Shown one piece after another: positions 1 through 60,447 of a DNA stretch of 60,447 nt. The notes under the pieces are model-generated. The model was not told the DNA's origin. It did no database searches and saw nothing but the letters and a program-made list of their open reading frames with translations. Numbering within the stretch: position 1 is the first letter of the stretch; every line of letters begins with the position of its first letter. The stretch is from positions 1 to 60,447 of IMG/VR virus record IMGVR_UViG_3300031885_000015; one strand, given 5' to 3'. Source of the DNA: a virus. The translations under genes were made by a program, and so were the position numbers.

Positions 1-127
1 GAGCCTCTCCAGTGTTCACAGTAGTTATCTGGACTACCGCACCAGCAGCCAAACCTTCACTCCCAGCAGGCTTGTCTGGAGGTAGCCCCCAGCTTAGTCT
101 CTCGAGTCTCGTGGCAGTCTCTAGCAT
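1..127. repeat. terminal direct repeat, left copy (circular overlap)
   Basis: These 127 bases are identical to 60321-60447 at the other end of the window. An exact repeat of 127 nt at contig ends is what a de Bruijn assembler with k=127 leaves on a circular or circularly permuted molecule, so I read it as an assembly overlap rather than a biological terminal repeat. The gene reading through it (TerS) stays open when the ends are joined, which supports circular closure. Confidence 0.95.
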
Positions 128-775
128 CTCTAGTGCTACCTTAGCTGGTAGCCGGTCTGCATGTAGCTTGAGGTACTCAACCGCTTGAGTAAACAGCTGT
201 GAGCCAGCTGATGCATGTCGACCTTCCATCTTACGTACTTCGTATGCTCTGAGATGCTCTCGCTCTAGGTCCCTGAATGCATCGTAGGCCTTAGCTCGGA
301 TACGCCAATGATGAAGCTTCATAAGTATCTCAACCACTTGATGCTGCACACTGACCAGTTCAGTTATGCGAGCTATCGATCGGTGACCCTTCGTGTACTT
401 CATTTCTCGATATATCTTAAAGAGGTCGTAGTGAGGAATCAGCTCGCCGTCTAGACGCTCCCATAGTGGGAGGCCACCCACGTTGGCATAGCCATCCACG
501 TAGCTGATCGACACAACAACTTCATCAGGTGGGATAAGAGCTGCTGGCACTGTGGTTGAGTGTTCGTGTGAGGCGACGAAGACAAGAGTCCGGTCGGCGT
601 CGATATATGCTAGAGGTAGGCCTTCTGGGGTCTGGGCTAGCTGGGCCTGGTATGCAACTACTCGCTCCCCCATTGCTCGCATTGCTCTCATCTTCCCTTG
701 GTCCCAGGCCAAGGGATCATCATGCTCTACTTGCAGAGGATCTTCATGTGCTACTAGAGTTGCTTGCTCAAGCAT
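1..775 (-). CDS. terS: small terminase subunit (TerS), N-terminal part across the join
   Basis: The start ATG is at 773-775, preceded by AGGTGGTGG and by an in-frame stop just upstream. The frame stays open to base 1 and continues at 60320-60151, giving about 314 residues. The N-terminal two thirds are charged and helical, with a segment (KYTKGHRSIARITEL) suited to a DNA-binding helix-turn-helix. I assign TerS from position (first gene of the late operon, directly upstream of TerL) and size, not from a clear family motif. TerS recognises the packaging site and regulates TerL. Confidence 0.65.
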   Translation of the reverse strand, partial: MLEQATLVAHEDPLQVEHDDPLAWDQGKMRAMRAMGERVVAYQAQLAQTPEGLPLAYIDADRTLVFVASHEHSTTVPAALIPPDEVVVSISYVDGYANVGGLPLWERLDGELIPHYDLFKIYREMKYTKGHRSIARITELVSVQHQVVEILMKLHHWRIRAKAYDAFRDLEREHLRAYEVRKMEGRHASAGSQLFTQAVEYLKLHADRLPAKVALEMLETATRLERLSWGLPPDKPAGSEGLAAGAVVQITTVNTGEA

Positions 776-832
776 TGTTGCCACCACCTAGACTGCAGTT
801 TGACGGCTCAGTTTCTATAGCTCTCCAATATA

Positions 833-862
833 AGTATACCATAAAGATCCCGGGTTCGTCAA
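833..862 (-). promoter_or_regulatory. putative late-operon promoter
   Basis: On the minus strand TTGACG (862-857) and TATACT (838-833) are separated by 18 bp, ending 57 bp before the TerS start. This is the only sigma-70-like promoter seen before the 19-kb leftward late operon. Confidence 0.6.
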
Positions 863-923
863 CGGTTCTCGTCTAGATTTTCTTTTCTGTGCATGTTTGG
901 ATGGATAACTACTGCGTCTTCCC

Positions 924-1005
924 GTGATCTAAAATCCTGGTGTGATTTTTTTGACCCCATAGTCTAGATTCCGGTGATCTGAAATCCTGGTGTGATTTTT
1001 TGACC
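924..1005. repeat. pair of about 32-bp direct repeats upstream of the late promoter
   Basis: GTGATCT[A/G]AAATCCTGG followed by TGTGATTTTTT(T)GACC occurs at 924-956 and 974-1005, with 50 bp between repeat starts. The repeats lie 60-170 bp upstream of the putative late promoter. They look like paired binding sites for an activator or repressor, or part of a packaging site. The rest of 776-1056 holds no gene. Confidence 0.8.
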
Positions 1006-1056
1006 GCACGACGTAGAATAACAACAATTTTTTACAAACCACCACGCTTTATAAAA

Positions 1057-1087
1057 AAAGTAGGAAGGATTTTATCCTTCCTACTTT
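1057..1087 (-). terminator. intrinsic terminator of the 1097-1381 gene
   Basis: A 13-bp perfect stem (1057-1069 with 1075-1087) is followed on the minus strand by seven T residues. It lies just after the stop of the leftward gene at 1097. Confidence 0.85.
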
Positions 1088-1096
1088 ACCAACTAT

Positions 1097-1381
1097 TTAC
1101 TTCTTACTCTTTCTATATCTTTCCACCACCCCCCACACATAACTATAATTACTATTCAACTCATGACTAATCTCACCCACCGTTTTACCTACATCCCACA
1201 TTCTCCTAATCACACTACCCTTACTTTCAACCCCTTCCTTTTTTACAAATCCCTCACACTTACTTACAACACCATACACGAAACTATAATTCACCCCCAA
1301 TTCCTTACTTATCTCACTCACACTCTTACCACCAACATACAACCTCCTAAACTCCTCACTCTTACCACCTTTTCTTCTCAC
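1097..1381 (-). CDS. tandem helix-turn-helix protein, cytosine-depleted gene
   Basis: A 94-residue protein of two similar units (about residues 6-42 and 53-90). Each has a hydrophobic helix, GK-x-V-x-EIS, and a NYS(F/Y)V(Y/W)GVV recognition-like helix. The same unit occurs in proteins at 2995, 4693 and 12556, so this is a paralogous DNA-binding family of the phage. The GTG start has AAAGGAGG about 10 nt upstream. The coding strand has only three C in 285 nt, unlike all neighbours. The gene has its own promoter and terminator. Role unknown; a regulator or origin-binding protein for the adjacent repeats is inference. Confidence 0.8.
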   Translation of the reverse strand: MRRKGGKSEEFRRLYVGGKSVSEISKELGVNYSFVYGVVSKCEGFVKKEGVESKGSVIRRMWDVGKTVGEISHELNSNYSYVWGVVERYRKSKK

Positions 1382-1413
1382 CTAACCTCAACCTCCTTTT
1401 AACCTTCAACCTA

Positions 1414-1442
1414 ATTATATTGTATCATAGAATCAATCCAAA
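1414..1442 (-). promoter_or_regulatory. weak promoter for the 1097-1381 gene
   Basis: On the minus strand a perfect TATAAT (1419-1414) sits 17 bp after a poor -35 (TTTGGA). It is positioned correctly for the leftward gene. Confidence 0.45.
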
Positions 1443-1503
1443 CACAACCCCAAACCAAATACTCGAAATATTCAAATTATTCCCTAAACTAACACCAACA
1501 TTT

Positions 1504-1678
1504 CAACACTTAACTAACCATCTAACTTACCCTAACTACTACAAACCCAAACATCTCAATACTTAACTAACGATAGAACTATAACTACTTCCCTTCTCGA
1601 ACGGCTTTGAAGCTCTTCAACACTTAACTAACAATAGAACTAATCACCAACAGTTAAACACTTAACTAACAATAGAAC
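1504..1678. repeat. iteron family A (CAACACTTAACTAAC, four copies)
   Basis: The motif CAACACTTAACTAAC followed by N-AT(A/C)(G/T)AAC occurs at 1504, 1557, 1618 and 1656 (first bases), each about 23 nt, with spacings of 53, 61 and 38. All copies face the same way. This is the first of three repeat families in the gene-free stretch 1382-2147. Confidence 0.85.
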
Positions 1679-1684
1679 AACAAA

Positions 1685-1754
1685 GTCAGAACATTCCGAA
1701 AGTCAGAACATTTCGAAAAGTCAGAACATTCCGAAAGTCAGAATATTCCAAAAG
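1685..1754. repeat. iteron family B (GTCAGAACATTCCGAAA, four tandem copies)
   Basis: Four nearly identical units begin at 1685, 1702, 1720 and 1737, a head-to-tail array with 17-18 bp period. The period is under two helical turns, so bound proteins would lie along nearly one face. Such arrays are typical of plasmid and phage origins or operators. Confidence 0.9.
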
Positions 1755-1992
1755 AAGCACCTACCCACCAATTAAAACTACACCCTGCCAGCTCCCTCCA
1801 CCCTAGAAGCACCTACACACCAATTAAAACTAGCCCTCCTCACAACACCTGCGCACCAATTAAAACTAGCCCCCACAAGCACCTGCCCACCGATTAAAAC
1901 TAGTCCCCACAACTACCTGCACACCAATTAAAACTAGTCTCCCGTAGCATGTTGGTGACTGACCTGGCGCAAAGAGTTTCGTCACGGGGCTC

Positions 1993-2024
1993 CTGGTCAC
2001 CAGTTTGAACTGGTCACCAGTTTG
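1993..2024. promoter_or_regulatory. operator-like tandem palindrome
   Basis: CTGGTCACCAGTTTG is present twice in tandem (1993-2009 and 2010-2024). The overlap forms the perfect palindrome AACTGGT-C-ACCAGTT at 2008-2022. A further CTGGTCACCAG lies near 2750. Spaced palindromes of this size suit a dimeric regulator. Confidence 0.6.
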
Positions 2025-2147
2025 TCTACGCCAACGCCCCACCTGTACACCGGTTAAAACTCCTCTCCGACGCAACCGCACACCGGTTAAAACTCCCCAC
2101 CGCAGCAGCCTTGGTTTCTGTCGCGAAAGTTGCATGTATGGAAACCG

Positions 2148-2176
2148 TTGACTTTTGCCCAGAAGTATAGTATAAT
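2148..2176 (+). promoter_or_regulatory. strong sigma-70 type promoter
   Basis: TTGACT (2148-2153), a 17-bp spacer and TATAAT (2171-2176), followed by AAAGGAGGTG and the ATG at 2217. One of a set of very similar promoters in this genome. Confidence 0.9.
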
Positions 2177-2216
2177 TAAGGTAGAAGTACAAAATAGATG
2201 AAAGGAGGTGAACAGA

Positions 2217-2516
2217 ATGGCCACCATGACGGAAGCAGCTGCAAAGAGAGTTGTTCTTGGTTGTACTAGCTGCAAGGAGTGCATAGACGACCAGAACAGA
2301 GATTGCAGCACGTGTCCAGAACAGAACAAGGAGACCAACTGCAAGTGGTGTGTGAAGCACAACGACACCAACTGCAGCAGTTGTCTTTGTGTCACCTGCT
2401 GTAATTGTTGTGACGAGCTAGCATGTAGCATCCGAGCCACAGGTCCTCCTTGTGGGCTGGTGCTACGTGAAACCCAACTAGCTACAGCACTTCTAGCTAC
2501 ACTCAACAAGAACTAA
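2217..2516 (+). CDS. Cys-rich protein with repeated CxxC knuckles
   Basis: A 99-residue protein with 16 cysteines, all within residues 16-75. They are arranged as repeated CxxC pairs with acidic/Asn-rich links (patterns such as DCSTC, NCKWC, NCSSC), then CC-x-CC. The ATG at 2217 is preferred because AAAGGAGGTG (2201-2210) is ideally spaced. It is the first gene behind a strong promoter, so early high expression is likely. The pattern suggests a metal-binding (Zn or metallothionein-like) protein; I do not recognise the family. The C-terminal 25 residues lack Cys. Confidence 0.75.
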   Translation: MATMTEAAAKRVVLGCTSCKECIDDQNRDCSTCPEQNKETNCKWCVKHNDTNCSSCLCVTCCNCCDELACSIRATGPPCGLVLRETQLATALLATLNKN

Positions 2517-2559
2517 CTTCACAGACCCTAAGTGCACCTGTAGGAAGGAGGAGTTGTCG

Positions 2560-2667
2560 GTGTCGACCACCAACGGGATTCGAGTTGCAATTTGCCTCAT
2601 ATGTGCACCAGTGGTCGTGACCATCCTGTACACGGCTGCACTTGCCATACAGTATCTCGCGCGTTAA
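2560..2667 (+). CDS. 35-residue membrane peptide, copy 1
   Basis: A GTG start with GGAAGGAGG about 8 nt upstream; the product has one hydrophobic segment (residues about 8-30, rich in V, I, L, A) and ends QYLAR. The protein is identical to that encoded at 5758-5865; the DNA differs by one synonymous change and the stop codon (TAA here, TAG there). It follows the Cys-rich gene behind the same promoter. Function unknown; a toxin-like or membrane-modifying early peptide is possible. Confidence 0.75.
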   Translation: MSTTNGIRVAICLICAPVVVTILYTAALAIQYLAR

Positions 2668-2747
2668 CTAGTAACTTCATAAACTCGAGCAGACCTGCAA
2701 CTACAGAACGCCAGGTTGTAGGAAACACTCGGGTTGCAGTTTGGGCC

Positions 2748-2915
2748 CCTGGTCACCAGATGCCCCCGACACATACCAACCCACCCACCCACCAGTTAAA
2801 ACTCCTGCCCGACATTTTGTTCGACCCAATCAGTCTGTTGACCAGGAGCCTTGCCCCGTCCTGCTCACCAGATGCCCCCGGCGCGTACCAACCCACCCAC
2901 CCACCAGTTAAAACT
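2748..2915. repeat. pair of 56-bp direct repeats
   Basis: Positions 2748-2803 and 2860-2915 are near-identical, with a few substitutions. Each runs from CCTG[G/C]TCACCAG to the family C iteron TTAAAACT and contains the run ACCCACCCACCCACC. This shows local duplication of the repeat region. The interval 2668-2940 has no gene I can support. Confidence 0.85.
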
Positions 2916-2940
2916 AGTGACTGGCACTAACATAAAAAGA

Positions 2941-2966
2941 GGAAGGCTAGGATGACCTAGCCTTCC
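2941..2966 (-). terminator. intrinsic terminator of the 2995-3486 gene
   Basis: An 11-bp perfect stem (2941-2951 with 2956-2966) with loop ATGA, followed on the minus strand by TCTTTTTAT. Confidence 0.85.
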
Positions 2967-2994
2967 CCTTCGACCTCTTGGGCTGCTATTAGCT

Positions 2995-3486
2995 CTAAGC
3001 TACAACCTTGGTCTGGACTGTAGCTGTCCGATCACGACGGTGCTTACTGATGACAGTATGCACGTAGGAGTAGTTGCTGTTGGTCGCGTGAGCGATCTGG
3101 CCGATCGTCATGTCACCCTCATCCCACAGCCGACGGAACAGATCAGCCTTCTCACCCTTGATACGACTGGTGATTGGCTGACCCTTGTCCTTCGCATGCC
3201 TCGTTACGACGGAGCGCACGAAGGAGTAGTTGCTGCCAGTGGCACGAGCGATCGTCGGAATGTCCTTGCCCTCGTCGTAGAGCCTGCGGAACATGTCGCT
3301 CTTCGTCTCCTTAGACTCTTCGACCACCTGAGGCTGCTCGACCTTCGGCTCGTCGGTCGCCTGTACACTGTCGGTCACCTGCACGTTGTCGGTCACTGGA
3401 CGCACGTCGTCAGCCACCGGACGCACCTCCTGCTTGTCGGTCGTTCCACCCACCTGAGACCTCTTCGACTTACCGTTGCTAGCCAT
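2995..3486 (-). CDS. tandem helix-turn-helix protein
   Basis: A 163-residue protein. Residues 1-70 are low complexity with a repeated V-x-DNV/TDSVQ-like pattern. Two HTH units follow (about 72-110 and 118-155) of the form (M/L)FRRLYDEGKD-IPTIARATGSNYSFVRSVV. I start at 3486 because AAAGGAGG lies upstream of that ATG and because the promoter occupies 3521-3549, inside the longer reading frame. Paralogue of the proteins at 1097, 4693 and 12556. Probably a DNA-binding regulator; target unknown. Confidence 0.8.
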   Translation of the reverse strand: MASNGKSKRSQVGGTTDKQEVRPVADDVRPVTDNVQVTDSVQATDEPKVEQPQVVEESKETKSDMFRRLYDEGKDIPTIARATGSNYSFVRSVVTRHAKDKGQPITSRIKGEKADLFRRLWDEGDMTIGQIAHATNSNYSYVHTVISKHRRDRTATVQTKVVA

Positions 3487-3520
3487 CTGACTGAAACCTC
3501 CTTTCGATCCTTCTAACTTA

Positions 3521-3549
3521 ATTATACTATACTTGAGAGCAAAAGTCAA
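3521..3549 (-). promoter_or_regulatory. strong promoter, leftward
   Basis: On the minus strand TTGACT (3549-3544), 17 bp, TATAAT (3526-3521), driving the HTH gene at 3486. Divergent from the promoter at 3800 across a 250-bp gene-free spacer, in which I see only one weak family C-like repeat. Confidence 0.88.
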
Positions 3550-3799
3550 CATGGACATAGCTGCAACTTCAAGCTCTTATACGCAATGTAGACACTGCAC
3601 CCCGGAGCTCCAAACGGCCATCGCCCCAGTCCCACTCACCAGCCACTGCTGGTAAGCCATTCGCAGCGTCGACCAGGCCGAAACTACCACAGCCCTATTA
3701 AAACTGAGCCTCGCAGCAACCACTGCAGTAACCACCACAGCAGCTAGTGTCAAGCAACAACTTCAGAGAATGCCACGAAAGTCACATGTATGGAGACTG

Positions 3800-3828
3800 T
3801 TGACTTTGAGCTCAAAATAGAGTATAAT
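3800..3828 (+). promoter_or_regulatory. strong promoter, rightward
   Basis: TTGACT (3800-3805), 17 bp, TATAAT (3823-3828). The 20 bp before it share the pattern CATGTATGGA-AC-GTTGACTTT with the promoter at 2148, so the two promoters derive from one ancestor. Confidence 0.9.
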
Positions 3829-3865
3829 TAAGATAGAAGGTACGAGATGAAGGGAGGTGACACGA

Positions 3866-4396
3866 ATGAACTACCCCAAACAGCTCAGCCGAGATCAAGC
3901 TGACGAGATCGTCAATACTCGTCACAAGGATCTCGTAGCAGGCGTGGGCGAAGGCCCATCGCTCGATGGCGACTACGAACAGACTGAAGAGAGCCACGTG
4001 TACGGGCTCGATGACGGCACTGCTCTCGTTGTGCGACACAACAAGGTTAGCTACATCGAAGGTGGCGAAGCAACTAAGCTTCTCAACAAGTTCGACTCAC
4101 AGCTCCCAGGCTTGCACAACGACGACGTGTGGTACCTTGTTCTGAGCGGCCTCGTAGCCGAAGACCTCAAGGAGAAGGGTCTCCACAAGACTAGCGTTCA
4201 AGACCTCACCTCGAAGCTGTTTTTCAACCTGCAGCAGGCACACGAGTACATGGAGCAGTGGGCTGCAGCTAGACAGCGAGAGGAAGATGCGGTGCTGTTC
4301 GCTGACGACGAGCACGACTTGCTGATTGCCAAGAACCCTGAAACCAAGCTTGAGAGGTTCTGGTACCTCATCCCTATCCGAGTAGCCTGTCGATAG
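3866..4396 (+). CDS. unknown early acidic protein
   Basis: A 176-residue soluble acidic protein, first gene behind the promoter at 3800. The ATG at 3866 is chosen for the AGGGAGGTGA ending 6 nt upstream. It contains a basic, positively spaced helix near the end (QAHEYMEQWAAARQREED) and no recognisable catalytic motif. High expression and early position suggest a host takeover or regulatory role; this is inference only. Confidence 0.7.
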   Translation: MNYPKQLSRDQADEIVNTRHKDLVAGVGEGPSLDGDYEQTEESHVYGLDDGTALVVRHNKVSYIEGGEATKLLNKFDSQLPGLHNDDVWYLVLSGLVAEDLKEKGLHKTSVQDLTSKLFFNLQQAHEYMEQWAAARQREEDAVLFADDEHDLLIAKNPETKLERFWYLIPIRVACR

Positions 4397-4625
4397 CTAG
4401 GTAGCTAACAAGCAACCACTAACAGAGACCAAACGGGAGTGAGAGTACCGTCCGTAGCGCAAAGCGCTCTATACGGAAACCACTCGGGATGCGATGAAAC
4501 GTCCTGAGCGTCCGGCCCGCCCTCTGGCAAAAACGCCAGATAGGCGTTGCTCTCCCCCACCACATAAAACGAGGAAACCTCAGCTGACTCCAGAGCCAAC
4601 CCTAAAAGTCACTCCATTGAGACTC
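4397..4625. other. gene-free stretch with nested hairpins
   Basis: No gene supported. On the + strand a hairpin (CCGTAGCGC-AAA-GCGC...TACGG, about 4451-4477) is enclosed by GAGTG/CACTC, and TCTGGC-AAAAAC-GCCAGA forms a second hairpin at 4523-4540. It could be the 3' leader or terminator region of the 3866 transcript or a small RNA. No T run follows either hairpin. Confidence 0.4.
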
Positions 4626-4654
4626 TTGTCTTTTTTACACTTATGTAGTATAAT
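4626..4654 (+). promoter_or_regulatory. promoter, rightward
   Basis: TTGTCT (4626-4631), 17 bp, TATAAT (4649-4654), followed by AAAGGAGGTGG and the TTG start at 4693. Confidence 0.85.
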
Positions 4655-4692
4655 TAAAGTAGGATCAGAGTAGAGCAAAGGAGGTGGGAACA

Positions 4693-5085
4693 TTGACCTA
4701 CAAGAACCTTCAGCGACGCGCGAGTGAGCTAGGGCTCTCGCCCTTTGGTAAGTCGCAGACGCAACTCGAGGCTGAGATCCAGCAGGCTGGCAGTGCTACT
4801 CCCACCAAGAGCAGCCAGATCAGAGCCCTACACGACAAGGGGTACTCAGTGTCTGAGATCGCTCAGATGCTGAACCTCAACTACAGCTTCGCCTACGGAG
4901 TGGTTCAAAAGCACTCTGGTGCCAGGAAAGAAGCCACTCCTAGGCCCCCCAGCAGAAGCCAGCAGATCCGAGAGCTAGCTGAGACCGGTGTAGCAAGGAA
5001 GGAGATATGCACTCGGCTCGGAGTCACCTACAGCCTCGTGTACAACGCCTTGAACAACCCTCCGAAGGGAGGTACCAAGGGGTGA
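4693..5085 (+). CDS. SAP-like plus tandem helix-turn-helix protein
   Basis: A 130-residue protein started at TTG 4693, ideally spaced from AAAGGAGGTGG. Residues 1-30 resemble a SAP-type DNA-binding helix pair (KNLQRRASELGLSP-GKSQ-LEAEI). Two HTH units follow (about 38-73 and 84-120) with the family signature LNYSFAYGVV and GVTYSLVYNAL. Paralogue of the genes at 1097, 2995 and 12556. First gene of a short operon to about 6030. Likely DNA-binding regulator. Confidence 0.8.
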   Translation: MTYKNLQRRASELGLSPFGKSQTQLEAEIQQAGSATPTKSSQIRALHDKGYSVSEIAQMLNLNYSFAYGVVQKHSGARKEATPRPPSRSQQIRELAETGVARKEICTRLGVTYSLVYNALNNPPKGGTKG

Positions 5086-5234
5086 CCTATCCACAGGCGT
5101 TCCTAGTTTGCTCGCTCGCGCTGCTCGTGCTGTCGATGACAGGTCTTGCCATCGAGGACTGGCTGAAGTGGCGAAAGTACCAACCGCAGAGGCTAAAAGC
5201 CTCAAGGAGGAGCAAGCGATGCCCCACCCCCTAG
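5082..5234 (+). CDS. small single-span membrane protein
   Basis: A 50-residue product with GTG start overlapping the previous stop (GTGA) and AGGGAGG upstream. One hydrophobic segment (residues about 6-24) is followed by a strongly basic tail (KWRKY...RRSKR), giving an N-out/C-in topology. Its 3' end overlaps the next gene by 16 nt. Function unknown. Confidence 0.65.
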   Translation: MTYPQAFLVCSLALLVLSMTGLAIEDWLKWRKYQPQRLKASRRSKRCPTP

Positions 5235-5707
5235 AACGAGACAGTAGGGTTCCAAGCTTCAACTATCCAAAGTCCACTGAGGATTACATCAAGTGGTGCA
5301 AGGCCGCCATCCTCGATGGCGGTAACCTCGGTGGATGGGACCCAGAGAACCCGCTTGCCGCAGACACCAAGTACGGCTCGTCAGTCAATGTGTTCGACGG
5401 GGTGCTGACCACGGAGCTAGGACAGTGGGCAGTCCTCATCTACCTAGGGGGCGAAGTGACCCAGAGAGATGAGACAGGGATTCCCACCTCCTACTCAAGG
5501 CTAGTAGTCAGCATGTGGGGGCCTGACAAGCTCGCCTGCCTGATCAGGTACCCCTACCAGCGGCCGTCACAAGTGGAGCTTCGAACGTGTCATTACTGCT
5601 ACAAGGAAAACGTTCCGACCGTGCAGCTATCGTTCGCCGGCCGAGCCTGCGTCGGGTGTCGAAAGAAGCTTGTGGCAGAGTACGAGTATCCAGGCTGGAC
5701 GAAGTAA
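5219..5707 (+). CDS. unknown protein with C-terminal zinc ribbon
   Basis: A 162-residue protein; the ATG at 5219 has AAGGAGGAG upstream. The C-terminal third contains two CxxC pairs (CHYC and CVGC, about residues 123-146) 18 residues apart, a zinc-ribbon pattern. The N-terminal part is mixed alpha/beta with several Trp and no known motif. Third gene of the operon begun at 4626. Confidence 0.7.
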   Translation: MPHPLERDSRVPSFNYPKSTEDYIKWCKAAILDGGNLGGWDPENPLAADTKYGSSVNVFDGVLTTELGQWAVLIYLGGEVTQRDETGIPTSYSRLVVSMWGPDKLACLIRYPYQRPSQVELRTCHYCYKENVPTVQLSFAGRACVGCRKKLVAEYEYPGWTK

Positions 5708-5757
5708 GCGCTAGGTACCTAAGTACTAGGTACCCAAGTACCAAGGAGGGGTTGTCG

Positions 5758-5865
5758 GTGTCGACCACCAACGGGATTCGAGTTGCAATTTGCCTCATAT
5801 GTGCACCAGTGGTCGTGACCATCCTGTACACGGCTGCACTTGCCATACAGTACCTCGCGCGTTAG
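5758..5865 (+). CDS. 35-residue membrane peptide, copy 2
   Basis: Encodes exactly the same 35 residues as 2560-2667, with a GTG start after AAGGAGGGG. About 118 bp including the ribosome binding site are duplicated. The near absence of third-position changes indicates recent duplication or gene conversion. Confidence 0.75.
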   Translation: MSTTNGIRVAICLICAPVVVTILYTAALAIQYLAR

Positions 5866-5916
5866 CGGTACAACGCCTCGAAGCATGAGGTACCTAAGTA
5901 CAAGGAGGGCATAACA

Positions 5917-6030
5917 GTGGGTGACATACTCTGCTCCTGGTGTCTGCGTAGCGTTGATTGCAGCTATGAGGGTTGCAGCTGCGACGGGTGTCCAGGCGAA
6001 CAGTATGACGAGCTCCTAGCTACAAGCTAG
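5917..6030 (+). CDS. 37-residue Cys-rich miniprotein
   Basis: A GTG start with AAGGAGGG upstream. Six Cys lie between residues 6 and 25 (CSWC, CSYEGC, CDGC). Like the 2217 gene it is paired with a copy of the 35-residue membrane peptide, so the pair Cys-rich protein plus membrane peptide occurs twice, in opposite order. Possibly a zinc knuckle; function unknown. Confidence 0.6.
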   Translation: MGDILCSWCLRSVDCSYEGCSCDGCPGEQYDELLATS

Positions 6031-6114
6031 AGGCTACGAGCTACGAGCTAAAAGCCGCGGTGGCAAAACGAAACTCGGCGGCCGCAAAACGAGAGTGCCT
6101 CACTACAAGCGGAA

Positions 6115-6143
6115 GTGCCTAGGCAGCCTAGGGGCCTAGGCAC
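6115..6143 (+). terminator. probable terminator of the 4626 operon
   Basis: A 9-bp perfect stem GTGCCTAGG (6115-6123) with CCTAGGCAC (6135-6143), followed by GCCCTTTCATTTT. The T run is interrupted, so strength is uncertain. Confidence 0.6.
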
Positions 6144-6151
6144 GCCCTTTC

Positions 6152-6178
6152 ATTTTCGCACATTTTCGCACTTATAAT
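6152..6178 (+). promoter_or_regulatory. tandem decamer and -10-like box
   Basis: ATTTTCGCAC is repeated exactly (6152-6161, 6162-6171) and is followed by TATAAT at 6173-6178. No good -35 is present, so an activator bound at the repeats could be required. It lies 77 bp before the next gene. Confidence 0.45.
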
Positions 6179-6254
6179 TTTCGACGAAATGGGGCATACT
6201 AAAAATAGCAGGGTAAGGCTCAGATAGGCCCTGACTATTAGAGGAGGTGTCCAC

Positions 6255-6554
6255 ATGCCCCTAAAGTTCGAGGGAACCCACTTCGGCAAGCAGCCACAAC
6301 CAGTCGACTCTCCATTGTATGGCAAGGGATACGTTCCACCCAGTCCACCGAAGGTAGATGGTCCCCAGATCGATCTGGACGTCCTACACAATAAGGAGGT
6401 ACTTGACGCTCTCAGAGAAGCAGGACGGATCTATTACGAAGAGATGGTTAAGGTGGGATATTCCCCACTCACCATCGGAACCTACCACTCTCAGGTAGGA
6501 CGCTTCATTCTGTTCCTAGAGCAAGGGCAGGTACTTCCAGATCGAGAACAGTAA
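6255..6554 (+). CDS. lone integrase-type core-binding (SAM-like) domain
   Basis: A 99-residue protein; the ATG at 6255 follows GAGGAGGTG. Residues about 55-95 (AGRIYYEEMV...YSPLTIGTYHSQVGRFILFLEQG) resemble the N-terminal core-binding domain of tyrosine recombinases, but the catalytic domain is absent and no remnant follows. It may be a stand-alone DNA-binding protein or an integrase relic. It lies beside the origin-like repeats at 6771-7055. Confidence 0.6.
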   Translation: MPLKFEGTHFGKQPQPVDSPLYGKGYVPPSPPKVDGPQIDLDVLHNKEVLDALREAGRIYYEEMVKVGYSPLTIGTYHSQVGRFILFLEQGQVLPDREQ

Positions 6555-6565
6555 CTGTTAGACAG

Positions 6566-6609
6566 CAACAGCTACTCAACAGCTGCTCAACAGCTGCTTA
6601 ACAGCTAGT
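6566..6609. repeat. four 11-bp tandem repeats
   Basis: [C/T]AACAGCT[A/G][C/G]T is repeated at 6566, 6577, 6588 and 6599 with exact 11-bp period, that is one helical turn. It lies just after the stop of the 6255 gene. Confidence 0.85.
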
Positions 6610-6626
6610 AAGCTAGCCTACCAGAA

Positions 6627-6670
6627 GGGGAGCCTCTGTAGCTGCACTAAGTAAGCTACAGGGGCTCCTC
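6627..6670 (+). terminator. long-stem terminator
   Basis: GGGGAGCCTCTGTAGC (6627-6642) pairs with GCTACAGGGGCTCC(TC) (6655-6670), about 14 bp with one mismatch, followed by TCTCTAC. It stops rightward transcription before the repeat region. Confidence 0.7.
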
Positions 6671-6770
6671 TCTACACCAAGCAAGCTACAACCATTGGCA
6701 TAGCAATAACTGAAGATGTTCACACCTTCGGTAGCTATCAAAACTATCGTAACTAAAAATCGAGGAGAAT

Positions 6771-7055
6771 TCGATAGCCCGATTTTTCCGCGAAATTTCG
6801 CGGTTCCTCGCCCTCGGGCTATCGAAACTATCGGATTTAAGTCCTACTTATATATTCTACACTTAATTCCCTAACCGTTTTAGTTTACCAGTAAGCTTAA
6901 ATCCGATAGCTTTGATAGCCGACACCCGAGGAACCCACGTTTTTCGCGGGTTTTCTCGGGCTATCGGTTTCTCGTCGACCTATAGCCTTGCTACCAAAAT
7001 CCAATAGCCCTCACCCGAGGAACCCACGTTTTTCGCGGGTTTTCTCGGGCTATCG
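6771..7055. other. origin-like array of inverted and direct repeats
   Basis: TCGATAGCCCGA (6771-6782) is inverted at 6814-6825 and encloses the perfect palindrome CCGCGAAATTTCGCGG (6788-6803). CTATCGGATTTAAG (6828-6841) is inverted at 6896-6909 around 54 bp of AT-rich DNA. A 44-bp direct repeat occurs at 6923-6966 and 7012-7055. The short core GATAGCC recurs about nine times in both orientations. No gene is present in 6555-7248. A replication origin with an unwinding element is the best reading; a recombination site is an alternative. Confidence 0.65.
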
Positions 7056-7248
7056 ATTTCTCTTCAACTTGTCACCCTACACTTTGGAAGGCTGCAGATA
7101 TGGGTAGCCCAGTAAATCTTACGGGACCACCTCACAGTGCTACTCCTACCAAGAGCAGGAGTTTCCTGGTTGGAAGGACCTTTCAGATCTACTGAGCCAC
7201 CAAACTGCGGAGTAAGCTGTAACCTACTTAGGAAGTCCTGTAGCTTAC

Positions 7249-7860
7249 CTAGGAGGTCCTGTAGGTCTTTCCGTTCGAGAGGGTATCGTGATTGCAGCGT
7301 TCCTCCAAGCATAGTTCTCGCATGCTGCAATCTACAGGGAAAGGACAAATGCCCCGTTGGACAGCCGTCCTAACTGTACCCTTCTCGATCTTGAGTAGGA
7401 GCTTACCGCGCTGTTTGACGAACCGTGCAGCCTCCGTAACAACCTGGCAGAAGTCGTCACCCTGGAAGGTGTACATGTAGAGATTGAGTGCAGCTTCATC
7501 CTGCTGAATGCAAGCGACAGGCTCGAGGCCAGGAGTCTGCGTGTGAGGACCCGACAAGCTTGGGCCAGGCAAGTTCGGGCTGCGGACGCAGAAGCGAAGG
7601 GTTAGCACGATCCTACTATCAGTCCAGTACACCTGAGAGTGGTTGATCCTACACCACTCAAGCGCACCACGAGGACTCAGCACTCCACCCTCTGGTACGT
7701 CGGAGGGTGCAAGACCTACTGTTCTTTTGATTGTACTCCGAATGATATCTCCCCATCCAGGTGCCACGTCCTTATGAAACGAGGCTCGGACGTCCTCCTG
7801 TTGGAACACAAGTACAGCCTCAGCCTCGAAGCACTTACGCAAGGCCGTCGTGATGTGCAC
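7249..7860 (-). CDS. unknown protein with C-terminal Cys cluster
   Basis: A 203-residue protein; GTG start at 7860 with GGGAGG upstream. The last 45 residues contain C-x5-C-x5-C-x4-C (GICPFPVDC...ELCLEERC), a possible Fe-S or zinc site. The body lacks known motifs. It is the last gene of the leftward replication operon (ligase, primase-helicase, zinc protein, this gene). Confidence 0.65.
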   Translation of the reverse strand: MHITTALRKCFEAEAVLVFQQEDVRASFHKDVAPGWGDIIRSTIKRTVGLAPSDVPEGGVLSPRGALEWCRINHSQVYWTDSRIVLTLRFCVRSPNLPGPSLSGPHTQTPGLEPVACIQQDEAALNLYMYTFQGDDFCQVVTEAARFVKQRGKLLLKIEKGTVRTAVQRGICPFPVDCSMRELCLEERCNHDTLSNGKTYRTS

Positions 7861-7922
7861 TTCGTCTAACCTCCCTTGATAGCCAAGCTGTTAGAGCTAG
7901 TTGTTAGAGCTAGCTTTAACAG

Positions 7923-8096
7923 CTAGCCAAGTTGTTGAAGACACTCGTCGCTACACACTGGTACCAGGTAGTCAATATCGCGCCACCAGGTAAGCTGCTC
8001 GCAGACCTGACAAGGCAGCTTCTCGATAACCAAGATCACAGATGACTGGGGCTCCTCCCAGAGCTTAGTGTCTGGGTATCTGTCATCGAACTTCAT
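7923..8096 (-). CDS. small zinc-finger protein
   Basis: A 57-residue protein; the ATG at 8096 has TGAGGTG upstream. CQVC (about residues 30-33) and CSDEC (about 49-53) form a zinc knuckle similar to the MYM/FCS-like fingers seen in several other small proteins of this phage (21334, 39872). Part of the replication operon. Confidence 0.65.
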   Translation of the reverse strand: MKFDDRYPDTKLWEEPQSSVILVIEKLPCQVCEQLTWWRDIDYLVPVCSDECLQQLG

Positions 8097-8111
8097 CGTA
8101 ATCACCTCACA

Positions 8112-8182
8112 AAGCTACGTGTAGTGTAGGCTATCTCGTAGTGCACAAGCTACGTGTAGCGTATGGCTACCTCGTAGTGCAG
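8112..8182. repeat. tandem 35/36-bp repeat
   Basis: AAGCTACGTGTAG(T/C)GTA...CTCGTAGTGCA occurs at 8112-8146 and 8147-8182, filling the gap between the primase-helicase stop and the next gene. A shortened third unit follows within the end of the gene. Confidence 0.85.
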
Positions 8183-8184
8183 GG

Positions 8185-10470
8185 CTACCTTGTAGACCAC
8201 CGGATTGCCTCCTGAGTGTTATACTCAGTGCGAAGGGGGGAATCCTTTAGCACCACCCCCAAGAAGCATAGAGTGGATACTGTACGAACCATCCTAGGCC
8301 CTTTCTGAATTCCAGCTACTCGGACTCGCTTGCCAAACTCAATCTGCCCTACAGGCTTTAGGCCACCCTCTCCACACCACTCAGAGTACACACGGTACAA
8401 CGATGCTGCTACCAGCTGGGTCTCAGCTCCGACGTGAGGTACCATGTTAAGACAGGAATAGACGAAGCCTAGGACGCTATCGTTCTCCATGCGATAGTCA
8501 AGTGCAGCTTGCTCCATGACTGCGCCAGTAGTGAAGACGTTGTTGGTGTGCAGTCTTTGTAGACCTTTGACCGCCCAGCACAGTAGGGCAGACAGAGCCT
8601 CTGGTGTACCCATAGCTGACAAGAGCTTCTGCTTAAACCTTGGGTCTACTGGGAAAACACGAGGGAACTCGACAAACCTCCACCTCGAGTACCATCCCTC
8701 GGATCTGTCTGCGACTCTCGGAAGAACGTTTGCGCTAAATATAAGGCGCACTACGGGAGTGAAGTCAAATGAGCGGCCATGCTTGTATTCTCCACGAATG
8801 GTGTCGCCAGCAATGACAGCCTTCAGTAGCCCGGTCTCATCAAGGTACTTTGGGTCAATATCGCCACACAGATTCACCAGCTTATCCTGAAGATAGGCCG
8901 TCTCGAATCTGTCAGCAATTCTATGCAATGGAATGGAGACCATGTGAGAGCCCAACAAGCCTTTGAAGACATCCAGAAAGAGCGATTTGCCGTTTGATCC
9001 CTCTCCGTACAAAAACACAGCAGTCCGGAAAGATGCGTCTGGGATCAGGCAGAGCCCTACAAACTCCTGGAGGAATGCCCTTGAGCTAGCATCTGGAATC
9101 CATTCAGCCATTACCGAGTTCCAGGTTTTGTAGGGTTCACTGTCGTCTGCCCCTTCTGGTACCCAGACTGCCGGCAGCTTGACAGTAGAGTTGGAGGAGG
9201 GATCCCAAGGACTAAGCTTTTCCGTTTCCCACTCCAGCATACCATTGGTAACATAGACTCGCTTAAGGTCGGGATGCTTGCCGATATCGAAGACGTCATC
9301 GTGCTTCTCGTCAGAGAGGTAGCTCCTCAAAGCGTCAATAACTTCGCTTACACAATGACTGCTGTCCCAGCTTGGGTTCCTTGCCACTAGTTGATGTCTA
9401 ACATCCTGCTCTGCGAACACTAGGTCGTAGGGAGCCCAAGGACCGCGTGTCACATCACACCGGTAGAACATACCTTGGCCCACAATATACTTCCATTTGA
9501 AGCCCTTTGCTTCCTGAGTAGCAATAAACAACTCGGCAAGAGGTAGAGGCCGGAGTACTTCTCCTACTGAGCTCTTCTTCTTGGCTCGCCCAGCTCGCTT
9601 CATTTGCTCCGACATAGCTATGGCTTCGACAATTGTTTCTATTTCCTTGTCCTCGAGAGGTGGGACGCAATGGTTCTCGTTCCATACCTTTAGGAAAGCC
9701 AGCGCTTCAGCCTTCGCTATCGGTCTAGAAAGGAGAGAACCAGCCAACCTTGTGAGATGGTTGTTACGCCCTCCCTCTAGAACGGTGGTTTGCCACTCCT
9801 CCTGCTCTACCAGCGGGCTCTGGGTTGGAGTAGGTCCAGGTATATACCCTGGGAGGGTCTCAACCTCTGCTGTCTTGGAAGTAAGTAGTACTCGTCTAAG
9901 AAGCCACTCTGGAGCTGCGGCTATCTCGACGTCCTCAGGGTTCCTTCCTGGTACCCATGCGTACTGCTTGCCGTTCGCGTGCATGGAAGGAGGTAGAACA
10001 GTCTGCTGTCCAGTAGCAAGCAGAGCTAGTTCTTCGTGCTTGCTACCTCCTTGTAGGGTAAACTTCTTGGTAGGAGCTCCTTCAGGCAGTCGATACAAGA
10101 GGCGCCTGCCATCTCCTGTTTTGAATTCCCATGTGACTGGAAGGTCTCCTTCACTTTGCTCCTGCAAGAGGGTCTCTCCAGCATCTCCATCCACGTCAAT
10201 GCCGATGATTCTAGAGACGTCTCCTAGAACTAGACCTATATTTACATAGGGGTTTCTTGCAAACCACACCTGGACTTCGTTATCAGAAGGTACTCCACGA
10301 CTTGTCCATTGAGCTAGAAGGGGAGTCTTACCTGGCCGAGAGCATTTCTGTTGGTGGCTAGGTCCCATCCCTCTGTGGTCTGGAGGGCAGATAGGAATAA
10401 TAGGTAGCTTAAGTCGTATGTAGCCAAGGGCCGCTTGAAGCATAGGTAGACCAGGAGCGTCCACAGGCAT
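8185..10470 (-). CDS. primase-polymerase / SF3 helicase
   Basis: A 761-residue replication protein. Residues about 10-190 form a bifunctional primase/polymerase (Prim-Pol) domain with the acidic IDVDGD motif and a GRRLLYRLP strand. A linker with a PriCT-like helical region follows (about 225-285), then a D5/SF3 helicase with Walker A GEGSNGKS (about 490) and a downstream DID-containing acidic motif. It primes and unwinds phage DNA at the fork. The ATG at 10470 has GGGAGG 9 nt upstream. It is encoded with ligase and lies close to the origin-like repeats, which suits an initiator/helicase loading there. Confidence 0.9.
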   Translation of the reverse strand: MPVDAPGLPMLQAALGYIRLKLPIIPICPPDHRGMGPSHQQKCSRPGKTPLLAQWTSRGVPSDNEVQVWFARNPYVNIGLVLGDVSRIIGIDVDGDAGETLLQEQSEGDLPVTWEFKTGDGRRLLYRLPEGAPTKKFTLQGGSKHEELALLATGQQTVLPPSMHANGKQYAWVPGRNPEDVEIAAAPEWLLRRVLLTSKTAEVETLPGYIPGPTPTQSPLVEQEEWQTTVLEGGRNNHLTRLAGSLLSRPIAKAEALAFLKVWNENHCVPPLEDKEIETIVEAIAMSEQMKRAGRAKKKSSVGEVLRPLPLAELFIATQEAKGFKWKYIVGQGMFYRCDVTRGPWAPYDLVFAEQDVRHQLVARNPSWDSSHCVSEVIDALRSYLSDEKHDDVFDIGKHPDLKRVYVTNGMLEWETEKLSPWDPSSNSTVKLPAVWVPEGADDSEPYKTWNSVMAEWIPDASSRAFLQEFVGLCLIPDASFRTAVFLYGEGSNGKSLFLDVFKGLLGSHMVSIPLHRIADRFETAYLQDKLVNLCGDIDPKYLDETGLLKAVIAGDTIRGEYKHGRSFDFTPVVRLIFSANVLPRVADRSEGWYSRWRFVEFPRVFPVDPRFKQKLLSAMGTPEALSALLCWAVKGLQRLHTNNVFTTGAVMEQAALDYRMENDSVLGFVYSCLNMVPHVGAETQLVAASLYRVYSEWCGEGGLKPVGQIEFGKRVRVAGIQKGPRMVRTVSTLCFLGVVLKDSPLRTEYNTQEAIRWSTR

Positions 10471-10559
10471 ACACTAGCCTCCCTCTAAGACGAATTCAAA
10501 AGTGGTTCTGCGAACACTAGGAAGTACTGCGGTTAGTACAATCCGAGCTAACGTGAAGC

Positions 10560-11603
10560 CTATATTCGGCACTCATGAGGGTTCTTGTCAGGGTGCATGC
10601 AGATAAAGGCTGGGTGGCGGTATGATCCATCTCGGGTTATCTCCATCGCGCGGATCTTCGCCACTTGTCCTACGTACCTACTTGGGTTCTCAGTGAATTC
10701 CTGTCGCTGCTGCTCGGTCATGCCAGAGCAAGCGCTGATCCTTACTAGGCTACCCTCTGCGTCGTACTTACCTAGAATGATCGAGCCAATCCACCCGAAG
10801 TGGTAATACTTTGTCACTGGAATACCAACACACCAGTAGGGCCATCCCTCAACGTTCTTTCCAGTATACACCCTCTCGGGCGGTTCGAACCCCATGACGA
10901 TGGCATCATCCTCGCACTCAGCCTTTACCTTGATCCAGTTCCACATGGGGCGCGTGCCTGGTACGTACAGTCCACTCAAGCTTTTGAGAACGATCCCTTC
11001 TCTCCCCTGATCTAGCAGATCCTGGAGAAACCTAGACTTGTCCTCGGTGACTACTGGGTTTAGCTGGATGTACTCGTTTCTAGGCACTATTGTGCTGTAG
11101 AGTCGCTCTAGAAGCTGGCGACGCTTGTGCCAGGGCTGATCGAGCATCCAGTCTCCGCCTGGAGCTCGAAGGACGTCAAAAATTGTGTAGTGGACGAAGC
11201 CACCACGTTCCTGTCGGCGTACCGCCTCCCTTGGTAGGCATCCTGATATCGAAGTAACGTCCTGAGACTTGCCTCCAGGAATGCATATCTCTCCATCCAG
11301 GATGAGCTGGGGCCATCCTAGTTTTGAGAGGGCAGTTGCGAGGTGAGCGAAGTGAGGTGTCTTTTCGACAGGAAGGCCTGTTGACTCTCCGTCTCTCGTC
11401 TTGATGTGAGTACTGAAGAATCGACCTCGGATAAAGAGATAGTGAGACCCGTCGATCTTAGGTTCCGCCACGTACCGAGAGCTCAGAAGCACCTGATCTA
11501 GCCTAGCTCGGTGGGCAGGGTTATCTCTGCTAACCTTGCAAGGCTTCATGACTTCGAGAACCCTGTCAAACGGATAGGGCGCCCACTCCGACGGAGTTGG
11601 CAC
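10560..11603 (-). CDS. ATP-dependent DNA ligase
   Basis: A 347-residue ligase. The adenylation motif I is EPKIDGSH with Lys49 as the AMP acceptor; motif III-like LILDGEI, motif IV-like REGIVLKS and motif V-like WIKVKAE follow in order, then a short OB-fold region. It joins nicks with ATP. I choose GTG 11603 because AAAGGAGAG lies upstream, although the frame is open further; this start overlaps the ribbon-helix-helix gene by 38 nt, giving translational coupling. Confidence 0.88.
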   Translation of the reverse strand: MPTPSEWAPYPFDRVLEVMKPCKVSRDNPAHRARLDQVLLSSRYVAEPKIDGSHYLFIRGRFFSTHIKTRDGESTGLPVEKTPHFAHLATALSKLGWPQLILDGEICIPGGKSQDVTSISGCLPREAVRRQERGGFVHYTIFDVLRAPGGDWMLDQPWHKRRQLLERLYSTIVPRNEYIQLNPVVTEDKSRFLQDLLDQGREGIVLKSLSGLYVPGTRPMWNWIKVKAECEDDAIVMGFEPPERVYTGKNVEGWPYWCVGIPVTKYYHFGWIGSIILGKYDAEGSLVRISACSGMTEQQRQEFTENPSRYVGQVAKIRAMEITRDGSYRHPAFICMHPDKNPHECRI

Positions 11604-11784
11604 GACTGTCGCTCTCCTTTTCCAATGTAGTGGCAGGGTTAGCACTAATCTCGAAGTAGCTCGCTAGAGCCATAGCGACTGCGGCACGCAGACTAAGTCC
11701 TCTTTCTGCAGCAGCAGCTTTCACACGGTTATGGAATGGTACGTCCAGATAGACCGCGAGAACCTTCTTGCCGTTGCCAGTCAC
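11566..11784 (-). CDS. ribbon-helix-helix DNA-binding protein
   Basis: A 72-residue protein. KVLAVYLDVPFHNRVKAAAAERGLSLRAAV fits a CopG/Arc ribbon-helix-helix: a short beta strand, helix, turn GLS, helix. The GTG start has GAGGAGGGGAG upstream. First gene of the leftward replication operon, so a likely autoregulator of that operon binding near the divergent promoters at 11831-12009. Confidence 0.75.
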   Translation of the reverse strand: MTGNGKKVLAVYLDVPFHNRVKAAAAERGLSLRAAVAMALASYFEISANPATTLEKESDSRANSVGVGALSV

Positions 11785-11830
11785 CTTGCTCCCCTCCTCT
11801 CTACATCCGTAGATTTTAGCCTCTACTACT

Positions 11831-11860
11831 ATTATACACGATTTTGAGATGTAAAGTCAA
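11831..11860 (-). promoter_or_regulatory. promoter of the leftward replication operon
   Basis: On the minus strand TTGACT (11860-11855), 18 bp, TATAAT (11836-11831). It shares the run TTGACTTTACATCTC with the divergent rightward promoter at 11980, suggesting common regulation. The 11861-11979 spacer holds no gene. Confidence 0.88.
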
Positions 11861-11979
11861 CAAGCACACTACGTTCAAAAAAGTAAAAAAAAGAAAGGAA
11901 GCTTGTAGGAGAGGGTCTGAGGGGCGTGCTAAGCAAAAAGTGAGTGTTAGTTGTGCCAGAATAAAATTTCAAGACCATC

Positions 11980-12009
11980 TTGACTTTACATCTCTGAATA
12001 AGGGATAAT
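11980..12009 (+). promoter_or_regulatory. promoter of the rightward 12-kb operon
   Basis: TTGACT (11980-11985), 18 bp, GATAAT (12004-12009). Same 15-nt start as the divergent promoter at 11860. Confidence 0.8.
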
Positions 12010-12041
12010 AAAGGTAGAGAGTAGGGAAAGGTGGCGGGGAC

Positions 12042-12458
12042 ATGAGTGAGCCCGTCAAGCAGAACCAGCTTAGTGGCGAGTTCGTAGAAGACATACTGAT
12101 AAAGCTGAAGTCCCTGAAGCTGAGTTCCCTCTCGATTACCTTTCAGAGGATCTGTCGTGAAGGGGACAGCTGGGCAGTAGTCATAGAAGGGACAGATCCC
12201 GTTGGAGGCGGGCGGCCCTATGGGGCCTATCCTCCAGGAGTCATGGACTCTGACAAGGATCCCCTCGTAGCCCTCACGTATGCTGAGATGAGTGGTGGTA
12301 GTGCTAGAGGGCTAGCGGCGTCCTTGAGACTTGCGACACAGAGTTTCCTGAATTCTTATGTCGCCCTGCTGCAGAAGTACGAAGGCAAACTTATGGAGGA
12401 TCTTGAGGACCTCCACTGCGAGATCTCTGCGAGTACAGTGAGGCAGGCGACCAAGTAG
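12042..12458 (+). CDS. unknown protein
   Basis: A 138-residue soluble protein, first gene behind the 11980 promoter, with AAAGGTGG before the ATG. It has a Gly/Pro-rich central loop (GGGRPYGAYPPG) and alpha-helical flanks. I do not recognise a family. Confidence 0.65.
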   Translation: MSEPVKQNQLSGEFVEDILIKLKSLKLSSLSITFQRICREGDSWAVVIEGTDPVGGGRPYGAYPPGVMDSDKDPLVALTYAEMSGGSARGLAASLRLATQSFLNSYVALLQKYEGKLMEDLEDLHCEISASTVRQATK

Positions 12459-12522
12459 TCACGTCTGAGTTCAGCTTGTATCGCTCTGAGTCTTGGCTGC
12501 ATCGCTCTGAGTCCAGCTTGTA
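12459..12522. repeat. 21-bp tandem repeats
   Basis: TCGCTCTGAGTC followed by a nine-base tail occurs at 12481-12501 and 12502-12522, with a degenerate copy at 12459-12480. A two-turn period in front of an HTH-repeat gene suggests an operator. Confidence 0.75.
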
Positions 12523-12555
12523 TCATAATGATCTGAATACGGAGGAGGAAGAGAC

Positions 12556-13272
12556 GTGAATGACGTGAATGACGTGAATGACGTGAATGACGAGAAGGAA
12601 GAGGTCAAGGAGCCGAAGAAGCTGTATCACCTCAAGGATGGTACGGAAGGGTCACGGAGCGCGTATATCCGACAGGAGTTCCTGAGTAACCGGCCTCGTG
12701 GCGACATCGCTAGGGAGCTTGGAGTGTCCTACGCAGTAGTCTACGCGGCTACTGCCAACATGCACAACGAGCTCACGGAAGGCCATCCTGGTCGTGGCGT
12801 AGGACGCGGCGTGATCATGGAGGATGGACGGTCTCGTGCGGAGCATATGCGCGAGATGCTCCAGCAAGGGAAGACCCGTGGTGAGATCGCCAAGCACTTC
12901 AAGTGTCCTTACGCCACGGTGTACGCAGCCACGAAGGAGCTGCTCGCCGAGGGTAAGGAAGGAGCTCGGACTCACAGGGGCAAGGTCGTCATCACTCTCG
13001 AAGATGGCAGCTCGATTGGACGTGCGGAGCATATCCGCGCGCTCCATGCAGCAGGCAAAAGTCGCAGAGAGATAGCCGACGAGCTCAGCTGCGACTACGC
13101 CATCGTGTGGGCTGCCACCAAGAAGCCGCATTCGGAGGGCGCTGAGGTCAGCGAAGCTAGTGAAGCTAGCGGGGCTAGTGAAGCTAGTGAAGCTGACAAC
13201 AGCAACGAAGCTGATGCTGACGGCGACGACGATGTGGATGAGGCCGACGTTGACGACGTCGACGAGAAGTAA
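12556..13272 (+). CDS. triple helix-turn-helix protein with acidic tail
   Basis: A 238-residue protein. It begins with a NDV tripeptide repeated from a 9-bp DNA repeat (GTGAATGAC, four times). Three HTH units follow (about residues 35-72, 91-130, 155-192), each G-R-A-x-(H/Y)-(I/M)-R...GK-x-R-x-EIA...Y-A-x-V-(Y/W)-A-A-T. The last 45 residues are Ser/Glu/Asp-rich and highly acidic. GTG start with GGAGGAGG upstream. A larger relative of the proteins at 1097, 2995 and 4693; a regulator is likely. Confidence 0.78.
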   Translation: MNDVNDVNDVNDEKEEVKEPKKLYHLKDGTEGSRSAYIRQEFLSNRPRGDIARELGVSYAVVYAATANMHNELTEGHPGRGVGRGVIMEDGRSRAEHMREMLQQGKTRGEIAKHFKCPYATVYAATKELLAEGKEGARTHRGKVVITLEDGSSIGRAEHIRALHAAGKSRREIADELSCDYAIVWAATKKPHSEGAEVSEASEASGASEASEADNSNEADADGDDDVDEADVDDVDEK

Positions 13273-13524
13273 GCTGACTTGACATCTTTGGTTGCCAGTA
13301 GTGGGTGGGCTAGGAAGTGGCATACTGTAGCCTAGAGCTATGATAAGCCACGCCGCACGGCTGTCTACGTGTGGACGCCTACCAGGGAAACTGGGTGGCG
13401 GCCCTACCCACCCACATGGCAGCCTGAAGAGGTCCTCAGGTAAGGTCTTCGTGTGGGGTTCTTATTTGGTACCCGAGATGACCTCGTAGTAGTGAGTCTC
13501 ATCAAGGAGGGAGGGACTGCTGGG
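13273..13524. other. gene-free stretch with hairpins before the HNH gene
   Basis: No gene supported. Hairpins: CCAG-GGAAA-CTGG (about 13382-13394), GGGTGG/CCACCC (13393-13398 with 13408-13413) and CCTGA/TCAGG (13423-13427 with 13436-13440). A TTGACA at about 13278 lacks a matching -10. It could be a 5' leader RNA. Confidence 0.35.
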
Positions 13525-14121
13525 ATGCCAGATGCTTCAAGAGACCTACCAGAAGGATCGAAAGCGTGTAGCCACTGTGGGGTCGTAAAGCCTCACATAG
13601 AGTTCTCGAAGCGTAGCGCTTCTAAGGATGGCCTTTCGTATACATGCAAGCAATGTGAAAGGATAGTTGCTAAGCAGAGCTACGAAAGGCTAAAGGCATC
13701 CGGAGGATCCCCCTCAAGGAAGGGCTACTACAAGAGACATAGAGAAAAGCACCTTGTTCGATGCCAGAATGATTATATCAAGCACAGGGAGGCAAGATTA
13801 GAGCAGTGTCGGGTGTACCGACAGGAACATCCAGAGGTAGGTAGAGAGGCTGGAGCTCGAAGGCGGAAGCGTATCCGCCGAGCCAGGCAAGTTTACTCCC
13901 GCGAAGCTGTCATTGAGAGGGACAGTGTAGACGGAGTTCCAATTTGTCAGATCTGCATGAAGCCTTGTGGTCCTGAGGATCTGTGGCTCGATCATGTTAT
14001 TCCGTTGAGCGCAGGAGGCAAGGACGTACTCGGGAATGTTCGGGTAACCCATAAGCGGTGCAATCTGGCTCGGCCCAAAGATGGACGTGATCTCAAGCGC
14101 CCTCGGCTCGTTAGGAAATAG
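13525..14121 (+). CDS. HNH endonuclease
   Basis: A 198-residue protein. An N-terminal zinc motif (CSHCG...CKQC, about residues 14-40) of the kind found in phage HNH proteins, a basic middle, and a C-terminal HNH domain: CQICMKPC...LDHVIPLSAGG...NVRVTHKRCN. It cleaves DNA with one metal; it may be a free-standing homing enzyme or a nicking enzyme for host or rival DNA. The ATG at 13525 follows AAGGAGGGAGGG; an upstream GTG is possible. Flanking genes show no interruption. Confidence 0.82.
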   Translation: MPDASRDLPEGSKACSHCGVVKPHIEFSKRSASKDGLSYTCKQCERIVAKQSYERLKASGGSPSRKGYYKRHREKHLVRCQNDYIKHREARLEQCRVYRQEHPEVGREAGARRRKRIRRARQVYSREAVIERDSVDGVPICQICMKPCGPEDLWLDHVIPLSAGGKDVLGNVRVTHKRCNLARPKDGRDLKRPRLVRK

Positions 14122-14234
14122 ATCTTGCAAATGGACTGGTTCGTTCGCCAGAGCCGGGTGTGATAGTAACTTCGTCACCAGCTCGAGGAGAGTCGTGGGG
14201 GCCTGACAATGCCGAAGCTTAGGAGGGGCTTGAG

Positions 14235-14489
14235 GTGTGGGGGACTGTTAGGGTGCGCTGGGCTTGTGGAAAGGTTGAGGAAGTACGTTACTTCAACCCC
14301 TTCGCTCCAGGCACAAAAGTCTGGAATAATTCGAACTACTGCCCTCGTCGTTTGGAGCTCCAAGGTAAGGGAAAGCAATGTAAGTGGCTTCATCTGTTCG
14401 ACTCTAATCTTGCCTTCCTGAAGAAGGGTTCAGCACCAAAGGGCATGGGAAGCGAGTATTATGCCTGCCCCGGTAAGGTTCTCAAGTAG
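14235..14489 (+). CDS. small GRF-like zinc protein
   Basis: An 84-residue protein; GTG start after TAGGAGGGG. Aromatic and Cys/His residues (CGK...RYFNPFAPGTKVWNNSNYCPRR...CKWLHL...YYACPG) resemble a GRF-type zinc finger that binds single-stranded nucleic acid. Its role is unknown. Confidence 0.6.
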   Translation: MWGTVRVRWACGKVEEVRYFNPFAPGTKVWNNSNYCPRRLELQGKGKQCKWLHLFDSNLAFLKKGSAPKGMGSEYYACPGKVLK

Positions 14490-14502
14490 AGGAGGCATAC
14501 TG

Positions 14503-14928
14503 ATGAGTAGGTCAGTACCAGGTTCTGTAAGGTCCCTAGAATCATCCAGGGAGATCCCGGTGACGCAGCTAGATCGGCTCACAAAGAGGGTAGCTCGGGA
14601 GCTCCGTTCTTGTCCCTTCCAGGGCTGGGGGGTGCTCCTTCAGTGGATAGGGGAGCGGGTACGGGTCCAATGGGCCCCTAAGCCTAAGGAGGTAACTCAG
14701 TACGGCCCAGCAGGAGAGCAAAATTGTCTGTGGTGGCCACGAGATGCCTTTGCTACCGAGCAGGGCGTGCGACAGTCCCTTCAGATGTGGATAGATGCTA
14801 CAGCTACTGCACGAGCCGCAGCCGCAGCCGCCGAAGCTACCACACTGGTAGCAACCAATGAGAGCCTTAAGGCTATCTTGGAAGGTGATGAGAGCCTTAA
14901 GGTCGTCCTGGAGAGTGAGCCGAAGTGA
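14503..14928 (+). CDS. unknown protein
   Basis: A 141-residue protein; the ATG has GAGGAGG 7 nt upstream. A Trp-rich beta region (GWGVLLQWIGERVRVQWAP) is followed by an Ala-rich helix and two tandem copies of ESLK-x-(I/V)-LE. No family recognised. Confidence 0.6.
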   Translation: MSRSVPGSVRSLESSREIPVTQLDRLTKRVARELRSCPFQGWGVLLQWIGERVRVQWAPKPKEVTQYGPAGEQNCLWWPRDAFATEQGVRQSLQMWIDATATARAAAAAAEATTLVATNESLKAILEGDESLKVVLESEPK

Positions 14929-15113
14929 CACGTTTGAGTACTATTTGCTACTTCGCCTGGTACAGATAGTAGCGAGGTAGCTGTTCGAGCTTGAGAATAG
15001 CTGTTCCTTAAGGCTTGGGCTGCGATAAGGAGGATGAGTGGTCGTCATAGCACTAGACTCTGCGTGCTCTGTCACAGATGGCTGGTGGAGATGACCAACA
15101 GGGAGGTATTCTC

Positions 15114-15617
15114 GTGAAGAAGTGGCGCAGGAGTCACATGCTCATCCTGGTTATCGCGGTCCTGCTGGCAGTGATCTGTAGTGGGTGCTCAGAAAGATCA
15201 CCTGGGGTGCCCAAGCCGGACGTTCCAGCTACTCCAGCTGCTCCAACTACTCCAGCAGAATACGAGTTCGTGACCCTAGAGGTCAACAGGGTGACCTACG
15301 AGTATGGCATCCTCAAAGTGCTTGGCACCATCCACAACGACGGCCACACTGCTATACCTAACCCTGAGATCCACCTCATGGTTTACGACAGCACCAGGGT
15401 ACTTCTGAATGATGATGTGACCTGGGCGGCCGGACGAGTGTTTGACAGGATGGAGCCAGGTGCACGCTGGGCATTCGAAGCTATCAGCTTCGTGTGTGGG
15501 GCACCTAGTGGGCATCCGAGTCCACCCTGGGATACTGCAGCAAACGAGCCAACCAACTTCGATTGGGAGCTCGTCACCTATAGCGTAAAGTCCCAGACAG
15601 TCATGGCTCTGAAGTAG
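15114..15617 (+). CDS. lipoprotein with FxLyD-like domain
   Basis: A 167-residue exported protein: basic start (KKWRRS), a hydrophobic stretch (MLILVIAVLLAVI) and a lipobox-like CSGC, with Cys at about residue 24 as the lipidation site (the -3 Cys is unusual). A Pro-rich spacer (residues 30-48) leads to a beta-sandwich resembling FxLyD (LKVLGTIHNDGHTAI...). GTG 15114 is chosen for GGGAGG upstream. A surface lipoprotein encoded by a phage is commonly a superinfection-exclusion factor; that role is inference. Confidence 0.72.
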   Translation: MKKWRRSHMLILVIAVLLAVICSGCSERSPGVPKPDVPATPAAPTTPAEYEFVTLEVNRVTYEYGILKVLGTIHNDGHTAIPNPEIHLMVYDSTRVLLNDDVTWAAGRVFDRMEPGARWAFEAISFVCGAPSGHPSPPWDTAANEPTNFDWELVTYSVKSQTVMALK

Positions 15618-15662
15618 ATCTTCGAGGCTATTAGCATTGAGTGGCGAGGGGAGGAAATCAAA

Positions 15663-16070
15663 GTGCCTGATGTTACACCTGTAGTAGCCTTCTCTGAAGA
15701 TCGTCTAGTACCGATTCTGAAGCAGCAAGGGACGGTCTCTAGCTACAGTCTACAGGTTAGTGTGCGACGTGGGGATTGCCCAAAGTGGATCGCGCAGGCA
15801 ATCTTCAGCGGCAGGAGAATCCCTGCTCCGAATACTCCGGAGGGATGTCATAAAGGGTATCGGAACAGCTGCTACTGGGCGATGCTACCACAGGACAACT
15901 ACTCGGTCTGCGCACATGACCGAATGCCTTCTCGTCCTGTCTCTAAGAAGCAGATCGATGAGTACCTCGCTGCGAGGGACAAGAAGGCTGCCGCGGGTGC
16001 GTCAGCAGGTGCATCAGCGGGTGCGTCAGCGGGCGTGGAAGAGGGAGGAGACGATCGGACTCCTTCGTGA
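15663..16070 (+). CDS. unknown protein with GASA repeats
   Basis: A 135-residue protein; GTG start after GGGGAGGAAATC. Several Cys and aromatic residues in the centre, then a tail of GASA repeats encoded by a 12-bp DNA repeat near 15997-16033. No family recognised. Confidence 0.6.
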   Translation: MPDVTPVVAFSEDRLVPILKQQGTVSSYSLQVSVRRGDCPKWIAQAIFSGRRIPAPNTPEGCHKGYRNSCYWAMLPQDNYSVCAHDRMPSRPVSKKQIDEYLAARDKKAAAGASAGASAGASAGVEEGGDDRTPS

Positions 16071-16168
16071 TGGACAGGGCTACTGAAGCAGTCTGATACT
16101 TGTGTGATCGGCAGACTGTGTGATTAGCTACCGTACACCCAAGAGGCGACCCTTAAGGGGATAGGCTC

Positions 16169-16660
16169 ATGTCTCGAGAAGCAATACTCTATACTGATGG
16201 TGCCGTACGAGGCAACCCTGGCCCTGCAGGTATAGGCGTTTACCTGTATGATCCCGACACTGGAGAAACCATCGCTGATGGTGGGGAGTACATAGGTGTA
16301 GTTGTGGATGCGAATGTAGCTGAGTATCGAGCGCTGATTCGTGGTTTAGAGATAGCACGCACAGTAGGAGTTACAGCACTCTTAGTTCACCTAGACAGTG
16401 AGCTTGTACTGCATCAAGTCACAGGGCAATATCGCGCCAAGAACGCGACGCTGATTGTACTTCGTGACCAGGTACGGGAGCTGATGCGATCATTTAGGAT
16501 AATCCATCTAGAGTACACACCACGTGCCGCAAACGCACGGGCAGACGCTCGTGCGCAGCAGGCTACCACAGGGCGGCCTGACCCAGCGCTGCCGGTTACA
16601 GTGCGAAGGCCAAGCGCAGCCCTGCTCACCAGTAAGATTGGTGTCCAAGAGGTCATCTAG
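16169..16660 (+). CDS. RNase HI-like nuclease
   Basis: A 163-residue RNase H fold: first strand LYTDGAVRGNPGPAGIGVYL (catalytic Asp10), NVAEYRALIRGLEIA (Glu), LLVHLDSELV (Asp) and a final NARADARAQQ (Asp). It degrades RNA in RNA:DNA hybrids, for primer removal or R-loop resolution. Length fits the plant/archaeal-type single-domain group. ATG start 16169. Confidence 0.85.
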   Translation: MSREAILYTDGAVRGNPGPAGIGVYLYDPDTGETIADGGEYIGVVVDANVAEYRALIRGLEIARTVGVTALLVHLDSELVLHQVTGQYRAKNATLIVLRDQVRELMRSFRIIHLEYTPRAANARADARAQQATTGRPDPALPVTVRRPSAALLTSKIGVQEVI

Positions 16661-16763
16661 CTGCATATGATCGTCTCGTTTGTGCAAAGTGAGAGGAGGT
16701 GGGAGTATGTAAATAGCATATAACTCTTGTGCTTCCTCCAAGAGGAGGTCCAAGAGACTGAAG

Positions 16764-16910
16764 GTGTTCGACGAGTACTGCTATATCGCTCACACACTCA
16801 GGATACGGCCTGACGTATGGAATGGGATGGAACGCCACATCAGGGTGGCGCACAGGGACGCCGGCTGGGGAAACCGGCACGTCAGGCAGAAAGGAGGAGG
16901 TACACCGTGA
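16764..16910 (+). CDS. small unknown ORF
   Basis: A 48-residue reading frame whose stop overlaps the start of the next gene as GTGA, which supports translation. The start is uncertain: GTG 16764 lies 15 nt after GAGGAGG, and a non-standard CTG at 16758 is better spaced. His/Arg/Trp-rich. Confidence 0.45.
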   Translation: MFDEYCYIAHTLRIRPDVWNGMERHIRVAHRDAGWGNRHVRQKGGGTP

Positions 16911-17131
16911 TTCTCGTTAGAGTAGGTAAGAGAAACTACTTCGCTCGTGACGAGAGCTGCAAGCAGCGTAGATGTTGGGCTCCTGGTGAATATCAACATC
17001 GTGGAGCCACCGGGGCTAGTGGTTCACGAAATACTGGTGCAGTTAGCAGGGTGTGCCTGACTCACATCTATCAGGGCTGCCCAAAGCTAGACGTTGCCAG
17101 TGTGGTGGAAGGGCAGACACAGCGGACTTAA
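16907..17131 (+). CDS. small unknown basic protein overlapping tRNA-Leu
   Basis: A 74-residue frame; GTG start with AAAGGAGGAGG upstream. Its last 36 nt lie inside the tRNA-Leu gene, so the true C-terminus may have been replaced when the tRNA arrived, or the tRNA is processed from the same transcript. Confidence 0.5.
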   Translation: MILVRVGKRNYFARDESCKQRRCWAPGEYQHRGATGASGSRNTGAVSRVCLTHIYQGCPKLDVASVVEGQTQRT

Positions 17132-17176
17132 AATCCGCCGCCGTAAGGCATCTGGGTTCAAATCCCAGCACTGGCA
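17096..17176 (+). tRNA. tRNA-Leu (anticodon UAA)
   Basis: An 81-nt cloverleaf. Acceptor GCCAGTG (17096-17102) pairs with CACTGGC (17169-17175), and A17176 is the discriminator. The anticodon stem-loop is GCGGA-CTTAAAA-TCCGC. The class II variable arm is CGCCGTAAGGCAT, and the T arm is CTGGG-TTCAAAT-CCCAG. CCA is not encoded. It reads UUA (and UUG by wobble). Confidence 0.95.
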
Positions 17177-17261
17177 TTAACGTTTCAGGAACAGCGTGTT
17201 TTGTGGTTGCCTCTCTGGTACTTCAGTGTGGACTTCAGACATTTAAGGAGGAAGTTGTGGC

Positions 17262-17486
17262 ATGGTTGAAGAGGTTAGCTCCCAAGAGGTCGAGCGAATG
17301 AAGCGATGGATAGACACCGCTTCGTACGAGGATCTCCTGCGAAAGCGGCGCTTCGCAGTGAGTGGCGATCCGTTCTTCCAGGGAGAGGTAGGAGATCACT
17401 ACGTGAAGGTCATGAGTGAAAGGCGAGCTGAAGTAGGAGTCGACGAACACGTTCGGATCAGCAAGCTCGTAGGTTGGGAGAGGTAG
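17262..17486 (+). CDS. conserved-looking small phage protein
   Basis: A 74-residue protein. The stretch RMKRWIDTASYEDLLRKRRF...GDPFFQGEVGDHYVKVM looks like a widespread uncharacterised phage/bacterial family, as far as I recall. AAGGAGG lies 13 nt before the ATG at 17262, which is long. Confidence 0.65.
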   Translation: MVEEVSSQEVERMKRWIDTASYEDLLRKRRFAVSGDPFFQGEVGDHYVKVMSERRAEVGVDEHVRISKLVGWER

Positions 17487-17494
17487 GAAAGTCC

Positions 17495-17620
17495 ATGATC
17501 ATTACTTGGCCTCAATGGCTGATGCTTGGTCTCCTCTTACCGATCATCGTCGGAACTGTAGGGCCACTAGTGCATCTCGTCGCAAGGCTGGCGCCGAAGC
17601 AGCATCGTAGGGAGGCCTGA
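17495..17620 (+). CDS. small single-span membrane protein
   Basis: A 41-residue frame with one hydrophobic helix (WLMLGLLLPIIVGTVGPLVHLV) and a basic tail. AGGTAGGAAAG lies upstream. It ends 2 nt before the next start. Confidence 0.5.
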   Translation: MIITWPQWLMLGLLLPIIVGTVGPLVHLVARLAPKQHRREA

Positions 17621-17622
17621 CA

Positions 17623-18039
17623 GTGCTCGACCGTACACTTTGCGTCATTGCCGCTCATACCGAGCTCATGAGCCATACCCTGCGTGAGGTTCACTCGGTT
17701 GTCTACCTCGCGCAGACAAAAGGCGCCGACCTGGGCCTTCGCTTCTGGTACGACCCAAACGGCCCGTGGTCTAAGGAATTGTCGGAGGTCATCCATGCCG
17801 GCGAGATGAGCGCCCTGGTGGCGGTCGATACCATGGGTCATTTGAAGACTAGCGCGGCGTGCTCGTTTGTGCTGGCTGCATGTCTAGAGAGTGAGGCCGA
17901 CAGGCGGTTGAGGGAGGTACTTCCTGGCCTCATCACCCAGAAGGGCCTTTGCCAGAAGGCGACGCGGCACTATCGGAGAGTGCTAGAGGCCGCGGAAGCC
18001 GAGAAGCGAGGAGGTAAGCAGAAGTGTCCCACGCAATAG
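17623..18039 (+). CDS. unknown helical protein
   Basis: A 138-residue protein; GTG start with GGGAGG 8 nt upstream. Predominantly helical with His and Cys scattered, basic C-terminus. No family recognised. Overlaps the next gene by 16 nt. Confidence 0.65.
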   Translation: MLDRTLCVIAAHTELMSHTLREVHSVVYLAQTKGADLGLRFWYDPNGPWSKELSEVIHAGEMSALVAVDTMGHLKTSAACSFVLAACLESEADRRLREVLPGLITQKGLCQKATRHYRRVLEAAEAEKRGGKQKCPTQ

Positions 18040-18311
18040 TTGTGACCTACTTTGAAGACCTAGTGGATGTGTCCTACGTGTTCACCAACGAGGAGCCAGG
18101 TAAGTTCCGGGCTGATGTTATCAATGCTCTAGATATCGCTGTAGCCTTTGTGGGCTTGCAAGTTCGTGGTCGCACGCGAGACGAGGCGTTAGATAACCTA
18201 CAGAAACGCATGATCCAGCTTGTTGTTTGCTACATCGAGGAGGCGCGGCGCGACTCCACGACTCAGCTCATTGTGAAGAACCTTCACGATAAGCGGGAGG
18301 AGGCGAAATAA
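18024..18311 (+). CDS. unknown protein
   Basis: A 95-residue acidic protein; GTG start with GAGGAGG upstream, overlapping the previous gene. Beta strand then helices (DEALDNLQKRMIQLVVCYIEEARRD). It reads directly into the next gene. Confidence 0.6.
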   Translation: MSHAIVVTYFEDLVDVSYVFTNEEPGKFRADVINALDIAVAFVGLQVRGRTRDEALDNLQKRMIQLVVCYIEEARRDSTTQLIVKNLHDKREEAK

Positions 18312-18554
18312 ATGTCTGACAAGGAGTACAAACAGCCAGTCAAGCCTATCACAGTTGAAGACATCATCACTGAGGCCGACGGCTTCTATTGGAGTCTAAC
18401 CTTCTCCGAGGCCCAGGACTTCCTACGTGAGTGTGGCCCCAAGATTGCTGAAAAGCTGTGGGATCACCTACCTGATGCCATGCAGGAGCTGCTCAGTGCG
18501 TGGCTCAAGAGAACCGGGTGTGGAAAGCCTCAGCCCATGTCGTTGGTTGAGTAG
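18312..18554 (+). CDS. unknown protein
   Basis: An 80-residue acidic helical protein; the ATG follows GGGAGGAGG. No motif seen. Confidence 0.6.
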   Translation: MSDKEYKQPVKPITVEDIITEADGFYWSLTFSEAQDFLRECGPKIAEKLWDHLPDAMQELLSAWLKRTGCGKPQPMSLVE

Positions 18555-18684
18555 TGGCGCATTCCAGACCCCCTTTGGCCCTGAGGACGATGCTCGGTGT
18601 GATAGCCCCAAGATGCCAACGAAGTCGCCCAGGTGTGATGAGGATTGCCCTGGCTACGAATGCTTGTTCCCTAGCGAGGTGTAG
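18547..18684 (+). CDS. small Cys-rich protein
   Basis: A 45-residue frame started at TTG 18547, coupled to the previous stop. Four Cys in RCDSPKMPTKSPRCDEDCPGYEC suggest a zinc knuckle. No strong ribosome binding site. Confidence 0.4.
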   Translation: MSSGAFQTPFGPEDDARCDSPKMPTKSPRCDEDCPGYECLFPSEV

Positions 18685-18687
18685 TCG

Positions 18688-18870
18688 ATGCTTGTCCTGT
18701 CTCACTTCAAGGATGGCACCATCATTCCTGACGGCTGCCCTGACGGTCGTAGTTGGTGTTTGCAGGCTCACTGGAGTGGTCGTACAGAACGATGTCTACT
18801 ATATGGTGGGCGCGAGAGTAGCTGTACCATCTGCGAGCGCGACCAAGTTGTCGACGAGGAGGAGACGTGA
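18688..18870 (+). CDS. small unknown protein
   Basis: A 60-residue frame; the ATG has GCGAGGTG upstream. Cys and Trp spaced through the chain (CPDG, CLQAHW, CLLY, CTIC). Possibly metal binding. Confidence 0.5.
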   Translation: MLVLSHFKDGTIIPDGCPDGRSWCLQAHWSGRTERCLLYGGRESSCTICERDQVVDEEET

Positions 18871-18873
18871 TCG

Positions 18874-19170
18874 ATGGACAGAATCGTTATCAGACTAGAA
18901 CCAGGCATGCGAGTCGAGGTCTACACCGAACGAGTAAGATTGTTCTGCCAGCCTATCCTGCGTCTCTATCCCCACGGCGGTTTCGCATCGATTCCTAGCG
19001 AGGCTCCAGAGACACTGATCGTGTGCGAGGATCCCGAGCACGCGCGGTCCTTACTGATCGAGATGCTACAACTTCTAGACAAGGACATCCAGGAGCGAAA
19101 GGCGCGCGTCGAGGAGGAAGAGGCTGAGTCTAATATACTGGACGAGATGCCACATATCGACAACCGATAA
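18874..19170 (+). CDS. unknown protein with coiled-coil end
   Basis: A 98-residue protein; GAGGAGGAG upstream. Beta-rich first half, then a charged helix (LLIEMLQLLDKDIQERKARVEEEEAE) suited to a coiled coil. Confidence 0.6.
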   Translation: MDRIVIRLEPGMRVEVYTERVRLFCQPILRLYPHGGFASIPSEAPETLIVCEDPEHARSLLIEMLQLLDKDIQERKARVEEEEAESNILDEMPHIDNR

Positions 19171-19218
19171 GAGCTGTAGACACAGAAAGTACCAGACTAG
19201 GGCAAAGGAGGAGTGGAC

Positions 19219-19440
19219 GTGAAAATAGTAGCTGCCTACATCCTGCTGAATACGGACGACCCGTTGGGTGCCCCGTCCCACGGCTTTGTTAGACCCAAGG
19301 ATTGTCCCCTGGGCTACACCTTCTGTCTTGATATATCGTTTGAGGGCAAACAAAAAAGGCGCTGTATCCATCTGCGCGAGGCCGCCGTTTTTGGTGGCAT
19401 CGACTGCGGTGCCAATGAATGCGGCGCAAAGGAGGGCTAG
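19219..19440 (+). CDS. small unknown protein
   Basis: A 73-residue protein; GTG 19219 is ideally spaced from AAAGGAGG. Five Cys in the second half, Gly-rich end (FGGIDCGANECGAKEG). Confidence 0.6.
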   Translation: MKIVAAYILLNTDDPLGAPSHGFVRPKDCPLGYTFCLDISFEGKQKRRCIHLREAAVFGGIDCGANECGAKEG

Positions 19441-19443
19441 CCA

Positions 19444-19761
19444 ATGCACATCACCATCAGGGACCACGCACGCGACAGGCTGCGTAAGTACTACGGCGAC
19501 GACGCGAAGGCACTTGAGGACATCGCCGTTAGTATGCTCTATACAGCTCTACGGCGAGGGGTCAAGCCAGAGATGTACCAAGATGGTCGCACAGGTGAGC
19601 AGTATCTCCAGATTCCCATCGCCCTGCGTGGTGAGGGTGTGGCACGATTCGCCTTGCGTAAATGGGGCGGGTATCAGCTACGCACTGTGACCCCACCAAG
19701 GGGCGCACGGCAGCGAGATCACCTAGCTACGCTGGCTCGAGCTCACGCCCTGAAGCCATGA
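19444..19761 (+). CDS. unknown basic protein
   Basis: A 105-residue basic protein, ATG 4 nt after the previous stop. Begins MHITIRDHARDRLRKYYG, like proteins with an ATPase- or toxin-like fold (phage/RelE-type small proteins) but not convincingly. Function unknown. Confidence 0.6.
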   Translation: MHITIRDHARDRLRKYYGDDAKALEDIAVSMLYTALRRGVKPEMYQDGRTGEQYLQIPIALRGEGVARFALRKWGGYQLRTVTPPRGARQRDHLATLARAHALKP

Positions 19762-19789
19762 GGAGCCACTCGTAGGGAGGAATCGAGCT

Positions 19790-20488
19790 GTGTTATCTAA
19801 GGTGATTCCTCTTCCAAGCATGCCAGAACCGGGGGTACGCCTCTCTGTCGGTGCCAGTGAAATCGCCGAAACGTTGGCAGATACCCTGTTTCAATGTCTT
19901 AAGTGTTTTCCTCCCAGTAAGAGGCGGCAGGTTGCATTCTTGTGCATCGGTGCTGGCCGATCGATAGGAGATATACTAGGACCAACGGTAGGTTCACTGC
20001 TAGTTGACGCTGGGTGGAGAGTAGGCTGCGTACCAGGTGGAGCATTTAAGCGATGTGGCGTATCGCGGGTATCTGTGTATGGTACTCTAGAGCGCCCCGC
20101 ACATGCTGGAGGCATTCCCCTATCAGGAGGGTCTCGTCGGACAACTATCATTGCCATAGGTGCGTGTCCAGGGTCACTTGAGGATATAGGCTCGATTGAT
20201 ATTAGACTCGGCCCCATCCAACCTTGTATTGGCCTCGCCACACACGTGGATTCCTTCAGGGATCTCTTACCAGTAGGCGACGTGTCTGTGGCTGGAGCGA
20301 TCGGTGTGGGGAGCATAGATCAACTCCTTGGAGCTACAGCTACTCAGGTAGGGCCACGAGTGGTACTTAGGCTCGATGAGCTCAGCGTCCAACTTAGCGT
20401 AGTTATGAGTATAGCAGCTGCCATCAGCCGTGGAGTACTTGTAGCTTTGGGGGCACATCCAAGGAATCTGCACGGAGGGAGGAAATGA
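19790..20488 (+). CDS. YyaC-like sporulation protein (DUF1256)
   Basis: A 232-residue protein matching the YyaC family along its length: FLCIGAGRSIGDILGP, VYGTLERPAHA, TIIAIGACPGSLEDIG, GPIQP, LPVGDVSVAGAIGVGS, and a final LSVVMSIAAAISRGV. YyaC folds like the germination protease GPR and is expressed in sporulating Bacillota. Here two acidic positions that I recall as Asp in host YyaC (TDRSTGD and VDACLG) are Gly, so activity may be lost or changed. GTG start with AGGGAGG upstream. Its presence points to a spore-forming host and a link between phage and sporulation. Confidence 0.82.
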   Translation: MLSKVIPLPSMPEPGVRLSVGASEIAETLADTLFQCLKCFPPSKRRQVAFLCIGAGRSIGDILGPTVGSLLVDAGWRVGCVPGGAFKRCGVSRVSVYGTLERPAHAGGIPLSGGSRRTTIIAIGACPGSLEDIGSIDIRLGPIQPCIGLATHVDSFRDLLPVGDVSVAGAIGVGSIDQLLGATATQVGPRVVLRLDELSVQLSVVMSIAAAISRGVLVALGAHPRNLHGGRK

Positions 20489-20991
20489 GAATGGGAGGAG
20501 ACAAGGACGACCCGCTTTACGCCGCTATCGTCGCGTTTCAAGAGAGACTTCGCTGCACGCCCATCGAACAGATAATCGATGAGGTTGTGAGGAGTTATAA
20601 CAAGCATGCGGACTCTCCTGTTACAGATCGTCCCCTGATATGGGACTGGCGCCACTTGATGTGCATCAGCCAGATTGTGCATTGTGGTTCTCACAGCAGT
20701 GACCTTCTGTTGGAGTTTGCAGGTGAGACATTACAGATCGCTCTCAAGGCCGTTCCGCGCGCCATGATGGCAGAGGAGGCGCTGCAAAACGTTGTTGCCG
20801 CGCTTCAGGAAGAGAATAACCTGTGTGTGTGGTGTCCAGAGCATGAGGTCACCGCCGCAGGCCCACCTGGCTACAGGGCGCTGATTTGCAAGCGAAATCA
20901 GCCGCGCTACGACCCCGACCATATCAAGAAGTGCTTCACCGACGCGATGCTTGCCGAAGCCTACACAAAGGTGCTACAAGGAAGGAAGTGA
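20485..20991 (+). CDS. unknown protein
   Basis: A 168-residue protein; ATG overlaps the YyaC stop (ATGA), so the two are coupled. Helical, with CVWCPEHE and CKRNQPRYDPDHIKKC near the C-terminus, a possible zinc site. No family recognised. Confidence 0.65.
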   Translation: MRMGGDKDDPLYAAIVAFQERLRCTPIEQIIDEVVRSYNKHADSPVTDRPLIWDWRHLMCISQIVHCGSHSSDLLLEFAGETLQIALKAVPRAMMAEEALQNVVAALQEENNLCVWCPEHEVTAAGPPGYRALICKRNQPRYDPDHIKKCFTDAMLAEAYTKVLQGRK

Positions 20992-20995
20992 CATA

Positions 20996-21286
20996 GTGTA
21001 CCTAATCATCGCCACCATCGAAAAGGGTGAGGTTGTCGGTGAGGGCCGTGGGCGCGATTTCAAGGCCAGTGTTGAGCGGCTGTACCAGAGGTGGCATCAA
21101 CAGAAGTATGGCAAGGGCGACCGCCGACGCGTAGTGGCTCGCAGTCACCGCATCACAAGAAACGCAGACTACAGTGTGTACCGCATTCGAATGGGCTACC
21201 GACCTGATCCCTGCTTTAGCACTTACGTGTTAGACCCAGAGATCTCGGTCTACGTGAACTACAGAAATGTGATTGACCCTCGATAA
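20996..21286 (+). CDS. unknown basic protein
   Basis: A 96-residue protein, GTG 20996 after GGAAGGAAG. Beta strands and a basic centre (KGDRRRVVARSHRITR). No motif recognised. Confidence 0.55.
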   Translation: MYLIIATIEKGEVVGEGRGRDFKASVERLYQRWHQQKYGKGDRRRVVARSHRITRNADYSVYRIRMGYRPDPCFSTYVLDPEISVYVNYRNVIDPR

Positions 21287-21333
21287 AGTGACCTCTGATG
21301 AGCTCAGCGTGTATTGTAGAGGAGGGAACGTAG

Positions 21334-21651
21334 GTGAAGTTCGACGCGAAGTGGCCTAACCCAGTACCGGTCAAAAGCTACCTCATTAGTGGCAGGTTTT
21401 CTGATGAGGTTATCTACGTACCAACCAAAAACAAGTCGGTGAAGTGCGAACGCTGTGGCGCACTCACTGGACCTTGGTACAACCCAAGCTTCGGTGCTGT
21501 TTTCTGCTCTGAGGAGTGTCTCGTGGCAATGTGGCGTGAGTACGCTGAGGCACTCAAACAGCGGCCAGCGACGCCTGCTGAGGCAAGAGAAGTTGAGGAG
21601 GACGCGAGGCTGGAGATAGAAAATAGCGCCGAGGAGGATGATCCTAGGTAG
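21334..21651 (+). CDS. zinc-finger protein
   Basis: A 105-residue protein; GTG after GAGGAGGG. CERCGALTG...FCSEECLVAMW is a C2-C2 knuckle like MYM-type fingers, as at 7923 and 39872. An acidic helix closes the protein. Confidence 0.65.
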   Translation: MKFDAKWPNPVPVKSYLISGRFSDEVIYVPTKNKSVKCERCGALTGPWYNPSFGAVFCSEECLVAMWREYAEALKQRPATPAEAREVEEDARLEIENSAEEDDPR

Positions 21652-21690
21652 CAACGGTCTGACCCGACTAGCACGAAGGAGGGAATTCAC

Positions 21691-22179
21691 TTGGAGGACC
21701 AGGTAATGGAACGCCCTTTGAAGCAGGGTGTCATCAAAGAGATCATTGAACTGACCGCAACTGGAGTAAGTACCCTCGTGTTCTCAGACAAGACCGTGGC
21801 ACACATCAGTGCGGAGGGAATGAGTGTCCTCCGCGAAACCGCCGTGGCACAGGGAATCCCGTCCCCTATTGGCCTACGCATTACGTACACCACTGACGAG
21901 CGCGGCGTCATGCTCGACTTCGCACCTGCACTAGACGACCTCACAGTGCTGGAAATCGATCGTGCAGTACACTACCTGGGCATGACACGTGTGCAGCCTC
22001 GGGTATACCAACTCATACGGTACGTCGCGGGCGTCCGGGCCGCTCTGGGAGCCAAGGACAGATCCCGTGCATTGACCCTCATCAACGCACACAACAAGCT
22101 TGTGCGTCAGCTACGCTGCGCAGCAGATAAGAGTCGTGAGGCAGCAGACAAGAGTTGTGGGGTGGGTCAGAGTAGCTAG
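21691..22179 (+). CDS. unknown protein
   Basis: A 162-residue protein with two plausible starts: TTG 21691 (AAGGAGGG upstream) and ATG 21706 (GGAGG upstream). Alpha/beta first half, helical second half with a repeated AADKS(R/C) near the end. No family recognised. Confidence 0.6.
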   Translation: MEDQVMERPLKQGVIKEIIELTATGVSTLVFSDKTVAHISAEGMSVLRETAVAQGIPSPIGLRITYTTDERGVMLDFAPALDDLTVLEIDRAVHYLGMTRVQPRVYQLIRYVAGVRAALGAKDRSRALTLINAHNKLVRQLRCAADKSREAADKSCGVGQSS

Positions 22180-22183
22180 TACC

Positions 22184-22303
22184 ATGACCACGATACACAT
22201 TCAAGACTTCAAGTTTCAGCTAGGCGACGAGATCCTTGAGGTCCAAGGCCTCAGGAGCCACTTTCTAGGCCTTCTCCATGAGTCACTCCTTCTTGCATGT
22301 TGA
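22184..22303 (+). CDS. doubtful small ORF
   Basis: A 39-residue frame starting 5 nt after the previous stop but without a clear ribosome binding site. Its end overlaps the promoter at 22300. Listed as possible only. Confidence 0.3.
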   Translation: MTTIHIQDFKFQLGDEILEVQGLRSHFLGLLHESLLLAC

Positions 22304-22328
22304 CTTCTCCACAAAATTATTGTATAAT
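22300..22328 (+). promoter_or_regulatory. strong promoter, rightward
   Basis: TTGACT (22300-22305), 17 bp, TATAAT (22323-22328), followed by GAGGAGGATG and GTG 22369. It renews transcription towards the nuclease/helicase genes. Confidence 0.9.
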
Positions 22329-22368
22329 TAGAGTAGAGAGCTATATTTGGCTATGAGGAGGATGAGCA

Positions 22369-22710
22369 GTGGGTACTCCTTCTGGTACGATCCCCACGGG
22401 TAGCAACGACGTGACCTGCTTCGATCAGCTTTCGGGAGAGTTACTTGGTCACCCTCCAGTCCTAAGGTGCTATCGAGTGAACGCTCCCCTCGAGCGTCCA
22501 GTAGATGCTCGAAGGAGGTCTTATCGTGAATTGAGCGGCAGCTCGAGCTTCTTCATCGTGTTTGCACACACTCCACAAGAAGCACAACGCTTGGTAGTTG
22601 CGCATAGCAAAGAGGTGAGGGTGCTAGACCTCATAGAGACTGAGGACGAGGTTGTCGAGCTACCCTTGCAGCACGGTGTAGCGGCTGTCGCACACATAGA
22701 GGACCTTTGA
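22369..22710 (+). CDS. unknown protein
   Basis: A 113-residue protein; GTG start after AGGAGGATG. Mixed alpha/beta: ELSGSSSFFIVFAHTPQEAQRLV suggests a small ferredoxin-like fold. First gene behind the 22300 promoter. Confidence 0.6.
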   Translation: MGTPSGTIPTGSNDVTCFDQLSGELLGHPPVLRCYRVNAPLERPVDARRRSYRELSGSSSFFIVFAHTPQEAQRLVVAHSKEVRVLDLIETEDEVVELPLQHGVAAVAHIEDL

Positions 22711-22738
22711 TCCTACCAAAAAGGGAGGCAGAAGAGAG

Positions 22739-22951
22739 GTGAGCACTACGACGAAGTTATACCTTGGTGACGTTTTTATGGTGGCTCAGGCTCGTTGTGG
22801 CCTGTGTCAGAGGATCATTCAGTTTGGTGCCCAAGACCTAGCAGCTGCTCAGAGTAAGCTGGCCTTTCCTATGGGTTGGCACCTAGATGATGACTACGGC
22901 TGGGTCTGTGGAGCGTGTCGCCAGACCCTGAAGCACGAAGCCGTGAGGTAG
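22739..22951 (+). CDS. small zinc-finger protein
   Basis: A 70-residue protein; GTG after AAAGGGAGG. CGLCQRI and CGACRQT, about 35 residues apart, form a C2-C2 zinc site around a Trp-rich segment. Confidence 0.6.
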   Translation: MSTTTKLYLGDVFMVAQARCGLCQRIIQFGAQDLAAAQSKLAFPMGWHLDDDYGWVCGACRQTLKHEAVR

Positions 22952-22956
22952 AAGAG

Positions 22957-23208
22957 GTGATCTCTGACATGAGGCACACAGGTGTGTTCGCCACGAACGA
23001 AGAGCAGGCTGAAATCGAGGGCCTAGTAGCCCAGGGCTGGCAACCACAGCAACCTATGGTTGCGATGTCGATAGCCGACGGCATAGCCCGAGACGAGGCG
23101 ACCGCCAATGTCCCGAAACGGTGTCACCAGATCGCTCTAACTCACGGGCTGCCAGAGATCCCAGGGTACTATGGCCTCACTCAGGATGGTGAGTTCGTAA
23201 CTGTGTAG
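22957..23208 (+). CDS. unknown protein
   Basis: An 83-residue protein; start GTG 22957 or ATG 22969. Helical then GYYGLTQDGEF. No family recognised. Confidence 0.5.
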   Translation: MISDMRHTGVFATNEEQAEIEGLVAQGWQPQQPMVAMSIADGIARDEATANVPKRCHQIALTHGLPEIPGYYGLTQDGEFVTV

Positions 23209-23302
23209 GGAGATACATTGATACTTAACCTCTCGCTCACCATATCGTTAGGGGGAGTAGAGTCTGCCAAGTAAGAAGAGACCCAAGCAGCTCATCTTCC
23301 CT

Positions 23303-23785
23303 ATGGACGTAGGTGATTCCACGGCACGAAGGAGGTACAGTAGATCTAGCCTGGTTCTCACTTCTTGGGAGAGGGGTGGGGCTCCAGTGATTGGGGTTAC
23401 CCTAGAGCAGTTTGGGAACATTAAGGGAGGGGCCGAAGCGCAGGAAGTACTACAGCGATTGATAGCCAACAATCCTGACCAGATGCTCGCTGACGTCTGG
23501 GACGTTCCGATCACCTTTATTCGGAAGCTTCGAAAAGACCTAGGTATCTACAAGAGTAAGTCTGGTCGGATTGCTCATGTGGAGGATGCTAGGAACGTTA
23601 CCTGGCCATCGTCCGTGTTTAGCTCGGCACCTCGAGAGGAGAGTGTAGGGTTCCGTGTTCGACTGTCTGGAATCTTTACAGGTGAGGCACTGTTTGCTCG
23701 TCTTGAGGATCTAGAAGCTCTCGTGATAGAAGGCCCTGAGAAAAGATACCGGTTTAGTATCAGCTTGGAGGAGGTGCAGGATTAG
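23303..23785 (+). CDS. unknown protein with HTH-like segment
   Basis: A 160-residue protein. ATG 23303 lacks a good ribosome binding site; the frame is open upstream and a CTG at 23264 follows GGGGGAG, so an unusual start is possible. NNPDQMLADVWDVPITFIRKLRKDLGIYK looks like a helix-turn-helix. Possibly a regulator. Confidence 0.55.
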   Translation: MDVGDSTARRRYSRSSLVLTSWERGGAPVIGVTLEQFGNIKGGAEAQEVLQRLIANNPDQMLADVWDVPITFIRKLRKDLGIYKSKSGRIAHVEDARNVTWPSSVFSSAPREESVGFRVRLSGIFTGEALFARLEDLEALVIEGPEKRYRFSISLEEVQD

Positions 23786-23989
23786 ATGTTGCTAGGCCCA
23801 GGCAGATACTGTTCAAATGGCGCGGGTCTGCTTGTCTTCGGTGCCGCGTGTGGGCTAGCTGGGCTCAGCTTTGGTGGGGTGATAATTGCAGATATCACCC
23901 GTGGTTCTCCCTTGTTTGGGCTCCCGTGCCTGCTTGGCAGTGTTCTCGGAGTACTAGGAGCTTGGTATGTGGCAAGGCTGATCTCCTAG
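23786..23989 (+). CDS. small two-span membrane protein
   Basis: A 67-residue protein starting directly after the previous stop, with GGAGGAGG upstream. Two hydrophobic helices (about 12-33 and 43-63) joined by a polar TRGS turn. Confidence 0.6.
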   Translation: MLLGPGRYCSNGAGLLVFGAACGLAGLSFGGVIIADITRGSPLFGLPCLLGSVLGVLGAWYVARLIS

Positions 23990-24016
23990 CCACAACTCGC
24001 ATAGGAGAGTGAGGTC

Positions 24017-24229
24017 ATGAGATCCCCTCAATGGTTACATCCTAGGTGGCTTATAGCAAGAGACTCAAACGGTCAGCTCCTTCTTGTGCATCAAAGTACA
24101 GGAAGTGTTGTTAACTGGTCAGAGGCTCGAGAAGCCTTCGACGCGCTAGAGCTCGCTGCAAAGCTGGCTGAACGTAGTTTGGTTACCGAGGGGGAGGATG
24201 AAGATGGCAGACGAGCCTCTGGATATTGA
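24017..24229 (+). CDS. small unknown protein
   Basis: A 70-residue protein; ATG after AGGAGAGTGAGG. N-terminal W-rich beta hairpin, then helix EAFDALELAAKLAE. Overlaps the next gene by 32 nt. Confidence 0.55.
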   Translation: MRSPQWLHPRWLIARDSNGQLLLVHQSTGSVVNWSEAREAFDALELAAKLAERSLVTEGEDEDGRRASGY

Positions 24230-24515
24230 GTTCTTCGAGGATCCAGAGGAGCTAGGGGCTTCCTGCGTCTTGAGGGCTCACAAGAGTAGACCTGGTCTAG
24301 AGACCGCCGAATTTGATCAGTTCGCCCTGATAGGCCTCAAGGGATCCCAGATAACCATATGTATCGCTGCGGACCTGAAGGATGTCGAGCGAGGGATCCT
24401 CGAGCTGCAGAAGTGTTATACCCTAGCGCTAAAGCGTCAGAAGGAGTTCGAGACCTTCTCTACGATCATGCGGCGGATAGTTGAAACTGAGGAGCCTGGC
24501 AGGCGGGGAGAGTGA
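24198..24515 (+). CDS. unknown acidic protein
   Basis: A 105-residue protein; ATG after GGGGGAGG. Acidic start, beta strands (QFALIGLKGSQITICIA) and a long final helix. No family recognised. Confidence 0.55.
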   Translation: MKMADEPLDIEFFEDPEELGASCVLRAHKSRPGLETAEFDQFALIGLKGSQITICIAADLKDVERGILELQKCYTLALKRQKEFETFSTIMRRIVETEEPGRRGE

Positions 24516-24520
24516 AGGTC

Positions 24521-25018
24521 ATGAACTTCCTCGATCTACTTATGCAGGTTCGAACCCGAGCTAACCTCTCCTGGAAGCCTCCTGAACGTCTCCTTTCACT
24601 AGATCCTGGGGAAACGCTCGGATGGGCCTTCTTCTGTAGTGGCAAGCTATACGAGCGGGGACAAGTCTCCTTGACGAGCTCTACCTCTCAGATCCTTCAA
24701 CTTCTAAAACGGTTCCTGCCTGCTATCGTAGTTGCAGAGGACTATCGCATCTATAGCTGGGAGGCAAAGAGGCACGCTTGGAGGGATCTCTTCACCCCGC
24801 GTCTGCTTGGTATAATCGAGAGTCTGTGCAGCCAGCAAGGAATACCTCTCTTCCTCCAGATGGCTGGCCTTCCAAAGGGGTTCTGTAAGGACAAGAGACT
24901 AAGAGAGTGGGGCTTTTACCAGAGAGGACAGCCTCATGCAAATGACGCCATTCGACACGGTACTTACTTTCTCCTCTTCGGTAGGGCAATAATCGAGGCC
25001 GTACCTCAGCTCCGATAA
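24521..25018 (+). CDS. RuvC-like RNase H-fold nuclease
   Basis: A 165-residue protein (GTG 24512 is an alternative start). RuvC-type motifs: first strand LLSLDPGETLGWAFF (Asp), second IVVAEDYRIYS (Glu-Asp), and C-terminal HANDAIRHGTYFLL (Asp). It would cut Holliday junctions or other branched DNA before packaging. The stop overlaps the helicase start (ATG), so the two are coupled. Confidence 0.82.
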   Translation: MNFLDLLMQVRTRANLSWKPPERLLSLDPGETLGWAFFCSGKLYERGQVSLTSSTSQILQLLKRFLPAIVVAEDYRIYSWEAKRHAWRDLFTPRLLGIIESLCSQQGIPLFLQMAGLPKGFCKDKRLREWGFYQRGQPHANDAIRHGTYFLLFGRAIIEAVPQLR

Positions 25019-26400
25019 TGGCACTAGCACTGAGGGAGTACCAAGTGAAAGATGTAGAGTTTATGGTGAGCCGCTCGCGTATGATCCTTGCCAATGAGCC
25101 TGGGCTCGGCAAAACAGCAGAGACCCTACTAGCTCTGAGAGCTCTCGGAGTTAGCTCCGCCCTTGTTCTAGGACCCAAGGTCAGCCTGGGAGTATGGAAA
25201 GACGAAGCTAAAAGATGGCTTCAGGTTTCCTCTCTTCTCTATATAGGGACCCCTCCACAGAGAAAGCTTATCTGGCAGGAGTACTTGAAACAAAAACCTC
25301 TGCTCCTAATCACTAACTACGCCTTGGTTGAGGAAGTACTCTCTCTTTGTCAGGGGTGGCAAGCGATCATCTGCGATGAGGTACACCTTGCAGGGCTACT
25401 TAACCGCAAAACGAGGACGTTTGCAACGCTCAAGCGGGCGTATAGTAGACACCTGTTCCTCCTCACTGGTACTCCCGTGCGACGAGGCCCTCAGGATCTG
25501 TGGGCCCTTCTGAACCTAATCGACTCTCGTAGCTTCAGTAGCTATTGGCGGTTCATAGAGGAGCACTGCATCACTTTTGAGGATCCCTTCGGACTTACTA
25601 TTGAGGGACGTCCCAAGAATGTAGTAAAGTTCGCTAGCATGCTTTCTCAATATATGGTAAGAAGGACAAAGAAGCAGGTTTTGTCTGAGCTGCCGGACAA
25701 GGTACGTCAACCCATTCCTCTACAGCTGGCAGGAGAGCAGAAGCGACTCTACGATGATCTTGCTAGCAATATGATTGCTGATCTGGGGACAGAGGGTAGC
25801 CATCTCCTCGTCACTCCTAATCGGATCTCTCAGCTCCTAAGACTAAGGCAAATTCTCGTAACCCCACGACTTGTAGGAAGCCCAGCTCTAGGTGTTGCTT
25901 TAGAAGCGCTTGAGGAGCTGGCAGTGGCTGAGCTTTCTTCTGGTAGAGCCTTGGTTGTTTTTACACCCTTTCGAAAGGCTATTCCCTTCATTGTAGAGAT
26001 CTTAGAAGCTCTGCAAGCAAGAGTTTACGTCGTCCATGGGGGACTACCTCAAGAGCAGGTGCATAGTTCGACCCAGGCGTTCCAGCTTGGCTCGGGTCCA
26101 AGAGCCCTAGTTTGTACGATCAAGAGTGGAGCCTCTTTTACTGCTCACGCAGCTAGCACAGCGATTTTCGTGGGGTGCGAGTGGAGCGCTATCGAGAACC
26201 TACAGGCTGAAGATAGGCTTCACAGACTAGGTCAGAAGGTTGCTGTACATGTATACTACCTGCTGCATAGGCAGACAGTAGATGAGGCTATATTGGAGGT
26301 CCTTAATAACAAGCAGAGAGCTGCAAACTGGATCCTTAGTCCAGAAGTGATGCTCGATCAGGTGTGGCGTGGGGCCGGTTGCAATCCAAAGCAGCCCTAA
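25018..26400 (+). CDS. SNF2-type DNA helicase/translocase
   Basis: A 460-residue SF2 ATPase: Q-like motif LREYQ, Walker A NEPGLGKTAETL (about residue 28), Walker B CDEVH (about 118), motif III LLTGTPVRRG, and motif VI AEDRLHRLGQK, the SNF2 signature. It probably translocates on duplex DNA in replication, recombination or restart; phage SNF2-like helicases are common beside recombination genes. The stop lies 18 bp before the 26419 promoter. Confidence 0.9.
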   Translation: MALALREYQVKDVEFMVSRSRMILANEPGLGKTAETLLALRALGVSSALVLGPKVSLGVWKDEAKRWLQVSSLLYIGTPPQRKLIWQEYLKQKPLLLITNYALVEEVLSLCQGWQAIICDEVHLAGLLNRKTRTFATLKRAYSRHLFLLTGTPVRRGPQDLWALLNLIDSRSFSSYWRFIEEHCITFEDPFGLTIEGRPKNVVKFASMLSQYMVRRTKKQVLSELPDKVRQPIPLQLAGEQKRLYDDLASNMIADLGTEGSHLLVTPNRISQLLRLRQILVTPRLVGSPALGVALEALEELAVAELSSGRALVVFTPFRKAIPFIVEILEALQARVYVVHGGLPQEQVHSSTQAFQLGSGPRALVCTIKSGASFTAHAASTAIFVGCEWSAIENLQAEDRLHRLGQKVAVHVYYLLHRQTVDEAILEVLNNKQRAANWILSPEVMLDQVWRGAGCNPKQP

Positions 26401-26418
26401 AAAATTTTGAATCCCTTG

Positions 26419-26447
26419 TTGACAAAAGGGCGAAAATGTAGTATAAT
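26419..26447 (+). promoter_or_regulatory. strong promoter of the DNA metabolism operon
   Basis: TTGACA (26419-26424, consensus), 17 bp, TATAAT (26442-26447). The best -35/-10 pair in the window; it drives a structured leader of about 210 nt. Confidence 0.92.
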
Positions 26448-26454
26448 AAAGGTA

Positions 26455-26665
26455 GGGGAATAAGGGTTCCCTAAGGACAAGTCGTGAGTCGAGACTATTG
26501 GGCTGGGCAGCCTATCCGGTGCGCCTGTCGTCTAAACTGTTCGTAGTGAGCTGCCCCAGGATACCTGCCCACCAGGCAGGAGATGTGGGTAGAGTCCCAC
26601 CAGGCGCACTAGGTAGTTTGAGGGCCAATCGAAACTGCATCCTTTGCAGGAGAGGAGGCAAGTGG
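26455..26665 (+). ncRNA. structured leader RNA, cobalamin-riboswitch-like
   Basis: An untranslated leader between promoter and first gene. CCAGGATACCTGCC (26556-26569) matches the B12-box consensus of cobalamin riboswitches (AGCCAGGAGACCTGCC) with G to T at one variable position. Upstream, GGG-N6-ATCC (26505-26517) and ACTGT (26536-26540) match the conserved core order. The segment between them, GTGCGCCTG (26519-26527), pairs perfectly with CAGGCGCAC (26601-26609) downstream of the B12 box, as in the L5-L13 kissing loop of known cobalamin riboswitches. Hairpins CCTGCC/GGCAGG (26564-26580) and GTGGG/CCCAC (26585-26600) lie between. The GGGAA and GCCACTG elements are missing, so it would be a compact variant. 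The operon encodes a B12-dependent reductase. Confidence 0.6.
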
Positions 26666-26827
26666 TTGAGTGAAGTCAACGACTTCCTTGTGTATCTGCG
26701 AAATAAGGGTATTCATCTTATGACCTACGACTTTCGTGCCGCGATCAATGGCATGTACATAGAGGTTGACGTACCAAAGGTCCTGAAGGAGTTCCAACAA
26801 CTCTCTGACCGAGTAGAGTCGAGCTAA
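26666..26827 (+). CDS. small unknown protein
   Basis: A 53-residue protein; TTG start with GAGGAGG 7 nt upstream. The frame is open further upstream but that region is the structured leader. Small alpha/beta (NDFLVYLRNKGI...MYIEVDVPKVLKEFQQL). First gene after the leader, so the direct target of any translational control. Confidence 0.65.
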   Translation: MSEVNDFLVYLRNKGIHLMTYDFRAAINGMYIEVDVPKVLKEFQQLSDRVESS

Positions 26828-26848
26828 GAGGAAGGAGAACCAACATCT

Positions 26849-28045
26849 ATGGAGGATACTGGTGGGCTTCACGCATACTTCTCCTTGGAGCAGCGACTAG
26901 CGTATGAAGCTCATTTAGCTGGGGTCAAGGAGCCTACGCAGGCCTCTACCGAGACCTCGAGAGCCATTCATACCTATGACAGGATCTCGTTTCTCAGGTG
27001 TAGGAGGCGGTGGGACCTCGAAAGTCCACTGAGGAAGGGTCTTGCTCCGAAGGGTGGAGAGGCACAGCTTGCTCCCTGGTTCGGCTCTGGCATCCACTTC
27101 GCACTGGAAGATCTTCATGGCTGGAAGAGGTTTTCATCTGCAGCTGAGGCACTAGAGGCCTACTACAAGTCATTTCCTGAGGCTGAAAGGCCAATAGATT
27201 CGGAGGCAACACTTCAGCTGGCGAAGGATATGTTGGCGTACTACCAGGTCTGGCTACAAGACAAGGACGACTATCGGACTCTCTGGTATGATGGGCAACC
27301 TCAGGTAGAGGTGAAGTTCCAGATTCCTATACCTGAGCTCAACTCAGACCTAACACAAGCACCCAAGATCTTTGCGGAGGGAACATTTGATCGGGTCGTG
27401 TTGGATGCGTACGGTAGGGTGTGGTTGATGGACTACAAGACTGCAAAGATCTTTGACACAAACAAGTTGGAGACCGATCTGCAGATTAGCACCTACCTTT
27501 GGGCAGCTGAGCAGTGGTATAGGCCTCTGCGGCGGGTCGATCAAAAGGCCAAAGTGCCTGTCGAGGGCATGATATACCTGCAGATGAAGAAGGAAGCTCC
27601 AGCAGAGCCCAGGGTCCTTAAGAATGGTGGTTTCAGCACCGACAAGAGGCAGAGAACGACCTACAAGTTGTACTACAAGGCGCTAATGGAGCGCTTTAAG
27701 AATCACCGTAACATACCTTCTTTCTACGGTGAAGTGTTGGAGGGGCTACTTGGAGAGGAGTCGCCAGAGGGAGACCGATACATTCGCTGGGATCAAGTTC
27801 TAAGGAACCCTACCTTCAGACAGTCCGTCTACCAGCACCTAGTAGCGCAGGCGAGAGAGATGCTAAACCCGAACGTAGCTATCTACCCGAGCCCAACTCG
27901 GGACTGCATCTGGGACTGTCCATTCCGCGTCGCCTGTATAGCCATGGATGATGGGAGTGACTGGGAGTACATGCTCGGTGGTGAGCTGGAGAAGCGGAGG
28001 GACCCGCGCGACTGGCGAAAGCGCATTGTATTCCCAACTGCTTGA
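26849..28045 (+). CDS. RecB/Cas4-type PD-(D/E)XK nuclease with Fe-S cysteines
   Basis: A 398-residue protein. The nuclease core has EGTFDRVV (Asp, about residue 178) and VWLMDYKTAK (D-x-K). An N-terminal Cys (FLRCRRRW, about 51) and a C-terminal CIWDCPFRVAC (about 352-362) match the four-Cys Fe-S site of Cas4/AddB nucleases. It resects or trims DNA ends for recombination. It is followed by a Sak4-like ATPase and DUF669, the usual phage recombination group. Confidence 0.85.
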   Translation: MEDTGGLHAYFSLEQRLAYEAHLAGVKEPTQASTETSRAIHTYDRISFLRCRRRWDLESPLRKGLAPKGGEAQLAPWFGSGIHFALEDLHGWKRFSSAAEALEAYYKSFPEAERPIDSEATLQLAKDMLAYYQVWLQDKDDYRTLWYDGQPQVEVKFQIPIPELNSDLTQAPKIFAEGTFDRVVLDAYGRVWLMDYKTAKIFDTNKLETDLQISTYLWAAEQWYRPLRRVDQKAKVPVEGMIYLQMKKEAPAEPRVLKNGGFSTDKRQRTTYKLYYKALMERFKNHRNIPSFYGEVLEGLLGEESPEGDRYIRWDQVLRNPTFRQSVYQHLVAQAREMLNPNVAIYPSPTRDCIWDCPFRVACIAMDDGSDWEYMLGGELEKRRDPRDWRKRIVFPTA

Positions 28046-28079
28046 CGCTGTATCTACATATCGAGGAGGAATGATAGAG

Positions 28080-29024
28080 GTGGCAGAAGAAGAGACTTCC
28101 GCAGGCACGACTACAGGTCCTACAGGTCCTACAGGTCCTACAGATGACGCCTCACCGGCCCCAGCACAAGCCTCTCCTGCTAAGGCTCCACCGTTTACCA
28201 TTGGTACTGCAAAAAGCAAGATACGGTACGTAAAGGCTCTTATCTACGGACCGTATGGTGGAGGCAAAACCACCCTAGCAGCCCAGGCACAGGATGTCCC
28301 AGCCATGCAGGACGTGCTTTTCCTCGATACAGAGGCAGGAAGCAGAAGCATCCGCAACCGTGAGGATATCGATCTCGTCACGATTACCAGCTATGCTACG
28401 TTCGCTGAGGCGTTTAAGTTCCTTCGGCTCCACTGCAGACTCCGGGATGAAGGTAACGAAGTACTCCTAGCCAAGCTGGAGTCGATGTTCAAGCAGGTAC
28501 CAGTGAAGGAGATCAAGAGGCCAAAGCACTACAACACAGTAATTATCGACACGCTAACTGAAGTGCAGAAGCTCTCGATGTACCAGATACTAGGGGTACA
28601 GGTAAGCCAGACGGAGCTTGACATGCCTCTTAATGCTCCAGCGTACAAGGAGTGGGGACAGAGCATCGAGATGATCCGGCTCTTGATTCGGTCGTTCCGA
28701 GACCTGCCAATGCATGTCCTACTGGTCTGTGCTAGTCAGGTCGAGAAGGATGACATGAGCCGCTTCTACAGCTTTCCCGCTCTTCCTGGTAAGCTTGCCA
28801 ACGAGAGCCTCGGCTTCATGGATCTCGTAGGATACCTAGAGGCTGGAGTACCAAGGGGAGTAGAGGCTGGGGCTGCAACCTCTGAGGGGGGAGGTGGGCT
28901 TAAGCGTAGATTGTGGGTGTCGCCAGGGTACACCCACAAGGCAAAGAATCGCTTCCGCAATTTCAAGGGTGTGTACATTGACGACCCAAATATGGCTCAG
29001 CTGTGGAAGCTCAGTACTGAGTAG
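28080..29024 (+). CDS. Sak4-like RecA-fold ATPase (AAA_24)
   Basis: A 314-residue protein. A disordered Pro/Thr/Gly head holds a PTG tripeptide repeat from a 9-bp DNA repeat (28106-28141). The core has Walker A YGPYGGGKTT (about residue 60), VLFLDTEAGS, Walker B VIIDTLTE and a final sensor region. Sak4-type proteins promote single-strand annealing or exchange with a partner ssDNA-binding protein. GTG 28080 is chosen for its 9-nt spacing from GAGGAGGA. Confidence 0.85.
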   Translation: MAEEETSAGTTTGPTGPTGPTDDASPAPAQASPAKAPPFTIGTAKSKIRYVKALIYGPYGGGKTTLAAQAQDVPAMQDVLFLDTEAGSRSIRNREDIDLVTITSYATFAEAFKFLRLHCRLRDEGNEVLLAKLESMFKQVPVKEIKRPKHYNTVIIDTLTEVQKLSMYQILGVQVSQTELDMPLNAPAYKEWGQSIEMIRLLIRSFRDLPMHVLLVCASQVEKDDMSRFYSFPALPGKLANESLGFMDLVGYLEAGVPRGVEAGAATSEGGGGLKRRLWVSPGYTHKAKNRFRNFKGVYIDDPNMAQLWKLSTE

Positions 29025-29065
29025 CACGCCACAGCAAGGCTAGCACCACCAAGGAGGAACGTGTA

Positions 29066-29542
29066 GTGGCTGAGGATGATTTGGGGATGCCCGGCATGGA
29101 AGCTGAAGACGGAGATATCCTTCCACTAGATGAGCTAGATGAGACTGCGAGACCAGCCTTCCAGCCCCTGCCACCTGGTATCATGATGTGTGAGATAGCT
29201 GATCATCAGTACGCAATCTCGAAGGCTGGTAATCCGATGATTTCCGTTCAGTTTCGAGTAACTGACCCGAGGTACGATGGTCGCCTCCTCTTCACTCACT
29301 TCGTGCTCAACAGTGAGTTTGGACGGGTCAACCTCAAGAAGTTCCTGGTCCGAGTGTGCCCAGAGGTCGATCTGAAGACCTTCGCACCCAAGAGATTCTG
29401 TAACGAGGGCACCGCAATCGGTAGGCCCTGTAGAGTCAGGATTCGCATCGGCGTCAACAAGGGGAAGAAGGGCAACGAGGTTAGGGAGATCCTTGCAGCA
29501 GGCGACGCCTCTGCTGACTTCCTGGATGGACTCAACCCGTAG
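29066..29542 (+). CDS. DUF669 ssDNA-binding-like protein
   Basis: A 158-residue protein with an acidic start, then an OB-like beta region (MCEIADHQYAISKAGNPMISVQFRV...GRLLFTHFVL) typical of DUF669. These occur directly after Sak4-like ATPases and act as the ssDNA-binding partner. GTG start after AAGGAGG. Confidence 0.8.
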   Translation: MAEDDLGMPGMEAEDGDILPLDELDETARPAFQPLPPGIMMCEIADHQYAISKAGNPMISVQFRVTDPRYDGRLLFTHFVLNSEFGRVNLKKFLVRVCPEVDLKTFAPKRFCNEGTAIGRPCRVRIRIGVNKGKKGNEVREILAAGDASADFLDGLNP

Positions 29543-29555
29543 ATCTCCAAGAGAT

Positions 29556-29588
29556 GCGTGCGGCCTGGCCTCTAGTCAGGCCGCACGC
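29556..29588 (+). terminator. strong 12-bp hairpin, possible attenuator
   Basis: GCGTGCGGCCTG (29556-29567) pairs perfectly with CAGGCCGCACGC (29577-29588), loop 9 nt, no T run. It probably protects the upstream mRNA 3' end or slows transcription between recombination genes and the deazaguanine genes. Confidence 0.7.
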
Positions 29589-29610
29589 GCTCAGGAGGAG
29601 GGACAAGAAT

Positions 29611-29823
29611 GTGACTGGCGACGGATCTAACGAGATGTCAGTCAAGGCAGTTGCAGCAGAGCTAGGAGTAACCTACGTTACTGCCCTAAACTATGTGAAG
29701 CGTGGGCTACTGCAAGGAAGGAGAAAGGGAGGACGGTGGAAGATAGCACAGCAGGAGTTTGACAGATTCCAGCAGGAAGGGAATTATCCTAGAAGTGTGA
29801 CTGCCCAGAAGGAGGCTCCATAA
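29611..29823 (+). CDS. MerR/excisionase-type HTH protein
   Basis: A 70-residue protein. SVKAVAAELGVTYVTALNYVKRGLLQGRRKGGRWKIAQQEFDRF is a winged HTH_17-type domain. GTG 29611 has GGAGGAGGG upstream; an ATG two bases earlier is followed at once by a stop (ATGTGA). Likely a small regulator placed at the head of the deazaguanine cassette. Confidence 0.78.
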   Translation: MTGDGSNEMSVKAVAAELGVTYVTALNYVKRGLLQGRRKGGRWKIAQQEFDRFQQEGNYPRSVTAQKEAP

Positions 29824-29825
29824 TC

Positions 29826-30227
29826 TTGGGACCAGCAGATGGTGCTTGGGACATCGTTCAGCTAGGCTGTACCCTCACCTTCGATGCTGCTCACTACCTG
29901 CCTCGCCATGAGGGCAAGTGCAAGAGGCTACATGGGCACACCTACCAGGTGGAGGCTGTTGTGCAAGGGCACGTAGATCCCAATACTGGGATGGTAGTAG
30001 ATTTCAGCATTCTGGAGGGAGCTCTCCTTAGAGTCACCGAAAAGCTGGATCACAACTGTCTGAACGAGGTGCTGAGTTTTACTCCCACAGCGGAGAACAT
30101 TGCTGCATGGATATTTCTCCAGCTACAGGCAGAGCTAGGTTCAGCAGGTACTGGGGGACAGGAGCTAGCTCTCGTGTCTGTGACGGTACACGAAACCCCG
30201 ACCTCCTTTGCAAAGGTAGGTGCCTAG
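29826..30227 (+). CDS. queD: QueD, 6-carboxytetrahydropterin synthase
   Basis: A 133-residue T-fold enzyme. FDAAHYL gives the first zinc His, KCKRLHGHTYQVEA holds the catalytic Cys and the HGH zinc ligands, VVDFSILEGAL and LDHNCLNE carry the acidic partners, and PTAENIAAWI and VTVHET bind the pterin. It converts dihydroneopterin triphosphate to 6-carboxytetrahydropterin. TTG start with AAGGAGG 11 nt upstream. Directly followed by QueE. Confidence 0.93.
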   Translation: MGPADGAWDIVQLGCTLTFDAAHYLPRHEGKCKRLHGHTYQVEAVVQGHVDPNTGMVVDFSILEGALLRVTEKLDHNCLNEVLSFTPTAENIAAWIFLQLQAELGSAGTGGQELALVSVTVHETPTSFAKVGA

Positions 30228-30228
30228 G

Positions 30229-30999
30229 ATGTTGGAAGGCCCCTCAGGGAGTAGCTGCGTAAAAGATAAGAGGTACCCAATCAATGAGATCTTTGGGCCA
30301 ACTATCCAGGGAGAAGGACCGCTTCTCGGAACTCCCAGCGTATTTCTTCGTACCCAGGGCTGCGATAACAGCTGTGTGTGGTGTGATACACCTTACGCAC
30401 TGAAGGGTCCCTGCCGGCACATGACTGCTATGGAGATCCTGACAGAGCTCCAGCTCAAGGCAGAGGGATGCAAGTGGGTGACTATCACGGGAGGAAACCC
30501 ACTAATCCATGACCTCTTTGAGCTAATTAGACCACTCCATGGACTAGGTTTCCTCGTAGGCGTGGAGACTCAAGGTACAGTGTTCAGGGAGTGGGTTAGA
30601 GACTGCGACAGCATAGTTCTGTCTCCTAAGCCTCCTAGCTCAGGAAACGCTACTGATTCCTTTGTCGTGCAAAGGTTCGTCTCGCAGCTTCATCGGACAG
30701 GGTTATCTATCAAGCCTTGGTCCCTCAAGGTCGTGGTGTTCGACGACATCGACTACGCGTATGCCAAGCAACTCCACTCTCTCTTTCCCTTCAATCTACT
30801 GCATCTCCAGGTAGGGAACAATATACCTCTAGATGCAGTCATGGACTACCCTGCCTACATAAGCCGTTTACGGTGGCTTGCAGAGAAGGTTCTGGCTGAT
30901 CATCAGAAAGACGGTTTCTTCTGGCACGACGTAGATCAGGGTGTGAAGGTGCTACCTCAGCTGCACCTGCTCCTATACGGCCCTAAGAGAGGTGTATAG
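30229..30999 (+). CDS. queE: QueE, 7-carboxy-7-deazaguanine synthase (radical SAM)
   Basis: A 256-residue radical SAM enzyme: EIFGPTIQGEGPLLG opening, the [4Fe-4S] motif CDNSCVWCD (about residues 45-53, C-x3-C-x2-C), the ITGGNPL SAM-binding strand and KPP later. It contracts 6-carboxytetrahydropterin to 7-carboxy-7-deazaguanine (CDG). ATG 30229 has AGGTAGG upstream (GTG 30220 is an alternative), 1 nt after QueD. Confidence 0.93.
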   Translation: MLEGPSGSSCVKDKRYPINEIFGPTIQGEGPLLGTPSVFLRTQGCDNSCVWCDTPYALKGPCRHMTAMEILTELQLKAEGCKWVTITGGNPLIHDLFELIRPLHGLGFLVGVETQGTVFREWVRDCDSIVLSPKPPSSGNATDSFVVQRFVSQLHRTGLSIKPWSLKVVVFDDIDYAYAKQLHSLFPFNLLHLQVGNNIPLDAVMDYPAYISRLRWLAEKVLADHQKDGFFWHDVDQGVKVLPQLHLLLYGPKRGV

Positions 31000-31001
31000 C
31001 A

Positions 31002-31850
31002 GTGGCTCTTCTCGTAGAAGTGATGGGCCCGCCTGTGAGGGTAGAAGACTTGCCGGATGTTCAGAACATCGCTGGGGACTTTAAATTCCCTGTAAAGGCG
31101 GGTATTTCAGGGGTAGTGATGCCTATCCTGGTAAAGACGCAGCAAGGTACCCTTTTCAGCACGGTTGCTAAGGTAGACATGCACGTTCTGCTACCTAGCA
31201 GACTCCGGGGAGTAAACATGAGTAGGCTACCCATCATATTGAGTGAGATGAACCAGAATAGCTGGGTGGTCGATAACCTACGGGACACTCTGAGGAAGAT
31301 GCTGATAAGACTTGAGTCTACTACTGCACGGATGCAGCTTCGATTTCCCTACTTTTATAATAAGCAATCTCCGTGCAGTCCAAACGTAGGAGTAGCTCAT
31401 GCAGACATCATCTTCGACGCTAGTCTTGTAGATACTCAGCCAGAGAGCTACTGCTTTATACTCACAGTAAAGGTACCGGTTATCACGCTGTGCCCTTGCT
31501 CCAAGGAAATTAGCTCTAACTCGGCTCATAATCAGCGAGCTGTAGTGACCATAACGGTAGCCTACGACGAATTTGTCTGGATTGAGGAGCTCATTCGCTA
31601 CGCTGAGGTGAGTAGCAGTGCAGCACCCTTTCCTGTCCTTAAGAGATGGGACGAGAAACGAGTAACGGAGGACGCCTACAAGAACCCTAAGTTCACGGAG
31701 GACGTCGCTCGAGGAGTCGCGTCTCTGCTGACAGCAGATACGAGGATTGCTGGCTTTCACGTAACAGTACGGAGCCAGGAAAGTATCCATCAGTACGACG
31801 CTGTTGCGGAGGTGAGTGGTGGCCTCCGGAACCTATGGACGCGTAGCTAG
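31002..31850 (+). CDS. folE2: FolE2, type IB GTP cyclohydrolase
   Basis: A 282-residue protein matching GCYH-IB: LPDVQNIAG...VKAGISGV, SRLRGVNMSRL, the Glu-rich catalytic stretch, VPVITLCPCSKEIS with the catalytic Cys, and SSNSAHNQRAVVTI. It opens GTP to dihydroneopterin triphosphate, the first step towards 7-deazaguanines. Type IB enzymes work without strict zinc dependence. GTG start 2 nt after the QueE stop. Confidence 0.92.
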   Translation: MALLVEVMGPPVRVEDLPDVQNIAGDFKFPVKAGISGVVMPILVKTQQGTLFSTVAKVDMHVLLPSRLRGVNMSRLPIILSEMNQNSWVVDNLRDTLRKMLIRLESTTARMQLRFPYFYNKQSPCSPNVGVAHADIIFDASLVDTQPESYCFILTVKVPVITLCPCSKEISSNSAHNQRAVVTITVAYDEFVWIEELIRYAEVSSSAAPFPVLKRWDEKRVTEDAYKNPKFTEDVARGVASLLTADTRIAGFHVTVRSQESIHQYDAVAEVSGGLRNLWTRS

Positions 31851-31900
31851 TTAGCTTGGGAGAAGAGGGTGGGGTAGGTCACCCCAAGGAGGAGCTGGAC

Positions 31901-32332
31901 ATGAGGTGCCTCGTAGTTAGGACTCAGCTTGAGGGTGTTCACTGCTACATAGGTGCGCCCCCTGAGGTAGACTATCTTAGCCTTCCTCATCGACACGTGT
32001 TTCACATCGAAGTTGAGATCGAGGTATTCAAGGAGAACCGCGAACTGGAGCTCCTCTCAATAAAGGCAGATCTGACGCAGCACCTACGAGCTATCTTAGG
32101 TGGCCGATACCTACTTCCTAACGATCGGTCGAGCCATGCTCGAGTAAGATGTAAGTCGTGCTTGAGTAAGATGTTTTGCCTATCCCAAGATATTCACTCA
32201 AATAGCTGTGAGCACTTTGCCACCGCTATTCAGAGCTACCTTAAGATACGCTACCCATCTGAGCCTCCTCGCAGAGTAAGCGTGAGAGTGCTTGAGGATG
32301 GAGAAAACGGCTGTTACTTAAGAGAGGTGTAA
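31901..32332 (+). CDS. QueD-like T-fold protein, candidate deazaguanine tailoring enzyme
   Basis: A 143-residue protein; ATG with AAGGAGGAG upstream. It aligns in layout with QueD: PHRHVFHIEVEIEV in place of HGHTYQVEA, an acidic LSIKADLTQHL helix, SCEHFATAIQSYL in place of PTAENIAAWI, and VSVRVLEDGENG in place of VTVHET. QueD's catalytic Cys-x3-HGH is not kept, and a Cys cluster (CKSCLSKMFC) is added. I infer a T-fold paralogue with a new reaction, for example processing of CDG; no experiment is known to me for this protein. Confidence 0.6.
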   Translation: MRCLVVRTQLEGVHCYIGAPPEVDYLSLPHRHVFHIEVEIEVFKENRELELLSIKADLTQHLRAILGGRYLLPNDRSSHARVRCKSCLSKMFCLSQDIHSNSCEHFATAIQSYLKIRYPSEPPRRVSVRVLEDGENGCYLREV

Positions 32333-32335
32333 CCG

Positions 32336-32761
32336 ATGCCAGATGAACGTCACCAAAGCGAGCTAGGTTCAGGGACCTCCCAAGTTCTGAGTAGCCATTT
32401 ATCTCCCTATGCTGCTGATGTGTTGGCATTTGATCTGGAGCATGGACTACTATCAATCCATGAGCCGACGATTGAGAACATTAGCTACCTCCTCACTGCG
32501 ATGACAGGAGAGGTAGGGGAGCTAGCAAACGTCGTGAAGAAGATCTGGCGCGATGGAGAGAGCCCGAAGCTCTGGCGACAGTTTGATGAGGAGCTTGTCG
32601 ATATCCTGATCTACTACATTGAACTACTCGTAGCAGCTAGAGTGGACATAGACAAGGCATGGAGAGTCAAGGAGCAAGTCCTAAAGGAGCGGTGGCTGCA
32701 GCGAGGACCCTACAAGATTACCAGTCGGGGCTTGCAAACCTCGAGGGGGGAACTTCCATGA
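32336..32761 (+). CDS. MazG-like nucleotide pyrophosphohydrolase
   Basis: A 141-residue all-alpha protein: LLTAMTGEVGELANVVKKIWR (E-x2-E metal site) and FDEELVDILIYYIELLVAARVD (E-E-x2-D). It would hydrolyse non-canonical or host nucleoside triphosphates, or ppGpp, as suggested for other phage MazG proteins. Overlaps the kinase start by ATGA. Confidence 0.85.
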   Translation: MPDERHQSELGSGTSQVLSSHLSPYAADVLAFDLEHGLLSIHEPTIENISYLLTAMTGEVGELANVVKKIWRDGESPKLWRQFDEELVDILIYYIELLVAARVDIDKAWRVKEQVLKERWLQRGPYKITSRGLQTSRGELP

Positions 32762-33351
32762 TCGTGATTGTAGCAGGACCAGATCGAAGTGGCAAGACTA
32801 CCCTCATGCATATCCTAGGAGAGATATTTGGAGTTACTCCTCGTAAAGCTTGTCGCATCGCAGACGATGGAGAGACGATAGCTGCTGTGGCCACCTACCT
32901 TCGAGAAGAGACAGAGCTTTACAAGCCTCTTTATAGTGGCCTGCGTAAGCCTCTGCAGCCCCCTACCCTCTGGGACCGCTGGTGGTATCCTGACGACGTT
33001 ATATACCGAGCGGTGGCGGAGGGCAGAGAATCGATCCTGCTCCCGTACGCGCAGGTAATTGAGCAGCAGCTTAAGAGACTCCAAACTGTTTTTCTCCACG
33101 TGACAGCTAGCCAAGAAACGCTGGAGGCAAGGTATAAGCAGCTAGGGGAAGACGACTACCTTCCTAAGAGCAAGCTACCAGCGCTACTTGAGGCCTACGA
33201 GAGATTCTTCCTGGACACTAAGCTTCCTGCATATCGCATCTGCACCGATGATTCTATCTCCTCGAAGCTCACTACGGTGACACGCGCATGCCGTTACGTA
33301 CGGCAGGCTACGCTGCAGTTCTTGTCGGAGGAAGGAGTGGCCACTGAATGA
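32758..33351 (+). CDS. deoxynucleoside monophosphate kinase (thymidylate kinase-like)
   Basis: A 197-residue P-loop kinase: IVIVAGPDRSGKTTLM is Walker A, LWDRWWYPDD resembles the DR(Y/W) substrate-binding motif, and a LID-like arginine region follows. It raises dNMPs to dNDPs for replication. ATG 32758 with GAGGGGGG upstream, overlapping mazG; it overlaps the next gene by 4 nt. Confidence 0.8.
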   Translation: MIVIVAGPDRSGKTTLMHILGEIFGVTPRKACRIADDGETIAAVATYLREETELYKPLYSGLRKPLQPPTLWDRWWYPDDVIYRAVAEGRESILLPYAQVIEQQLKRLQTVFLHVTASQETLEARYKQLGEDDYLPKSKLPALLEAYERFFLDTKLPAYRICTDDSISSKLTTVTRACRYVRQATLQFLSEEGVATE

Positions 33352-34160
33352 AAATCGCTACGATCGTGCCGACTGCATACCTCTCTCTGACCAAGGAAGA
33401 CACGTACTTTATGGCCCTGGCTCACTTGGTGGGGAAGGACCAAGCATACACGGATTTCTTTAGGCGTCAGAGTGAAGCAGGAAAGTACGTGATCATGGAC
33501 AACGGGGCTGCTGAGGGGCAGCAGCAACCAATCGAGGTTCTACTAGAGCGAGCAGCCTTGATCAAGGCTACGGAGCTTATCCTGCCAGATGTGCTCCTAA
33601 ATTGCAGGGAGACCTTGAGGCTAGGGTACTCTGCGCTAGAGGAGATAGACAAGTGTGGTGTCCGAATCGCCCTAATGGCTGTTCCACAAGGAGAGTCCTT
33701 CAGCGAGTGGATTAGGTGTGCCCGAGGGATGACAAGCTGGCCCGTTCAAGTCATCGGCATATCGAAGTTTCTCACTAAGCAGCTAGGTTCAGGCGCCCGG
33801 CTACAAGCCTTGACGATGCTAGAGACTTGCTACGAGGAAAAGGATGTTCACCTACTTGGCTGCCACCAGGATCCTCGAGAAGTGCATACCATATCAGTGT
33901 TCTACCCTTCAGGTGGCCACGTCAACAAACTAAGGGTTCGAGGAGTTGACAGTGCTATCGCATATGCGTATGCAAGGGTAAACCAGCCACTAAGGCCTGC
34001 ACACCTCCGTCCCGAGATGGAGATAGATTTCTCAGACACCAAGACCGATTCCAAATACCTCAAGTGGCAGATCCGAGCTTGGAAGTACTACTGTCGGCAT
34101 GGAGAGGAGCCCCCTCAAGTACCGCTTGCCGTCTTTCCTCCCTTCTCTATTTTTAAGTAA
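33348..34160 (+). CDS. dpdA: DpdA-like guanine transglycosylase
   Basis: A 270-residue TIM-barrel protein related to tRNA-guanine transglycosylases: MDNGAAEG (about residues 49-56, candidate catalytic Asp), LILPDVLLN (second Asp), LMAVPQGES, VIGISKFLT, VHLLGCHQ and GVDSAIAYAYA. Phage DpdA proteins exchange guanine in DNA for 7-deazaguanines. Its place after FolE2/QueD/QueE fits that role, and the zinc site of tRNA enzymes is not obvious. Overlaps the kinase by ATGA. A tRNA substrate is a less likely alternative. Confidence 0.75.
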   Translation: MKIATIVPTAYLSLTKEDTYFMALAHLVGKDQAYTDFFRRQSEAGKYVIMDNGAAEGQQQPIEVLLERAALIKATELILPDVLLNCRETLRLGYSALEEIDKCGVRIALMAVPQGESFSEWIRCARGMTSWPVQVIGISKFLTKQLGSGARLQALTMLETCYEEKDVHLLGCHQDPREVHTISVFYPSGGHVNKLRVRGVDSAIAYAYARVNQPLRPAHLRPEMEIDFSDTKTDSKYLKWQIRAWKYYCRHGEEPPQVPLAVFPPFSIFK

Positions 34161-34201
34161 AGGTGCCACCTGAGGTAGCTGACTAGTAGGAGGAGAAATG
34201 T

Positions 34202-36637
34202 ATGGAGTGCTCCCAGTGTCCTTACGGAGGCTACCCTAGAATGCCTGCTCCAGTACCTCGGCCTGCTTCGTTTGCTATTGTAGGAGAGGCTCCAGGTACG
34301 CAGGAGCTAATTCGAAAAGAGGCCTTCGTCGGCATGAGCGGCCAGCTACTACGAAGGACCTTAGCAAAGGTAGGCATACCAGTAGAGGACGCCTACATAA
34401 CCAACAGTATGCTGTGCCGCCCGCCTGTAGGAAAGCCTATTAGCGTGGTTGCAGTAAGAAACTGCCAGCAGCGTGTACTAGAGGAGCTTCGGCAAGTAAA
34501 CCCAAGGGTTGTACTAGTAGTAGGAAATACTGCTCTTCGGAGTATAACCAACAACTTTAAGCTCAAGATTACTGACGAGCAGGGGAGACGCATCGAGTCT
34601 TCCTTGCTGACAGGTGTTTGCATCGTCGCAGCACTGCATCCAGCAAAGGTTCTTCGGGATTCAGGGGACTACCGAGCGTTTTACATAGCTATTGAGTACG
34701 CTGCCCAGATGTTACAGGGTGGTAGCCCCAAGGATCCTGGGGTTACGAAGTACAAGGTGGTCACCACGCTCGACGAGGCCGAGGAAGCTGTGGCATTCCT
34801 ACAGCAGTTTACTCTCGTGGCAGGAGACATAGAGGCTACGAGTCTGAATCCGTACAGAGGTAGAGTTCTTGTGTTGGGGGTTGCCTGGTCGAAAAACAGA
34901 GTCATAGTCTTCCCACGAGAGGTGCTGTCTGCCCTTAAACCTCTCTTTCTGGTACCTCACATGAAGTGGGCTTGGCATAACGGGAAGTTTGACACAGCAT
35001 TCCTTCGTAGAATCGGACTTGCTGCAGAAGTTAGTCATGACACGCTCCTCCTCTCATACTGCATTAATGAGAACCCTCCGCATAACTTGGAGTATCTAGC
35101 CTCTACCCTCCTAGGAGCTAGTGCCTACAAGGCCGACATTCAGAAACTAGCTCCCTCGAAAGCGAAGATGGGCTACGCGGAGGTCCCAAAGAAGGAGCTA
35201 TACGGCTACGTAGCTAAGGACGCAGACTACACTTACCAGCTGATGGAGGAACTCCTGCCTCAGGTAGAGGGAGATCCTAACCTTAAGAAGCTTTACTACG
35301 AGCTACTTATTCCTGCAACTCGTCTTCTGAGATTCGTGGAAAGGAAGGGCATCTACGTTAGCACCCAGGCCCTTGAAGTCCTTAGGGAGAAGTTCGAGCG
35401 GGAGAGCGAGGCTCTCCTCAACGAGATCGAGATAGTGACAGAGGGTATGTGGAGCGCTAAGGACTATAAGCTTCAAACAGGAGCGAAGTCCGCAGGTGCC
35501 AAATTCAAGCCAACCAGCTCGAAGCAGCTCGCTTGGCTCCTGTACGACAGACTGCGACTAAGACCAGCAAAGATGAGGGGACGAAGCACTGTAGAGGAGG
35601 TAATAGAGGAGCTACGAGATAGAGTACCAGTGGTGGACCTTACACTGAAACTTAGGTCCACTAAGAAGAGCCTTGCTACGTATGTGAAGGGTATACAAAA
35701 GCGACTGGATCTCGACAGCCGGGTGCACACCAGCTACCTCCTCCATGGTACCTCGACAGGTAGGCTCAGCTCTCGCGGCCCCAATGTTCAGAACATACCG
35801 CAGGATCCAACTATACGCGGTATCTTCCAGGCACCTCCAGGTCGTCTTCTGATAGAGGCAGACTACAAGGGAGCTGAGCTCCGTATGCTAGGCCACCTCA
35901 GTGGAGACGAGTTCTTCACTCAGGTGTTCGTTGAGGGACGTGACCTGCATGATGAGGTGGCAACCTTCCTCTTCGGCAAGGACTTCGGAGAGAAGGACCG
36001 TATGAAGGCCAAAACCCTCAACTTTGGTATACCCTATGGACGAGAGGCCTATTCCATAGCAATGGCCTTTGATGTGTCAATGCAGGAGGCACAGGAACTT
36101 ATCGACGGTTGGTTCCAACGTGCACCTCAAGCTGCAGCCTTTCTGCAGGAATGTGCAGCCTCCGTACGCCAGGGGCGTGTCCTTACAACTCCGTTCGGAC
36201 GGAAAAGGCGCTTTGGGCTCGTAACTCCGGTCAACCTTGAAGACCTCCAGAGGGAAGCCCGGAACTTTCCTATACAGTCGATGACTAGTGATATTGCGCT
36301 CGCATCCAGCATAAGGCTACGTGAGCTTCTCATTCCCTTCGATGCGAGTATAATCAACCTGGTACATGACAGTATCCTAATAGAGCTTCCCAGCGATCCA
36401 GAGGTAGCTCTGCAGGTAGCCCACATAGCCCGGAAGTGTATGATGGAAGTTCCTCATGAGAAGCTAGCCTCTGTGATAGTATTCGAGGTCGATATCAAAG
36501 TAGGTCAGAGGTGGGGGAGCCTTCAGAAGTTAGGCTCGGCTAAGGTAGCTGCTGGAGAAGAATCTGGAGAGCTGGAGGAGATACGCCGGATAGTGGAGAA
36601 GTGTGAGGAAGTACACTACGAGGAGGGATTAGTGTGA
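34202..36637 (+). CDS. polA: uracil-DNA glycosylase (family 4-like) fused to DNA polymerase I
   Basis: An 811-residue replicative polymerase. Residues 1-175 form a family 4-like uracil-DNA glycosylase: CSQC, VGEAPGTQELIRKEAFVGMSG, later Cys at LCRPP and RNCQQ (a likely 4Fe-4S site) and ALHPAKVLRD. A 3'-5' exonuclease follows (VAGDIEATSL about 210, WHNGKFDTAF, YVAKDADYTY). The A-family polymerase domain has motif A EADYKGAELR (about 553), motif B KTLNFGIPYG and motif C LVHDSILIE. No 5' nuclease. ATG after AGGAGGAG. Confidence 0.92.
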   Translation: MECSQCPYGGYPRMPAPVPRPASFAIVGEAPGTQELIRKEAFVGMSGQLLRRTLAKVGIPVEDAYITNSMLCRPPVGKPISVVAVRNCQQRVLEELRQVNPRVVLVVGNTALRSITNNFKLKITDEQGRRIESSLLTGVCIVAALHPAKVLRDSGDYRAFYIAIEYAAQMLQGGSPKDPGVTKYKVVTTLDEAEEAVAFLQQFTLVAGDIEATSLNPYRGRVLVLGVAWSKNRVIVFPREVLSALKPLFLVPHMKWAWHNGKFDTAFLRRIGLAAEVSHDTLLLSYCINENPPHNLEYLASTLLGASAYKADIQKLAPSKAKMGYAEVPKKELYGYVAKDADYTYQLMEELLPQVEGDPNLKKLYYELLIPATRLLRFVERKGIYVSTQALEVLREKFERESEALLNEIEIVTEGMWSAKDYKLQTGAKSAGAKFKPTSSKQLAWLLYDRLRLRPAKMRGRSTVEEVIEELRDRVPVVDLTLKLRSTKKSLATYVKGIQKRLDLDSRVHTSYLLHGTSTGRLSSRGPNVQNIPQDPTIRGIFQAPPGRLLIEADYKGAELRMLGHLSGDEFFTQVFVEGRDLHDEVATFLFGKDFGEKDRMKAKTLNFGIPYGREAYSIAMAFDVSMQEAQELIDGWFQRAPQAAAFLQECAASVRQGRVLTTPFGRKRRFGLVTPVNLEDLQREARNFPIQSMTSDIALASSIRLRELLIPFDASIINLVHDSILIELPSDPEVALQVAHIARKCMMEVPHEKLASVIVFEVDIKVGQRWGSLQKLGSAKVAAGEESGELEEIRRIVEKCEEVHYEEGLV

Positions 36638-36873
36638 AGCGCCTAAAGGAGCTCGCGCTCCTTAGCGTCGTTGTGGTAATCACAGTAGGCATCATGTCGG
36701 GTGGCGCCATAGCTGCTGCTCGGCTGATCCTGTGGGGCTGGTCCGGCGTCCTCCTGGCTGTGCTGGTCGTAATGAGCACTGGGGTCTTTACGGCGTTCGT
36801 CAAGGCTGCCCTCTGTAGGGTCTTCTTCTCTAGGAAGGAGGCTCCTCGGCGTGCCCTCCGAGGAGGTGAGTAG
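36634..36873 (+). CDS. small two-span membrane protein
   Basis: A 79-residue protein, GTG overlapping the polymerase stop. Two hydrophobic helices (about 8-30 and 34-60) and a basic tail (FFSRKEAPRRALRG). Function unknown. Confidence 0.6.
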   Translation: MKRLKELALLSVVVVITVGIMSGGAIAAARLILWGWSGVLLAVLVVMSTGVFTAFVKAALCRVFFSRKEAPRRALRGGE

Positions 36874-36874
36874 A

Positions 36875-37564
36875 GTGAAGATTGATATCCTAACGAAGGA
36901 CGAGATCCTTCTCCACAATCAGCAGCATGGGACACTTCGTTGGGTGCCTGTCGAGAGTGCACAGCTAGTCCCTTCAGAAGAGGTACATCACTCCCTTGCA
37001 GATGGTGGCTATGTGGGCTGCTCTCAGCTACATCCTGAAGTAATAATTGCCATTCGACGGCTTGGGGAGGTCATCGCGTACGTCTGTCGCTTCTGTAGGG
37101 AGGGGTGGACCCCAGGAGATCCATGTAACACTGGGTGGATGTGTCCTACGTGTCAGGCTACCTATAAGAAGGGTTCGAGAGCCATGAGAGTACTCGTATG
37201 TGGTAGTCGAACCTTCAACGGCAGTAGAAGGATAGGTATAGAGTTGTCGAAGCTTCCTCCTAACACAGTAATTATCCATGGAGGCTGCTCAGGAGCTGAT
37301 AGTATAGCTGGAGCATGGGCTCATCAGCTTGGGCTCGAGGCTATTGTTTTTCACCCAGGATGGGCTCAATATGGAGGAAAGGCAGGTCCTAAGAGAAATC
37401 GTCGTATGCTTGAAGAAGGCAGACCTGATCTGGTTCTAGCCTTCCTCGAAGGTACCACTAAGACCCCAGGAACTGCACACATGATAGACCTTGCAGTTCA
37501 AGCAGGTGTCAAGGTAACTGTGTTTGCAGGGCAGCCTGAGGCCAATAAAGGAGGTAGACCATGA
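36875..37564 (+). CDS. zinc-ribbon plus DUF2493 (SLOG-like) protein
   Basis: A 229-residue protein. The first 100 residues carry CRFC...CNTG-MCPTC, a zinc ribbon. The rest is a DUF2493/SLOG Rossmann domain: RVLVCGSRTF, IIHGGCSGADSIAGAWA, FHPGWAQYGGKAGPKRNRRML. SLOG domains bind nucleotides or nucleotide-derived signals. GTG after GAGGAGGTG; ends overlapping nrdJ by ATGA. A nucleotide-sensing or processing role beside the reductase is inference. Confidence 0.8.
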   Translation: MKIDILTKDEILLHNQQHGTLRWVPVESAQLVPSEEVHHSLADGGYVGCSQLHPEVIIAIRRLGEVIAYVCRFCREGWTPGDPCNTGWMCPTCQATYKKGSRAMRVLVCGSRTFNGSRRIGIELSKLPPNTVIIHGGCSGADSIAGAWAHQLGLEAIVFHPGWAQYGGKAGPKRNRRMLEEGRPDLVLAFLEGTTKTPGTAHMIDLAVQAGVKVTVFAGQPEANKGGRP

Positions 37565-39831
37565 ACCTCGCACAAGTTCTAAAGAGTGACCCTGCTGCCA
37601 AGGGAGTATTAGAGGCTCGGTACCTTCGCCTAGGAGAAACTCCAGAGGGGCTTCTCAGGAGAGTGGCTACAGCAGTTAGCGATGGAGAAGAAGAGACGGC
37701 ATCTCAGTTTTATGATATGATGCTTAACTTGGACTTTCTTCCCAACAGCCCTACTCTAATGAACGCAGGTAGAGCCTTTGGGCAGCTAGCTGCCTGCTTC
37801 GTAATACCAGTAGAGGATACCTTGGAGGATATATTTGAGGCAGTAAAGACCATGGCGATCGTACAGAAGTCTGGTGGAGGAACAGGCTTTAGCTTCTCTA
37901 GACTTCGGCCTAAGGGAGACCCAGTCGACTCTACGAACGGAGTCGCAAGTGGACCAGTCTCCTTCATGCGGGTGTTCAACGCAGCGACCGAGGAAATCAA
38001 ACAGGGAGGTACCAGAAGGGGGGCCAATATGGCAGTCCTCCGAGTGGACCATCCTGATATTCTCGAATTCATAAGCTGCAAGCAAGTCGAGGGACAGCTG
38101 GCCAACTTTAACATCTCTGTAGGGATCACGGACGCGTTTATGGCGGCGGTCCAGTGCGATGCGGACTTCTCTCTTAAGTGGAAAGGCAAAGGATACAACA
38201 TGCTTAGTGCTTCCTGGATCCTTAATACTCTAGCTGAGAGAGCCTGGAGGAATGGAGAGCCAGGAGTGGTGTTCTTGGACACCATCAACGCGAATAACCC
38301 TACTCCCGAGCAGGGATGCCTGGAGGCAACCAATCCTTGCGGCGAACAGCCGTTACTTGCAAATGAGTGCTGTACTCTGGGGTCTATAAACCTCGCTAAC
38401 ATGGTTCATGTGCCAACCTTCACTGAGCTCTCTGATTCACTACTAGCGCAGTCACAACGTAGGAGTAGCTCATACTGTGACGCTACTTCACATATAGACA
38501 TGGACCGGCTTGTGAGGACAGTCAAGCTGGCAGTTATCTTCCTAGATAACGTAGTGAGTGTAAACACTTTCCCGACTCCTGTGATGCGGGATATCACCTA
38601 CGCAAACCGAAAGATAGGCTTGGGAATAATGGGATGGGCTGACCTTCTAATTGCTTTGGGGATACCCTACGACAGTGAGCAAGCGCTTCTCGTTGCACGT
38701 GAGGTCATGCAGACAATACAAAAGACTGCTCTGGAGGCGTCCGAGGCACTAGGGAGGAGAAAAGGGAGCTATCTTAGTAGATGTCCTCCGAGTGCTGGGG
38801 GGACAGGCCAGGCTTCTCTTCGCAACGCCACTCGCACGACTATAGCACCTACAGGATCCTTGAGCATGATTGCAGGTGTGAGCTCAGGGATAGAGCCTAT
38901 ATTTGCGTTGACGTTCACTAAGCGAGTGCTTGGTGGGCAAGAGTTCCAATACATGAATAGAGTATTTCAGCAGGAGGTTGTACCTACTCTTTCACAGAGC
39001 GAGCTAAACCAGGTGCTTTCGACAGGTAGCTGTCAGGAGATCACTCGGCTTCCAGAGAAGGTTAGGGCCCTGTTTAAGACTGCCTCGGAAATCACCCCAG
39101 AGTGGCACATAAGGATGCAGGCAGCATTTCAGGAGTTTACCGACAATGCTGTTAGCAAAACGATTAACCTGCCACCAAGTGCCACGGTTGCTGATGTTAA
39201 GGCAGCTATCATACAGGCTCACCAGCTGAAGTGTAAGGGTCTAACCCTATATCGTAGAGGTAGTCGTCGAGAGGAAGTTTTGCTGGTACCAGGTGAGAGG
39301 GATAGTTCACCTACCGGCTCAGCAGGTCTGTGTCTTGAGGGGAGGCCTGCCAGTGTAGGAGGAACTACTACCCGGGTTTCGACAGGCTGCGGGAAGATGT
39401 ACATCACCGTGAACTCTCAGGAAGATAGGACCTTTGAGGCGTTTATTACCATGGGGGCCTCAGGAGGGTGTAGGGCCTTTGGAGAGGCCGTGGGAAGGCT
39501 GATTTCCTTGGCACTAAGGGCTGGTATACCACGAGGGCTTATTGTAGACCAACTTACGTCTGTAGTATGCCCGAACTACATGGGACGTAAGGCTCAGAGT
39601 AAGCTGCGAGGAAAGTCCTGTCCAGATATCATCGGCAGAGTTCTAGCTGAAGCAGGAGAGGCCAGCGACCACAGTAAGGTTCACTATAGTAAGGCCCACT
39701 ACGACAAGCTGCTTGAGCACCTCCCTGGTGATCACCCTCGAGAGCCTATATGTCCTTTGTGTGGGTGCCTCCTCCTCGCTGCAGAGGGCTGCTTTACTTG
39801 CCTCTCCTGTGGATGGAGCAAGTGCAGCTAG
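37561..39831 (+). CDS. nrdJ: B12-dependent (class II) ribonucleotide reductase
   Basis: A 756-residue enzyme: FLPNSPTLMNAG (about 60), Cys in AACFVIPVEDTLEDI, loop GGTGFSFSRLRP, active-site NPCGEQPLLANECCTLGSINL (about 258), phosphate-binding TIAPTGSLSMIAG, and YRRGSR near 565. The C-terminal 190 residues contain a TSCPD-type domain (VSTGCGKMYITVN...) and a zinc/redox Cys tail (CPLCGCLL...CLSCGWSKCS). It reduces ribonucleotides with adenosylcobalamin, without oxygen need. It is the last large gene of the operon headed by the riboswitch-like leader. Confidence 0.93.
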   Translation: MNLAQVLKSDPAAKGVLEARYLRLGETPEGLLRRVATAVSDGEEETASQFYDMMLNLDFLPNSPTLMNAGRAFGQLAACFVIPVEDTLEDIFEAVKTMAIVQKSGGGTGFSFSRLRPKGDPVDSTNGVASGPVSFMRVFNAATEEIKQGGTRRGANMAVLRVDHPDILEFISCKQVEGQLANFNISVGITDAFMAAVQCDADFSLKWKGKGYNMLSASWILNTLAERAWRNGEPGVVFLDTINANNPTPEQGCLEATNPCGEQPLLANECCTLGSINLANMVHVPTFTELSDSLLAQSQRRSSSYCDATSHIDMDRLVRTVKLAVIFLDNVVSVNTFPTPVMRDITYANRKIGLGIMGWADLLIALGIPYDSEQALLVAREVMQTIQKTALEASEALGRRKGSYLSRCPPSAGGTGQASLRNATRTTIAPTGSLSMIAGVSSGIEPIFALTFTKRVLGGQEFQYMNRVFQQEVVPTLSQSELNQVLSTGSCQEITRLPEKVRALFKTASEITPEWHIRMQAAFQEFTDNAVSKTINLPPSATVADVKAAIIQAHQLKCKGLTLYRRGSRREEVLLVPGERDSSPTGSAGLCLEGRPASVGGTTTRVSTGCGKMYITVNSQEDRTFEAFITMGASGGCRAFGEAVGRLISLALRAGIPRGLIVDQLTSVVCPNYMGRKAQSKLRGKSCPDIIGRVLAEAGEASDHSKVHYSKAHYDKLLEHLPGDHPREPICPLCGCLLLAAEGCFTCLSCGWSKCS

Positions 39832-39871
39832 CTGTGACGTACCTGGCGGACGTGAAGGGCGGTGAGACTGA

Positions 39872-40111
39872 ATGAGCCAGGAACTCGTCTGGGTCTGCAG
39901 TTCCTGCGGCATGAAGCGGGTTGTCATCGGCGGGCCTTCGGCTGAACCGTGGGGCTGGTGGATCGTGCGCAAGATCCCTGACTTAGAGGATGCGATGTGG
40001 CGAGGCGTAGCCGAGCTGTCGAAGGAGGATCCAACGCTCGTTTTCTGCAGCGTCGAGTGCATCCTCACCTGGGCCTTCAAACAGCAGAAGCGAGTGTCAG
40101 GCCCCAAGTAG
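39872..40111 (+). CDS. small zinc-finger protein
   Basis: A 79-residue protein; CSSCGMKR and FCSVECILTW form a MYM-like zinc finger flanking a Trp-rich segment. GGGCGGTGAGAC upstream is a moderate ribosome binding site. Confidence 0.65.
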   Translation: MSQELVWVCSSCGMKRVVIGGPSAEPWGWWIVRKIPDLEDAMWRGVAELSKEDPTLVFCSVECILTWAFKQQKRVSGPK

Positions 40112-40122
40112 GAGGTAAGACG

Positions 40123-40299
40123 ATGTGTCCCTTGAATCGCCGGCCCAACGAAGAGGATTCGCCGAGACTCGGGCCACGGCCCCCCGTCGTCTACGACATG
40201 TTTCCTCATAACTCGTTCGCAGACGTTTTCCTGGCGTATTGCGACCGATGGATTCCCGCTAGCGTCAAGGGGCTGGAGCCAGACCAGGTAGATCGTTGA
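40123..40299 (+). CDS. small unknown protein
   Basis: A 58-residue protein; ATG with TAGGAGGTAAG upstream. Pro/Arg-rich start, then HNSFADVFLAYCDRWIP. No family recognised. Confidence 0.55.
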   Translation: MCPLNRRPNEEDSPRLGPRPPVVYDMFPHNSFADVFLAYCDRWIPASVKGLEPDQVDR

Positions 40300-40312
40300 G
40301 GGGGAAAATAGT

Positions 40313-40816
40313 ATGGAGCGGCTACAAGTGGATCCACCTCTGGTACACGTCGGAGCGATCGTGCATTATGTGGATCCGTACAAAGAGCACTGTCGAGCAG
40401 AAGTCCGTTGGGTACACAAGGATGATCCCTTACTTGTGTGCCTCAGAGTTGAGATACAAAGCTTTGGGATTGCTGGGATACATGACGTAGTGTATTCAGA
40501 CCATGGCGTAATGAACTCATTGCCAAGCAAATGTGGCACGTGGCACTGGCCCGAGTGGCCGAGTGGCCTAGTGTCTTCGAGCCGAGAGGACGTGAGTGAC
40601 ATGTGTAGTGGAGACACGTGTGGCCTTACTGAGGAGAGAGCAGGCATAGACTATACGGTGGTCGCTACGCGCTATCTGGATGGGCGCGTGGGTGTAGATG
40701 TGCTCGTGTCTGGCATTATTGCAGAGTCGGAGGCACAGGCTCTTCAGGTACTGATGTGCAAGCTTCGCAACATACTCAAGAGCTCAGAACAGCAACTCAA
40801 GCTGTTGGGAAAGTAG
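40313..40816 (+). CDS. unknown protein
   Basis: A 167-residue protein; ATG after GAGGGGGAAAA. Beta-rich with HWPEWPSGL; a C-terminal helix with Cys. No family recognised. Confidence 0.6.
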   Translation: MERLQVDPPLVHVGAIVHYVDPYKEHCRAEVRWVHKDDPLLVCLRVEIQSFGIAGIHDVVYSDHGVMNSLPSKCGTWHWPEWPSGLVSSSREDVSDMCSGDTCGLTEERAGIDYTVVATRYLDGRVGVDVLVSGIIAESEAQALQVLMCKLRNILKSSEQQLKLLGK

Positions 40817-40861
40817 ATAAGGGGATTAGTGGTATCAGTACCTACTTAAGGAGGGACCGGT

Positions 40862-41179
40862 GTGACGCAGGATCCCGTCGTACTGACTGACGTCGACAAG
40901 CCAATCCCGTTTGACCTGCGACGGGTGCTGGATCTCCTGGACAGATACAAGGACAGTCACCACCGACAAGCCGCGACCCTACGCAAGGAGGCGGATGGGC
41001 ACCGTGATGATTATGACGAATCGGAGTCAGGGCGCCTGCACGCCAAGGCCCAGTGCCATGCTGGGTTCGCGGGGGATCTCGTTTGCATCGCACGCAGACT
41101 GTGGGAGGAGGCGAAGAGGAAGCAGCAGCCAGTCTACGCGGCTCCCACCGTCGAACTAGTGGAGAAGGAGGCGCCGTGA
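40862..41179 (+). CDS. unknown protein
   Basis: A 105-residue protein, GTG after AAGGAGGGACC. Begins MTQDPVVL, like the next product, and is helical with several His (KDSHHRQAATLRKEADGHRDDYDE...). The two proteins may be distant duplicates. Confidence 0.58.
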   Translation: MTQDPVVLTDVDKPIPFDLRRVLDLLDRYKDSHHRQAATLRKEADGHRDDYDESESGRLHAKAQCHAGFAGDLVCIARRLWEEAKRKQQPVYAAPTVELVEKEAP

Positions 41180-41427
41180 TCGTGACCATGACGCAGGATC
41201 CTGCCGTGTTGTTCCACGCGTTGAAGGAGGCGTGTTTGCTGATCGCGGAGGACGGTATCTGTCCGCAGACCCATTATGACAAGGGGTGGCCCAACTGCCC
41301 CGGCGGTGGGGATCGCCGTAGTCCCGAGTGTGATCGGGAGACCGACGCTGGCTGCTTCATCGACTACTTCATCGAGAAGGCAGAGGGGTGGAGGGTCAAG
41401 CTAGCGACGCTGCCATCGTCGACGTGA
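41176..41427 (+). CDS. unknown protein
   Basis: An 83-residue protein whose GTG overlaps the previous stop. MTQDPAVLF near the start repeats the start of the upstream protein. Five Cys (GICPQTHYDKGWPNCPGGGDRRSPEC...GCF) may bind metal. Last rightward gene before the bidirectional terminator. Confidence 0.55.
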   Translation: MIVTMTQDPAVLFHALKEACLLIAEDGICPQTHYDKGWPNCPGGGDRRSPECDRETDAGCFIDYFIEKAEGWRVKLATLPSST

Positions 41428-41450
41428 TGTTCTCAGCTTCTTGTGAAGAA

Positions 41451-41478
41451 TAGAGGAGGCATCTCAGTGCCTCCTCTA
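41451..41478. terminator. bidirectional terminator between converging operons
   Basis: An 11-bp perfect stem TAGAGGAGGCA (41451-41461) with TGCCTCCTCTA (41468-41478), loop TCTCAG, between the last + gene (stop 41427) and the last - gene (stop 41508). Confidence 0.85.
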
Positions 41479-41507
41479 CTCTTATCAAGCAGCTTGAGTT
41501 GCTAAGG

Positions 41508-41987
41508 CTACATCCACCAGCCTGAGGGAGTTCCCCAGCGTCTTAGCTTACCCCAGTACATCACATCGACGTGAGTGAAGGTGGGATAAAGGCCTACACC
41601 ACCTGGGCCAAAGAACTCAGGTTTGGAGGCAGCCACGATAGCTACTTCTGCAGGCGTAATACCCTTGATAGTGATGTCGGCAGCTAGACCTCTAAGATGA
41701 GCGCTGTCCTCAGCTCCTCCAACGTTGGTGTTGTGAGTGGCACAACGAAAGCCACTGACGATTGTGCAGGGCTTCCTGACAAATTCGTCTGGATTGAAGT
41801 AGTCACGTAGGTTCTGTAGATGTTGAAGGAAGAACAGAAACTCTAGGGGGACGCGGACGAGCCTACAGCCACACTTGCACCGGAATTCATCTAGAGCGAA
41901 GCTCGTCGTAGTCCCGGGTGATAGGGACAGCAAGGGATAGGTGAGTTTGCCTTGCTGAGGAGCTGCTCGGTCCACTGCGCCAGGCAT
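41508..41987 (-). CDS. endolysin, M15 family peptidase
   Basis: A 159-residue protein. FRCKCGCRLV (typical opening of Peptidase_M15_3), SGFRCATHNTNVGG, SAHLRGLAADI (zinc His and Asp) and FTHVDV (final His). It cuts the peptide part of peptidoglycan as a D,D- or L,D-peptidase. No signal peptide, so it needs the holin. ATG 41987 follows GAGAGGTGATAGCG. Confidence 0.88.
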   Translation of the reverse strand: MPGAVDRAAPQQGKLTYPLLSLSPGTTTSFALDEFRCKCGCRLVRVPLEFLFFLQHLQNLRDYFNPDEFVRKPCTIVSGFRCATHNTNVGGAEDSAHLRGLAADITIKGITPAEVAIVAASKPEFFGPGGVGLYPTFTHVDVMYWGKLRRWGTPSGWWM

Positions 41988-42031
41988 CGCTATCACCTCT
42001 CTGTGAGGCAGATTCGTTCACTCTAGTTTGG

Positions 42032-42400
42032 CTAGGGTCCAGCTGAAGGCCCAATCAGAGGCTCTGGTGGCTGAGGCTCTGGTGGCTGAGGTCCTGGAGG
42101 GTTCAGGGCCTTGCTCTCGTAATGACCTGCTGCGGCAGCAATCAGAAATCCGTTTGCAAGCGAGAGTGCCCACACTGACCAGTCTCCTACTCTCGCACCC
42201 AGTCCTAGCTGTGCTAGAAGAAGGACAAGGAAGCCTACAAGTACTGCGTACTGATCTGTGGAGGGACGAAAACGGAGGAACCTCTGCACAAACGTATCAA
42301 CGACGTTCTTTGTGTACTGGACTATCAAGAATGTAAGCAGAGATGCTCCAGCGAGGGTGGCGAGATCCCCCCAGGTTAGTAGATTGTTGATCTCTGGCAT
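42032..42400 (-). CDS. probable holin
   Basis: A 122-residue membrane protein with two or three spans (about 14-30, 48-68, 76-92) and a Pro-rich cytoplasmic tail (PPGPQPPEPQPPEP). Next to the endolysin. ATG 42400 has GAGGAGGTG upstream. Confidence 0.7.
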   Translation of the reverse strand: MPEINNLLTWGDLATLAGASLLTFLIVQYTKNVVDTFVQRFLRFRPSTDQYAVLVGFLVLLLAQLGLGARVGDWSVWALSLANGFLIAAAAGHYESKALNPPGPQPPEPQPPEPLIGPSAGP

Positions 42401-42431
42401 CTTCTTCACCTCCTCTGCAGTAATCTTGGAA

Positions 42432-42734
42432 CTACTTCACTTCAGACCTAATTACACGAGTGTGTGACTGCCTCGCACGGCTTAGGAGCTCTTCCAACAT
42501 TTGCTCTTGCCGTGCTCCTGAGACGGCTATGGTACTCCTCAGAGTGTCCAGGCAGTCCTTCAGATTATTGATCGCATCAGTGTTGTTCTCTATCAAGGTG
42601 GAGAGATGTGTTACGAATGATAGTCCATTTGAAGATTGCCTTCCACTGACTCTACCCTTGACTAGCGCATATGCAAGAGCAACAACAGCTATTCCTCCTA
42701 AGCCATACTGTGCAGCCTGATCCAGGCTCGTCAT
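42432..42734 (-). CDS. XhlA-like membrane-anchored coiled-coil protein
   Basis: A 100-residue protein: one N-terminal membrane helix (YGLGGIAVVALAYALV), then a helical heptad region (LSTLIENNTDAINNLKDCLDTLRSTI). This matches hemolysin XhlA-type lysis accessory proteins in layout, though with the membrane helix first. Part of the lysis module. Confidence 0.55.
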   Translation of the reverse strand: MTSLDQAAQYGLGGIAVVALAYALVKGRVSGRQSSNGLSFVTHLSTLIENNTDAINNLKDCLDTLRSTIAVSGARQEQMLEELLSRARQSHTRVIRSEVK

Positions 42735-42846
42735 GGAGCCACCTTCCCTCCCTTCGCTACGTGGAGGCTACTTACTTAGGTGCAGTGAGAAGGACACCAA
42801 CTGCTTTTCGAGTGCCTCCACCTGCCCTCAGCAAACAGTCTCTCCT
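42735..42846. other. short gap in the late operon
   Basis: On the minus strand this gap contains only a 17-codon frame starting GTG after GAGGGCAG (reading VEALEKQLVSF...). Too short to call; it may be the tail of a decayed small gene. Confidence 0.3.
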
Positions 42847-43773
42847 CTAGCTAGTCAACTTCAAGACCTTTTTGACATTGCTGTCGCTGCAGTAGATGTG
42901 GCCATCAAGGACGGAAGATTTCAGGGCTTCGATACTGCCGCCGTAGGTAGCAGACTCACCAACCTTGACTAGGTCACTGGCATTCATTTTCCAGACTACC
43001 TCCTCTGCAAAGCCACCACCACAGTAGATGGAACTACCAAGGGCGGTCAGCTCGCAGATGATACCACCTCCTACACCATAGATAGCAGACTCACCAACCT
43101 TGACTAGATCGCTAGCATTTAGCTTCCAAACCTTGTATGGGCTGCCACCGCCACAGTAAATAAAACCCTCATGAGCAATCAGAGAATAGATAGTGCTACC
43201 GTAGTCAGCAGATTCGGCAACCTTAAGCAGAGTACCTTCAGTCAGTTTCCAGACTTTCCTGGTCGTCGCGCCAGCACAGTAAATGTGGCCATCAAGAGCA
43301 GCCAAAGCGTTGATGGTACCACCGTAGATAGCAGACTCACCAACCTTGAACAGATCAGTGGCGTCTAGTTTCCAGACTTTCTTGGTCGTCGCGCCAGCAC
43401 AGTAGATGTAACTACCAAGGGCAGTCAGGGCCATGATGGTACCACCGTAGCTGATAGACTCATTAAGCTTAAACATACCGATAGGATTGATCTTCCAGAC
43501 TTTCAGCGTTGTGTTACCGCCACAGTAGATGAAGCCAAAACAAGTAGTCAGATCCCTGATAATGTTACCATAGGCAACAGACTCACCAACCTTAACTAGG
43601 TCACTGGCGTTCAATTGCCAAACCTTGTATGAGCCAGCACCGCCACAGTAGACGTAATCGCTGAGTGCGGTCAGGGCATAGATGATGCCACCGTAGTTAG
43701 CAGATTCGGCAACCTTAACTAGAGACCCAGGTCCTCGGTGTATAGCCATTACAGGTAGGATAATTATACCCAT
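42847..43773 (-). CDS. seven-bladed beta-propeller tail protein
   Basis: A 308-residue protein made almost entirely of seven repeats of about 41-44 residues. Each has the pattern L-(V/F)-KVGES-x2-YGG-x-I-x-AL...(I/V)YC-x-G-x4-KVWKL-(N/D)A-(S/T)-D. Seven units suggest a closed seven-bladed propeller, with a Cys in each blade. Placed after the fibre gene, it is a likely receptor-binding or adsorption protein. DNA repeats between blades invite recombination. Confidence 0.75.
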   Translation of the reverse strand: MGIIILPVMAIHRGPGSLVKVAESANYGGIIYALTALSDYVYCGGAGSYKVWQLNASDLVKVGESVAYGNIIRDLTTCFGFIYCGGNTTLKVWKINPIGMFKLNESISYGGTIMALTALGSYIYCAGATTKKVWKLDATDLFKVGESAIYGGTINALAALDGHIYCAGATTRKVWKLTEGTLLKVAESADYGSTIYSLIAHEGFIYCGGGSPYKVWKLNASDLVKVGESAIYGVGGGIICELTALGSSIYCGGGFAEEVVWKMNASDLVKVGESATYGGSIEALKSSVLDGHIYCSDSNVKKVLKLTS

Positions 43774-43776
43774 GAT

Positions 43777-44508
43777 TCATTCCCCCAGGTCGCCGAGTAG
43801 GCTCCACGTATCTGTAGCAACTTTGAGAAGTCCCACAACACTATACTGCATGTAGGTTTTGACCAGACTGTCCGGAGATTGTAGCGTAACGCCATCAGCT
43901 GGACTGACGGTCACCTGGCCTACGCCTTTTTGGCGAGCAAGGATCTGAGTGCCGATGATGAATTCCACGCTAGCGTTCGCTGGGACTGTAAGCGTCTGGG
44001 CGGTGGCTTTGTTCATGTCGATAACCTTGCTGTCATCGCCGATGACGAGCGTGTAAGTGTCACCGGTCTGTTCGTTAAGCAAAAGGTGTTTACCTGTGTC
44101 CACGTAATCCTTAGTCGCTGCGTCCCCTGCCGCTGCAGGGTTGGCAAATGCTGCCCTGCCATTCGCGTCTCGTAAGACAATAAGGTCTGGGGTGGCAGCT
44201 GCGGTCGCTGAGTGAGGAGCGGTAGCATCTATGTGTCCCTTGGCATCAGCAAGAGTGGTGTCAGGAGCCTCATGCCATAGCTTAGCTCCTCCCGCATGGG
44301 CAGCAAAGCGGTTTGTAATCCAATCTAGCAGCTGCCTCAGCGTACCTACGTTACCAGTAGGAGCTTCTGCCGGATCTATAGTCCGGTCGCCTGTCTCGAT
44401 GGCAGCAGAGTTACCCTCTGCACGATTCATGTCCCCGGGAACTACGACGTTGTTAGCCGCCCAGTTCGTCTTAGGAGCTTGCCACCCTACTGGTGCTGAA
44501 CCTGACAT
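43777..44508 (-). CDS. tail fibre-like protein
   Basis: A 243-residue protein: helical start, then DPAEAPTGNVGTLRQLLDWITNRFAA, and beta-rich fibre repeats with VLRDANGRAAFANPAAAGDAATKDYVD, a common stalk motif of phage tail fibres. The C-terminal half is a compact beta domain ending SVVGLLKVATDTWSLLGD. The start overlaps the stop of the upstream gene. Confidence 0.75.
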   Translation of the reverse strand: MSGSAPVGWQAPKTNWAANNVVVPGDMNRAEGNSAAIETGDRTIDPAEAPTGNVGTLRQLLDWITNRFAAHAGGAKLWHEAPDTTLADAKGHIDATAPHSATAAATPDLIVLRDANGRAAFANPAAAGDAATKDYVDTGKHLLLNEQTGDTYTLVIGDDSKVIDMNKATAQTLTVPANASVEFIIGTQILARQKGVGQVTVSPADGVTLQSPDSLVKTYMQYSVVGLLKVATDTWSLLGDLGE

Positions 44509-46382
44509 TAGGAAACCCTCCTTCCCTTCAACGTACTAGATAGACCTCCATCGAATTCAGTGAGCTGAGACACTGTATGATAGTCCTGGGTAGATAGGTT
44601 CTGAAAGTCTGGAACAGTAATTCTGTCTGCTAACTCGAGAGCTGGATTTCCCCTCCAAGGGAGGGTTATGTCTCGTCTGGCATCCTTGTATGACGCCACT
44701 AGGGTATCTGCAATACTCTGGGCCACACTAAGGGTCTGAACAAGAGGATTATCAGGAAAGGCATACACAATCACTCCGTTGTCTACTATACTATCTGGGT
44801 CCTGGGCAGTCACTCGCTCCTTATTCTGGACAGTTAGAGGCTTAGCATCTATGACTAGCACAAAGGTATCAGGAGCCTCCCCAAAATTCTTGACTTGTAC
44901 GACAGAGCCCCAAGCGTAGTGAATCTCGTCAATAATAGTGGTACTTGGCTCCGCGTCCTCCAAGGAGGCTGCAGCCTCAATGCAGGGGGCTTCATTAAGC
45001 ACGACGTTGAGAGTCTTGGTCTGCCCTGCAGCAATACTCACAGCACTGTTAGACCTATATACCTCCAAAAGACTGCTAGCAGGACTCAGTGGCTGGGTCG
45101 TTACCTCTATGTAATTGACTACCTGTCCCCACCGAATTGGATGATCTTTTTCTGGGTAGAAGTCATCGCGAGTTAGCACGAGCTGAGAATCTACCTGTCC
45201 TGCAAGAAAGGAGGGACCCTCAACTCGAATGGTGCCATCCCGAGCGCAATAAACTTGCCCCATGCACGCCTCGGCTATCTCTCTCAACGCACTCTTGTAG
45301 TTGGTCGGAGCAAACCAGGCATAGGGTACAACGAAATCCTGGAGTTCTAAATCGATCCAGTACTCACTACCTGCAAGACCAGCATCTTGTAAAACCGATG
45401 CTGCCAGATCGTAGAGGGTCACATCTACCATTACCTGAGAGGAAACATAGCTCATCTTCCGTAATAGTTCTAGTCGGTCTCGTCCTGTGGCAGCTACATA
45501 CAGCCCACTTTCTGGAGCCTCCCAGTCTCCCGACCAGAACATACCCAAAGGTGCATACTCTATTGTGTCGTCAGGTAGCTCCACACCAATCCAAGCTCGA
45601 ACCCGACGGTTCGCTTTTAGTAGCTCATACAGAGGGCTACCTGTATTACCTGCATCAAAGCGATGATCTCGGTTGCTTAATACAACGTCAATCTCATGAG
45701 AAGCCACGTTCCCAATTGGAAGGGACCCTTCAAATAGCTCTCGCTCCTCCAAGAGCCTAATCAGAACTACGTCATCTCCTTCGTATGTTTCCCGAATTAT
45801 AGAGATGAACTCGAGGATCTTAACTTGCCTGTCAGCGGCTGACCACCTCTGGATCTCTAGAGTCATCTTTACAATCTCAGTGTGGTCTGCAATCACGAGG
45901 AACCAGTCTACTAGGGTGTTGTCCACGATAGTTTCAGTGTGTACCAGCACATCTCCAGCCTGATAGAGCTTTACTACGAAATCCACTGGATACTCGCCTT
46001 TAGCAGAGTCACCTACTACTATCAGCATACGAATAGGTCTGGAGAAGAATACTGCAGTCAGCGTAGGGTATGGCTCAGAAAAGGCACCTTCATTACCAGC
46101 GAGGGAAGAACCCCACCACCCCATCTGCCCCTGACTAGCAGTAGGAGGAGCCAACGCTTCTCGCCCAAGTTGCCATGAGCCATCTAAGCAGGTCCACTTA
46201 TATCTTGGGTCCTTTGTACCATCCGCCACCTGGTCAGGGTAGCTTACATTTGCGTTCTCGTTCACACTAATAGATATGGACAAATCTAGAAATGTATCCG
46301 TGTAGTCTATAGTAACCCTCGCGAAAACGGCACGCGAGGCTCCCCTAATCGCAGCTTGAAACTCCTCAGACATGCCTAGCAT
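44508..46382 (-). CDS. tail/baseplate protein (Tal-like)
   Basis: A 624-residue protein downstream of the tape measure and a small distal tail protein. Its central part (VASHEIDVVLSNRDHRFDAGNTGSPLY...) resembles the baseplate hub fold of siphovirus tail-associated proteins. No lysozyme domain is seen. It probably forms the tail tip and holds the fibres. ATG 46382 with GGGAG upstream. Confidence 0.65.
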   Translation of the reverse strand: MLGMSEEFQAAIRGASRAVFARVTIDYTDTFLDLSISISVNENANVSYPDQVADGTKDPRYKWTCLDGSWQLGREALAPPTASQGQMGWWGSSLAGNEGAFSEPYPTLTAVFFSRPIRMLIVVGDSAKGEYPVDFVVKLYQAGDVLVHTETIVDNTLVDWFLVIADHTEIVKMTLEIQRWSAADRQVKILEFISIIRETYEGDDVVLIRLLEERELFEGSLPIGNVASHEIDVVLSNRDHRFDAGNTGSPLYELLKANRRVRAWIGVELPDDTIEYAPLGMFWSGDWEAPESGLYVAATGRDRLELLRKMSYVSSQVMVDVTLYDLAASVLQDAGLAGSEYWIDLELQDFVVPYAWFAPTNYKSALREIAEACMGQVYCARDGTIRVEGPSFLAGQVDSQLVLTRDDFYPEKDHPIRWGQVVNYIEVTTQPLSPASSLLEVYRSNSAVSIAAGQTKTLNVVLNEAPCIEAAASLEDAEPSTTIIDEIHYAWGSVVQVKNFGEAPDTFVLVIDAKPLTVQNKERVTAQDPDSIVDNGVIVYAFPDNPLVQTLSVAQSIADTLVASYKDARRDITLPWRGNPALELADRITVPDFQNLSTQDYHTVSQLTEFDGGLSSTLKGRRVS

Positions 46383-46399
46383 AGTAGCACTCCCTTCTC

Positions 46400-46753
46400 C
46401 TACTGCTCAATCAGGTCGAACTCGAAGTTCTTCCAATACCACTCTCCGCCAGTCCGAAACTTTTCTCGTGGTATAGCCCCCACATACACCGTTGCAGTCT
46501 TGGTGGCTTCGTTTTCTTCGTAGCTCAGCTCGAAGAACATGTTGTCGGGGTCATCTATTATAGCCATAATCGCACTAAGGTTGGTACCCGAGATGACCTC
46601 GTACTTGAAGTAGAACTTACGCTTTTTTGCGATCAGCTCCATAGTCATCAAGCCAGAAGACATACGACTAGCCTTAGTAAGATTGTAGCTCTCTATCTTA
46701 AAATAGGATGGTGGCTTAACAACAGTACCTGCGAACTTGAAGACCGCTGCCAT
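46400..46753 (-). CDS. small distal tail protein
   Basis: A 117-residue beta-rich protein between tape measure and Tal-like gene (SYNLTKASRMSSGLMTMELIAKKRKFYFKYEVISG...). Position and size suggest the distal tail ring or a tube-to-tip connector. Confidence 0.55.
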   Translation of the reverse strand: MAAVFKFAGTVVKPPSYFKIESYNLTKASRMSSGLMTMELIAKKRKFYFKYEVISGTNLSAIMAIIDDPDNMFFELSYEENEATKTATVYVGAIPREKFRTGGEWYWKNFEFDLIEQ

Positions 46754-49700
46754 CTAGGCCCCCCTCCTTTGATCCTCTTTTACTCTTATGAAGTGCAGTC
46801 TACGCTCAAGCTCCTTCAGAGAGCGCTCATCCGCGATAAGAGTACCGACGTAGACAGGAGGCGAACCCTCCTGACTTCCCCTTCCTGGCAAGGTAGCTAT
46901 CACTCCAGCAAGCTCTGCAGCAATAACCTGAGCAAACGGTCTCAAAGCCTCTCGAGAGAGGGGTAGAACCGCTTCCCTACGATTCCCTTCTCCAATAGCT
47001 GCGATCTGAGGCCTTGTTATAACTCCCCCAGCTGCAAGGGTAGCTCCCCCGAACCTACCACTGCCTGTCGTGGGGACTTCAGTCTTTAAAGTAGTAGTGG
47101 TTGTAGTTGTTACCTTAGCTGCAGTAGTTGCTACCTTAGCCACGGTAGTGCTTGGGGCGACGGTGCCAGGAACACCAGTAGTACCGGGATCAGGTTTAGT
47201 ACCAGTAGGGCTTGGAGCAGCAGTACCAGTAGTACCAGCAGTACCAGAGGAGGCGGAGGTAGCTACTGAGGCTGTAGTCGTAGTTGTGGCAGCAGAGCCT
47301 CCACCTGCACCTACACCTCCAGCTGTGGTACCTCCACCTGCGCCTCCCTGGGAAGCACTCTGAAGTATTGCCTTTATCCTAGCAGCAATACCTTGTGCCA
47401 GACTGATAAGACGATTTCCAAGCGACCTCAAAGCATCAATCATAGGAGCTATTGCACTCGAGAACGAAGGAACGATCCCTCGGAATACAGAGCCTATGTC
47501 GACCACCCACTGCTTAAAGGAAGCTATCGCGTTGGCACACCACGTCTTGATGGTCTGCCAAGCGGTTGCAGCCCAGTTAGTTAGAGTAGCAGAGAGGTTC
47601 GTATCCCACGTTTTCACGGTGGTCCACGTCGTCAGAGCCCAGCTACTAAAAGAGGCTATGTTATTCGTGAACCATGTAGTGAAGTTGAAGGCGGCAGTAC
47701 CAAACCAGGTGGAGAAGCTATACTGGGTGTTGAAGCACCATGTCTTGATGGCAGTCCAGGTATTTGCTGCCCACATGGTAAATGCGCCCCAAGTATTGGA
47801 GGCCCATCCAGTGAGCGTGCCCAAAGTATTTGCTGCCCAAGTACTGAATGCGCCCCAAGTATTTGCCGCCCAAGTACTGAACGTGCCCCAGGTTCCTGTC
47901 ACCCATCCTTCAAAGGAAGCCCTGGTACTAGTGACCCAAGCCTGCAGGGATGCTCTGGTACTAGTGACCCAAGACTGAAGGGTGTCTCGCACATCTGACG
48001 TCCAACCTTGCAAGGCCGCCCTAGTGCTGGTCACCCAGCTACTGAGGCTTGCTCGAGTGTCGCTGACCCAACCTCCTAGATTTGCTCGAGTGTTAGTAAC
48101 CCAAGTCTCTATTGTAGTCCACGTGCCAGAGGCCCAGTTAGCTATGCTACCTCCTACACTGGCACACCAGTTCTTAAACGTAGTCAAAGTGTCAGAGCTC
48201 CAGTTCTTAAACGTAGTCCATGTGTTAGAGCTCCAGTTCTTAAACGTGTCCCAAGTATCGGAGGCCCACTGTGTGAACTTTTGCCAGGTTCGCGAAGTCC
48301 AGTCTGCAAAGCTACTCCAAGTTCTAGCTATCCAGTCCGTGATAGTGTTGTAAGTGTCAGAGCTCCAGTTCTTAAACGTAGTCCATGTGTTAGAGCTCCA
48401 GTTCTTAAACGTGTCCCAAGTATCGGAGGCCCACTGTGTGAACTTTTGCCAGGTTCGCGAAGTCCAGTTCTTAAACGTAGTCCATGTGTTAGAGCTCCAA
48501 CTCTTGAACGTGTCCCAAGTATCGGAGGCCCAAGTCTTTACCTTGGTGTAGACGTCTACGCACCAGTTGGCGAAGCTCCCCCAGGTCCTATCTACCCAGT
48601 TATGAACACGATCGACTGTGTCTGCTACCCAATCTCCAATCGACCTAGCTGTGTTCAGCACCCATTGTTTTACATCCCTATAAACCTCTGAAAGAGGACG
48701 TAGATCCAGGGTCTCTTTCAGCCACTGAGCAAAGCTCTTCATAGGAGGTAGTGCCATGTCTCCAACTCCCTTGAAGAACTTCGCTATGTCTGGAAGTACC
48801 TCAGGAAGTTTGAAGGCATCCTCTAGGTCCTTTAGATTAAGACCTGCACTGTCCAGCTCTTCAGGAATCTGATACACCTCGTCGAACGAAGCTACCATTC
48901 TCTTGTTGGCCTTCTCAGCACTATCCGCCATCGCAGCCAGCCCTGCAGACGTGTCTCCTAGCCACTTGTTATATCTGGCTATATCATCTTCGTAGCCTGA
49001 AGCGAACACAGGTTCAAGTGCTCCTTGTGTATTGAGTCCATACAAGTCAAGTAGGCTACCAGTAAGCCGTCGGATCCAGCCCTGCACGGCTCGAGATTGC
49101 AGCGCAAGAGACAGCAGAGCTGAAGCAACAACAAGTATCAGTGCAGTAATGGGGTTCTTGGCCATCGCTATATACAACGCCTGAACGGCACCAGTAAGCA
49201 TACGTATTCCAGCTGCTGCTCCACTGGCAACATACAGCAGCTTGATAGCTCCAACAAGACCTAGAACTGCTACTCGGGTTGCTGCTGCTACCCACAGAGC
49301 ACCAAGAGCATAGCCAAACCAGCGTGCTAGAGGAGTAGCTCGAGCTAACCATTCAGCCAGCACAGCTACACTGCGTGCTGCTCCAGCTAGTATAGGTAGA
49401 GCAACCTGTAGAGTCCGCAGAAAGAGCTCACTAGCCGTACCTAGCACTGAGACTAGCGCATTGCGCAGTAGCTTGAAGCTACCAACGAGTGAGCCGACCG
49501 CCACGATAGCCAGTCGTACCGTAGCCTGAGCTTTAGGTGATACTATACTCTCAAACAGTGCTCCGACCCCACCACGACGCATCAGGCTCCTAGCCCAGTT
49601 CAGCCAATCTCTTAGCTCCTTCAGACGAACACCGATAGCTGTGTACATTCCAGTGAAAAGACTCCTACCAATCAGGAGTAGGTTATCTCTGATCGTGCTG

Positions 49701-50500
49701 ATGACGCCCTTAGTGGTCTCTGCAATTAGCGCAGAGGCACCTCCATACCTCTTCTCTATACCTTTCAGCAATGCAGCGATACCAACGTCAGCAGGTATCT
49801 TTAGCTCAGCACCGATATGCTCCATTTGGTGCGCCGTGAGCTTTAGTTCCTGCTGGAGTATCTCGAAAGCTGGTATTCCCGCTTGAGCAAGCTGAATCAA
49901 CTCACGAGCAGCTACAACGCCTCTTGTATGGATCTCACCAAAGGCTTTGGTGATCCTATTCAAGACGTCTTCTTCTGCTCCCATCAAAGAAGCAGCATCC
50001 GTGATTGCCCTCAGCGTTGGTATGACAGTCTCTGCAGCGAAGCCCATGGCCATAAGTCTCTGAGCAGCAACCTGAGCGTCCTTCATCTGAAAGGGGGTCA
50101 CAGCTGCAAAGTCTTCCAGTAAGCCTAGGAATACCTTGGCCTCAGACTTGGACCTCAGCATTAGACCAAAAGAGACCGCTGCAGCTTCCATGTCTTGACT
50201 AAATTGAAACAGCTCTGTAGAAGCTTGCCTAATCACGTTTATGAGCCGATAGAACCCCTGCGCAATCAAGATACCAGTGACGACCTTAGACATGTCCTTT
50301 ATATAGCCTCGAGTGGTCCACGTTAACCTCTCTACAGCATCGCCAGTTTTGCTGATCGCAGCCTGGGGCTGCGTCCCCAGAGAGGAGGACATCTGACTTC
50401 CAGCCTCAGCAGCTGCCTGCATTGCACCCTGAAGTCCTGCTCGAAACTCTTGAGCTCGCAGGGAGAGGTTCGCATACAGATCCCCAACTCTCATCGACAT
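46754..50500 (-). CDS. tape measure protein
   Basis: A 1248-residue protein. Residues 1-150 are the helical start with a chaperone-binding surface; 60-330 match tape measure proteins (FQMKDAQVAAQRLMAMGFAAE...ELIQLAQAGIPAFE). Hydrophobic spans lie around 330-490. Residues about 600-1005 are 11-residue repeats with two Trp per unit (TWDTFKNWSSN and variants). A Thr/Ala/Gly-rich linker (about 1060-1170) precedes a C-terminal domain with AAIGEGNRREAVLPLS, the usual tape-measure end. It sets tail length. ATG 50500 after GGGAGGGG. Confidence 0.92.
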   Translation of the reverse strand: MSMRVGDLYANLSLRAQEFRAGLQGAMQAAAEAGSQMSSSLGTQPQAAISKTGDAVERLTWTTRGYIKDMSKVVTGILIAQGFYRLINVIRQASTELFQFSQDMEAAAVSFGLMLRSKSEAKVFLGLLEDFAAVTPFQMKDAQVAAQRLMAMGFAAETVIPTLRAITDAASLMGAEEDVLNRITKAFGEIHTRGVVAARELIQLAQAGIPAFEILQQELKLTAHQMEHIGAELKIPADVGIAALLKGIEKRYGGASALIAETTKGVISTIRDNLLLIGRSLFTGMYTAIGVRLKELRDWLNWARSLMRRGGVGALFESIVSPKAQATVRLAIVAVGSLVGSFKLLRNALVSVLGTASELFLRTLQVALPILAGAARSVAVLAEWLARATPLARWFGYALGALWVAAATRVAVLGLVGAIKLLYVASGAAAGIRMLTGAVQALYIAMAKNPITALILVVASALLSLALQSRAVQGWIRRLTGSLLDLYGLNTQGALEPVFASGYEDDIARYNKWLGDTSAGLAAMADSAEKANKRMVASFDEVYQIPEELDSAGLNLKDLEDAFKLPEVLPDIAKFFKGVGDMALPPMKSFAQWLKETLDLRPLSEVYRDVKQWVLNTARSIGDWVADTVDRVHNWVDRTWGSFANWCVDVYTKVKTWASDTWDTFKSWSSNTWTTFKNWTSRTWQKFTQWASDTWDTFKNWSSNTWTTFKNWSSDTYNTITDWIARTWSSFADWTSRTWQKFTQWASDTWDTFKNWSSNTWTTFKNWSSDTLTTFKNWCASVGGSIANWASGTWTTIETWVTNTRANLGGWVSDTRASLSSWVTSTRAALQGWTSDVRDTLQSWVTSTRASLQAWVTSTRASFEGWVTGTWGTFSTWAANTWGAFSTWAANTLGTLTGWASNTWGAFTMWAANTWTAIKTWCFNTQYSFSTWFGTAAFNFTTWFTNNIASFSSWALTTWTTVKTWDTNLSATLTNWAATAWQTIKTWCANAIASFKQWVVDIGSVFRGIVPSFSSAIAPMIDALRSLGNRLISLAQGIAARIKAILQSASQGGAGGGTTAGGVGAGGGSAATTTTTASVATSASSGTAGTTGTAAPSPTGTKPDPGTTGVPGTVAPSTTVAKVATTAAKVTTTTTTTLKTEVPTTGSGRFGGATLAAGGVITRPQIAAIGEGNRREAVLPLSREALRPFAQVIAAELAGVIATLPGRGSQEGSPPVYVGTLIADERSLKELERRLHFIRVKEDQRRGA

Positions 50501-50515
50501 GCAAACCCCTCCCTG

Positions 50516-50734
50516 TCACAGAATTTGGTCTATGAACGCAACCTTCCTCGTCTCCTGTGCCTCTGAACTAGACATGAGCTCCGTGTGTACACCACATAGA
50601 GTCTGTAGCCTACGAGGCGTACACGCCCAGAACTCTCGCTCTGACATCCTCAGTACTACAGTGCCTATATAGTAGAGGAAGGGCCAGTTCCACCCGTCGT
50701 CCTCTTCAGCGGCGACGGGGCTACTTCGTTTCCC
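50516..50734 (-). CDS. tail assembly chaperone, -1 frameshift extension
   Basis: From the slippery heptamer G-GGA-AAC (50734-50728 on the minus strand, in frame with the chaperone) the -1 frame stays open to the TGA at 50516. It encodes DDGWNWPFLYYIGTVVLRM then SEREFWACTPRRL, the typical T extension of siphovirus G/GT chaperones. The fusion binds the tape measure. An internal ATG near 50634 could also be used. Confidence 0.85.
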   Translation of the reverse strand, partial: GKRSSPVAAEEDDGWNWPFLYYIGTVVLRMSEREFWACTPRRLQTLCGVHTELMSSSEAQETRKVAFIDQIL

Positions 50735-51099
50735 CCTGCAGCTACCCTGACCGCTTCAGCTGTCTTAGCTGGAGCTGCTTCAGGAGGCTTCTCCGCAGGT
50801 TCCTCAGGAAGAGCAATCTGAGTAGCCTCCATGATCAACTCAGTGAGTTCCTTAATGCCTGCAAAGCCAACCCAAGCCCCTACGTCTTCTGGCTTAAGCT
50901 CTTTGTCCTCGTGGACCAGCCCGGCCCACAGAAGATCCCTCACCGCTCTAGCACTTCCGCTCTGTAGAGCATCGAAGACTGCAGTGATGGAGCCATACAG
51001 ATCCTCAAGGCGAGCAAAGGCGTTCAGATCATACTTCAGGTGGCGTTCCTTATCCAGTAGAACAGGAACTTGTCTCGCTAGTACTTTGCCTACGTTCAT
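50665..51099 (-). CDS. tail assembly chaperone (gpG-like)
   Basis: A 144-residue protein: YDLNAFARLEDLYGSITAVFDAL...RAVRDLLWAGLVHEDKELKPEDVG is the usual chaperone core. It ends in a Pro/Ala-rich linker. ATG 51099 has GGGAGGTG upstream. Located between tail tube and tape measure as in lambda-like tails. Confidence 0.88.
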   Translation of the reverse strand: MNVGKVLARQVPVLLDKERHLKYDLNAFARLEDLYGSITAVFDALQSGSARAVRDLLWAGLVHEDKELKPEDVGAWVGFAGIKELTELIMEATQIALPEEPAEKPPEAAPAKTAEAVRVAAGGNEVAPSPLKRTTGGTGPSSTI

Positions 51100-51169
51100 G
51101 GCCACACCTCCCAACCCAAGCTAAACCTGCTGATTCTAGACAGCTCTAAGTGGCTACCTACGAGGAACT

Positions 51170-52057
51170 CTATGCGATTGTGGTGAAGTCGGTGACCTTG
51201 TTCTGAGCCAAGTGGTTACCTGCGAGATCCTTCACATTGGAGGTTGCAACTGCTATATAAGCAGTGCTGTTACCAAGACTACCCGTGGGGTTGAGGGTTA
51301 CTATAGTGTGAAGGCCGTTGATACTGAGGTCTGCAGCAACTAGAGTCCCATCAGAGGCCTTGATCAGGAAGAAGTTGCTAGAACCGACATCAGAGGCATA
51401 GATAGCCTCGCTGAAGGTCCACACCACGTTGGCGGTGATGGCGACATCTATTGCGCCATCTAGTGGCAAAATAGTGGCCGTGGGAGCAGTTATATCAGGT
51501 GCACCCTCTACTGCGAGGAACCAGTTAGTACCCGTTTCAGCAACATAGTCTGGGTGATCGGTGTCGGCCTGCTTAATCCAAGCCTCGTCGTGGTCGCGCT
51601 TCACAAACCTAGCCGCCAGAGTTGGCGTCTGGAAGTTAACCTCATCGCCTTTGGTCTCGTGCTTCATCTCAGGGACCGAGAACTTGCCCTTATGGAGCCA
51701 CACGTACCGATACGCTCCATTAGACTTAAGGGATCTGAAGCCTATGGCTACCCAAGGAGCTATGTCACTAGCTCCACGAGTCATGACTCCACCCACCACA
51801 GTGTGTCCGAGCAGAACTGCCTGAGTGTCTGTGTCGAAATCAGACGCTATGAGCTCTAGCTCGATCTCTCCCAAGATGGAAGCGATCTCCATAGGCCCAT
51901 CATCAGCGAAGAGGGTCTCCAGCTTTGGGTTCGGGTTGATGTTCGCCTGGATCGCTCCCACGACCGCCACTGGGGTGTCATACGTTACACCGCCAGTGGT
52001 GTCTGTTAGCAGGAGGGCGTAATGGAGGTCCTTCAAACCTACAACAGTACCTGGCAT
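51170..52057 (-). CDS. major tail tube protein with Ig-like (Big_5) domain
   Basis: A 295-residue protein. Residues 1-185 form the tail tube (LFADDGPMEIASILGEIELELIASDFDT...FRSLKSNGAYRYVWLHKGKF). Residues about 190-295 are a Big_5/SbsA-type Ig-like domain (PTATILPLDGAIDVAITANVVWTFSEAI...LKDLAGNHL) that would project from the tube. ATG 52057 after AAAGGAGTGAG. Confidence 0.85.
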   Translation of the reverse strand: MPGTVVGLKDLHYALLLTDTTGGVTYDTPVAVVGAIQANINPNPKLETLFADDGPMEIASILGEIELELIASDFDTDTQAVLLGHTVVGGVMTRGASDIAPWVAIGFRSLKSNGAYRYVWLHKGKFSVPEMKHETKGDEVNFQTPTLAARFVKRDHDEAWIKQADTDHPDYVAETGTNWFLAVEGAPDITAPTATILPLDGAIDVAITANVVWTFSEAIYASDVGSSNFFLIKASDGTLVAADLSINGLHTIVTLNPTGSLGNSTAYIAVATSNVKDLAGNHLAQNKVTDFTTIA

Positions 52058-52071
52058 CTGACTCACTCCTT

Positions 52072-52464
52072 TTAGTCTCGATAGGTTATGATCAAGAAGC
52101 TAAAAGCGAACACTACGCGACCGTTCTTATCAACGGTGAGTTTAAAGGGATTATGCTGTGCACTAATCACCCCCCAACGGACGCTTGTCAGCCCTACAAT
52201 CCGGTCTAGAGGCTTATCAAGTAGCCTAAAGATACTCATAATCTTATCTCGAGCTGCTGCATAGCTTGTATTTCTCACCTGGATCTGAACTGACCGAGAG
52301 ACCGCATCCACGCCAGTGGTTGTACCAAATCCTGCAGACTCGAACGCCACAACCACGTTATCTGGGGTGTCAGGCAGATTATCCCGAAAGTAATCCACCC
52401 CATCATTCAATACTATGCTATTTAACTTCAGATACGCCCCAAGATCCTGCAACAAGTTAGCCAC
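52072..52464 (-). CDS. tail terminator / minor tail completion protein
   Basis: A 130-residue alpha/beta protein (NVVVAFESAGFGTTTGVDAVSRSVQIQVRNTSYAAARDKIMSI) typical of the tail terminator or tail completion family. It caps the tube and joins it to the head. Overlaps the upstream gene by 8 nt. Confidence 0.72.
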   Translation of the reverse strand: MANLLQDLGAYLKLNSIVLNDGVDYFRDNLPDTPDNVVVAFESAGFGTTTGVDAVSRSVQIQVRNTSYAAARDKIMSIFRLLDKPLDRIVGLTSVRWGVISAQHNPFKLTVDKNGRVVFAFSFLIITYRD

Positions 52465-53017
52465 TTGCTACACTCCTCTGGAACGCGCGCCTGATTCTCT
52501 GACCAATCCGCGCAGACATGGTAGGCCCGAGGGGAGCCCCCCCTCGAGTCAGTACAGTCCCAGTGGAGGGCGCTGTAGTCATCTGCCTAGAGCTCCCCTT
52601 GAAGAAGCCTGCTCCACCCGCAGCATACCATATAGGATCCGATAAGTATCTCGCCTTTCCTATCGCATGAAACGCTGCCAAGTCTTCGTGGACCGTGACA
52701 GCATACTCTCTAGCATGCTGTCCTGTCTTGGGGTTGATAACACTATGCTCCCCCCCGTACCCAAAGGTCACCTTGGCTTCCTCATCATCCTGCTTAGGCG
52801 ATTCTACGTAGCCACTCTCCTGCAAGGCCCCCGTATCTACTGGGACCTCGTCGAAGCTTTTTAGCATTATTCGAATGGCCTCCTCCTCCAGGGCAGGCCC
52901 AGTAAGCTCCATAGCGTATCTCAATATTCTTCGGAGGTTAGCCTCCATACCCTGTAGCCCTTGCATCTCGAACCCTATTCGAACCCCCCGGTATCTAGCC
53001 ATACGTCTTGCCATCAT
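52457..53017 (-). CDS. HK97 gp10-like head-tail protein
   Basis: A 186-residue protein: GLQGMEANLRRILRYAMELTGPALEEEAIRIM and SFDEVPVDTGALQESGYVE are the HK97 gp10 signature. It contributes to tail completion. Coupled by overlap with both neighbours. Confidence 0.82.
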   Translation of the reverse strand: MMARRMARYRGVRIGFEMQGLQGMEANLRRILRYAMELTGPALEEEAIRIMLKSFDEVPVDTGALQESGYVESPKQDDEEAKVTFGYGGEHSVINPKTGQHAREYAVTVHEDLAAFHAIGKARYLSDPIWYAAGGAGFFKGSSRQMTTAPSTGTVLTRGGAPLGPTMSARIGQRIRRAFQRSVASG

Positions 53018-53337
53018 AGATACACCTCGATGTAGTCAACGTCACCTCTCTCGTTCTTGTAAGGAGCAATGTGGAGGATCGGCGGCTGTCTTCCATCAGG
53101 TAGTACTAGCCGATCCTTCAAAGTTATGGCTCTCGTATCAGTGGTGCTGTCCAAATACACAGTCCAGTTAGACACAACTTCATTGCCAGAGTCATCCCGT
53201 ACCATGGTTTGCTTACCTTGGATAGAGCACGCAAGCTGCTTGCCCACCGCGTACGTAGCTTCTCCAGCCCCATCTACGGACTTAAGAGATTGTAGGGTTA
53301 TCGCGTCGTGGAGCCAATCAACCAAGGTCTTGTCCAC
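53014..53337 (-). CDS. head closure (head-tail joining) protein
   Basis: A 107-residue beta-barrel type protein (VSNWTVYLDSTTDTRAITLKDRLVLPDGRQPPILHI), the usual stopper/head closure size and position between connector and gp10. Confidence 0.7.
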   Translation of the reverse strand: MDKTLVDWLHDAITLQSLKSVDGAGEATYAVGKQLACSIQGKQTMVRDDSGNEVVSNWTVYLDSTTDTRAITLKDRLVLPDGRQPPILHIAPYKNERGDVDYIEVYL

Positions 53338-53367
53338 AGATAAGCACCTCTGTGTGAAAAGCTAGCT

Positions 53368-53766
53368 TTACACGTTCCTCATCAAATCCGTCGTGAATAG
53401 GGGCTGCCGGAGACTAGAATCAGCCTCGTCACTATCCTTATCTGCTACTGCCATATTACCTGCGTAGGGAACGCGACAGCCCAAGGCTTTCCTCCGTAGT
53501 TCCTTAGCGAGCTCCATGTATCTCTGCGACCTCGCTTCAGCCTCAAGCCGCAGAGATCCTAACTGCCTGGTAACCTCCCGTGCAAACTTTCTAGCCAGAA
53601 ACTCGCAGCACCGAGCCGCTGCTCCATACAGATTGGCCTCCACACTGATGGCGTACGTGATCTCGGCATCCGTGAGCTGAGGATCACTCTGGGTAGTATC
53701 ACCAATCTCCAAGCGAGTAGCGTCTATAGCGTTATTTGCAGGATCACCACCATAAGTCCAGCTCAT
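53368..53766 (-). CDS. head-tail connector (gp6-like adaptor)
   Basis: A 132-residue helical protein: MSWTYGGDPANNAIDATRLEIGDT...LTDAEITYAISVEANLYGAAARCCEFLARKFA is the typical adaptor that sits below the portal. Confidence 0.78.
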   Translation of the reverse strand: MSWTYGGDPANNAIDATRLEIGDTTQSDPQLTDAEITYAISVEANLYGAAARCCEFLARKFAREVTRQLGSLRLEAEARSQRYMELAKELRRKALGCRVPYAGNMAVADKDSDEADSSLRQPLFTTDLMRNV

Positions 53767-53788
53767 CTAGCTCACCCACTCTCCAGAA

Positions 53789-53812
53789 GTGGGGGAGGGA
53801 GGCCTCCCCCAC
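53789..53812 (-). terminator. hairpin after the major capsid gene
   Basis: A 10-bp perfect GC-rich stem (53789-53798 with 53803-53812), loop GAGG, no T run. It probably stabilises or attenuates the capsid mRNA so that capsid protein exceeds connector. Confidence 0.7.
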
Positions 53813-53829
53813 CCCCTGAAGTTACCACG

Positions 53830-54807
53830 TTACGCCACGGCATCGATGAAGAACCCACCAAGCTCTGCCGCGACTACCTTCTGATCGAAGGCCATCTCGC
53901 CTTCAATTCGCTCGGTACCCAGGCCGTGGAGAGGGACCGGTATACGAAGTACCCGGTTGCCATACGCTCCAGCTCCCATCAGGCCACTCCACACGAAGTT
54001 GTAGCCTGCAGAAGGAGTCTTGAGGGCGGGCCTAGGAGCCGCATAGCACAGGAAAGCGTGCTTACCAAGGATGAAGCTGTTGGCCTCTGCAGCCTTTCTC
54101 GCTGCAGTGTTCTTGACAGACTCAGCGATAAGCACCTGCTCAACGTCGAAGAGCGCAGCAAGCAACTCAGGAGTCACAATCCCTCTCTGAGTGTACTTGA
54201 TCCGCTCCAGGATCGAAGGATGGTTCTTAAGCTGCTTGTACACTCTAACGCTCAAGACGAGCCTGTTAGCCTTCTGGCCAGTCTTCTCAAGGATGTCAAC
54301 CTGCATTGTATCAACATCCGTGATCGGAGTGGCTCCAGCCAGATGCCACTGCAAGAACTGGTTAGCTTCAGGAGCTTCTAGGACACCAGTCTTCTCTGTA
54401 TTCCACACGCCAGGCACGAAGAACTTGGAGGCCCAGAGAACCTCTCTACGAATCATCAGCTTTTGGGTGACGAACTCGGTGGCATCCTGATCAGGATTAA
54501 GCGGAACATCACTGTTCTGCCGGTCCTCTTCAGTGACATCCTTGTGGTATGCGTACTTCCTGCAGAAGTAGTTTGGGGTGTTATCAATCTCATAGTCGCC
54601 ACCAGCAGACTCCGCATCAGGAGCCCTTTCTGCAGCCTCGTCACGGAAGAAATCTTCACGCTTGTACAGGAAGTACCGATCCGACTGCTTCACTACTGGC
54701 ACGTTCGGGAAGACTCTGTCAGCAATGAATGCACTTGGGGCCTGGAAATACGCCACACTGATGTTGGTCAGCGCTTGGTCAATATGGACCTGTTGACGAG
54801 TCGGCAT
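53830..54807 (-). CDS. major capsid protein
   Basis: A 325-residue protein: QALTNISVAYFQAPSAFIADRVFPNVPVVKQSDRYFLYKREDFFRDEA is typical of a large HK97-fold capsid family; later VLSVRVYKQLKNHPSILERIKYTQRG. No maturation prohead helix is visible since a separate scaffold is encoded. Flanked by hairpins at both ends. Confidence 0.88.
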   Translation of the reverse strand: MPTRQQVHIDQALTNISVAYFQAPSAFIADRVFPNVPVVKQSDRYFLYKREDFFRDEAAERAPDAESAGGDYEIDNTPNYFCRKYAYHKDVTEEDRQNSDVPLNPDQDATEFVTQKLMIRREVLWASKFFVPGVWNTEKTGVLEAPEANQFLQWHLAGATPITDVDTMQVDILEKTGQKANRLVLSVRVYKQLKNHPSILERIKYTQRGIVTPELLAALFDVEQVLIAESVKNTAARKAAEANSFILGKHAFLCYAAPRPALKTPSAGYNFVWSGLMGAGAYGNRVLRIPVPLHGLGTERIEGEMAFDQKVVAAELGGFFIDAVA

Positions 54808-54851
54808 CCAACCTCACTCCTTTCTCAGAACCTTCATGTAGCTAGCAGTCA

Positions 54852-54870
54852 GCGAAGCCTTCAGCTTCGC
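54852..54870 (-). terminator. small hairpin before the capsid gene
   Basis: A 7-bp stem GCGAAGC (54852-54858) with GCTTCGC (54864-54870), loop 5, in the gap between decoration and capsid genes. Possible processing site. Confidence 0.45.
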
Positions 54871-54874
54871 AGAC

Positions 54875-55633
54875 TTACTTCTCAATCACCAGGAGCAGCA
54901 CACCAGCACCGTCGGTGAACGGGTCAGCCGTGTCAGCAACCACGATACTGATCGTATCGTCAGCCGCGAACGCGTTGGTTGCCGTGATCTCGGTGGCGTC
55001 GATAACCTTACCCAACGTATCTGGATCCGTACCAGCACCACCGACGTCTAGAGCCAGCTCTCCACCGGTCACAGGCGCAGCGCCAATCAGGAGGCTGACA
55101 ACGCAGTTACAGTCAGCAGCATCGGTGGTAGGAGTAGTCACCAGGAAGGATAGTTTCTTCAGCGACCCTGCGAAGCCTGGAGTGTACGCAGTCATGGCAT
55201 CCATATCATCCAGGCTGACGAGAGTCACCGGGATTACCAGAATGGAGGGAGCTGACGCGACGCCAGTGGTGCCTGTTGCCGTCCTGGTTACCAACAGTAC
55301 GGTGTGGACCTCGTTGAGGGAACCAGCCTCACGGGCGACTGCGATGACGCAGTCATCACCACCAGCTGTCACGAGTCTACCAGCAGCGTCGGGCGTAAGG
55401 TTCGAGCCTGCGTCAACGGCCCCTCCGTATACCGCAAAGCTCTCCCCTAGTACCATGACATTACCAGCCTGGCCCAATGCAGGAGTGTCCTGCAGGATGC
55501 CGACCGCATTCTCTCCAGCTCCCGCGAGCGCAGCCTCTCCGTTAGCGTCCAACTTCACAGCACAGTGTTGCTTGCTGCTTAGATCAGCAGCAGCAATGGT
55601 CGTGATAGCTTGAAGTGGAATCCTATACGACAC
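54875..55633 (-). CDS. head decoration-like protein
   Basis: A 252-residue protein. Residues 1-110 match the small DUF2190-type decoration/stabilisation fold (AVKLDANGEAALAGAGENAVGILQDTPALGQAGNVMVLGES...AGRLV). A second beta domain follows (about 125-250). It should coat the capsid. GTG 55633 is chosen for GGGAGGTG 7 nt upstream; it overlaps the scaffold end. Confidence 0.75.
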   Translation of the reverse strand: MSYRIPLQAITTIAAADLSSKQHCAVKLDANGEAALAGAGENAVGILQDTPALGQAGNVMVLGESFAVYGGAVDAGSNLTPDAAGRLVTAGGDDCVIAVAREAGSLNEVHTVLLVTRTATGTTGVASAPSILVIPVTLVSLDDMDAMTAYTPGFAGSLKKLSFLVTTPTTDAADCNCVVSLLIGAAPVTGGELALDVGGAGTDPDTLGKVIDATEITATNAFAADDTISIVVADTADPFTDGAGVLLLVIEK

Positions 55634-56561
55634 CTGGTTCACCTCCCTGCTCCTGCTCTTTCTGGTACTCGGCGTAGAGAGCAGGATCTGCATTCATGAC
55701 CTGGGTCCGAGCCTGCTCGACCGTCAGCTTAGCAGCACTCTTCAGGACAAGCTCGTCAGCTTTCTTACAGATCTTGTCCCATGCGCTACCGACCTCACCC
55801 CTGGCATCCGTACCAACAGTCTTGAAGAGCTGACTCTTACTCAGAGCAGTGCTAGCATCTCGAAGCACTGGCTCCAGCTTAGAGTAGGCCTCAGGGGCCT
55901 TCTCAGCAAGGCTCTTCAACACCAGAGCAAGCTCCTCGGCCTTCATAGGAAGACACTCGAACTCCCGTGCCTTCTCTAGGTATTCTTTGCCAAGTCGCTG
56001 CTCTCTCTCAGCCTCAGCCAGCTTCTGAGCCTTCCCAGTGAGCTCCACCTGCTCCTCGAACCTCTTGCGGACTTCTGGATGTACGCCCTTCCAGATGTCC
56101 TCTGCCTCAGGGGCCTTGGCCTTCGTGAGGTCACCCACCTGCTTCGTGAGGTCACTCACCTGCTTCTGCAGGTTTTCTGCCTCAGTGGCCTTCTTCGTGA
56201 GGTCATCTACCTGTTTTTGCAGGGCTTCTGCTGCAGCAACCTTCTTCTCGAGCTCCTCGAGATAGGCCTTGACTGGATCAGGTAGAGCCTTCCTGATGTC
56301 TTCTGGAAGCATGAGATCACGCTCCTTTCCACCGGTAATACCAAACAGATCCTGAACCTGCTTTCGCAGGACAGCGTCCTGGAGGACACTCTTTATCAGC
56401 CCAACTGCCTTCTGAAGCACATCACCTCCTGAGCCGAGATTAGCATCTTGGCTGTCGATATCGTCGTCAGACTTTACAAGCACAACCCTAGCTTCCTCGC
56501 AGGCTGGCTCGGTCACGGATCCTAGAGTGTTGATCCTAAGGTTCCTCAAAAGTGCTGGCAT
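55623..56561 (-). CDS. scaffold protein
   Basis: A 312-residue protein with a long coiled coil (about 95-150, repeated LQKQVxDLTK units) and a charged helical rest, located between protease-like gene and capsid. It directs capsid assembly and is removed later. ATG 56561 overlaps the upstream stop. Confidence 0.78.
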   Translation of the reverse strand: MPALLRNLRINTLGSVTEPACEEARVVLVKSDDDIDSQDANLGSGGDVLQKAVGLIKSVLQDAVLRKQVQDLFGITGGKERDLMLPEDIRKALPDPVKAYLEELEKKVAAAEALQKQVDDLTKKATEAENLQKQVSDLTKQVGDLTKAKAPEAEDIWKGVHPEVRKRFEEQVELTGKAQKLAEAEREQRLGKEYLEKAREFECLPMKAEELALVLKSLAEKAPEAYSKLEPVLRDASTALSKSQLFKTVGTDARGEVGSAWDKICKKADELVLKSAAKLTVEQARTQVMNADPALYAEYQKEQEQGGEPGVV

Positions 56562-57166
56562 CACCCCACCTCCAACCGTGTCGCAGTCCCTGTGATCGAA
56601 AAACCTTTGTAGATCCCTTCCTTATGCTTCCTATAGACCTCCTTGTCTGGGATATGTATTCCTACGAACCAGCCTCGCTTTCCTACCGGTGGCGGAGAGC
56701 CTGGGAACATGGCCTTAAGGATGTCGTCTGTCACCACCAGAGACTGCACGAACCTGGAGGAGGGTACGATACGCCGGTGCATCTCGTCGTGCAGCGGAGC
56801 CTTCATGAACTCAATGACTGCTTTTTCTAGCTCTCTGTCCTCTACTATGTCCTTCTGCGTGTCAGTGTATGGTTGACCTCCCACTTTCGTGACCGAGCCC
56901 CATCCATACACCACTTGCTGGACATCATCGAGCTTGGAGACCTCTACGTAGGCCTCCCAATTCAAGATCTTGCTAACCCACTCACCCTTATCATTTTTGG
57001 ACCAGCCAGCGTCTTTCAGTCCACTCCAGGCTACCTGAGCTGCCTTGGCGTCATCATGATACTGCTGATAAGCGCTGTTGAATATCCTTCTCCAAGTAGA
57101 CTGAGCCTCGCCTGGTAGCGAATTTCTCACGCCTTCAGGAAGCTCCGAGTCGCTACTATACGGCAC
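56561..57166 (-). CDS. ChaB domain fused to XkdF-like prohead protease
   Basis: A 201-residue protein. Residues 1-55 (LPEGVRNSLPGEAQSTWRRIFNSAYQQYHDD...AAQVAWSGLKDAGW) match ChaB. Residues 60-201 match the XkdF-type phage protein (EVSKLDDVQQVVYGWGSV...HDEMHRRIV...GWFVGIHIPDKEVYRKHKEGIYKGFSITGTA), thought to be a prohead protease. It would mature the capsid; catalytic residues I cannot assign with certainty. Confidence 0.82.
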   Translation of the reverse strand: MPYSSDSELPEGVRNSLPGEAQSTWRRIFNSAYQQYHDDAKAAQVAWSGLKDAGWSKNDKGEWVSKILNWEAYVEVSKLDDVQQVVYGWGSVTKVGGQPYTDTQKDIVEDRELEKAVIEFMKAPLHDEMHRRIVPSSRFVQSLVVTDDILKAMFPGSPPPVGKRGWFVGIHIPDKEVYRKHKEGIYKGFSITGTATRLEVG

Positions 57167-58637
57167 GTTCTACACCTCCACTAAACAGCCTACCATCACC
57201 TACTGGTTTCTTCTCAGCTGCTGCGGCTGTAGCTGCAGCTGCCTCTGCTTCTGCGGCTGGATCGACATCACCAGTACCAGCTGGATCTGCAGTACCAGAA
57301 GAGGCCGCAGCTGCGTCCAAACCCGGGGCCTTCCGGGGCAAACTGGCAGTTTCTCTCAGATGATCTTCCAAGTTACGATCTGAGGACAATTGGAAGCCAG
57401 CTCCAGACATCGCCTGGATTAGTCTAGCTAGCTCTGTGAGACTCGGGGTCTCTACCTCTCCATGAATGAGCTTAGGTATCTTCCCTAAGCCCGGAAATGC
57501 CCCCCTATTCAGCTCGAACAAGCGAGGAATTCCATATCGATTAAACACGTCCGTTATGGAGTCTAGCCAAGCTTCGAGGGCTGCTGCAAATATGCTCTTC
57601 TTCACATCTGCTAGCGCGAAGCTACCTACTTTATCAGCCCCCAGGAGAACCATATCCGCTAGCATCGTGACAGCGATCCGTTGGTCGTATCTGTTTAGAA
57701 CTGCGCTAGTGTCGAACTGCCGCTGACTACCTGTGCTGAGGAGCACTAGCTCCCACCCGAAGGGAAGAACCACACCCTCGTTATGATCCCTACGAATATT
57801 ACGAACTAGCCTCTCAGCTCTGCTTCGAATAGCGACAGCATCCACATCATGCTCATTCCAGATATCGACACCCTCGGGTGGCTTCAAAACCGGCAAACCT
57901 GCCAGATCCCGCTCGATCCCGATACCTTCCAAGATCTCAATACGCGTCTTGAAGAACCACGGACGATAGGCATTTCGGAGGGCTGAATATCCCTCTGGGT
58001 TGTTACGCGTAACTTTGGTACGAAACATCAGGGACTTATCTATAGGGATCAGAACCCGCCGATAGTTCGGAGGGGCCTCTTGATAGGCTCCTGCTATCCC
58101 ACCGTCGTCATCGAATTTCCACTCTGCCAAGGTCTCCTGAGCGCGACCTGGCAGTCTCCTCCACCCGAACAAACCATCGTTGTGCTGACTTCTTCTATGT
58201 GGGTCTCTTGTGTCGCCCCCACGAATTTTGTACACTATCTCATGCCAAGCATGCCCAAAAGGTATCATAGTGAGAACTTCGGTGATGGTATCGGTCCAAG
58301 TAGTGCTCATATCCTCAAGGCAGGACTCGAGGAAGTCCTTTGCCTTAAGATCTACACTGCTCGATCCTTTTGCCTCGACCCTCCAAGAGGTCTTTCGTAT
58401 CAATTGCTCTACAGCAAACAGAACACCACCAATGGTGGGATCGTTCGATGACATCTCTTTGTAGATCTTGGCTGCCTGGGGCCATCGTAGGATCGGGAGG
58501 AACTCCTCATACACATATCCTCCGAACCTACTTAGGCCAGAGACACCAATCTCATCTAGCCTGACTCCCCCGCTGGCTGGACCAGCTATTTCGTCGGCTG
58601 CTTTCTCAGCTGCTTCGTACATTACTTCAGTCACCAC
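57156..58637 (-). CDS. portal protein (DUF935-like)
   Basis: A 493-residue portal: LRWPQAAKIYKEMSSNDPTIGGVLFAVEQLIRKTSWRVE and PFGHAWHEIVYKIR, GYSALRNAYRPWFFKTRI, GIPRLFELNRGAFPGLGKIPKLIHGEVE. The C-terminus is Ala/Gly-rich low complexity. Forms the dodecameric portal vertex. GTG 58637 or ATG 58622 as start. Confidence 0.88.
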   Translation of the reverse strand: MVTEVMYEAAEKAADEIAGPASGGVRLDEIGVSGLSRFGGYVYEEFLPILRWPQAAKIYKEMSSNDPTIGGVLFAVEQLIRKTSWRVEAKGSSSVDLKAKDFLESCLEDMSTTWTDTITEVLTMIPFGHAWHEIVYKIRGGDTRDPHRRSQHNDGLFGWRRLPGRAQETLAEWKFDDDGGIAGAYQEAPPNYRRVLIPIDKSLMFRTKVTRNNPEGYSALRNAYRPWFFKTRIEILEGIGIERDLAGLPVLKPPEGVDIWNEHDVDAVAIRSRAERLVRNIRRDHNEGVVLPFGWELVLLSTGSQRQFDTSAVLNRYDQRIAVTMLADMVLLGADKVGSFALADVKKSIFAAALEAWLDSITDVFNRYGIPRLFELNRGAFPGLGKIPKLIHGEVETPSLTELARLIQAMSGAGFQLSSDRNLEDHLRETASLPRKAPGLDAAAASSGTADPAGTGDVDPAAEAEAAAATAAAAEKKPVGDGRLFSGGVERAV

Positions 58638-58665
58638 CTACTGATACTTTCCGTGCCTGTAGCTC

Positions 58666-60120
58666 TTATAGGTACCAGCTGGCACCGGTAGTACCAGTGT
58701 TGGAACTATCGAAGCCAACTGCATCATCAGCACTACCTGTACCAAGCGAGCTCCAGTACGACCCTTCTCCCATGACCTCCACCGGTAGGGCACCTGGAAT
58801 GGCACTCTTACGTAGTACCGAAAATCCTCCGCTAAGGGCATCCACCTGGTCATCATGAGATCCTCCGGGAAATAGCTCCAGCTCATCTAGGAACTCCAGA
58901 TTCCAGGGCCCTTGGACAAGCTTGACCCGGCCATGCTCCGCAGCTGAGCTGACAGGGTTGGCACGGATCACCTTCGACCCAGTCGAGCGGCTACCTCGGA
59001 ACGCATACCCTTTTAGTACCTCTCTGGCATAGTGATCGATAGTGTTGATACCGCTCGAGCCAGGTTCCTGCTCCATCCAGATACTGGTACCGTAGCCGTC
59101 CAAAGACGCTGTAAGCTTAACCAACGTCTCTACCTCTAGAGGAGTAGCTCTGATCCGACGAACGTCATGTACGCAGTAGATCCCCTTTGCTTCACTGAGC
59201 AAGACCCCGACAGTGTAGTCAGGGTCGTGGCCTCTCTTTGGTTCGCTAGCTGCGAGGTCCCAGAATCTAACTCTCCGACCTCCGAGAGCCCGTGGAGCCT
59301 CTGGAATGATCTCGAACCATGACCTCCGAAATAGCAATCCATCATTGCGAACGTCCCAGTTTCCATCTCTGAGCTGAGCCCTAGTGATAATGTCTAGCTC
59401 AGCCAGGCTCGCCTCATATGTCTCTGCATCTAGGTAGGGATTGTCCTCCAGCTTCGCTGGGATAAAGATCCGTCCCCTTCCACGACCCTCCGTTATGAAG
59501 CGTCGCTTCACCCATTCATGGCCTATACCACCAGGGTTACTCGCAGCCCTCATCCGAAGTGGTACGTTGGCACCATAGAGCCTTCTAAGCCGGCTGAACA
59601 TGTACCTATATGCAGTCTCCTCGAACTGAGTTAGCTCATCGAAGCCTATGTACTGAAACTCTGCGCTTTGGTAGCGATACTTGTCTGGCTCATGCTCTAG
59701 ATAGCCAAAAGTCACAGTAGCCCCACTAGGGAATGTGTAAGTCTTACTCTTCTCATTCCAGTGGACTTCCTCGTGAGCACTCAGCCACTCTCTAGCACGG
59801 TCCATTAGGGCACCTGGCAAGGTTAGGTCCGAGAATGTACGTCTGAACAGGATCGCAGAGTATCCTGGAACATCCACGTACTGAAGTGCTCCCATAAGAA
59901 GAGCCTCACTCTTCCCGCCCCCTGCTGCTCCGCCATACATTGCTTCTTGTACTAGCAGTAGCAAGAAGGCAGCCTGCTTTGGAGTAGGCTCGTGCGAGGC
60001 ATACTTGGTCGCCCGAGGAGTAGTCGCGACTTGAAGAGCCAAGAGATCCTGCTTGCTGAGTCCCAGCAGGCCCTCCTCTAGAGTACTTTCTGAAGTACTT
60101 TCTGACTCTCGTAGACTCAC
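58666..60120 (-). CDS. terL: large terminase subunit (TerL)
   Basis: A 484-residue packaging motor. Walker A GGAAGGGKS (63-71), Walker B YIGFDE (about 155), coupling SNPGG, and an RNase H-like nuclease (VRFWDLAASEPK, later MEQEP and SHDDQVDALS). Cuts and pumps DNA into proheads. GTG start after GGGAGGATAAC. A SES repeat opens the protein. Confidence 0.93.
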   Translation of the reverse strand: MSLRESESTSESTLEEGLLGLSKQDLLALQVATTPRATKYASHEPTPKQAAFLLLLVQEAMYGGAAGGGKSEALLMGALQYVDVPGYSAILFRRTFSDLTLPGALMDRAREWLSAHEEVHWNEKSKTYTFPSGATVTFGYLEHEPDKYRYQSAEFQYIGFDELTQFEETAYRYMFSRLRRLYGANVPLRMRAASNPGGIGHEWVKRRFITEGRGRGRIFIPAKLEDNPYLDAETYEASLAELDIITRAQLRDGNWDVRNDGLLFRRSWFEIIPEAPRALGGRRVRFWDLAASEPKRGHDPDYTVGVLLSEAKGIYCVHDVRRIRATPLEVETLVKLTASLDGYGTSIWMEQEPGSSGINTIDHYAREVLKGYAFRGSRSTGSKVIRANPVSSAAEHGRVKLVQGPWNLEFLDELELFPGGSHDDQVDALSGGFSVLRKSAIPGALPVEVMGEGSYWSSLGTGSADDAVGFDSSNTGTTGASWYL

Positions 60121-60150
60121 GACTGTTATCCTCCCTTAGCAGCCAGGGTC

Positions 60151-60447
60151 CTACTCTGCACCGGAGGCACCGGAGGTACCAGATAAGAGAGCCCTAGGCT
60201 GAAGTCTTTCTCGAATAGGTAGGGGCACATCTATGGACGGCCCAGCAGAGCTGGTTAGGCCAGGCAAGGCCCCAGATCGCGCAAGTATCTCTATGATCTC
60301 CCGTATCCTAGCAGTGCTCTGAGCCTCTCCAGTGTTCACAGTAGTTATCTGGACTACCGCACCAGCAGCCAAACCTTCACTCCCAGCAGGCTTGTCTGGA
60401 GGTAGCCCCCAGCTTAGTCTCTCGAGTCTCGTGGCAGTCTCTAGCAT
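60151..60447 (-). CDS. terS: small terminase subunit (TerS), C-terminal part
   Basis: This is the 3' part of the gene that starts at 775. Its first 127 bases duplicate the left end of the window. The C-terminal segment is rich in Ala, Gly and Pro and ends GTSGASGAE, a low-complexity tail plausible for contact with TerL. It ends 31 bp before the TerL start. Confidence 0.65.
   Translation of the reverse strand: MLETATRLERLSWGLPPDKPAGSEGLAAGAVVQITTVNTGEAQSTARIREIIEILARSGALPGLTSSAGPSIDVPLPIRERLQPRALLSGTSGASGAE
60321..60447. repeat. terminal direct repeat, right copy (circular overlap)
   Basis: Exact second copy of bases 1-127. Removing it gives a circle of 60,320 bp. A true physical end of 127 bp cannot be excluded from sequence alone, but the length equals a standard assembler k-mer. 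Confidence 0.95.

Follow-up and report, generated by a model that had tools for sequence, protein, structure and literature searches.

The cassette at 29826-34160 of the 60,447-nt tailed-phage contig IMGVR_UViG_3300031885_000015 (the whole contig is the stretch of DNA analysed here and is called the window) very probably makes a modified guanine that is swapped into the phage DNA to evade host defences, and this modified guanine is most likely plain 7-deazaguanine. The cassette encodes its own enzymes leading to 7-carboxy-7-deazaguanine (CDG), and QueC has been substituted by a T-fold protein acting on CDG rather than simply lost. For the whole pathway, in which the T-fold protein would decarboxylate CDG and DpdA would put the resulting 7-deazaguanine into DNA, we estimate a probability of about 0.6. 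A sequence-only reading had proposed a QueC-less 7-deazaguanine DNA-modification cassette with its own enzymes leading to CDG, which our analysis supports; its naming of CDG or 7-deazaguanine as the modification would, given the product predicted here, have been a good guess. The features are collected in Table 1.

Table 1. Genes and other features in and around the cassette, with the evidence for each assignment
Feature	Position	Strand	Evidence
Consensus sigma-70 promoter TTGACA-17-TATAAT, possibly of the stretch leading into the cassette	26419..26447	+	12/12 consensus bases
Small helix-turn-helix protein, possible regulator, just 5' of QueD	29554..29823	+	PF12728 HTH_17 E 2e-9
QueD, 6-carboxytetrahydropterin synthase	29826..30227	+	PF01242 E 1.5e-36; TIGR03367 104 bits, cut-off 89
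QueE, radical SAM CDG synthase	30220..30999	+	TIGR03365 223 bits, E 4e-66, cut-off 206
FolE2, type IB GTP cyclohydrolase	31002..31850	+	PF02649 E 3e-71; NF010200 over cut-off
QueD-like T-fold protein, probable DpdL-type CDG decarboxylase, QueC stand-in	31901..32332	+	Fold, residues, QueC exclusion
MazG-like nucleotide pyrophosphohydrolase	32336..32761	+	phrog_229 E 1.5e-5
P-loop (deoxy)nucleotide kinase-like protein	32758..33351	+	phrog_761 thymidylate kinase E 2e-8
Short DpdA, TGT-fold guanine transglycosylase (DpdA3-like)	33348..34160	+	TGT motif, profile, predicted structure
UDG-domain + family A DNA polymerase fusion	34202..36637	+	PF03167, PF01612, PF00476

The window encodes a recognisable terminase large subunit, portal, major head protein and tape measure, and a comparison of its middle 24 kb with 50,697 phage records gave no match at the DNA level. 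A terminase-small-subunit-like gene (2-787) runs off one contig end and the terminase large subunit (58669-60447) lies at the opposite end, which is the pattern expected of a near-complete circularly permuted genome. A DUF1256 (PF06866) protein at 19790-20485 is a possible hint to the host, as this YyaC-like family is known from spore-forming Firmicutes. In the cassette, QueD, QueE, FolE2 and a short transglycosylase of the DpdA/TGT fold all lie on the same strand, and between FolE2 and DpdA stand three genes left unnamed by the sequence-only reading, encoding the QueD-like T-fold protein, a MazG-like protein and a P-loop nucleotide kinase. Neighbouring frames overlap or stand 2-5 nt apart, with 4-nt overlaps at the MazG/kinase (32758) and kinase/DpdA (33348) junctions, and the earlier description of a single operon is thus a fair one. 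The promoter in Table 1 is suggestive only, since sites in the sigma-70 scan overall were no commoner than in shuffles. A reading of the cassette as a defence system was rejected, PADLOC giving weak P-loop matches only.

The adjacency of FolE2, QueD and QueE, claimed earlier, is borne out, with all three passing curated cut-offs and aligning with enzymes of solved structure, and their co-encoding is that of phage 7-deazaguanine cassettes. The QueD start codon, TTG at 29826, is preceded by the ribosome-binding site aaggagg; QueE matches the solved QueE 5tgs over its full length (E 7e-43), and FolE2 matches solved FolE2 relatives at E 6e-52. Such scores do not arise by chance. The chemistry by which FolE2, QueD and QueE take GTP to CDG is established enzymology, and the three proteins of the cassette would be expected to follow it.

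QueC is where the cassette departs from this familiar scheme. A PF06508 search that was positive in 12 of 14 control genomes found no QueC in the whole 60 kb record, confirming what had been noted before; this absence holds for an IMG/VR contig classed as linear, not strictly for a complete phage genome. QueF and UbiD are absent from the record as well. Lacking QueC, the record stands outside the preQ0-type subset of these cassettes. We then consider 167 loci, made up of the window, comparison phages and loci collected via DpdA or via the QueD-like protein. The QueD-like protein is present in 98 of them and QueC in 44, and no locus has both. For the loci found via DpdA, the counts are 16 with the QueD-like gene, 44 with QueC, none with both and 25 in which the stretch that was fetched contains neither (Fisher p 1.3e-6, which is only indicative because the loci are related to one another). 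The same holds for whole records: QueC over cut-off occurs in 0 of 43 that carry the QueD-like gene (phiST, MA9V-3, ACP17 and BUCT-ZZ01 included), with three sub-cut-off matches that each cover a fraction of the model, and the QueD-like protein occurs in 0 of 41 that carry QueC. Furthermore, contig G042 (L023) has neither gene near its cassette and QueC nowhere, and a QueD-like gene lies 9 kb upstream, which is a small out-of-sample success for the exclusivity.

The phylogeny of DpdA requires several exchanges of QueC and the QueD-like gene. In the clade that contains the DpdA of the window (support 98/99), the QueC-bearing locus L010 is sister to L008, which bears the QueD-like gene (96/98), and both retain MazG, kinase, DpdA and PolA. 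The lack of co-occurrence, combined with exchange on the DpdA tree, argues that QueC and the QueD-like gene are alternatives at one step, namely the fate of CDG, and the gene thus replaces QueC in CDG-making cassettes, as would be expected of DpdL. Exclusivity tells us that the QueD-like protein either takes over the CDG step or competes for it; it does not indicate the reaction. These data also bear on the earlier suggestion that the phage relies on host QueC, installing preQ0 or a derivative in its DNA. The contig does lack QueC, and a host contribution has been considered for phages with dpdA alone (PMC6884629), but preQ0-making phages with this module bring their own QueC (the 41 whole records) and here a dedicated, QueC-exclusive gene occupies QueC's place, which makes the use of host QueC very unlikely.

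What then is the protein that acts on CDG in QueC's stead? Its frame is open from 31856, and the ATG at 31901 is preceded by a strong AAGGAGG. Neither Pfam nor NCBIfam has a model matching it, and relatives are encoded by more than 500 viral contigs; in the complete phages phiST, ACP17 and BUCT-ZZ01, the gene adjoins FolE, QueD, QueE and DpdA. Structure prediction gives a beta-beta-alpha-alpha-beta-beta T-fold, for which every one of the 17 Foldseek matches at E <= 0.001 is a structure of the QueD/PTPS family. Kinship to QueD rests mainly on this predicted fold, the match between the profile and QueD being weak in sequence (E 0.012) and the comparison of the family profile with the single sequence of the window's own QueD too weak to count. 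Structure predictions were built from alignments without rows from named phage records. The cassette also encodes a normal QueD of its own, which makes the T-fold protein an additional, altered version of the QueD fold.

The nature of the alteration can be read from conserved residues. Relatives share the pattern GxH...HRHxF...RxxE...SCExxA...VxEDGE, and in the alignment to QueD, H29, H45 and H47 correspond to the zinc histidines and E147 to the pterin-binding Glu, while the catalytic Cys (CxxxHGH) and the Asp-His pair of QueD are absent from the relatives; the roles of all these residues in QueD are well established. The protein thus combines the T-fold, the three zinc histidines and the pterin-binding Glu of QueD with loss of its catalytic residues, and R62, E65, S117, C118, E119 and D148 are invariant polar residues that differ from QueD. 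We propose that the base would be held by the retained Glu147, with the carboxylate of CDG directed toward the zinc site, and that the carboxyl group of CDG would most likely be removed to give 7-deazaguanine. No ATP, SAM or flavin site is visible in the predicted fold of this small protein, which makes decarboxylation the simplest step. The same consideration speaks against other chemistry on CDG, such as amidation, reduction or a new C7 side chain leading to an undescribed 7-deazaguanine; Pfam and NCBIfam assign the protein no function and its invariant residues are unlike those of QueD, as such chemistry might lead one to expect, yet we give it little credence.

Two further occurrences of the family can be recorded. 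In Chryseobacterium phage MA9V-3 (L002:3647-4528), the QueD-like domain forms the C-terminal end of an ORF product that resembles a homing-endonuclease-type protein in its N-terminal part. The QueD-like protein is also found on archaea-binned contigs, which may be viral (L167, L168, L185 and L188; bins of Methanoperedenaceae, Methanosarcinales, Nitrosarchaeum and Heimdallarchaeota), mostly with QueD, QueE, FolE or DpdA near the gene and never with QueC in the fetched stretch.

The cassette can be compared with several known systems. Phages 9g, CAjan and Rosebush, like the record, co-encode a GTP cyclohydrolase, QueD, QueE and a TGT-superfamily DpdA, but their cassettes contain QueC or Gat-QueC where the record has the QueD-like T-fold protein, and FolE in place of FolE2 (PMC6884629). 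Hutinet et al. 2019 name only two cases without QueC, Mycobacterium phage Bipper and a single incomplete contig, and make no mention of FolE2 (PMC6884629). Cellulophaga phage phiST (KC821604), on the other hand, has the same genes as the record in nearly the same order, namely QueD, QueE, GTP cyclohydrolase, MazG, T-fold protein, kinase, short DpdA and DNA polymerase. It differs in having FolE rather than FolE2, MazG ahead of the T-fold gene, another kinase type and a PolIII-type polymerase where the record has PolA. In tubercidin synthesis by Streptomyces tubercidicus, the same first three steps lead to CDG, which then loses its carboxyl group instead of being converted to a nitrile, as proposed here; this precedent for decarboxylation of the CDG product involves an unrelated UbiD-family enzyme acting on the CDG nucleotide, whereas in the record, which lacks UbiD, the candidate is the T-fold protein (PMC6112128).

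A closer parallel may lie in phages whose DNA reportedly contains dDG and dCDG, as described in 2023 by Cui and colleagues in NAR. DpdL is said to have been predicted there as a CDG decarboxylase in phages with dDG, and a DpdA3 subfamily is said to have been defined that permits complete guanine replacement. The T-fold protein fits this description of DpdL, and the short transglycosylase may correspond to DpdA3. Identity with DpdL is probable; if it holds, the cassette is a further example of that known kind, to which it most likely belongs, and is set apart by its FolE2. The reported presence of dCDG in phages also lends some weight to a different role for the T-fold protein, which would bind CDG and serve DpdA as a carrier or specificity factor, with CDG itself inserted to give dCDG. 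Loss of the QueD catalytic residues with retention of the base-binding Glu and the zinc site would suit a carrier, as would the neighbouring positions of the DpdL-like and DpdA genes in many loci. However, the zinc histidines together with the new invariant polar residues resemble an active site, and we regard insertion of CDG as rather unlikely.

The enzyme that would carry out the insertion is the short DpdA, which the sequence-only reading had guessed to be DpdA-like, naming structure prediction as a check; both profile and structure comparisons now place it inside the TGT superfamily, so that the record has the transglycosylase typical of phage 7-deazaguanine cassettes. Pfam (PF01702 TGT included) and NCBIfam give no match to it, and as PF01702 misses a protein whose predicted structure is that of a TGT, absence from Pfam is no argument. 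In alignments of 81-86 relatives, Asp51, Asp81, His168, Gly171 and Asp201 show little or no variation, which is the TGT pattern, and the profile matches DpdA 7ui4, a DNA-guanine transglycosylase, at E 2.5e-5. The AlphaFold model (pLDDT 93.5) has as its best solved Foldseek matches the archaeosine TGT, queuine TGTs and DpdA (prob 1.00). The protein has 270 residues, fewer than TGT and fewer than the DpdA of phage 9g (317 residues); no close likeness to the 9g and ACP17 DpdA is detectable in profile against single-sequence comparisons, which are too weak to count. Fold and residues would allow the protein to exchange guanine for 7-deazaguanine with a TGT-type Asp nucleophile.

Whether the exchange takes place on DNA or on nucleotides is a question raised by the neighbouring genes. 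The MazG profile, built from 12 relatives, is nearest to dCTP pyrophosphatase (E 2e-12). The kinase frame was listed from 32659, with the ATG at 32758 overlapping the MazG stop, and its profile (9 relatives) is nearest to YorR, followed by deoxynucleoside, thymidylate and deoxyguanosine kinases. In ~40 loci, DpdA is followed within ~100 nt by the start of a family A polymerase. Together these proteins would probably adjust the nucleotide pool or couple the exchange to replication. A more radical possibility is that MazG, the kinase and the short DpdA make 7-deaza-dGTP for a coupled polymerase, with the base chemistry unchanged from the pathway proposed above. The profiles of both proteins would suit such a swap of the dGTP pool; the genes for MazG, kinase, DpdA and polymerase stand side by side and include the two 4-nt overlaps; the kinase abuts DpdA in most kinase-bearing loci; and the module, with the polymerase close behind, is retained through exchanges between QueC and the T-fold protein. 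A modified-dGTP route has also been put forward for Campylobacter phages (PMC6884629). Kinase and MazG are, however, present in only part of the DpdA loci, and the DpdA gene of phage 9g also adjoins clamp and polymerase genes. The known TGT-fold enzymes act on polynucleotides, and replacement through the pool is thus unlikely. If true, it would amount, with a T-fold-decarboxylated base, to whole-genome guanine substitution analogous to that of Z-DNA phages, and the short DpdA would be the first TGT-fold enzyme on a mononucleotide.

Several observations concern genes near DpdA and the polymerase. A polymerase relative in L006 (3801-6071) likewise stands behind DpdA and apparently has the same N-terminal UDG-superfamily extension, and in the window a SLOG-family (YAcAr) protein (36851-37564) lies between the polymerase and ribonucleotide reductase. 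In 14 loci (L025:7923-8354 and 13 others), a phosphoribosyltransferase-like gene occurs 3-6 genes upstream of DpdA, and the BUCT-ZZ01 cassette includes a gene annotated as xanthine-guanine phosphoribosyltransferase (L004:1465-1926); such genes may salvage released guanine or charge the deaza base. In one DpdA clade (e.g. L089, L103 and L114), DpdA is followed in 35 loci by a small gene that we take to be DUF3310-like, and in 31 by one presumably dCTP deaminase/dUTPase-like.

If the proposed pathway is right, much or all of the dG in the phage DNA would be 2'-deoxy-7-deazaguanosine, and restriction enzymes with G in their recognition sites would be blocked. The apparent loss of QueC thus becomes the testable claim that a single small protein takes QueC's place and sets which guanine analogue enters the phage DNA. 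Should this protein be a CDG decarboxylase, decarboxylation would take place on a QueD-type T-fold, in contrast to the UbiD-catalysed step of tubercidin synthesis. The conserved block of MazG, kinase, DpdA and polymerase makes the choice between exchange on DNA and on nucleotides directly testable. More generally, the QueD-like protein, though widespread on viral contigs and unannotated in both family databases, is a practical marker with which sequence data can be used to predict the base in the DNA.

Follow-up and report, generated by a model that had tools for sequence, protein, structure and literature searches.

PHROG 17812, a QueD-like T-fold family that takes the place of QueC in phage 7-deazaguanine cassettes, and its probable role in CDG decarboxylation

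The virus record analysed here, a stretch of 60,447 bases that we call the window, carries at 31901..32332 (plus strand) a gene for a QueD-like T-fold protein of 143 amino acids, a member of the functionally unassigned family PHROG 17812. This family takes the place of QueC in the 7-deazaguanine pathway of the phages that encode it. The protein is probably a zinc T-fold enzyme that acts on 7-carboxy-7-deazaguanine (CDG), and the most likely reaction is decarboxylation to 7-deazaguanine for insertion by DpdA; we therefore describe it as a proposed CDG-tailoring enzyme and a putative, DpdL-like CDG decarboxylase.

The open reading frame is a genuine gene. Its ATG at 31901 lies 8 nt downstream of a strong Shine–Dalgarno sequence (AAGGAGG, 31886..31892, plus strand), and it is packed tightly between the end of FolE2 at 31850 and the start of a MazG-like gene at 32336. 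The cassette runs on one strand and opens with a helix-turn-helix (HTH) gene (29554), followed by QueD (29826..30227; PF01242, E 1.5e-36; TIGR03367 above cut-off), QueE, the radical SAM CDG synthase (30220..30999; TIGR03365, 222.9 bits against a cut-off of 206.1), and FolE2, GTP cyclohydrolase IB (31002..31850; PF02649, E 3.2e-71; NF010200 above cut-off). Beyond the 143-aa gene lie a MazG-like pyrophosphohydrolase (32336..32761; PHROG 229, E 1.5e-5; PF03819 below cut-off), a P-loop nucleotide kinase-like protein (32659..33351; PHROG 761, E 1.9e-8), a DpdA-like DNA transglycosylase (33348..34160) and a DNA-polymerase-like open reading frame. Downstream of the polymerase, a SLOG-type protein (YAcAr, PF10686, E 6.6e-14) is encoded at 36851-37564. 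A megablast search with the cassette found no match among named phages. The QueD of the cassette retains intact C-x3-HGH, DH and E motifs, and since a genuine QueD is thus present, the 143-aa protein is not the QueD of this cassette.

The DpdA-like protein (270 aa) has no match to tRNA-guanine transglycosylase (TGT) in Pfam or the PDB by sequence, and it was only the structure model that revealed one. The AlphaFold2 model is confident (pLDDT 93.5), its top structural matches are all TGTs (E 5.5e-7, Z 17.6), and among its relatives D51, D81 and D201 are invariant and Q114 is near-invariant. We take these three aspartates to correspond to the catalytic residues D102, D156 and D280 of TGT; in this neighbour of the 143-aa gene, a TGT fold is accompanied by conservation of the catalytic aspartates.

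The initial annotation allowed that the 143-aa protein might prove to have a fold unrelated to T-fold enzymes, but structure prediction places it among them, nearest to QueD. The AlphaFold2 model (mean pLDDT 84, pTM 0.75) has a T-fold core predicted with confidence, for which the best Foldseek matches are PTPS and QueD (2dj6, E 1.9e-4; Escherichia coli QueD 4ntk, E 3.2e-4). VIA-align returns Z scores of 13.1 and 12.3 to PTPS and QueD, and lower scores to DHNA, QueF-like and GTP cyclohydrolase I structures, which have the fold alone in common with the 143-aa protein. Profile–profile comparison agrees, with a probability of 96.7% (E 4e-10) against phage QueDs versus 6.8% against FolE and less than 1% against QueE and DpdA. 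When a profile of 70 relatives was compared by sequence with the whole PDB, PTPS and QueD entries took ranks 1-5, at weak E values of 0.045 to 0.1. A structure search of BFVD returned QueDs and larger proteins that contain a similar domain, and no new function. No Pfam or NCBIfam model matches the protein, ATP-binding families included.

The relationship to QueD (6-carboxytetrahydropterin synthase) is one of a shared pocket and a lost chemistry. In a conservation alignment of 70 diverse sequences, window protein included, 12 residues are invariant: H14, L26, H30, R31, H32, R47, E50, S102, C103, E104, E132 and D133. The layout seen at first reading is borne out, in that the HxH, SCE and VLED motifs align with HGH, PTAE and VHET of QueD. 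The predicted zinc ligands H14 (31940..31942, plus strand like all codons given here; H16 of QueD), H30 and H32 match those of QueD and form the three-histidine H-x(n)-HxH site, with H30-R31-H32 at 31988..31996. Also retained are the Glu that anchors the substrate in QueD (E132; E132-D133 at 32294..32299) and, within S102-C103-E104 (32204..32212), the Glu of the QueD PT-x-E motif. In contrast, the catalytic Cys that stands four residues before HxH in QueD, whose absence had already been proposed, is replaced by L26 (31976..31978) in 70/70 sequences. The catalytic Asp-His pair is likewise gone, with no such pair conserved between residues 56 and 102, and the protein does not match TIGR03367 or PF01242. 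A QueD function for the 143-aa protein is therefore ruled out, by the loss of its catalytic residues together with the genuine QueD alongside. Relative to QueD, the family gains invariant R31, R47, S102, C103 and D133; R47 lies in a (D)R-(D/E)-x-E motif that ends at E50 (32039..32050). On sequence grounds, this pattern would suit a pocket that binds a guanine-like base with QueD chemistry lost.

A gained cluster of Cys residues had also been put forward as a functional argument, and this part of the initial annotation does not stand. C84, C87 and C93 lie in an insert at about residues 68-101 (32102..32203), where model confidence is low to about residue 100, and this disordered insert is unique to the window protein. 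The C84 and C87 columns are gaps in the other 69 sequences; the C93 column is a gap in 64 and holds Cys in the window protein only. The cluster was accordingly rejected as a metal site. C103, in the SCE motif, is the only Cys of the window protein that is kept across the family.

PHROG 17812 is large and sharply bounded. The window protein matches its profile HMM (E 7.7e-14), as do 70/70 aligned members, and there are no differences that would set the protein apart from the family. By tblastn, members turn up in named phages that infect a wide range of hosts, among them Cellulophaga phage phiST and Pseudomonas phage PA5oct, and the clear matches are annotated as hypothetical; the phiST cassette is nearly the same as that of the window (QueD, QueE, FolE, MazG, family gene, kinase and DpdA-like gene). 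Two contig scans, run with sub-alignments of the family alignment, each found at least 590 related viral stretches. The link to deazaguanine genes holds throughout, with QueD, QueE, FolE or DpdA in the flanks of 238/243 family loci, and the other five are short stretches; the prospect of a conserved family with no such link can be set aside. One of those five belongs to Faecalibacterium phage Roos, in which a queuine tRNA-ribosyltransferase-like gene adjoins the family member. Neither QueD nor QueE has a match in the 54-kb Roos record, and this phage may depend on its host for CDG. The Roos family member also lies beside a ParB-like gene.

Fusions and additional neighbours are found in some cassettes. 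Family members are joined to a P-loop kinase domain that resembles the stand-alone kinase of the window (loci L115, L116 and L117), or are fused behind a PIG-L-like deacetylase domain (L002, L112, L113 and L118). In L290:10658-12136 and L294:10869-11810, the family member is followed by a domain that by eye resembles nucleoside 2-deoxyribosyltransferase (CGSTRFK ... VVNVDGYVG) and has no Pfam match; these two fusions are relevant to the open question, raised in PMC6884629, of undetected deoxyribosyltransferases. Some cassettes have a PAPS reductase-like gene next to the family gene or close to it (L002:7663-8500 and L009:3846-4379).

The proposal that the gene is a candidate for a missing tailoring step started from the lack of QueC in this cassette, and it gains from both the window and an independent sample. 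No QueC (PF06508) was found within the 60,447 bases, and the 143-aa protein itself does not match this model. The control sample comprised 50 viral records gathered by QueE alone, 8 with the family and 42 without. A clear QueC, defined as a score of at least 40 bits, is present in 0/8 of the former versus 32/42 of the latter (Fisher p = 8e-5, or 0.001 if one weak 27-bit QueC match is counted), where the counts are of records rather than independent origins and many records are fragments. Among 49 family-bearing records, QueE was matched in 42 and QueD in 38, while QueC rose above the Pfam cut-off in three, with a best score of 32.8 bits and hence no clear QueC. The same replacement is visible at the level of single cassettes: phage ACP17 has the family gene between FolE and QueE, whereas in its relative IME-SM1 a QueC-like gene (30.8 bits) fills this slot and the family is missing from the cassette. 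R5C and Pan1, which were checked among the phages with a QueE most similar to the ACP17 protein, each carry a strong QueC and lack the family. A possible exception is Vibrio phage D479, where a family member coexists with a distant gene annotated as QueC-like (32.8 bits); this score and that of IME-SM1 mean that weak QueC matches cannot all be dismissed. In addition, a clear QueC is missing from 10/42 family-less records, some of them fragments, so that some cassettes do without both.

Exclusion with QueC indicates that the QueC step is replaced and says nothing on which reaction replaces it. QueC acts at the same pathway step and, in the comparison of ACP17 with IME-SM1, occupies the same cassette region, but it is a Rossmann-type, ATP-dependent enzyme that differs from the T-fold family in both fold and chemistry (PMC13329287). 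Its substrate is CDG, which it converts using ATP in two consecutive reactions (PMC13329287). Since QueC acts on CDG, the simplest replacement of QueC en route to DpdA would be another enzyme that uses CDG, and a QueD pocket that keeps the zinc site and anchor without the residues that cleave the side chain, and that has acquired arginines, fits a CDG decarboxylase. We envisage that FolE2, QueD and QueE would convert GTP to CDG, and that free CDG would be bound in the old QueD pocket of the 143-aa protein, a catalytic, zinc-binding enzyme descended from a QueD-type ancestor. The guanine-like edge of CDG may be held by E132 and the S102-C103 stretch, with zinc on H14, H30 and H32 and with the carboxylate close to invariant R31, R47 or both. 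The enzyme would then release 7-deazaguanine and CO2, and DpdA would exchange guanine in phage DNA for 7-deazaguanine.

CDG might instead be used without being decarboxylated, in some other tailoring step that leads to a 7-deazaguanine not yet described. Both the exclusion of QueC and the position of the gene fit any enzyme that uses CDG, the new invariant residues C103, R31, R47 and E50 are unexplained by known chemistry, and the PIG-L-like, kinase-like and deoxyribosyltransferase-like fusions hint at more than one-step chemistry. However, a core of about 115 amino acids with a zinc site and no recognizable NADPH-, ATP- or SAM-binding domain suits a lyase best, and dDG has reportedly been found in phage DNA, so we regard another tailoring step as unlikely. 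It is considerably less likely still that the protein is a carrier that hands unchanged CDG to DpdA, giving dCDG in DNA. FolE, QueD and QueE alone would be expected to yield CDG, and insertion of CDG has been suggested for cases where QueC is missing (Hutinet et al. 2019, PMC6884629), but the QueC-less cassettes that have no family member argue against a carrier, and the invariant zinc site suggests catalysis.

Two further readings are highly improbable. The protein could replace QueC with an unrelated enzyme that still makes ADG or preQ0, as the exclusion of QueC and the positional swap between ACP17 and IME-SM1 would allow, but QueC needs ATP twice (PMC13329287), and a small T-fold protein with no match to an ATP-binding family in Pfam or NCBIfam is poorly suited to this task. 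Loss of the QueD triad is also what would be expected of a QueD paralogue that has lost catalysis and instead assists or regulates QueD or FolE. T-fold enzymes act as multimers, which makes a partner role conceivable, yet neither the zinc ligands nor the residues of the pocket vary across very diverse phages, 11/49 family records (some of them fragments) have no QueD match, and Roos carries the family gene beside its DpdA-like gene with no QueD match; a regulator would, moreover, leave the exclusion of QueC unexplained.

Decarboxylation of CDG is thus the reading that we prefer, and enzymes of this kind probably already have a name. DpdL is said to have been predicted as a 7-carboxy-7-deazaguanine decarboxylase in phages carrying dDG. 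The 143-aa family is probably DpdL, to which we liken it by gene content and by the predicted reaction. A phage with DpdL would be expected to encode FolE2, QueD, QueE and a DpdA-like protein and to lack QueC, which is the gene content of the window; the association with FolE, QueD, QueE and DpdA and the lack of QueC hold family-wide as well. None of the library models that matched is named DpdL, and a full-text search of the available literature returned nothing on the enzyme. There is a small chance that the family is separate from DpdL; it would then be a distinct T-fold enzyme that uses CDG, and its phages would carry an undescribed 7-deazaguanine.

Family members also occur in bacteria. 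In Paractinoplanes ferrugineus (NZ_BOMM01000052, L236:7093-13888), a chromosomal cluster holds a DpdA-like gene, a family gene that overlaps it by 4 bases, FolE, QueD and QueE, together with an HhH-GPD glycosylase, a nucleotidyl transferase, a UDP-sugar dehydrogenase and a methyltransferase. No phage genes were found among those scanned in the cluster, QueC has no match in the 9.4-Mb genome, and these genes may form a deazaguanine island of the bacterium or a biosynthetic cluster. Streptomyces specialis (L237:7497-8447) has a DpdA-like gene and a family member read in two overlapping frames, which is either broken or affected by a sequencing error. A further candidate for a second chromosomal case (genome G253) was rejected, since genes for terminase and portal proteins mark it as a prophage. 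If the family is not DpdL, the P. ferrugineus cluster would be an instance of this chemistry in use by a bacterium and not only by phages.

With these results PHROG 17812, a large and sharply defined family, receives a likely function and an active-site signature (H14, HRH, R47-x2-E50, SCE and ED). Taken together with the rule that the family occurs where a clear QueC is absent, the signature predicts which phages have a QueC-free 7-deazaguanine in their DNA. If the proposed reaction is correct, the pocket of QueD would have found a second use two steps further along its own pathway.
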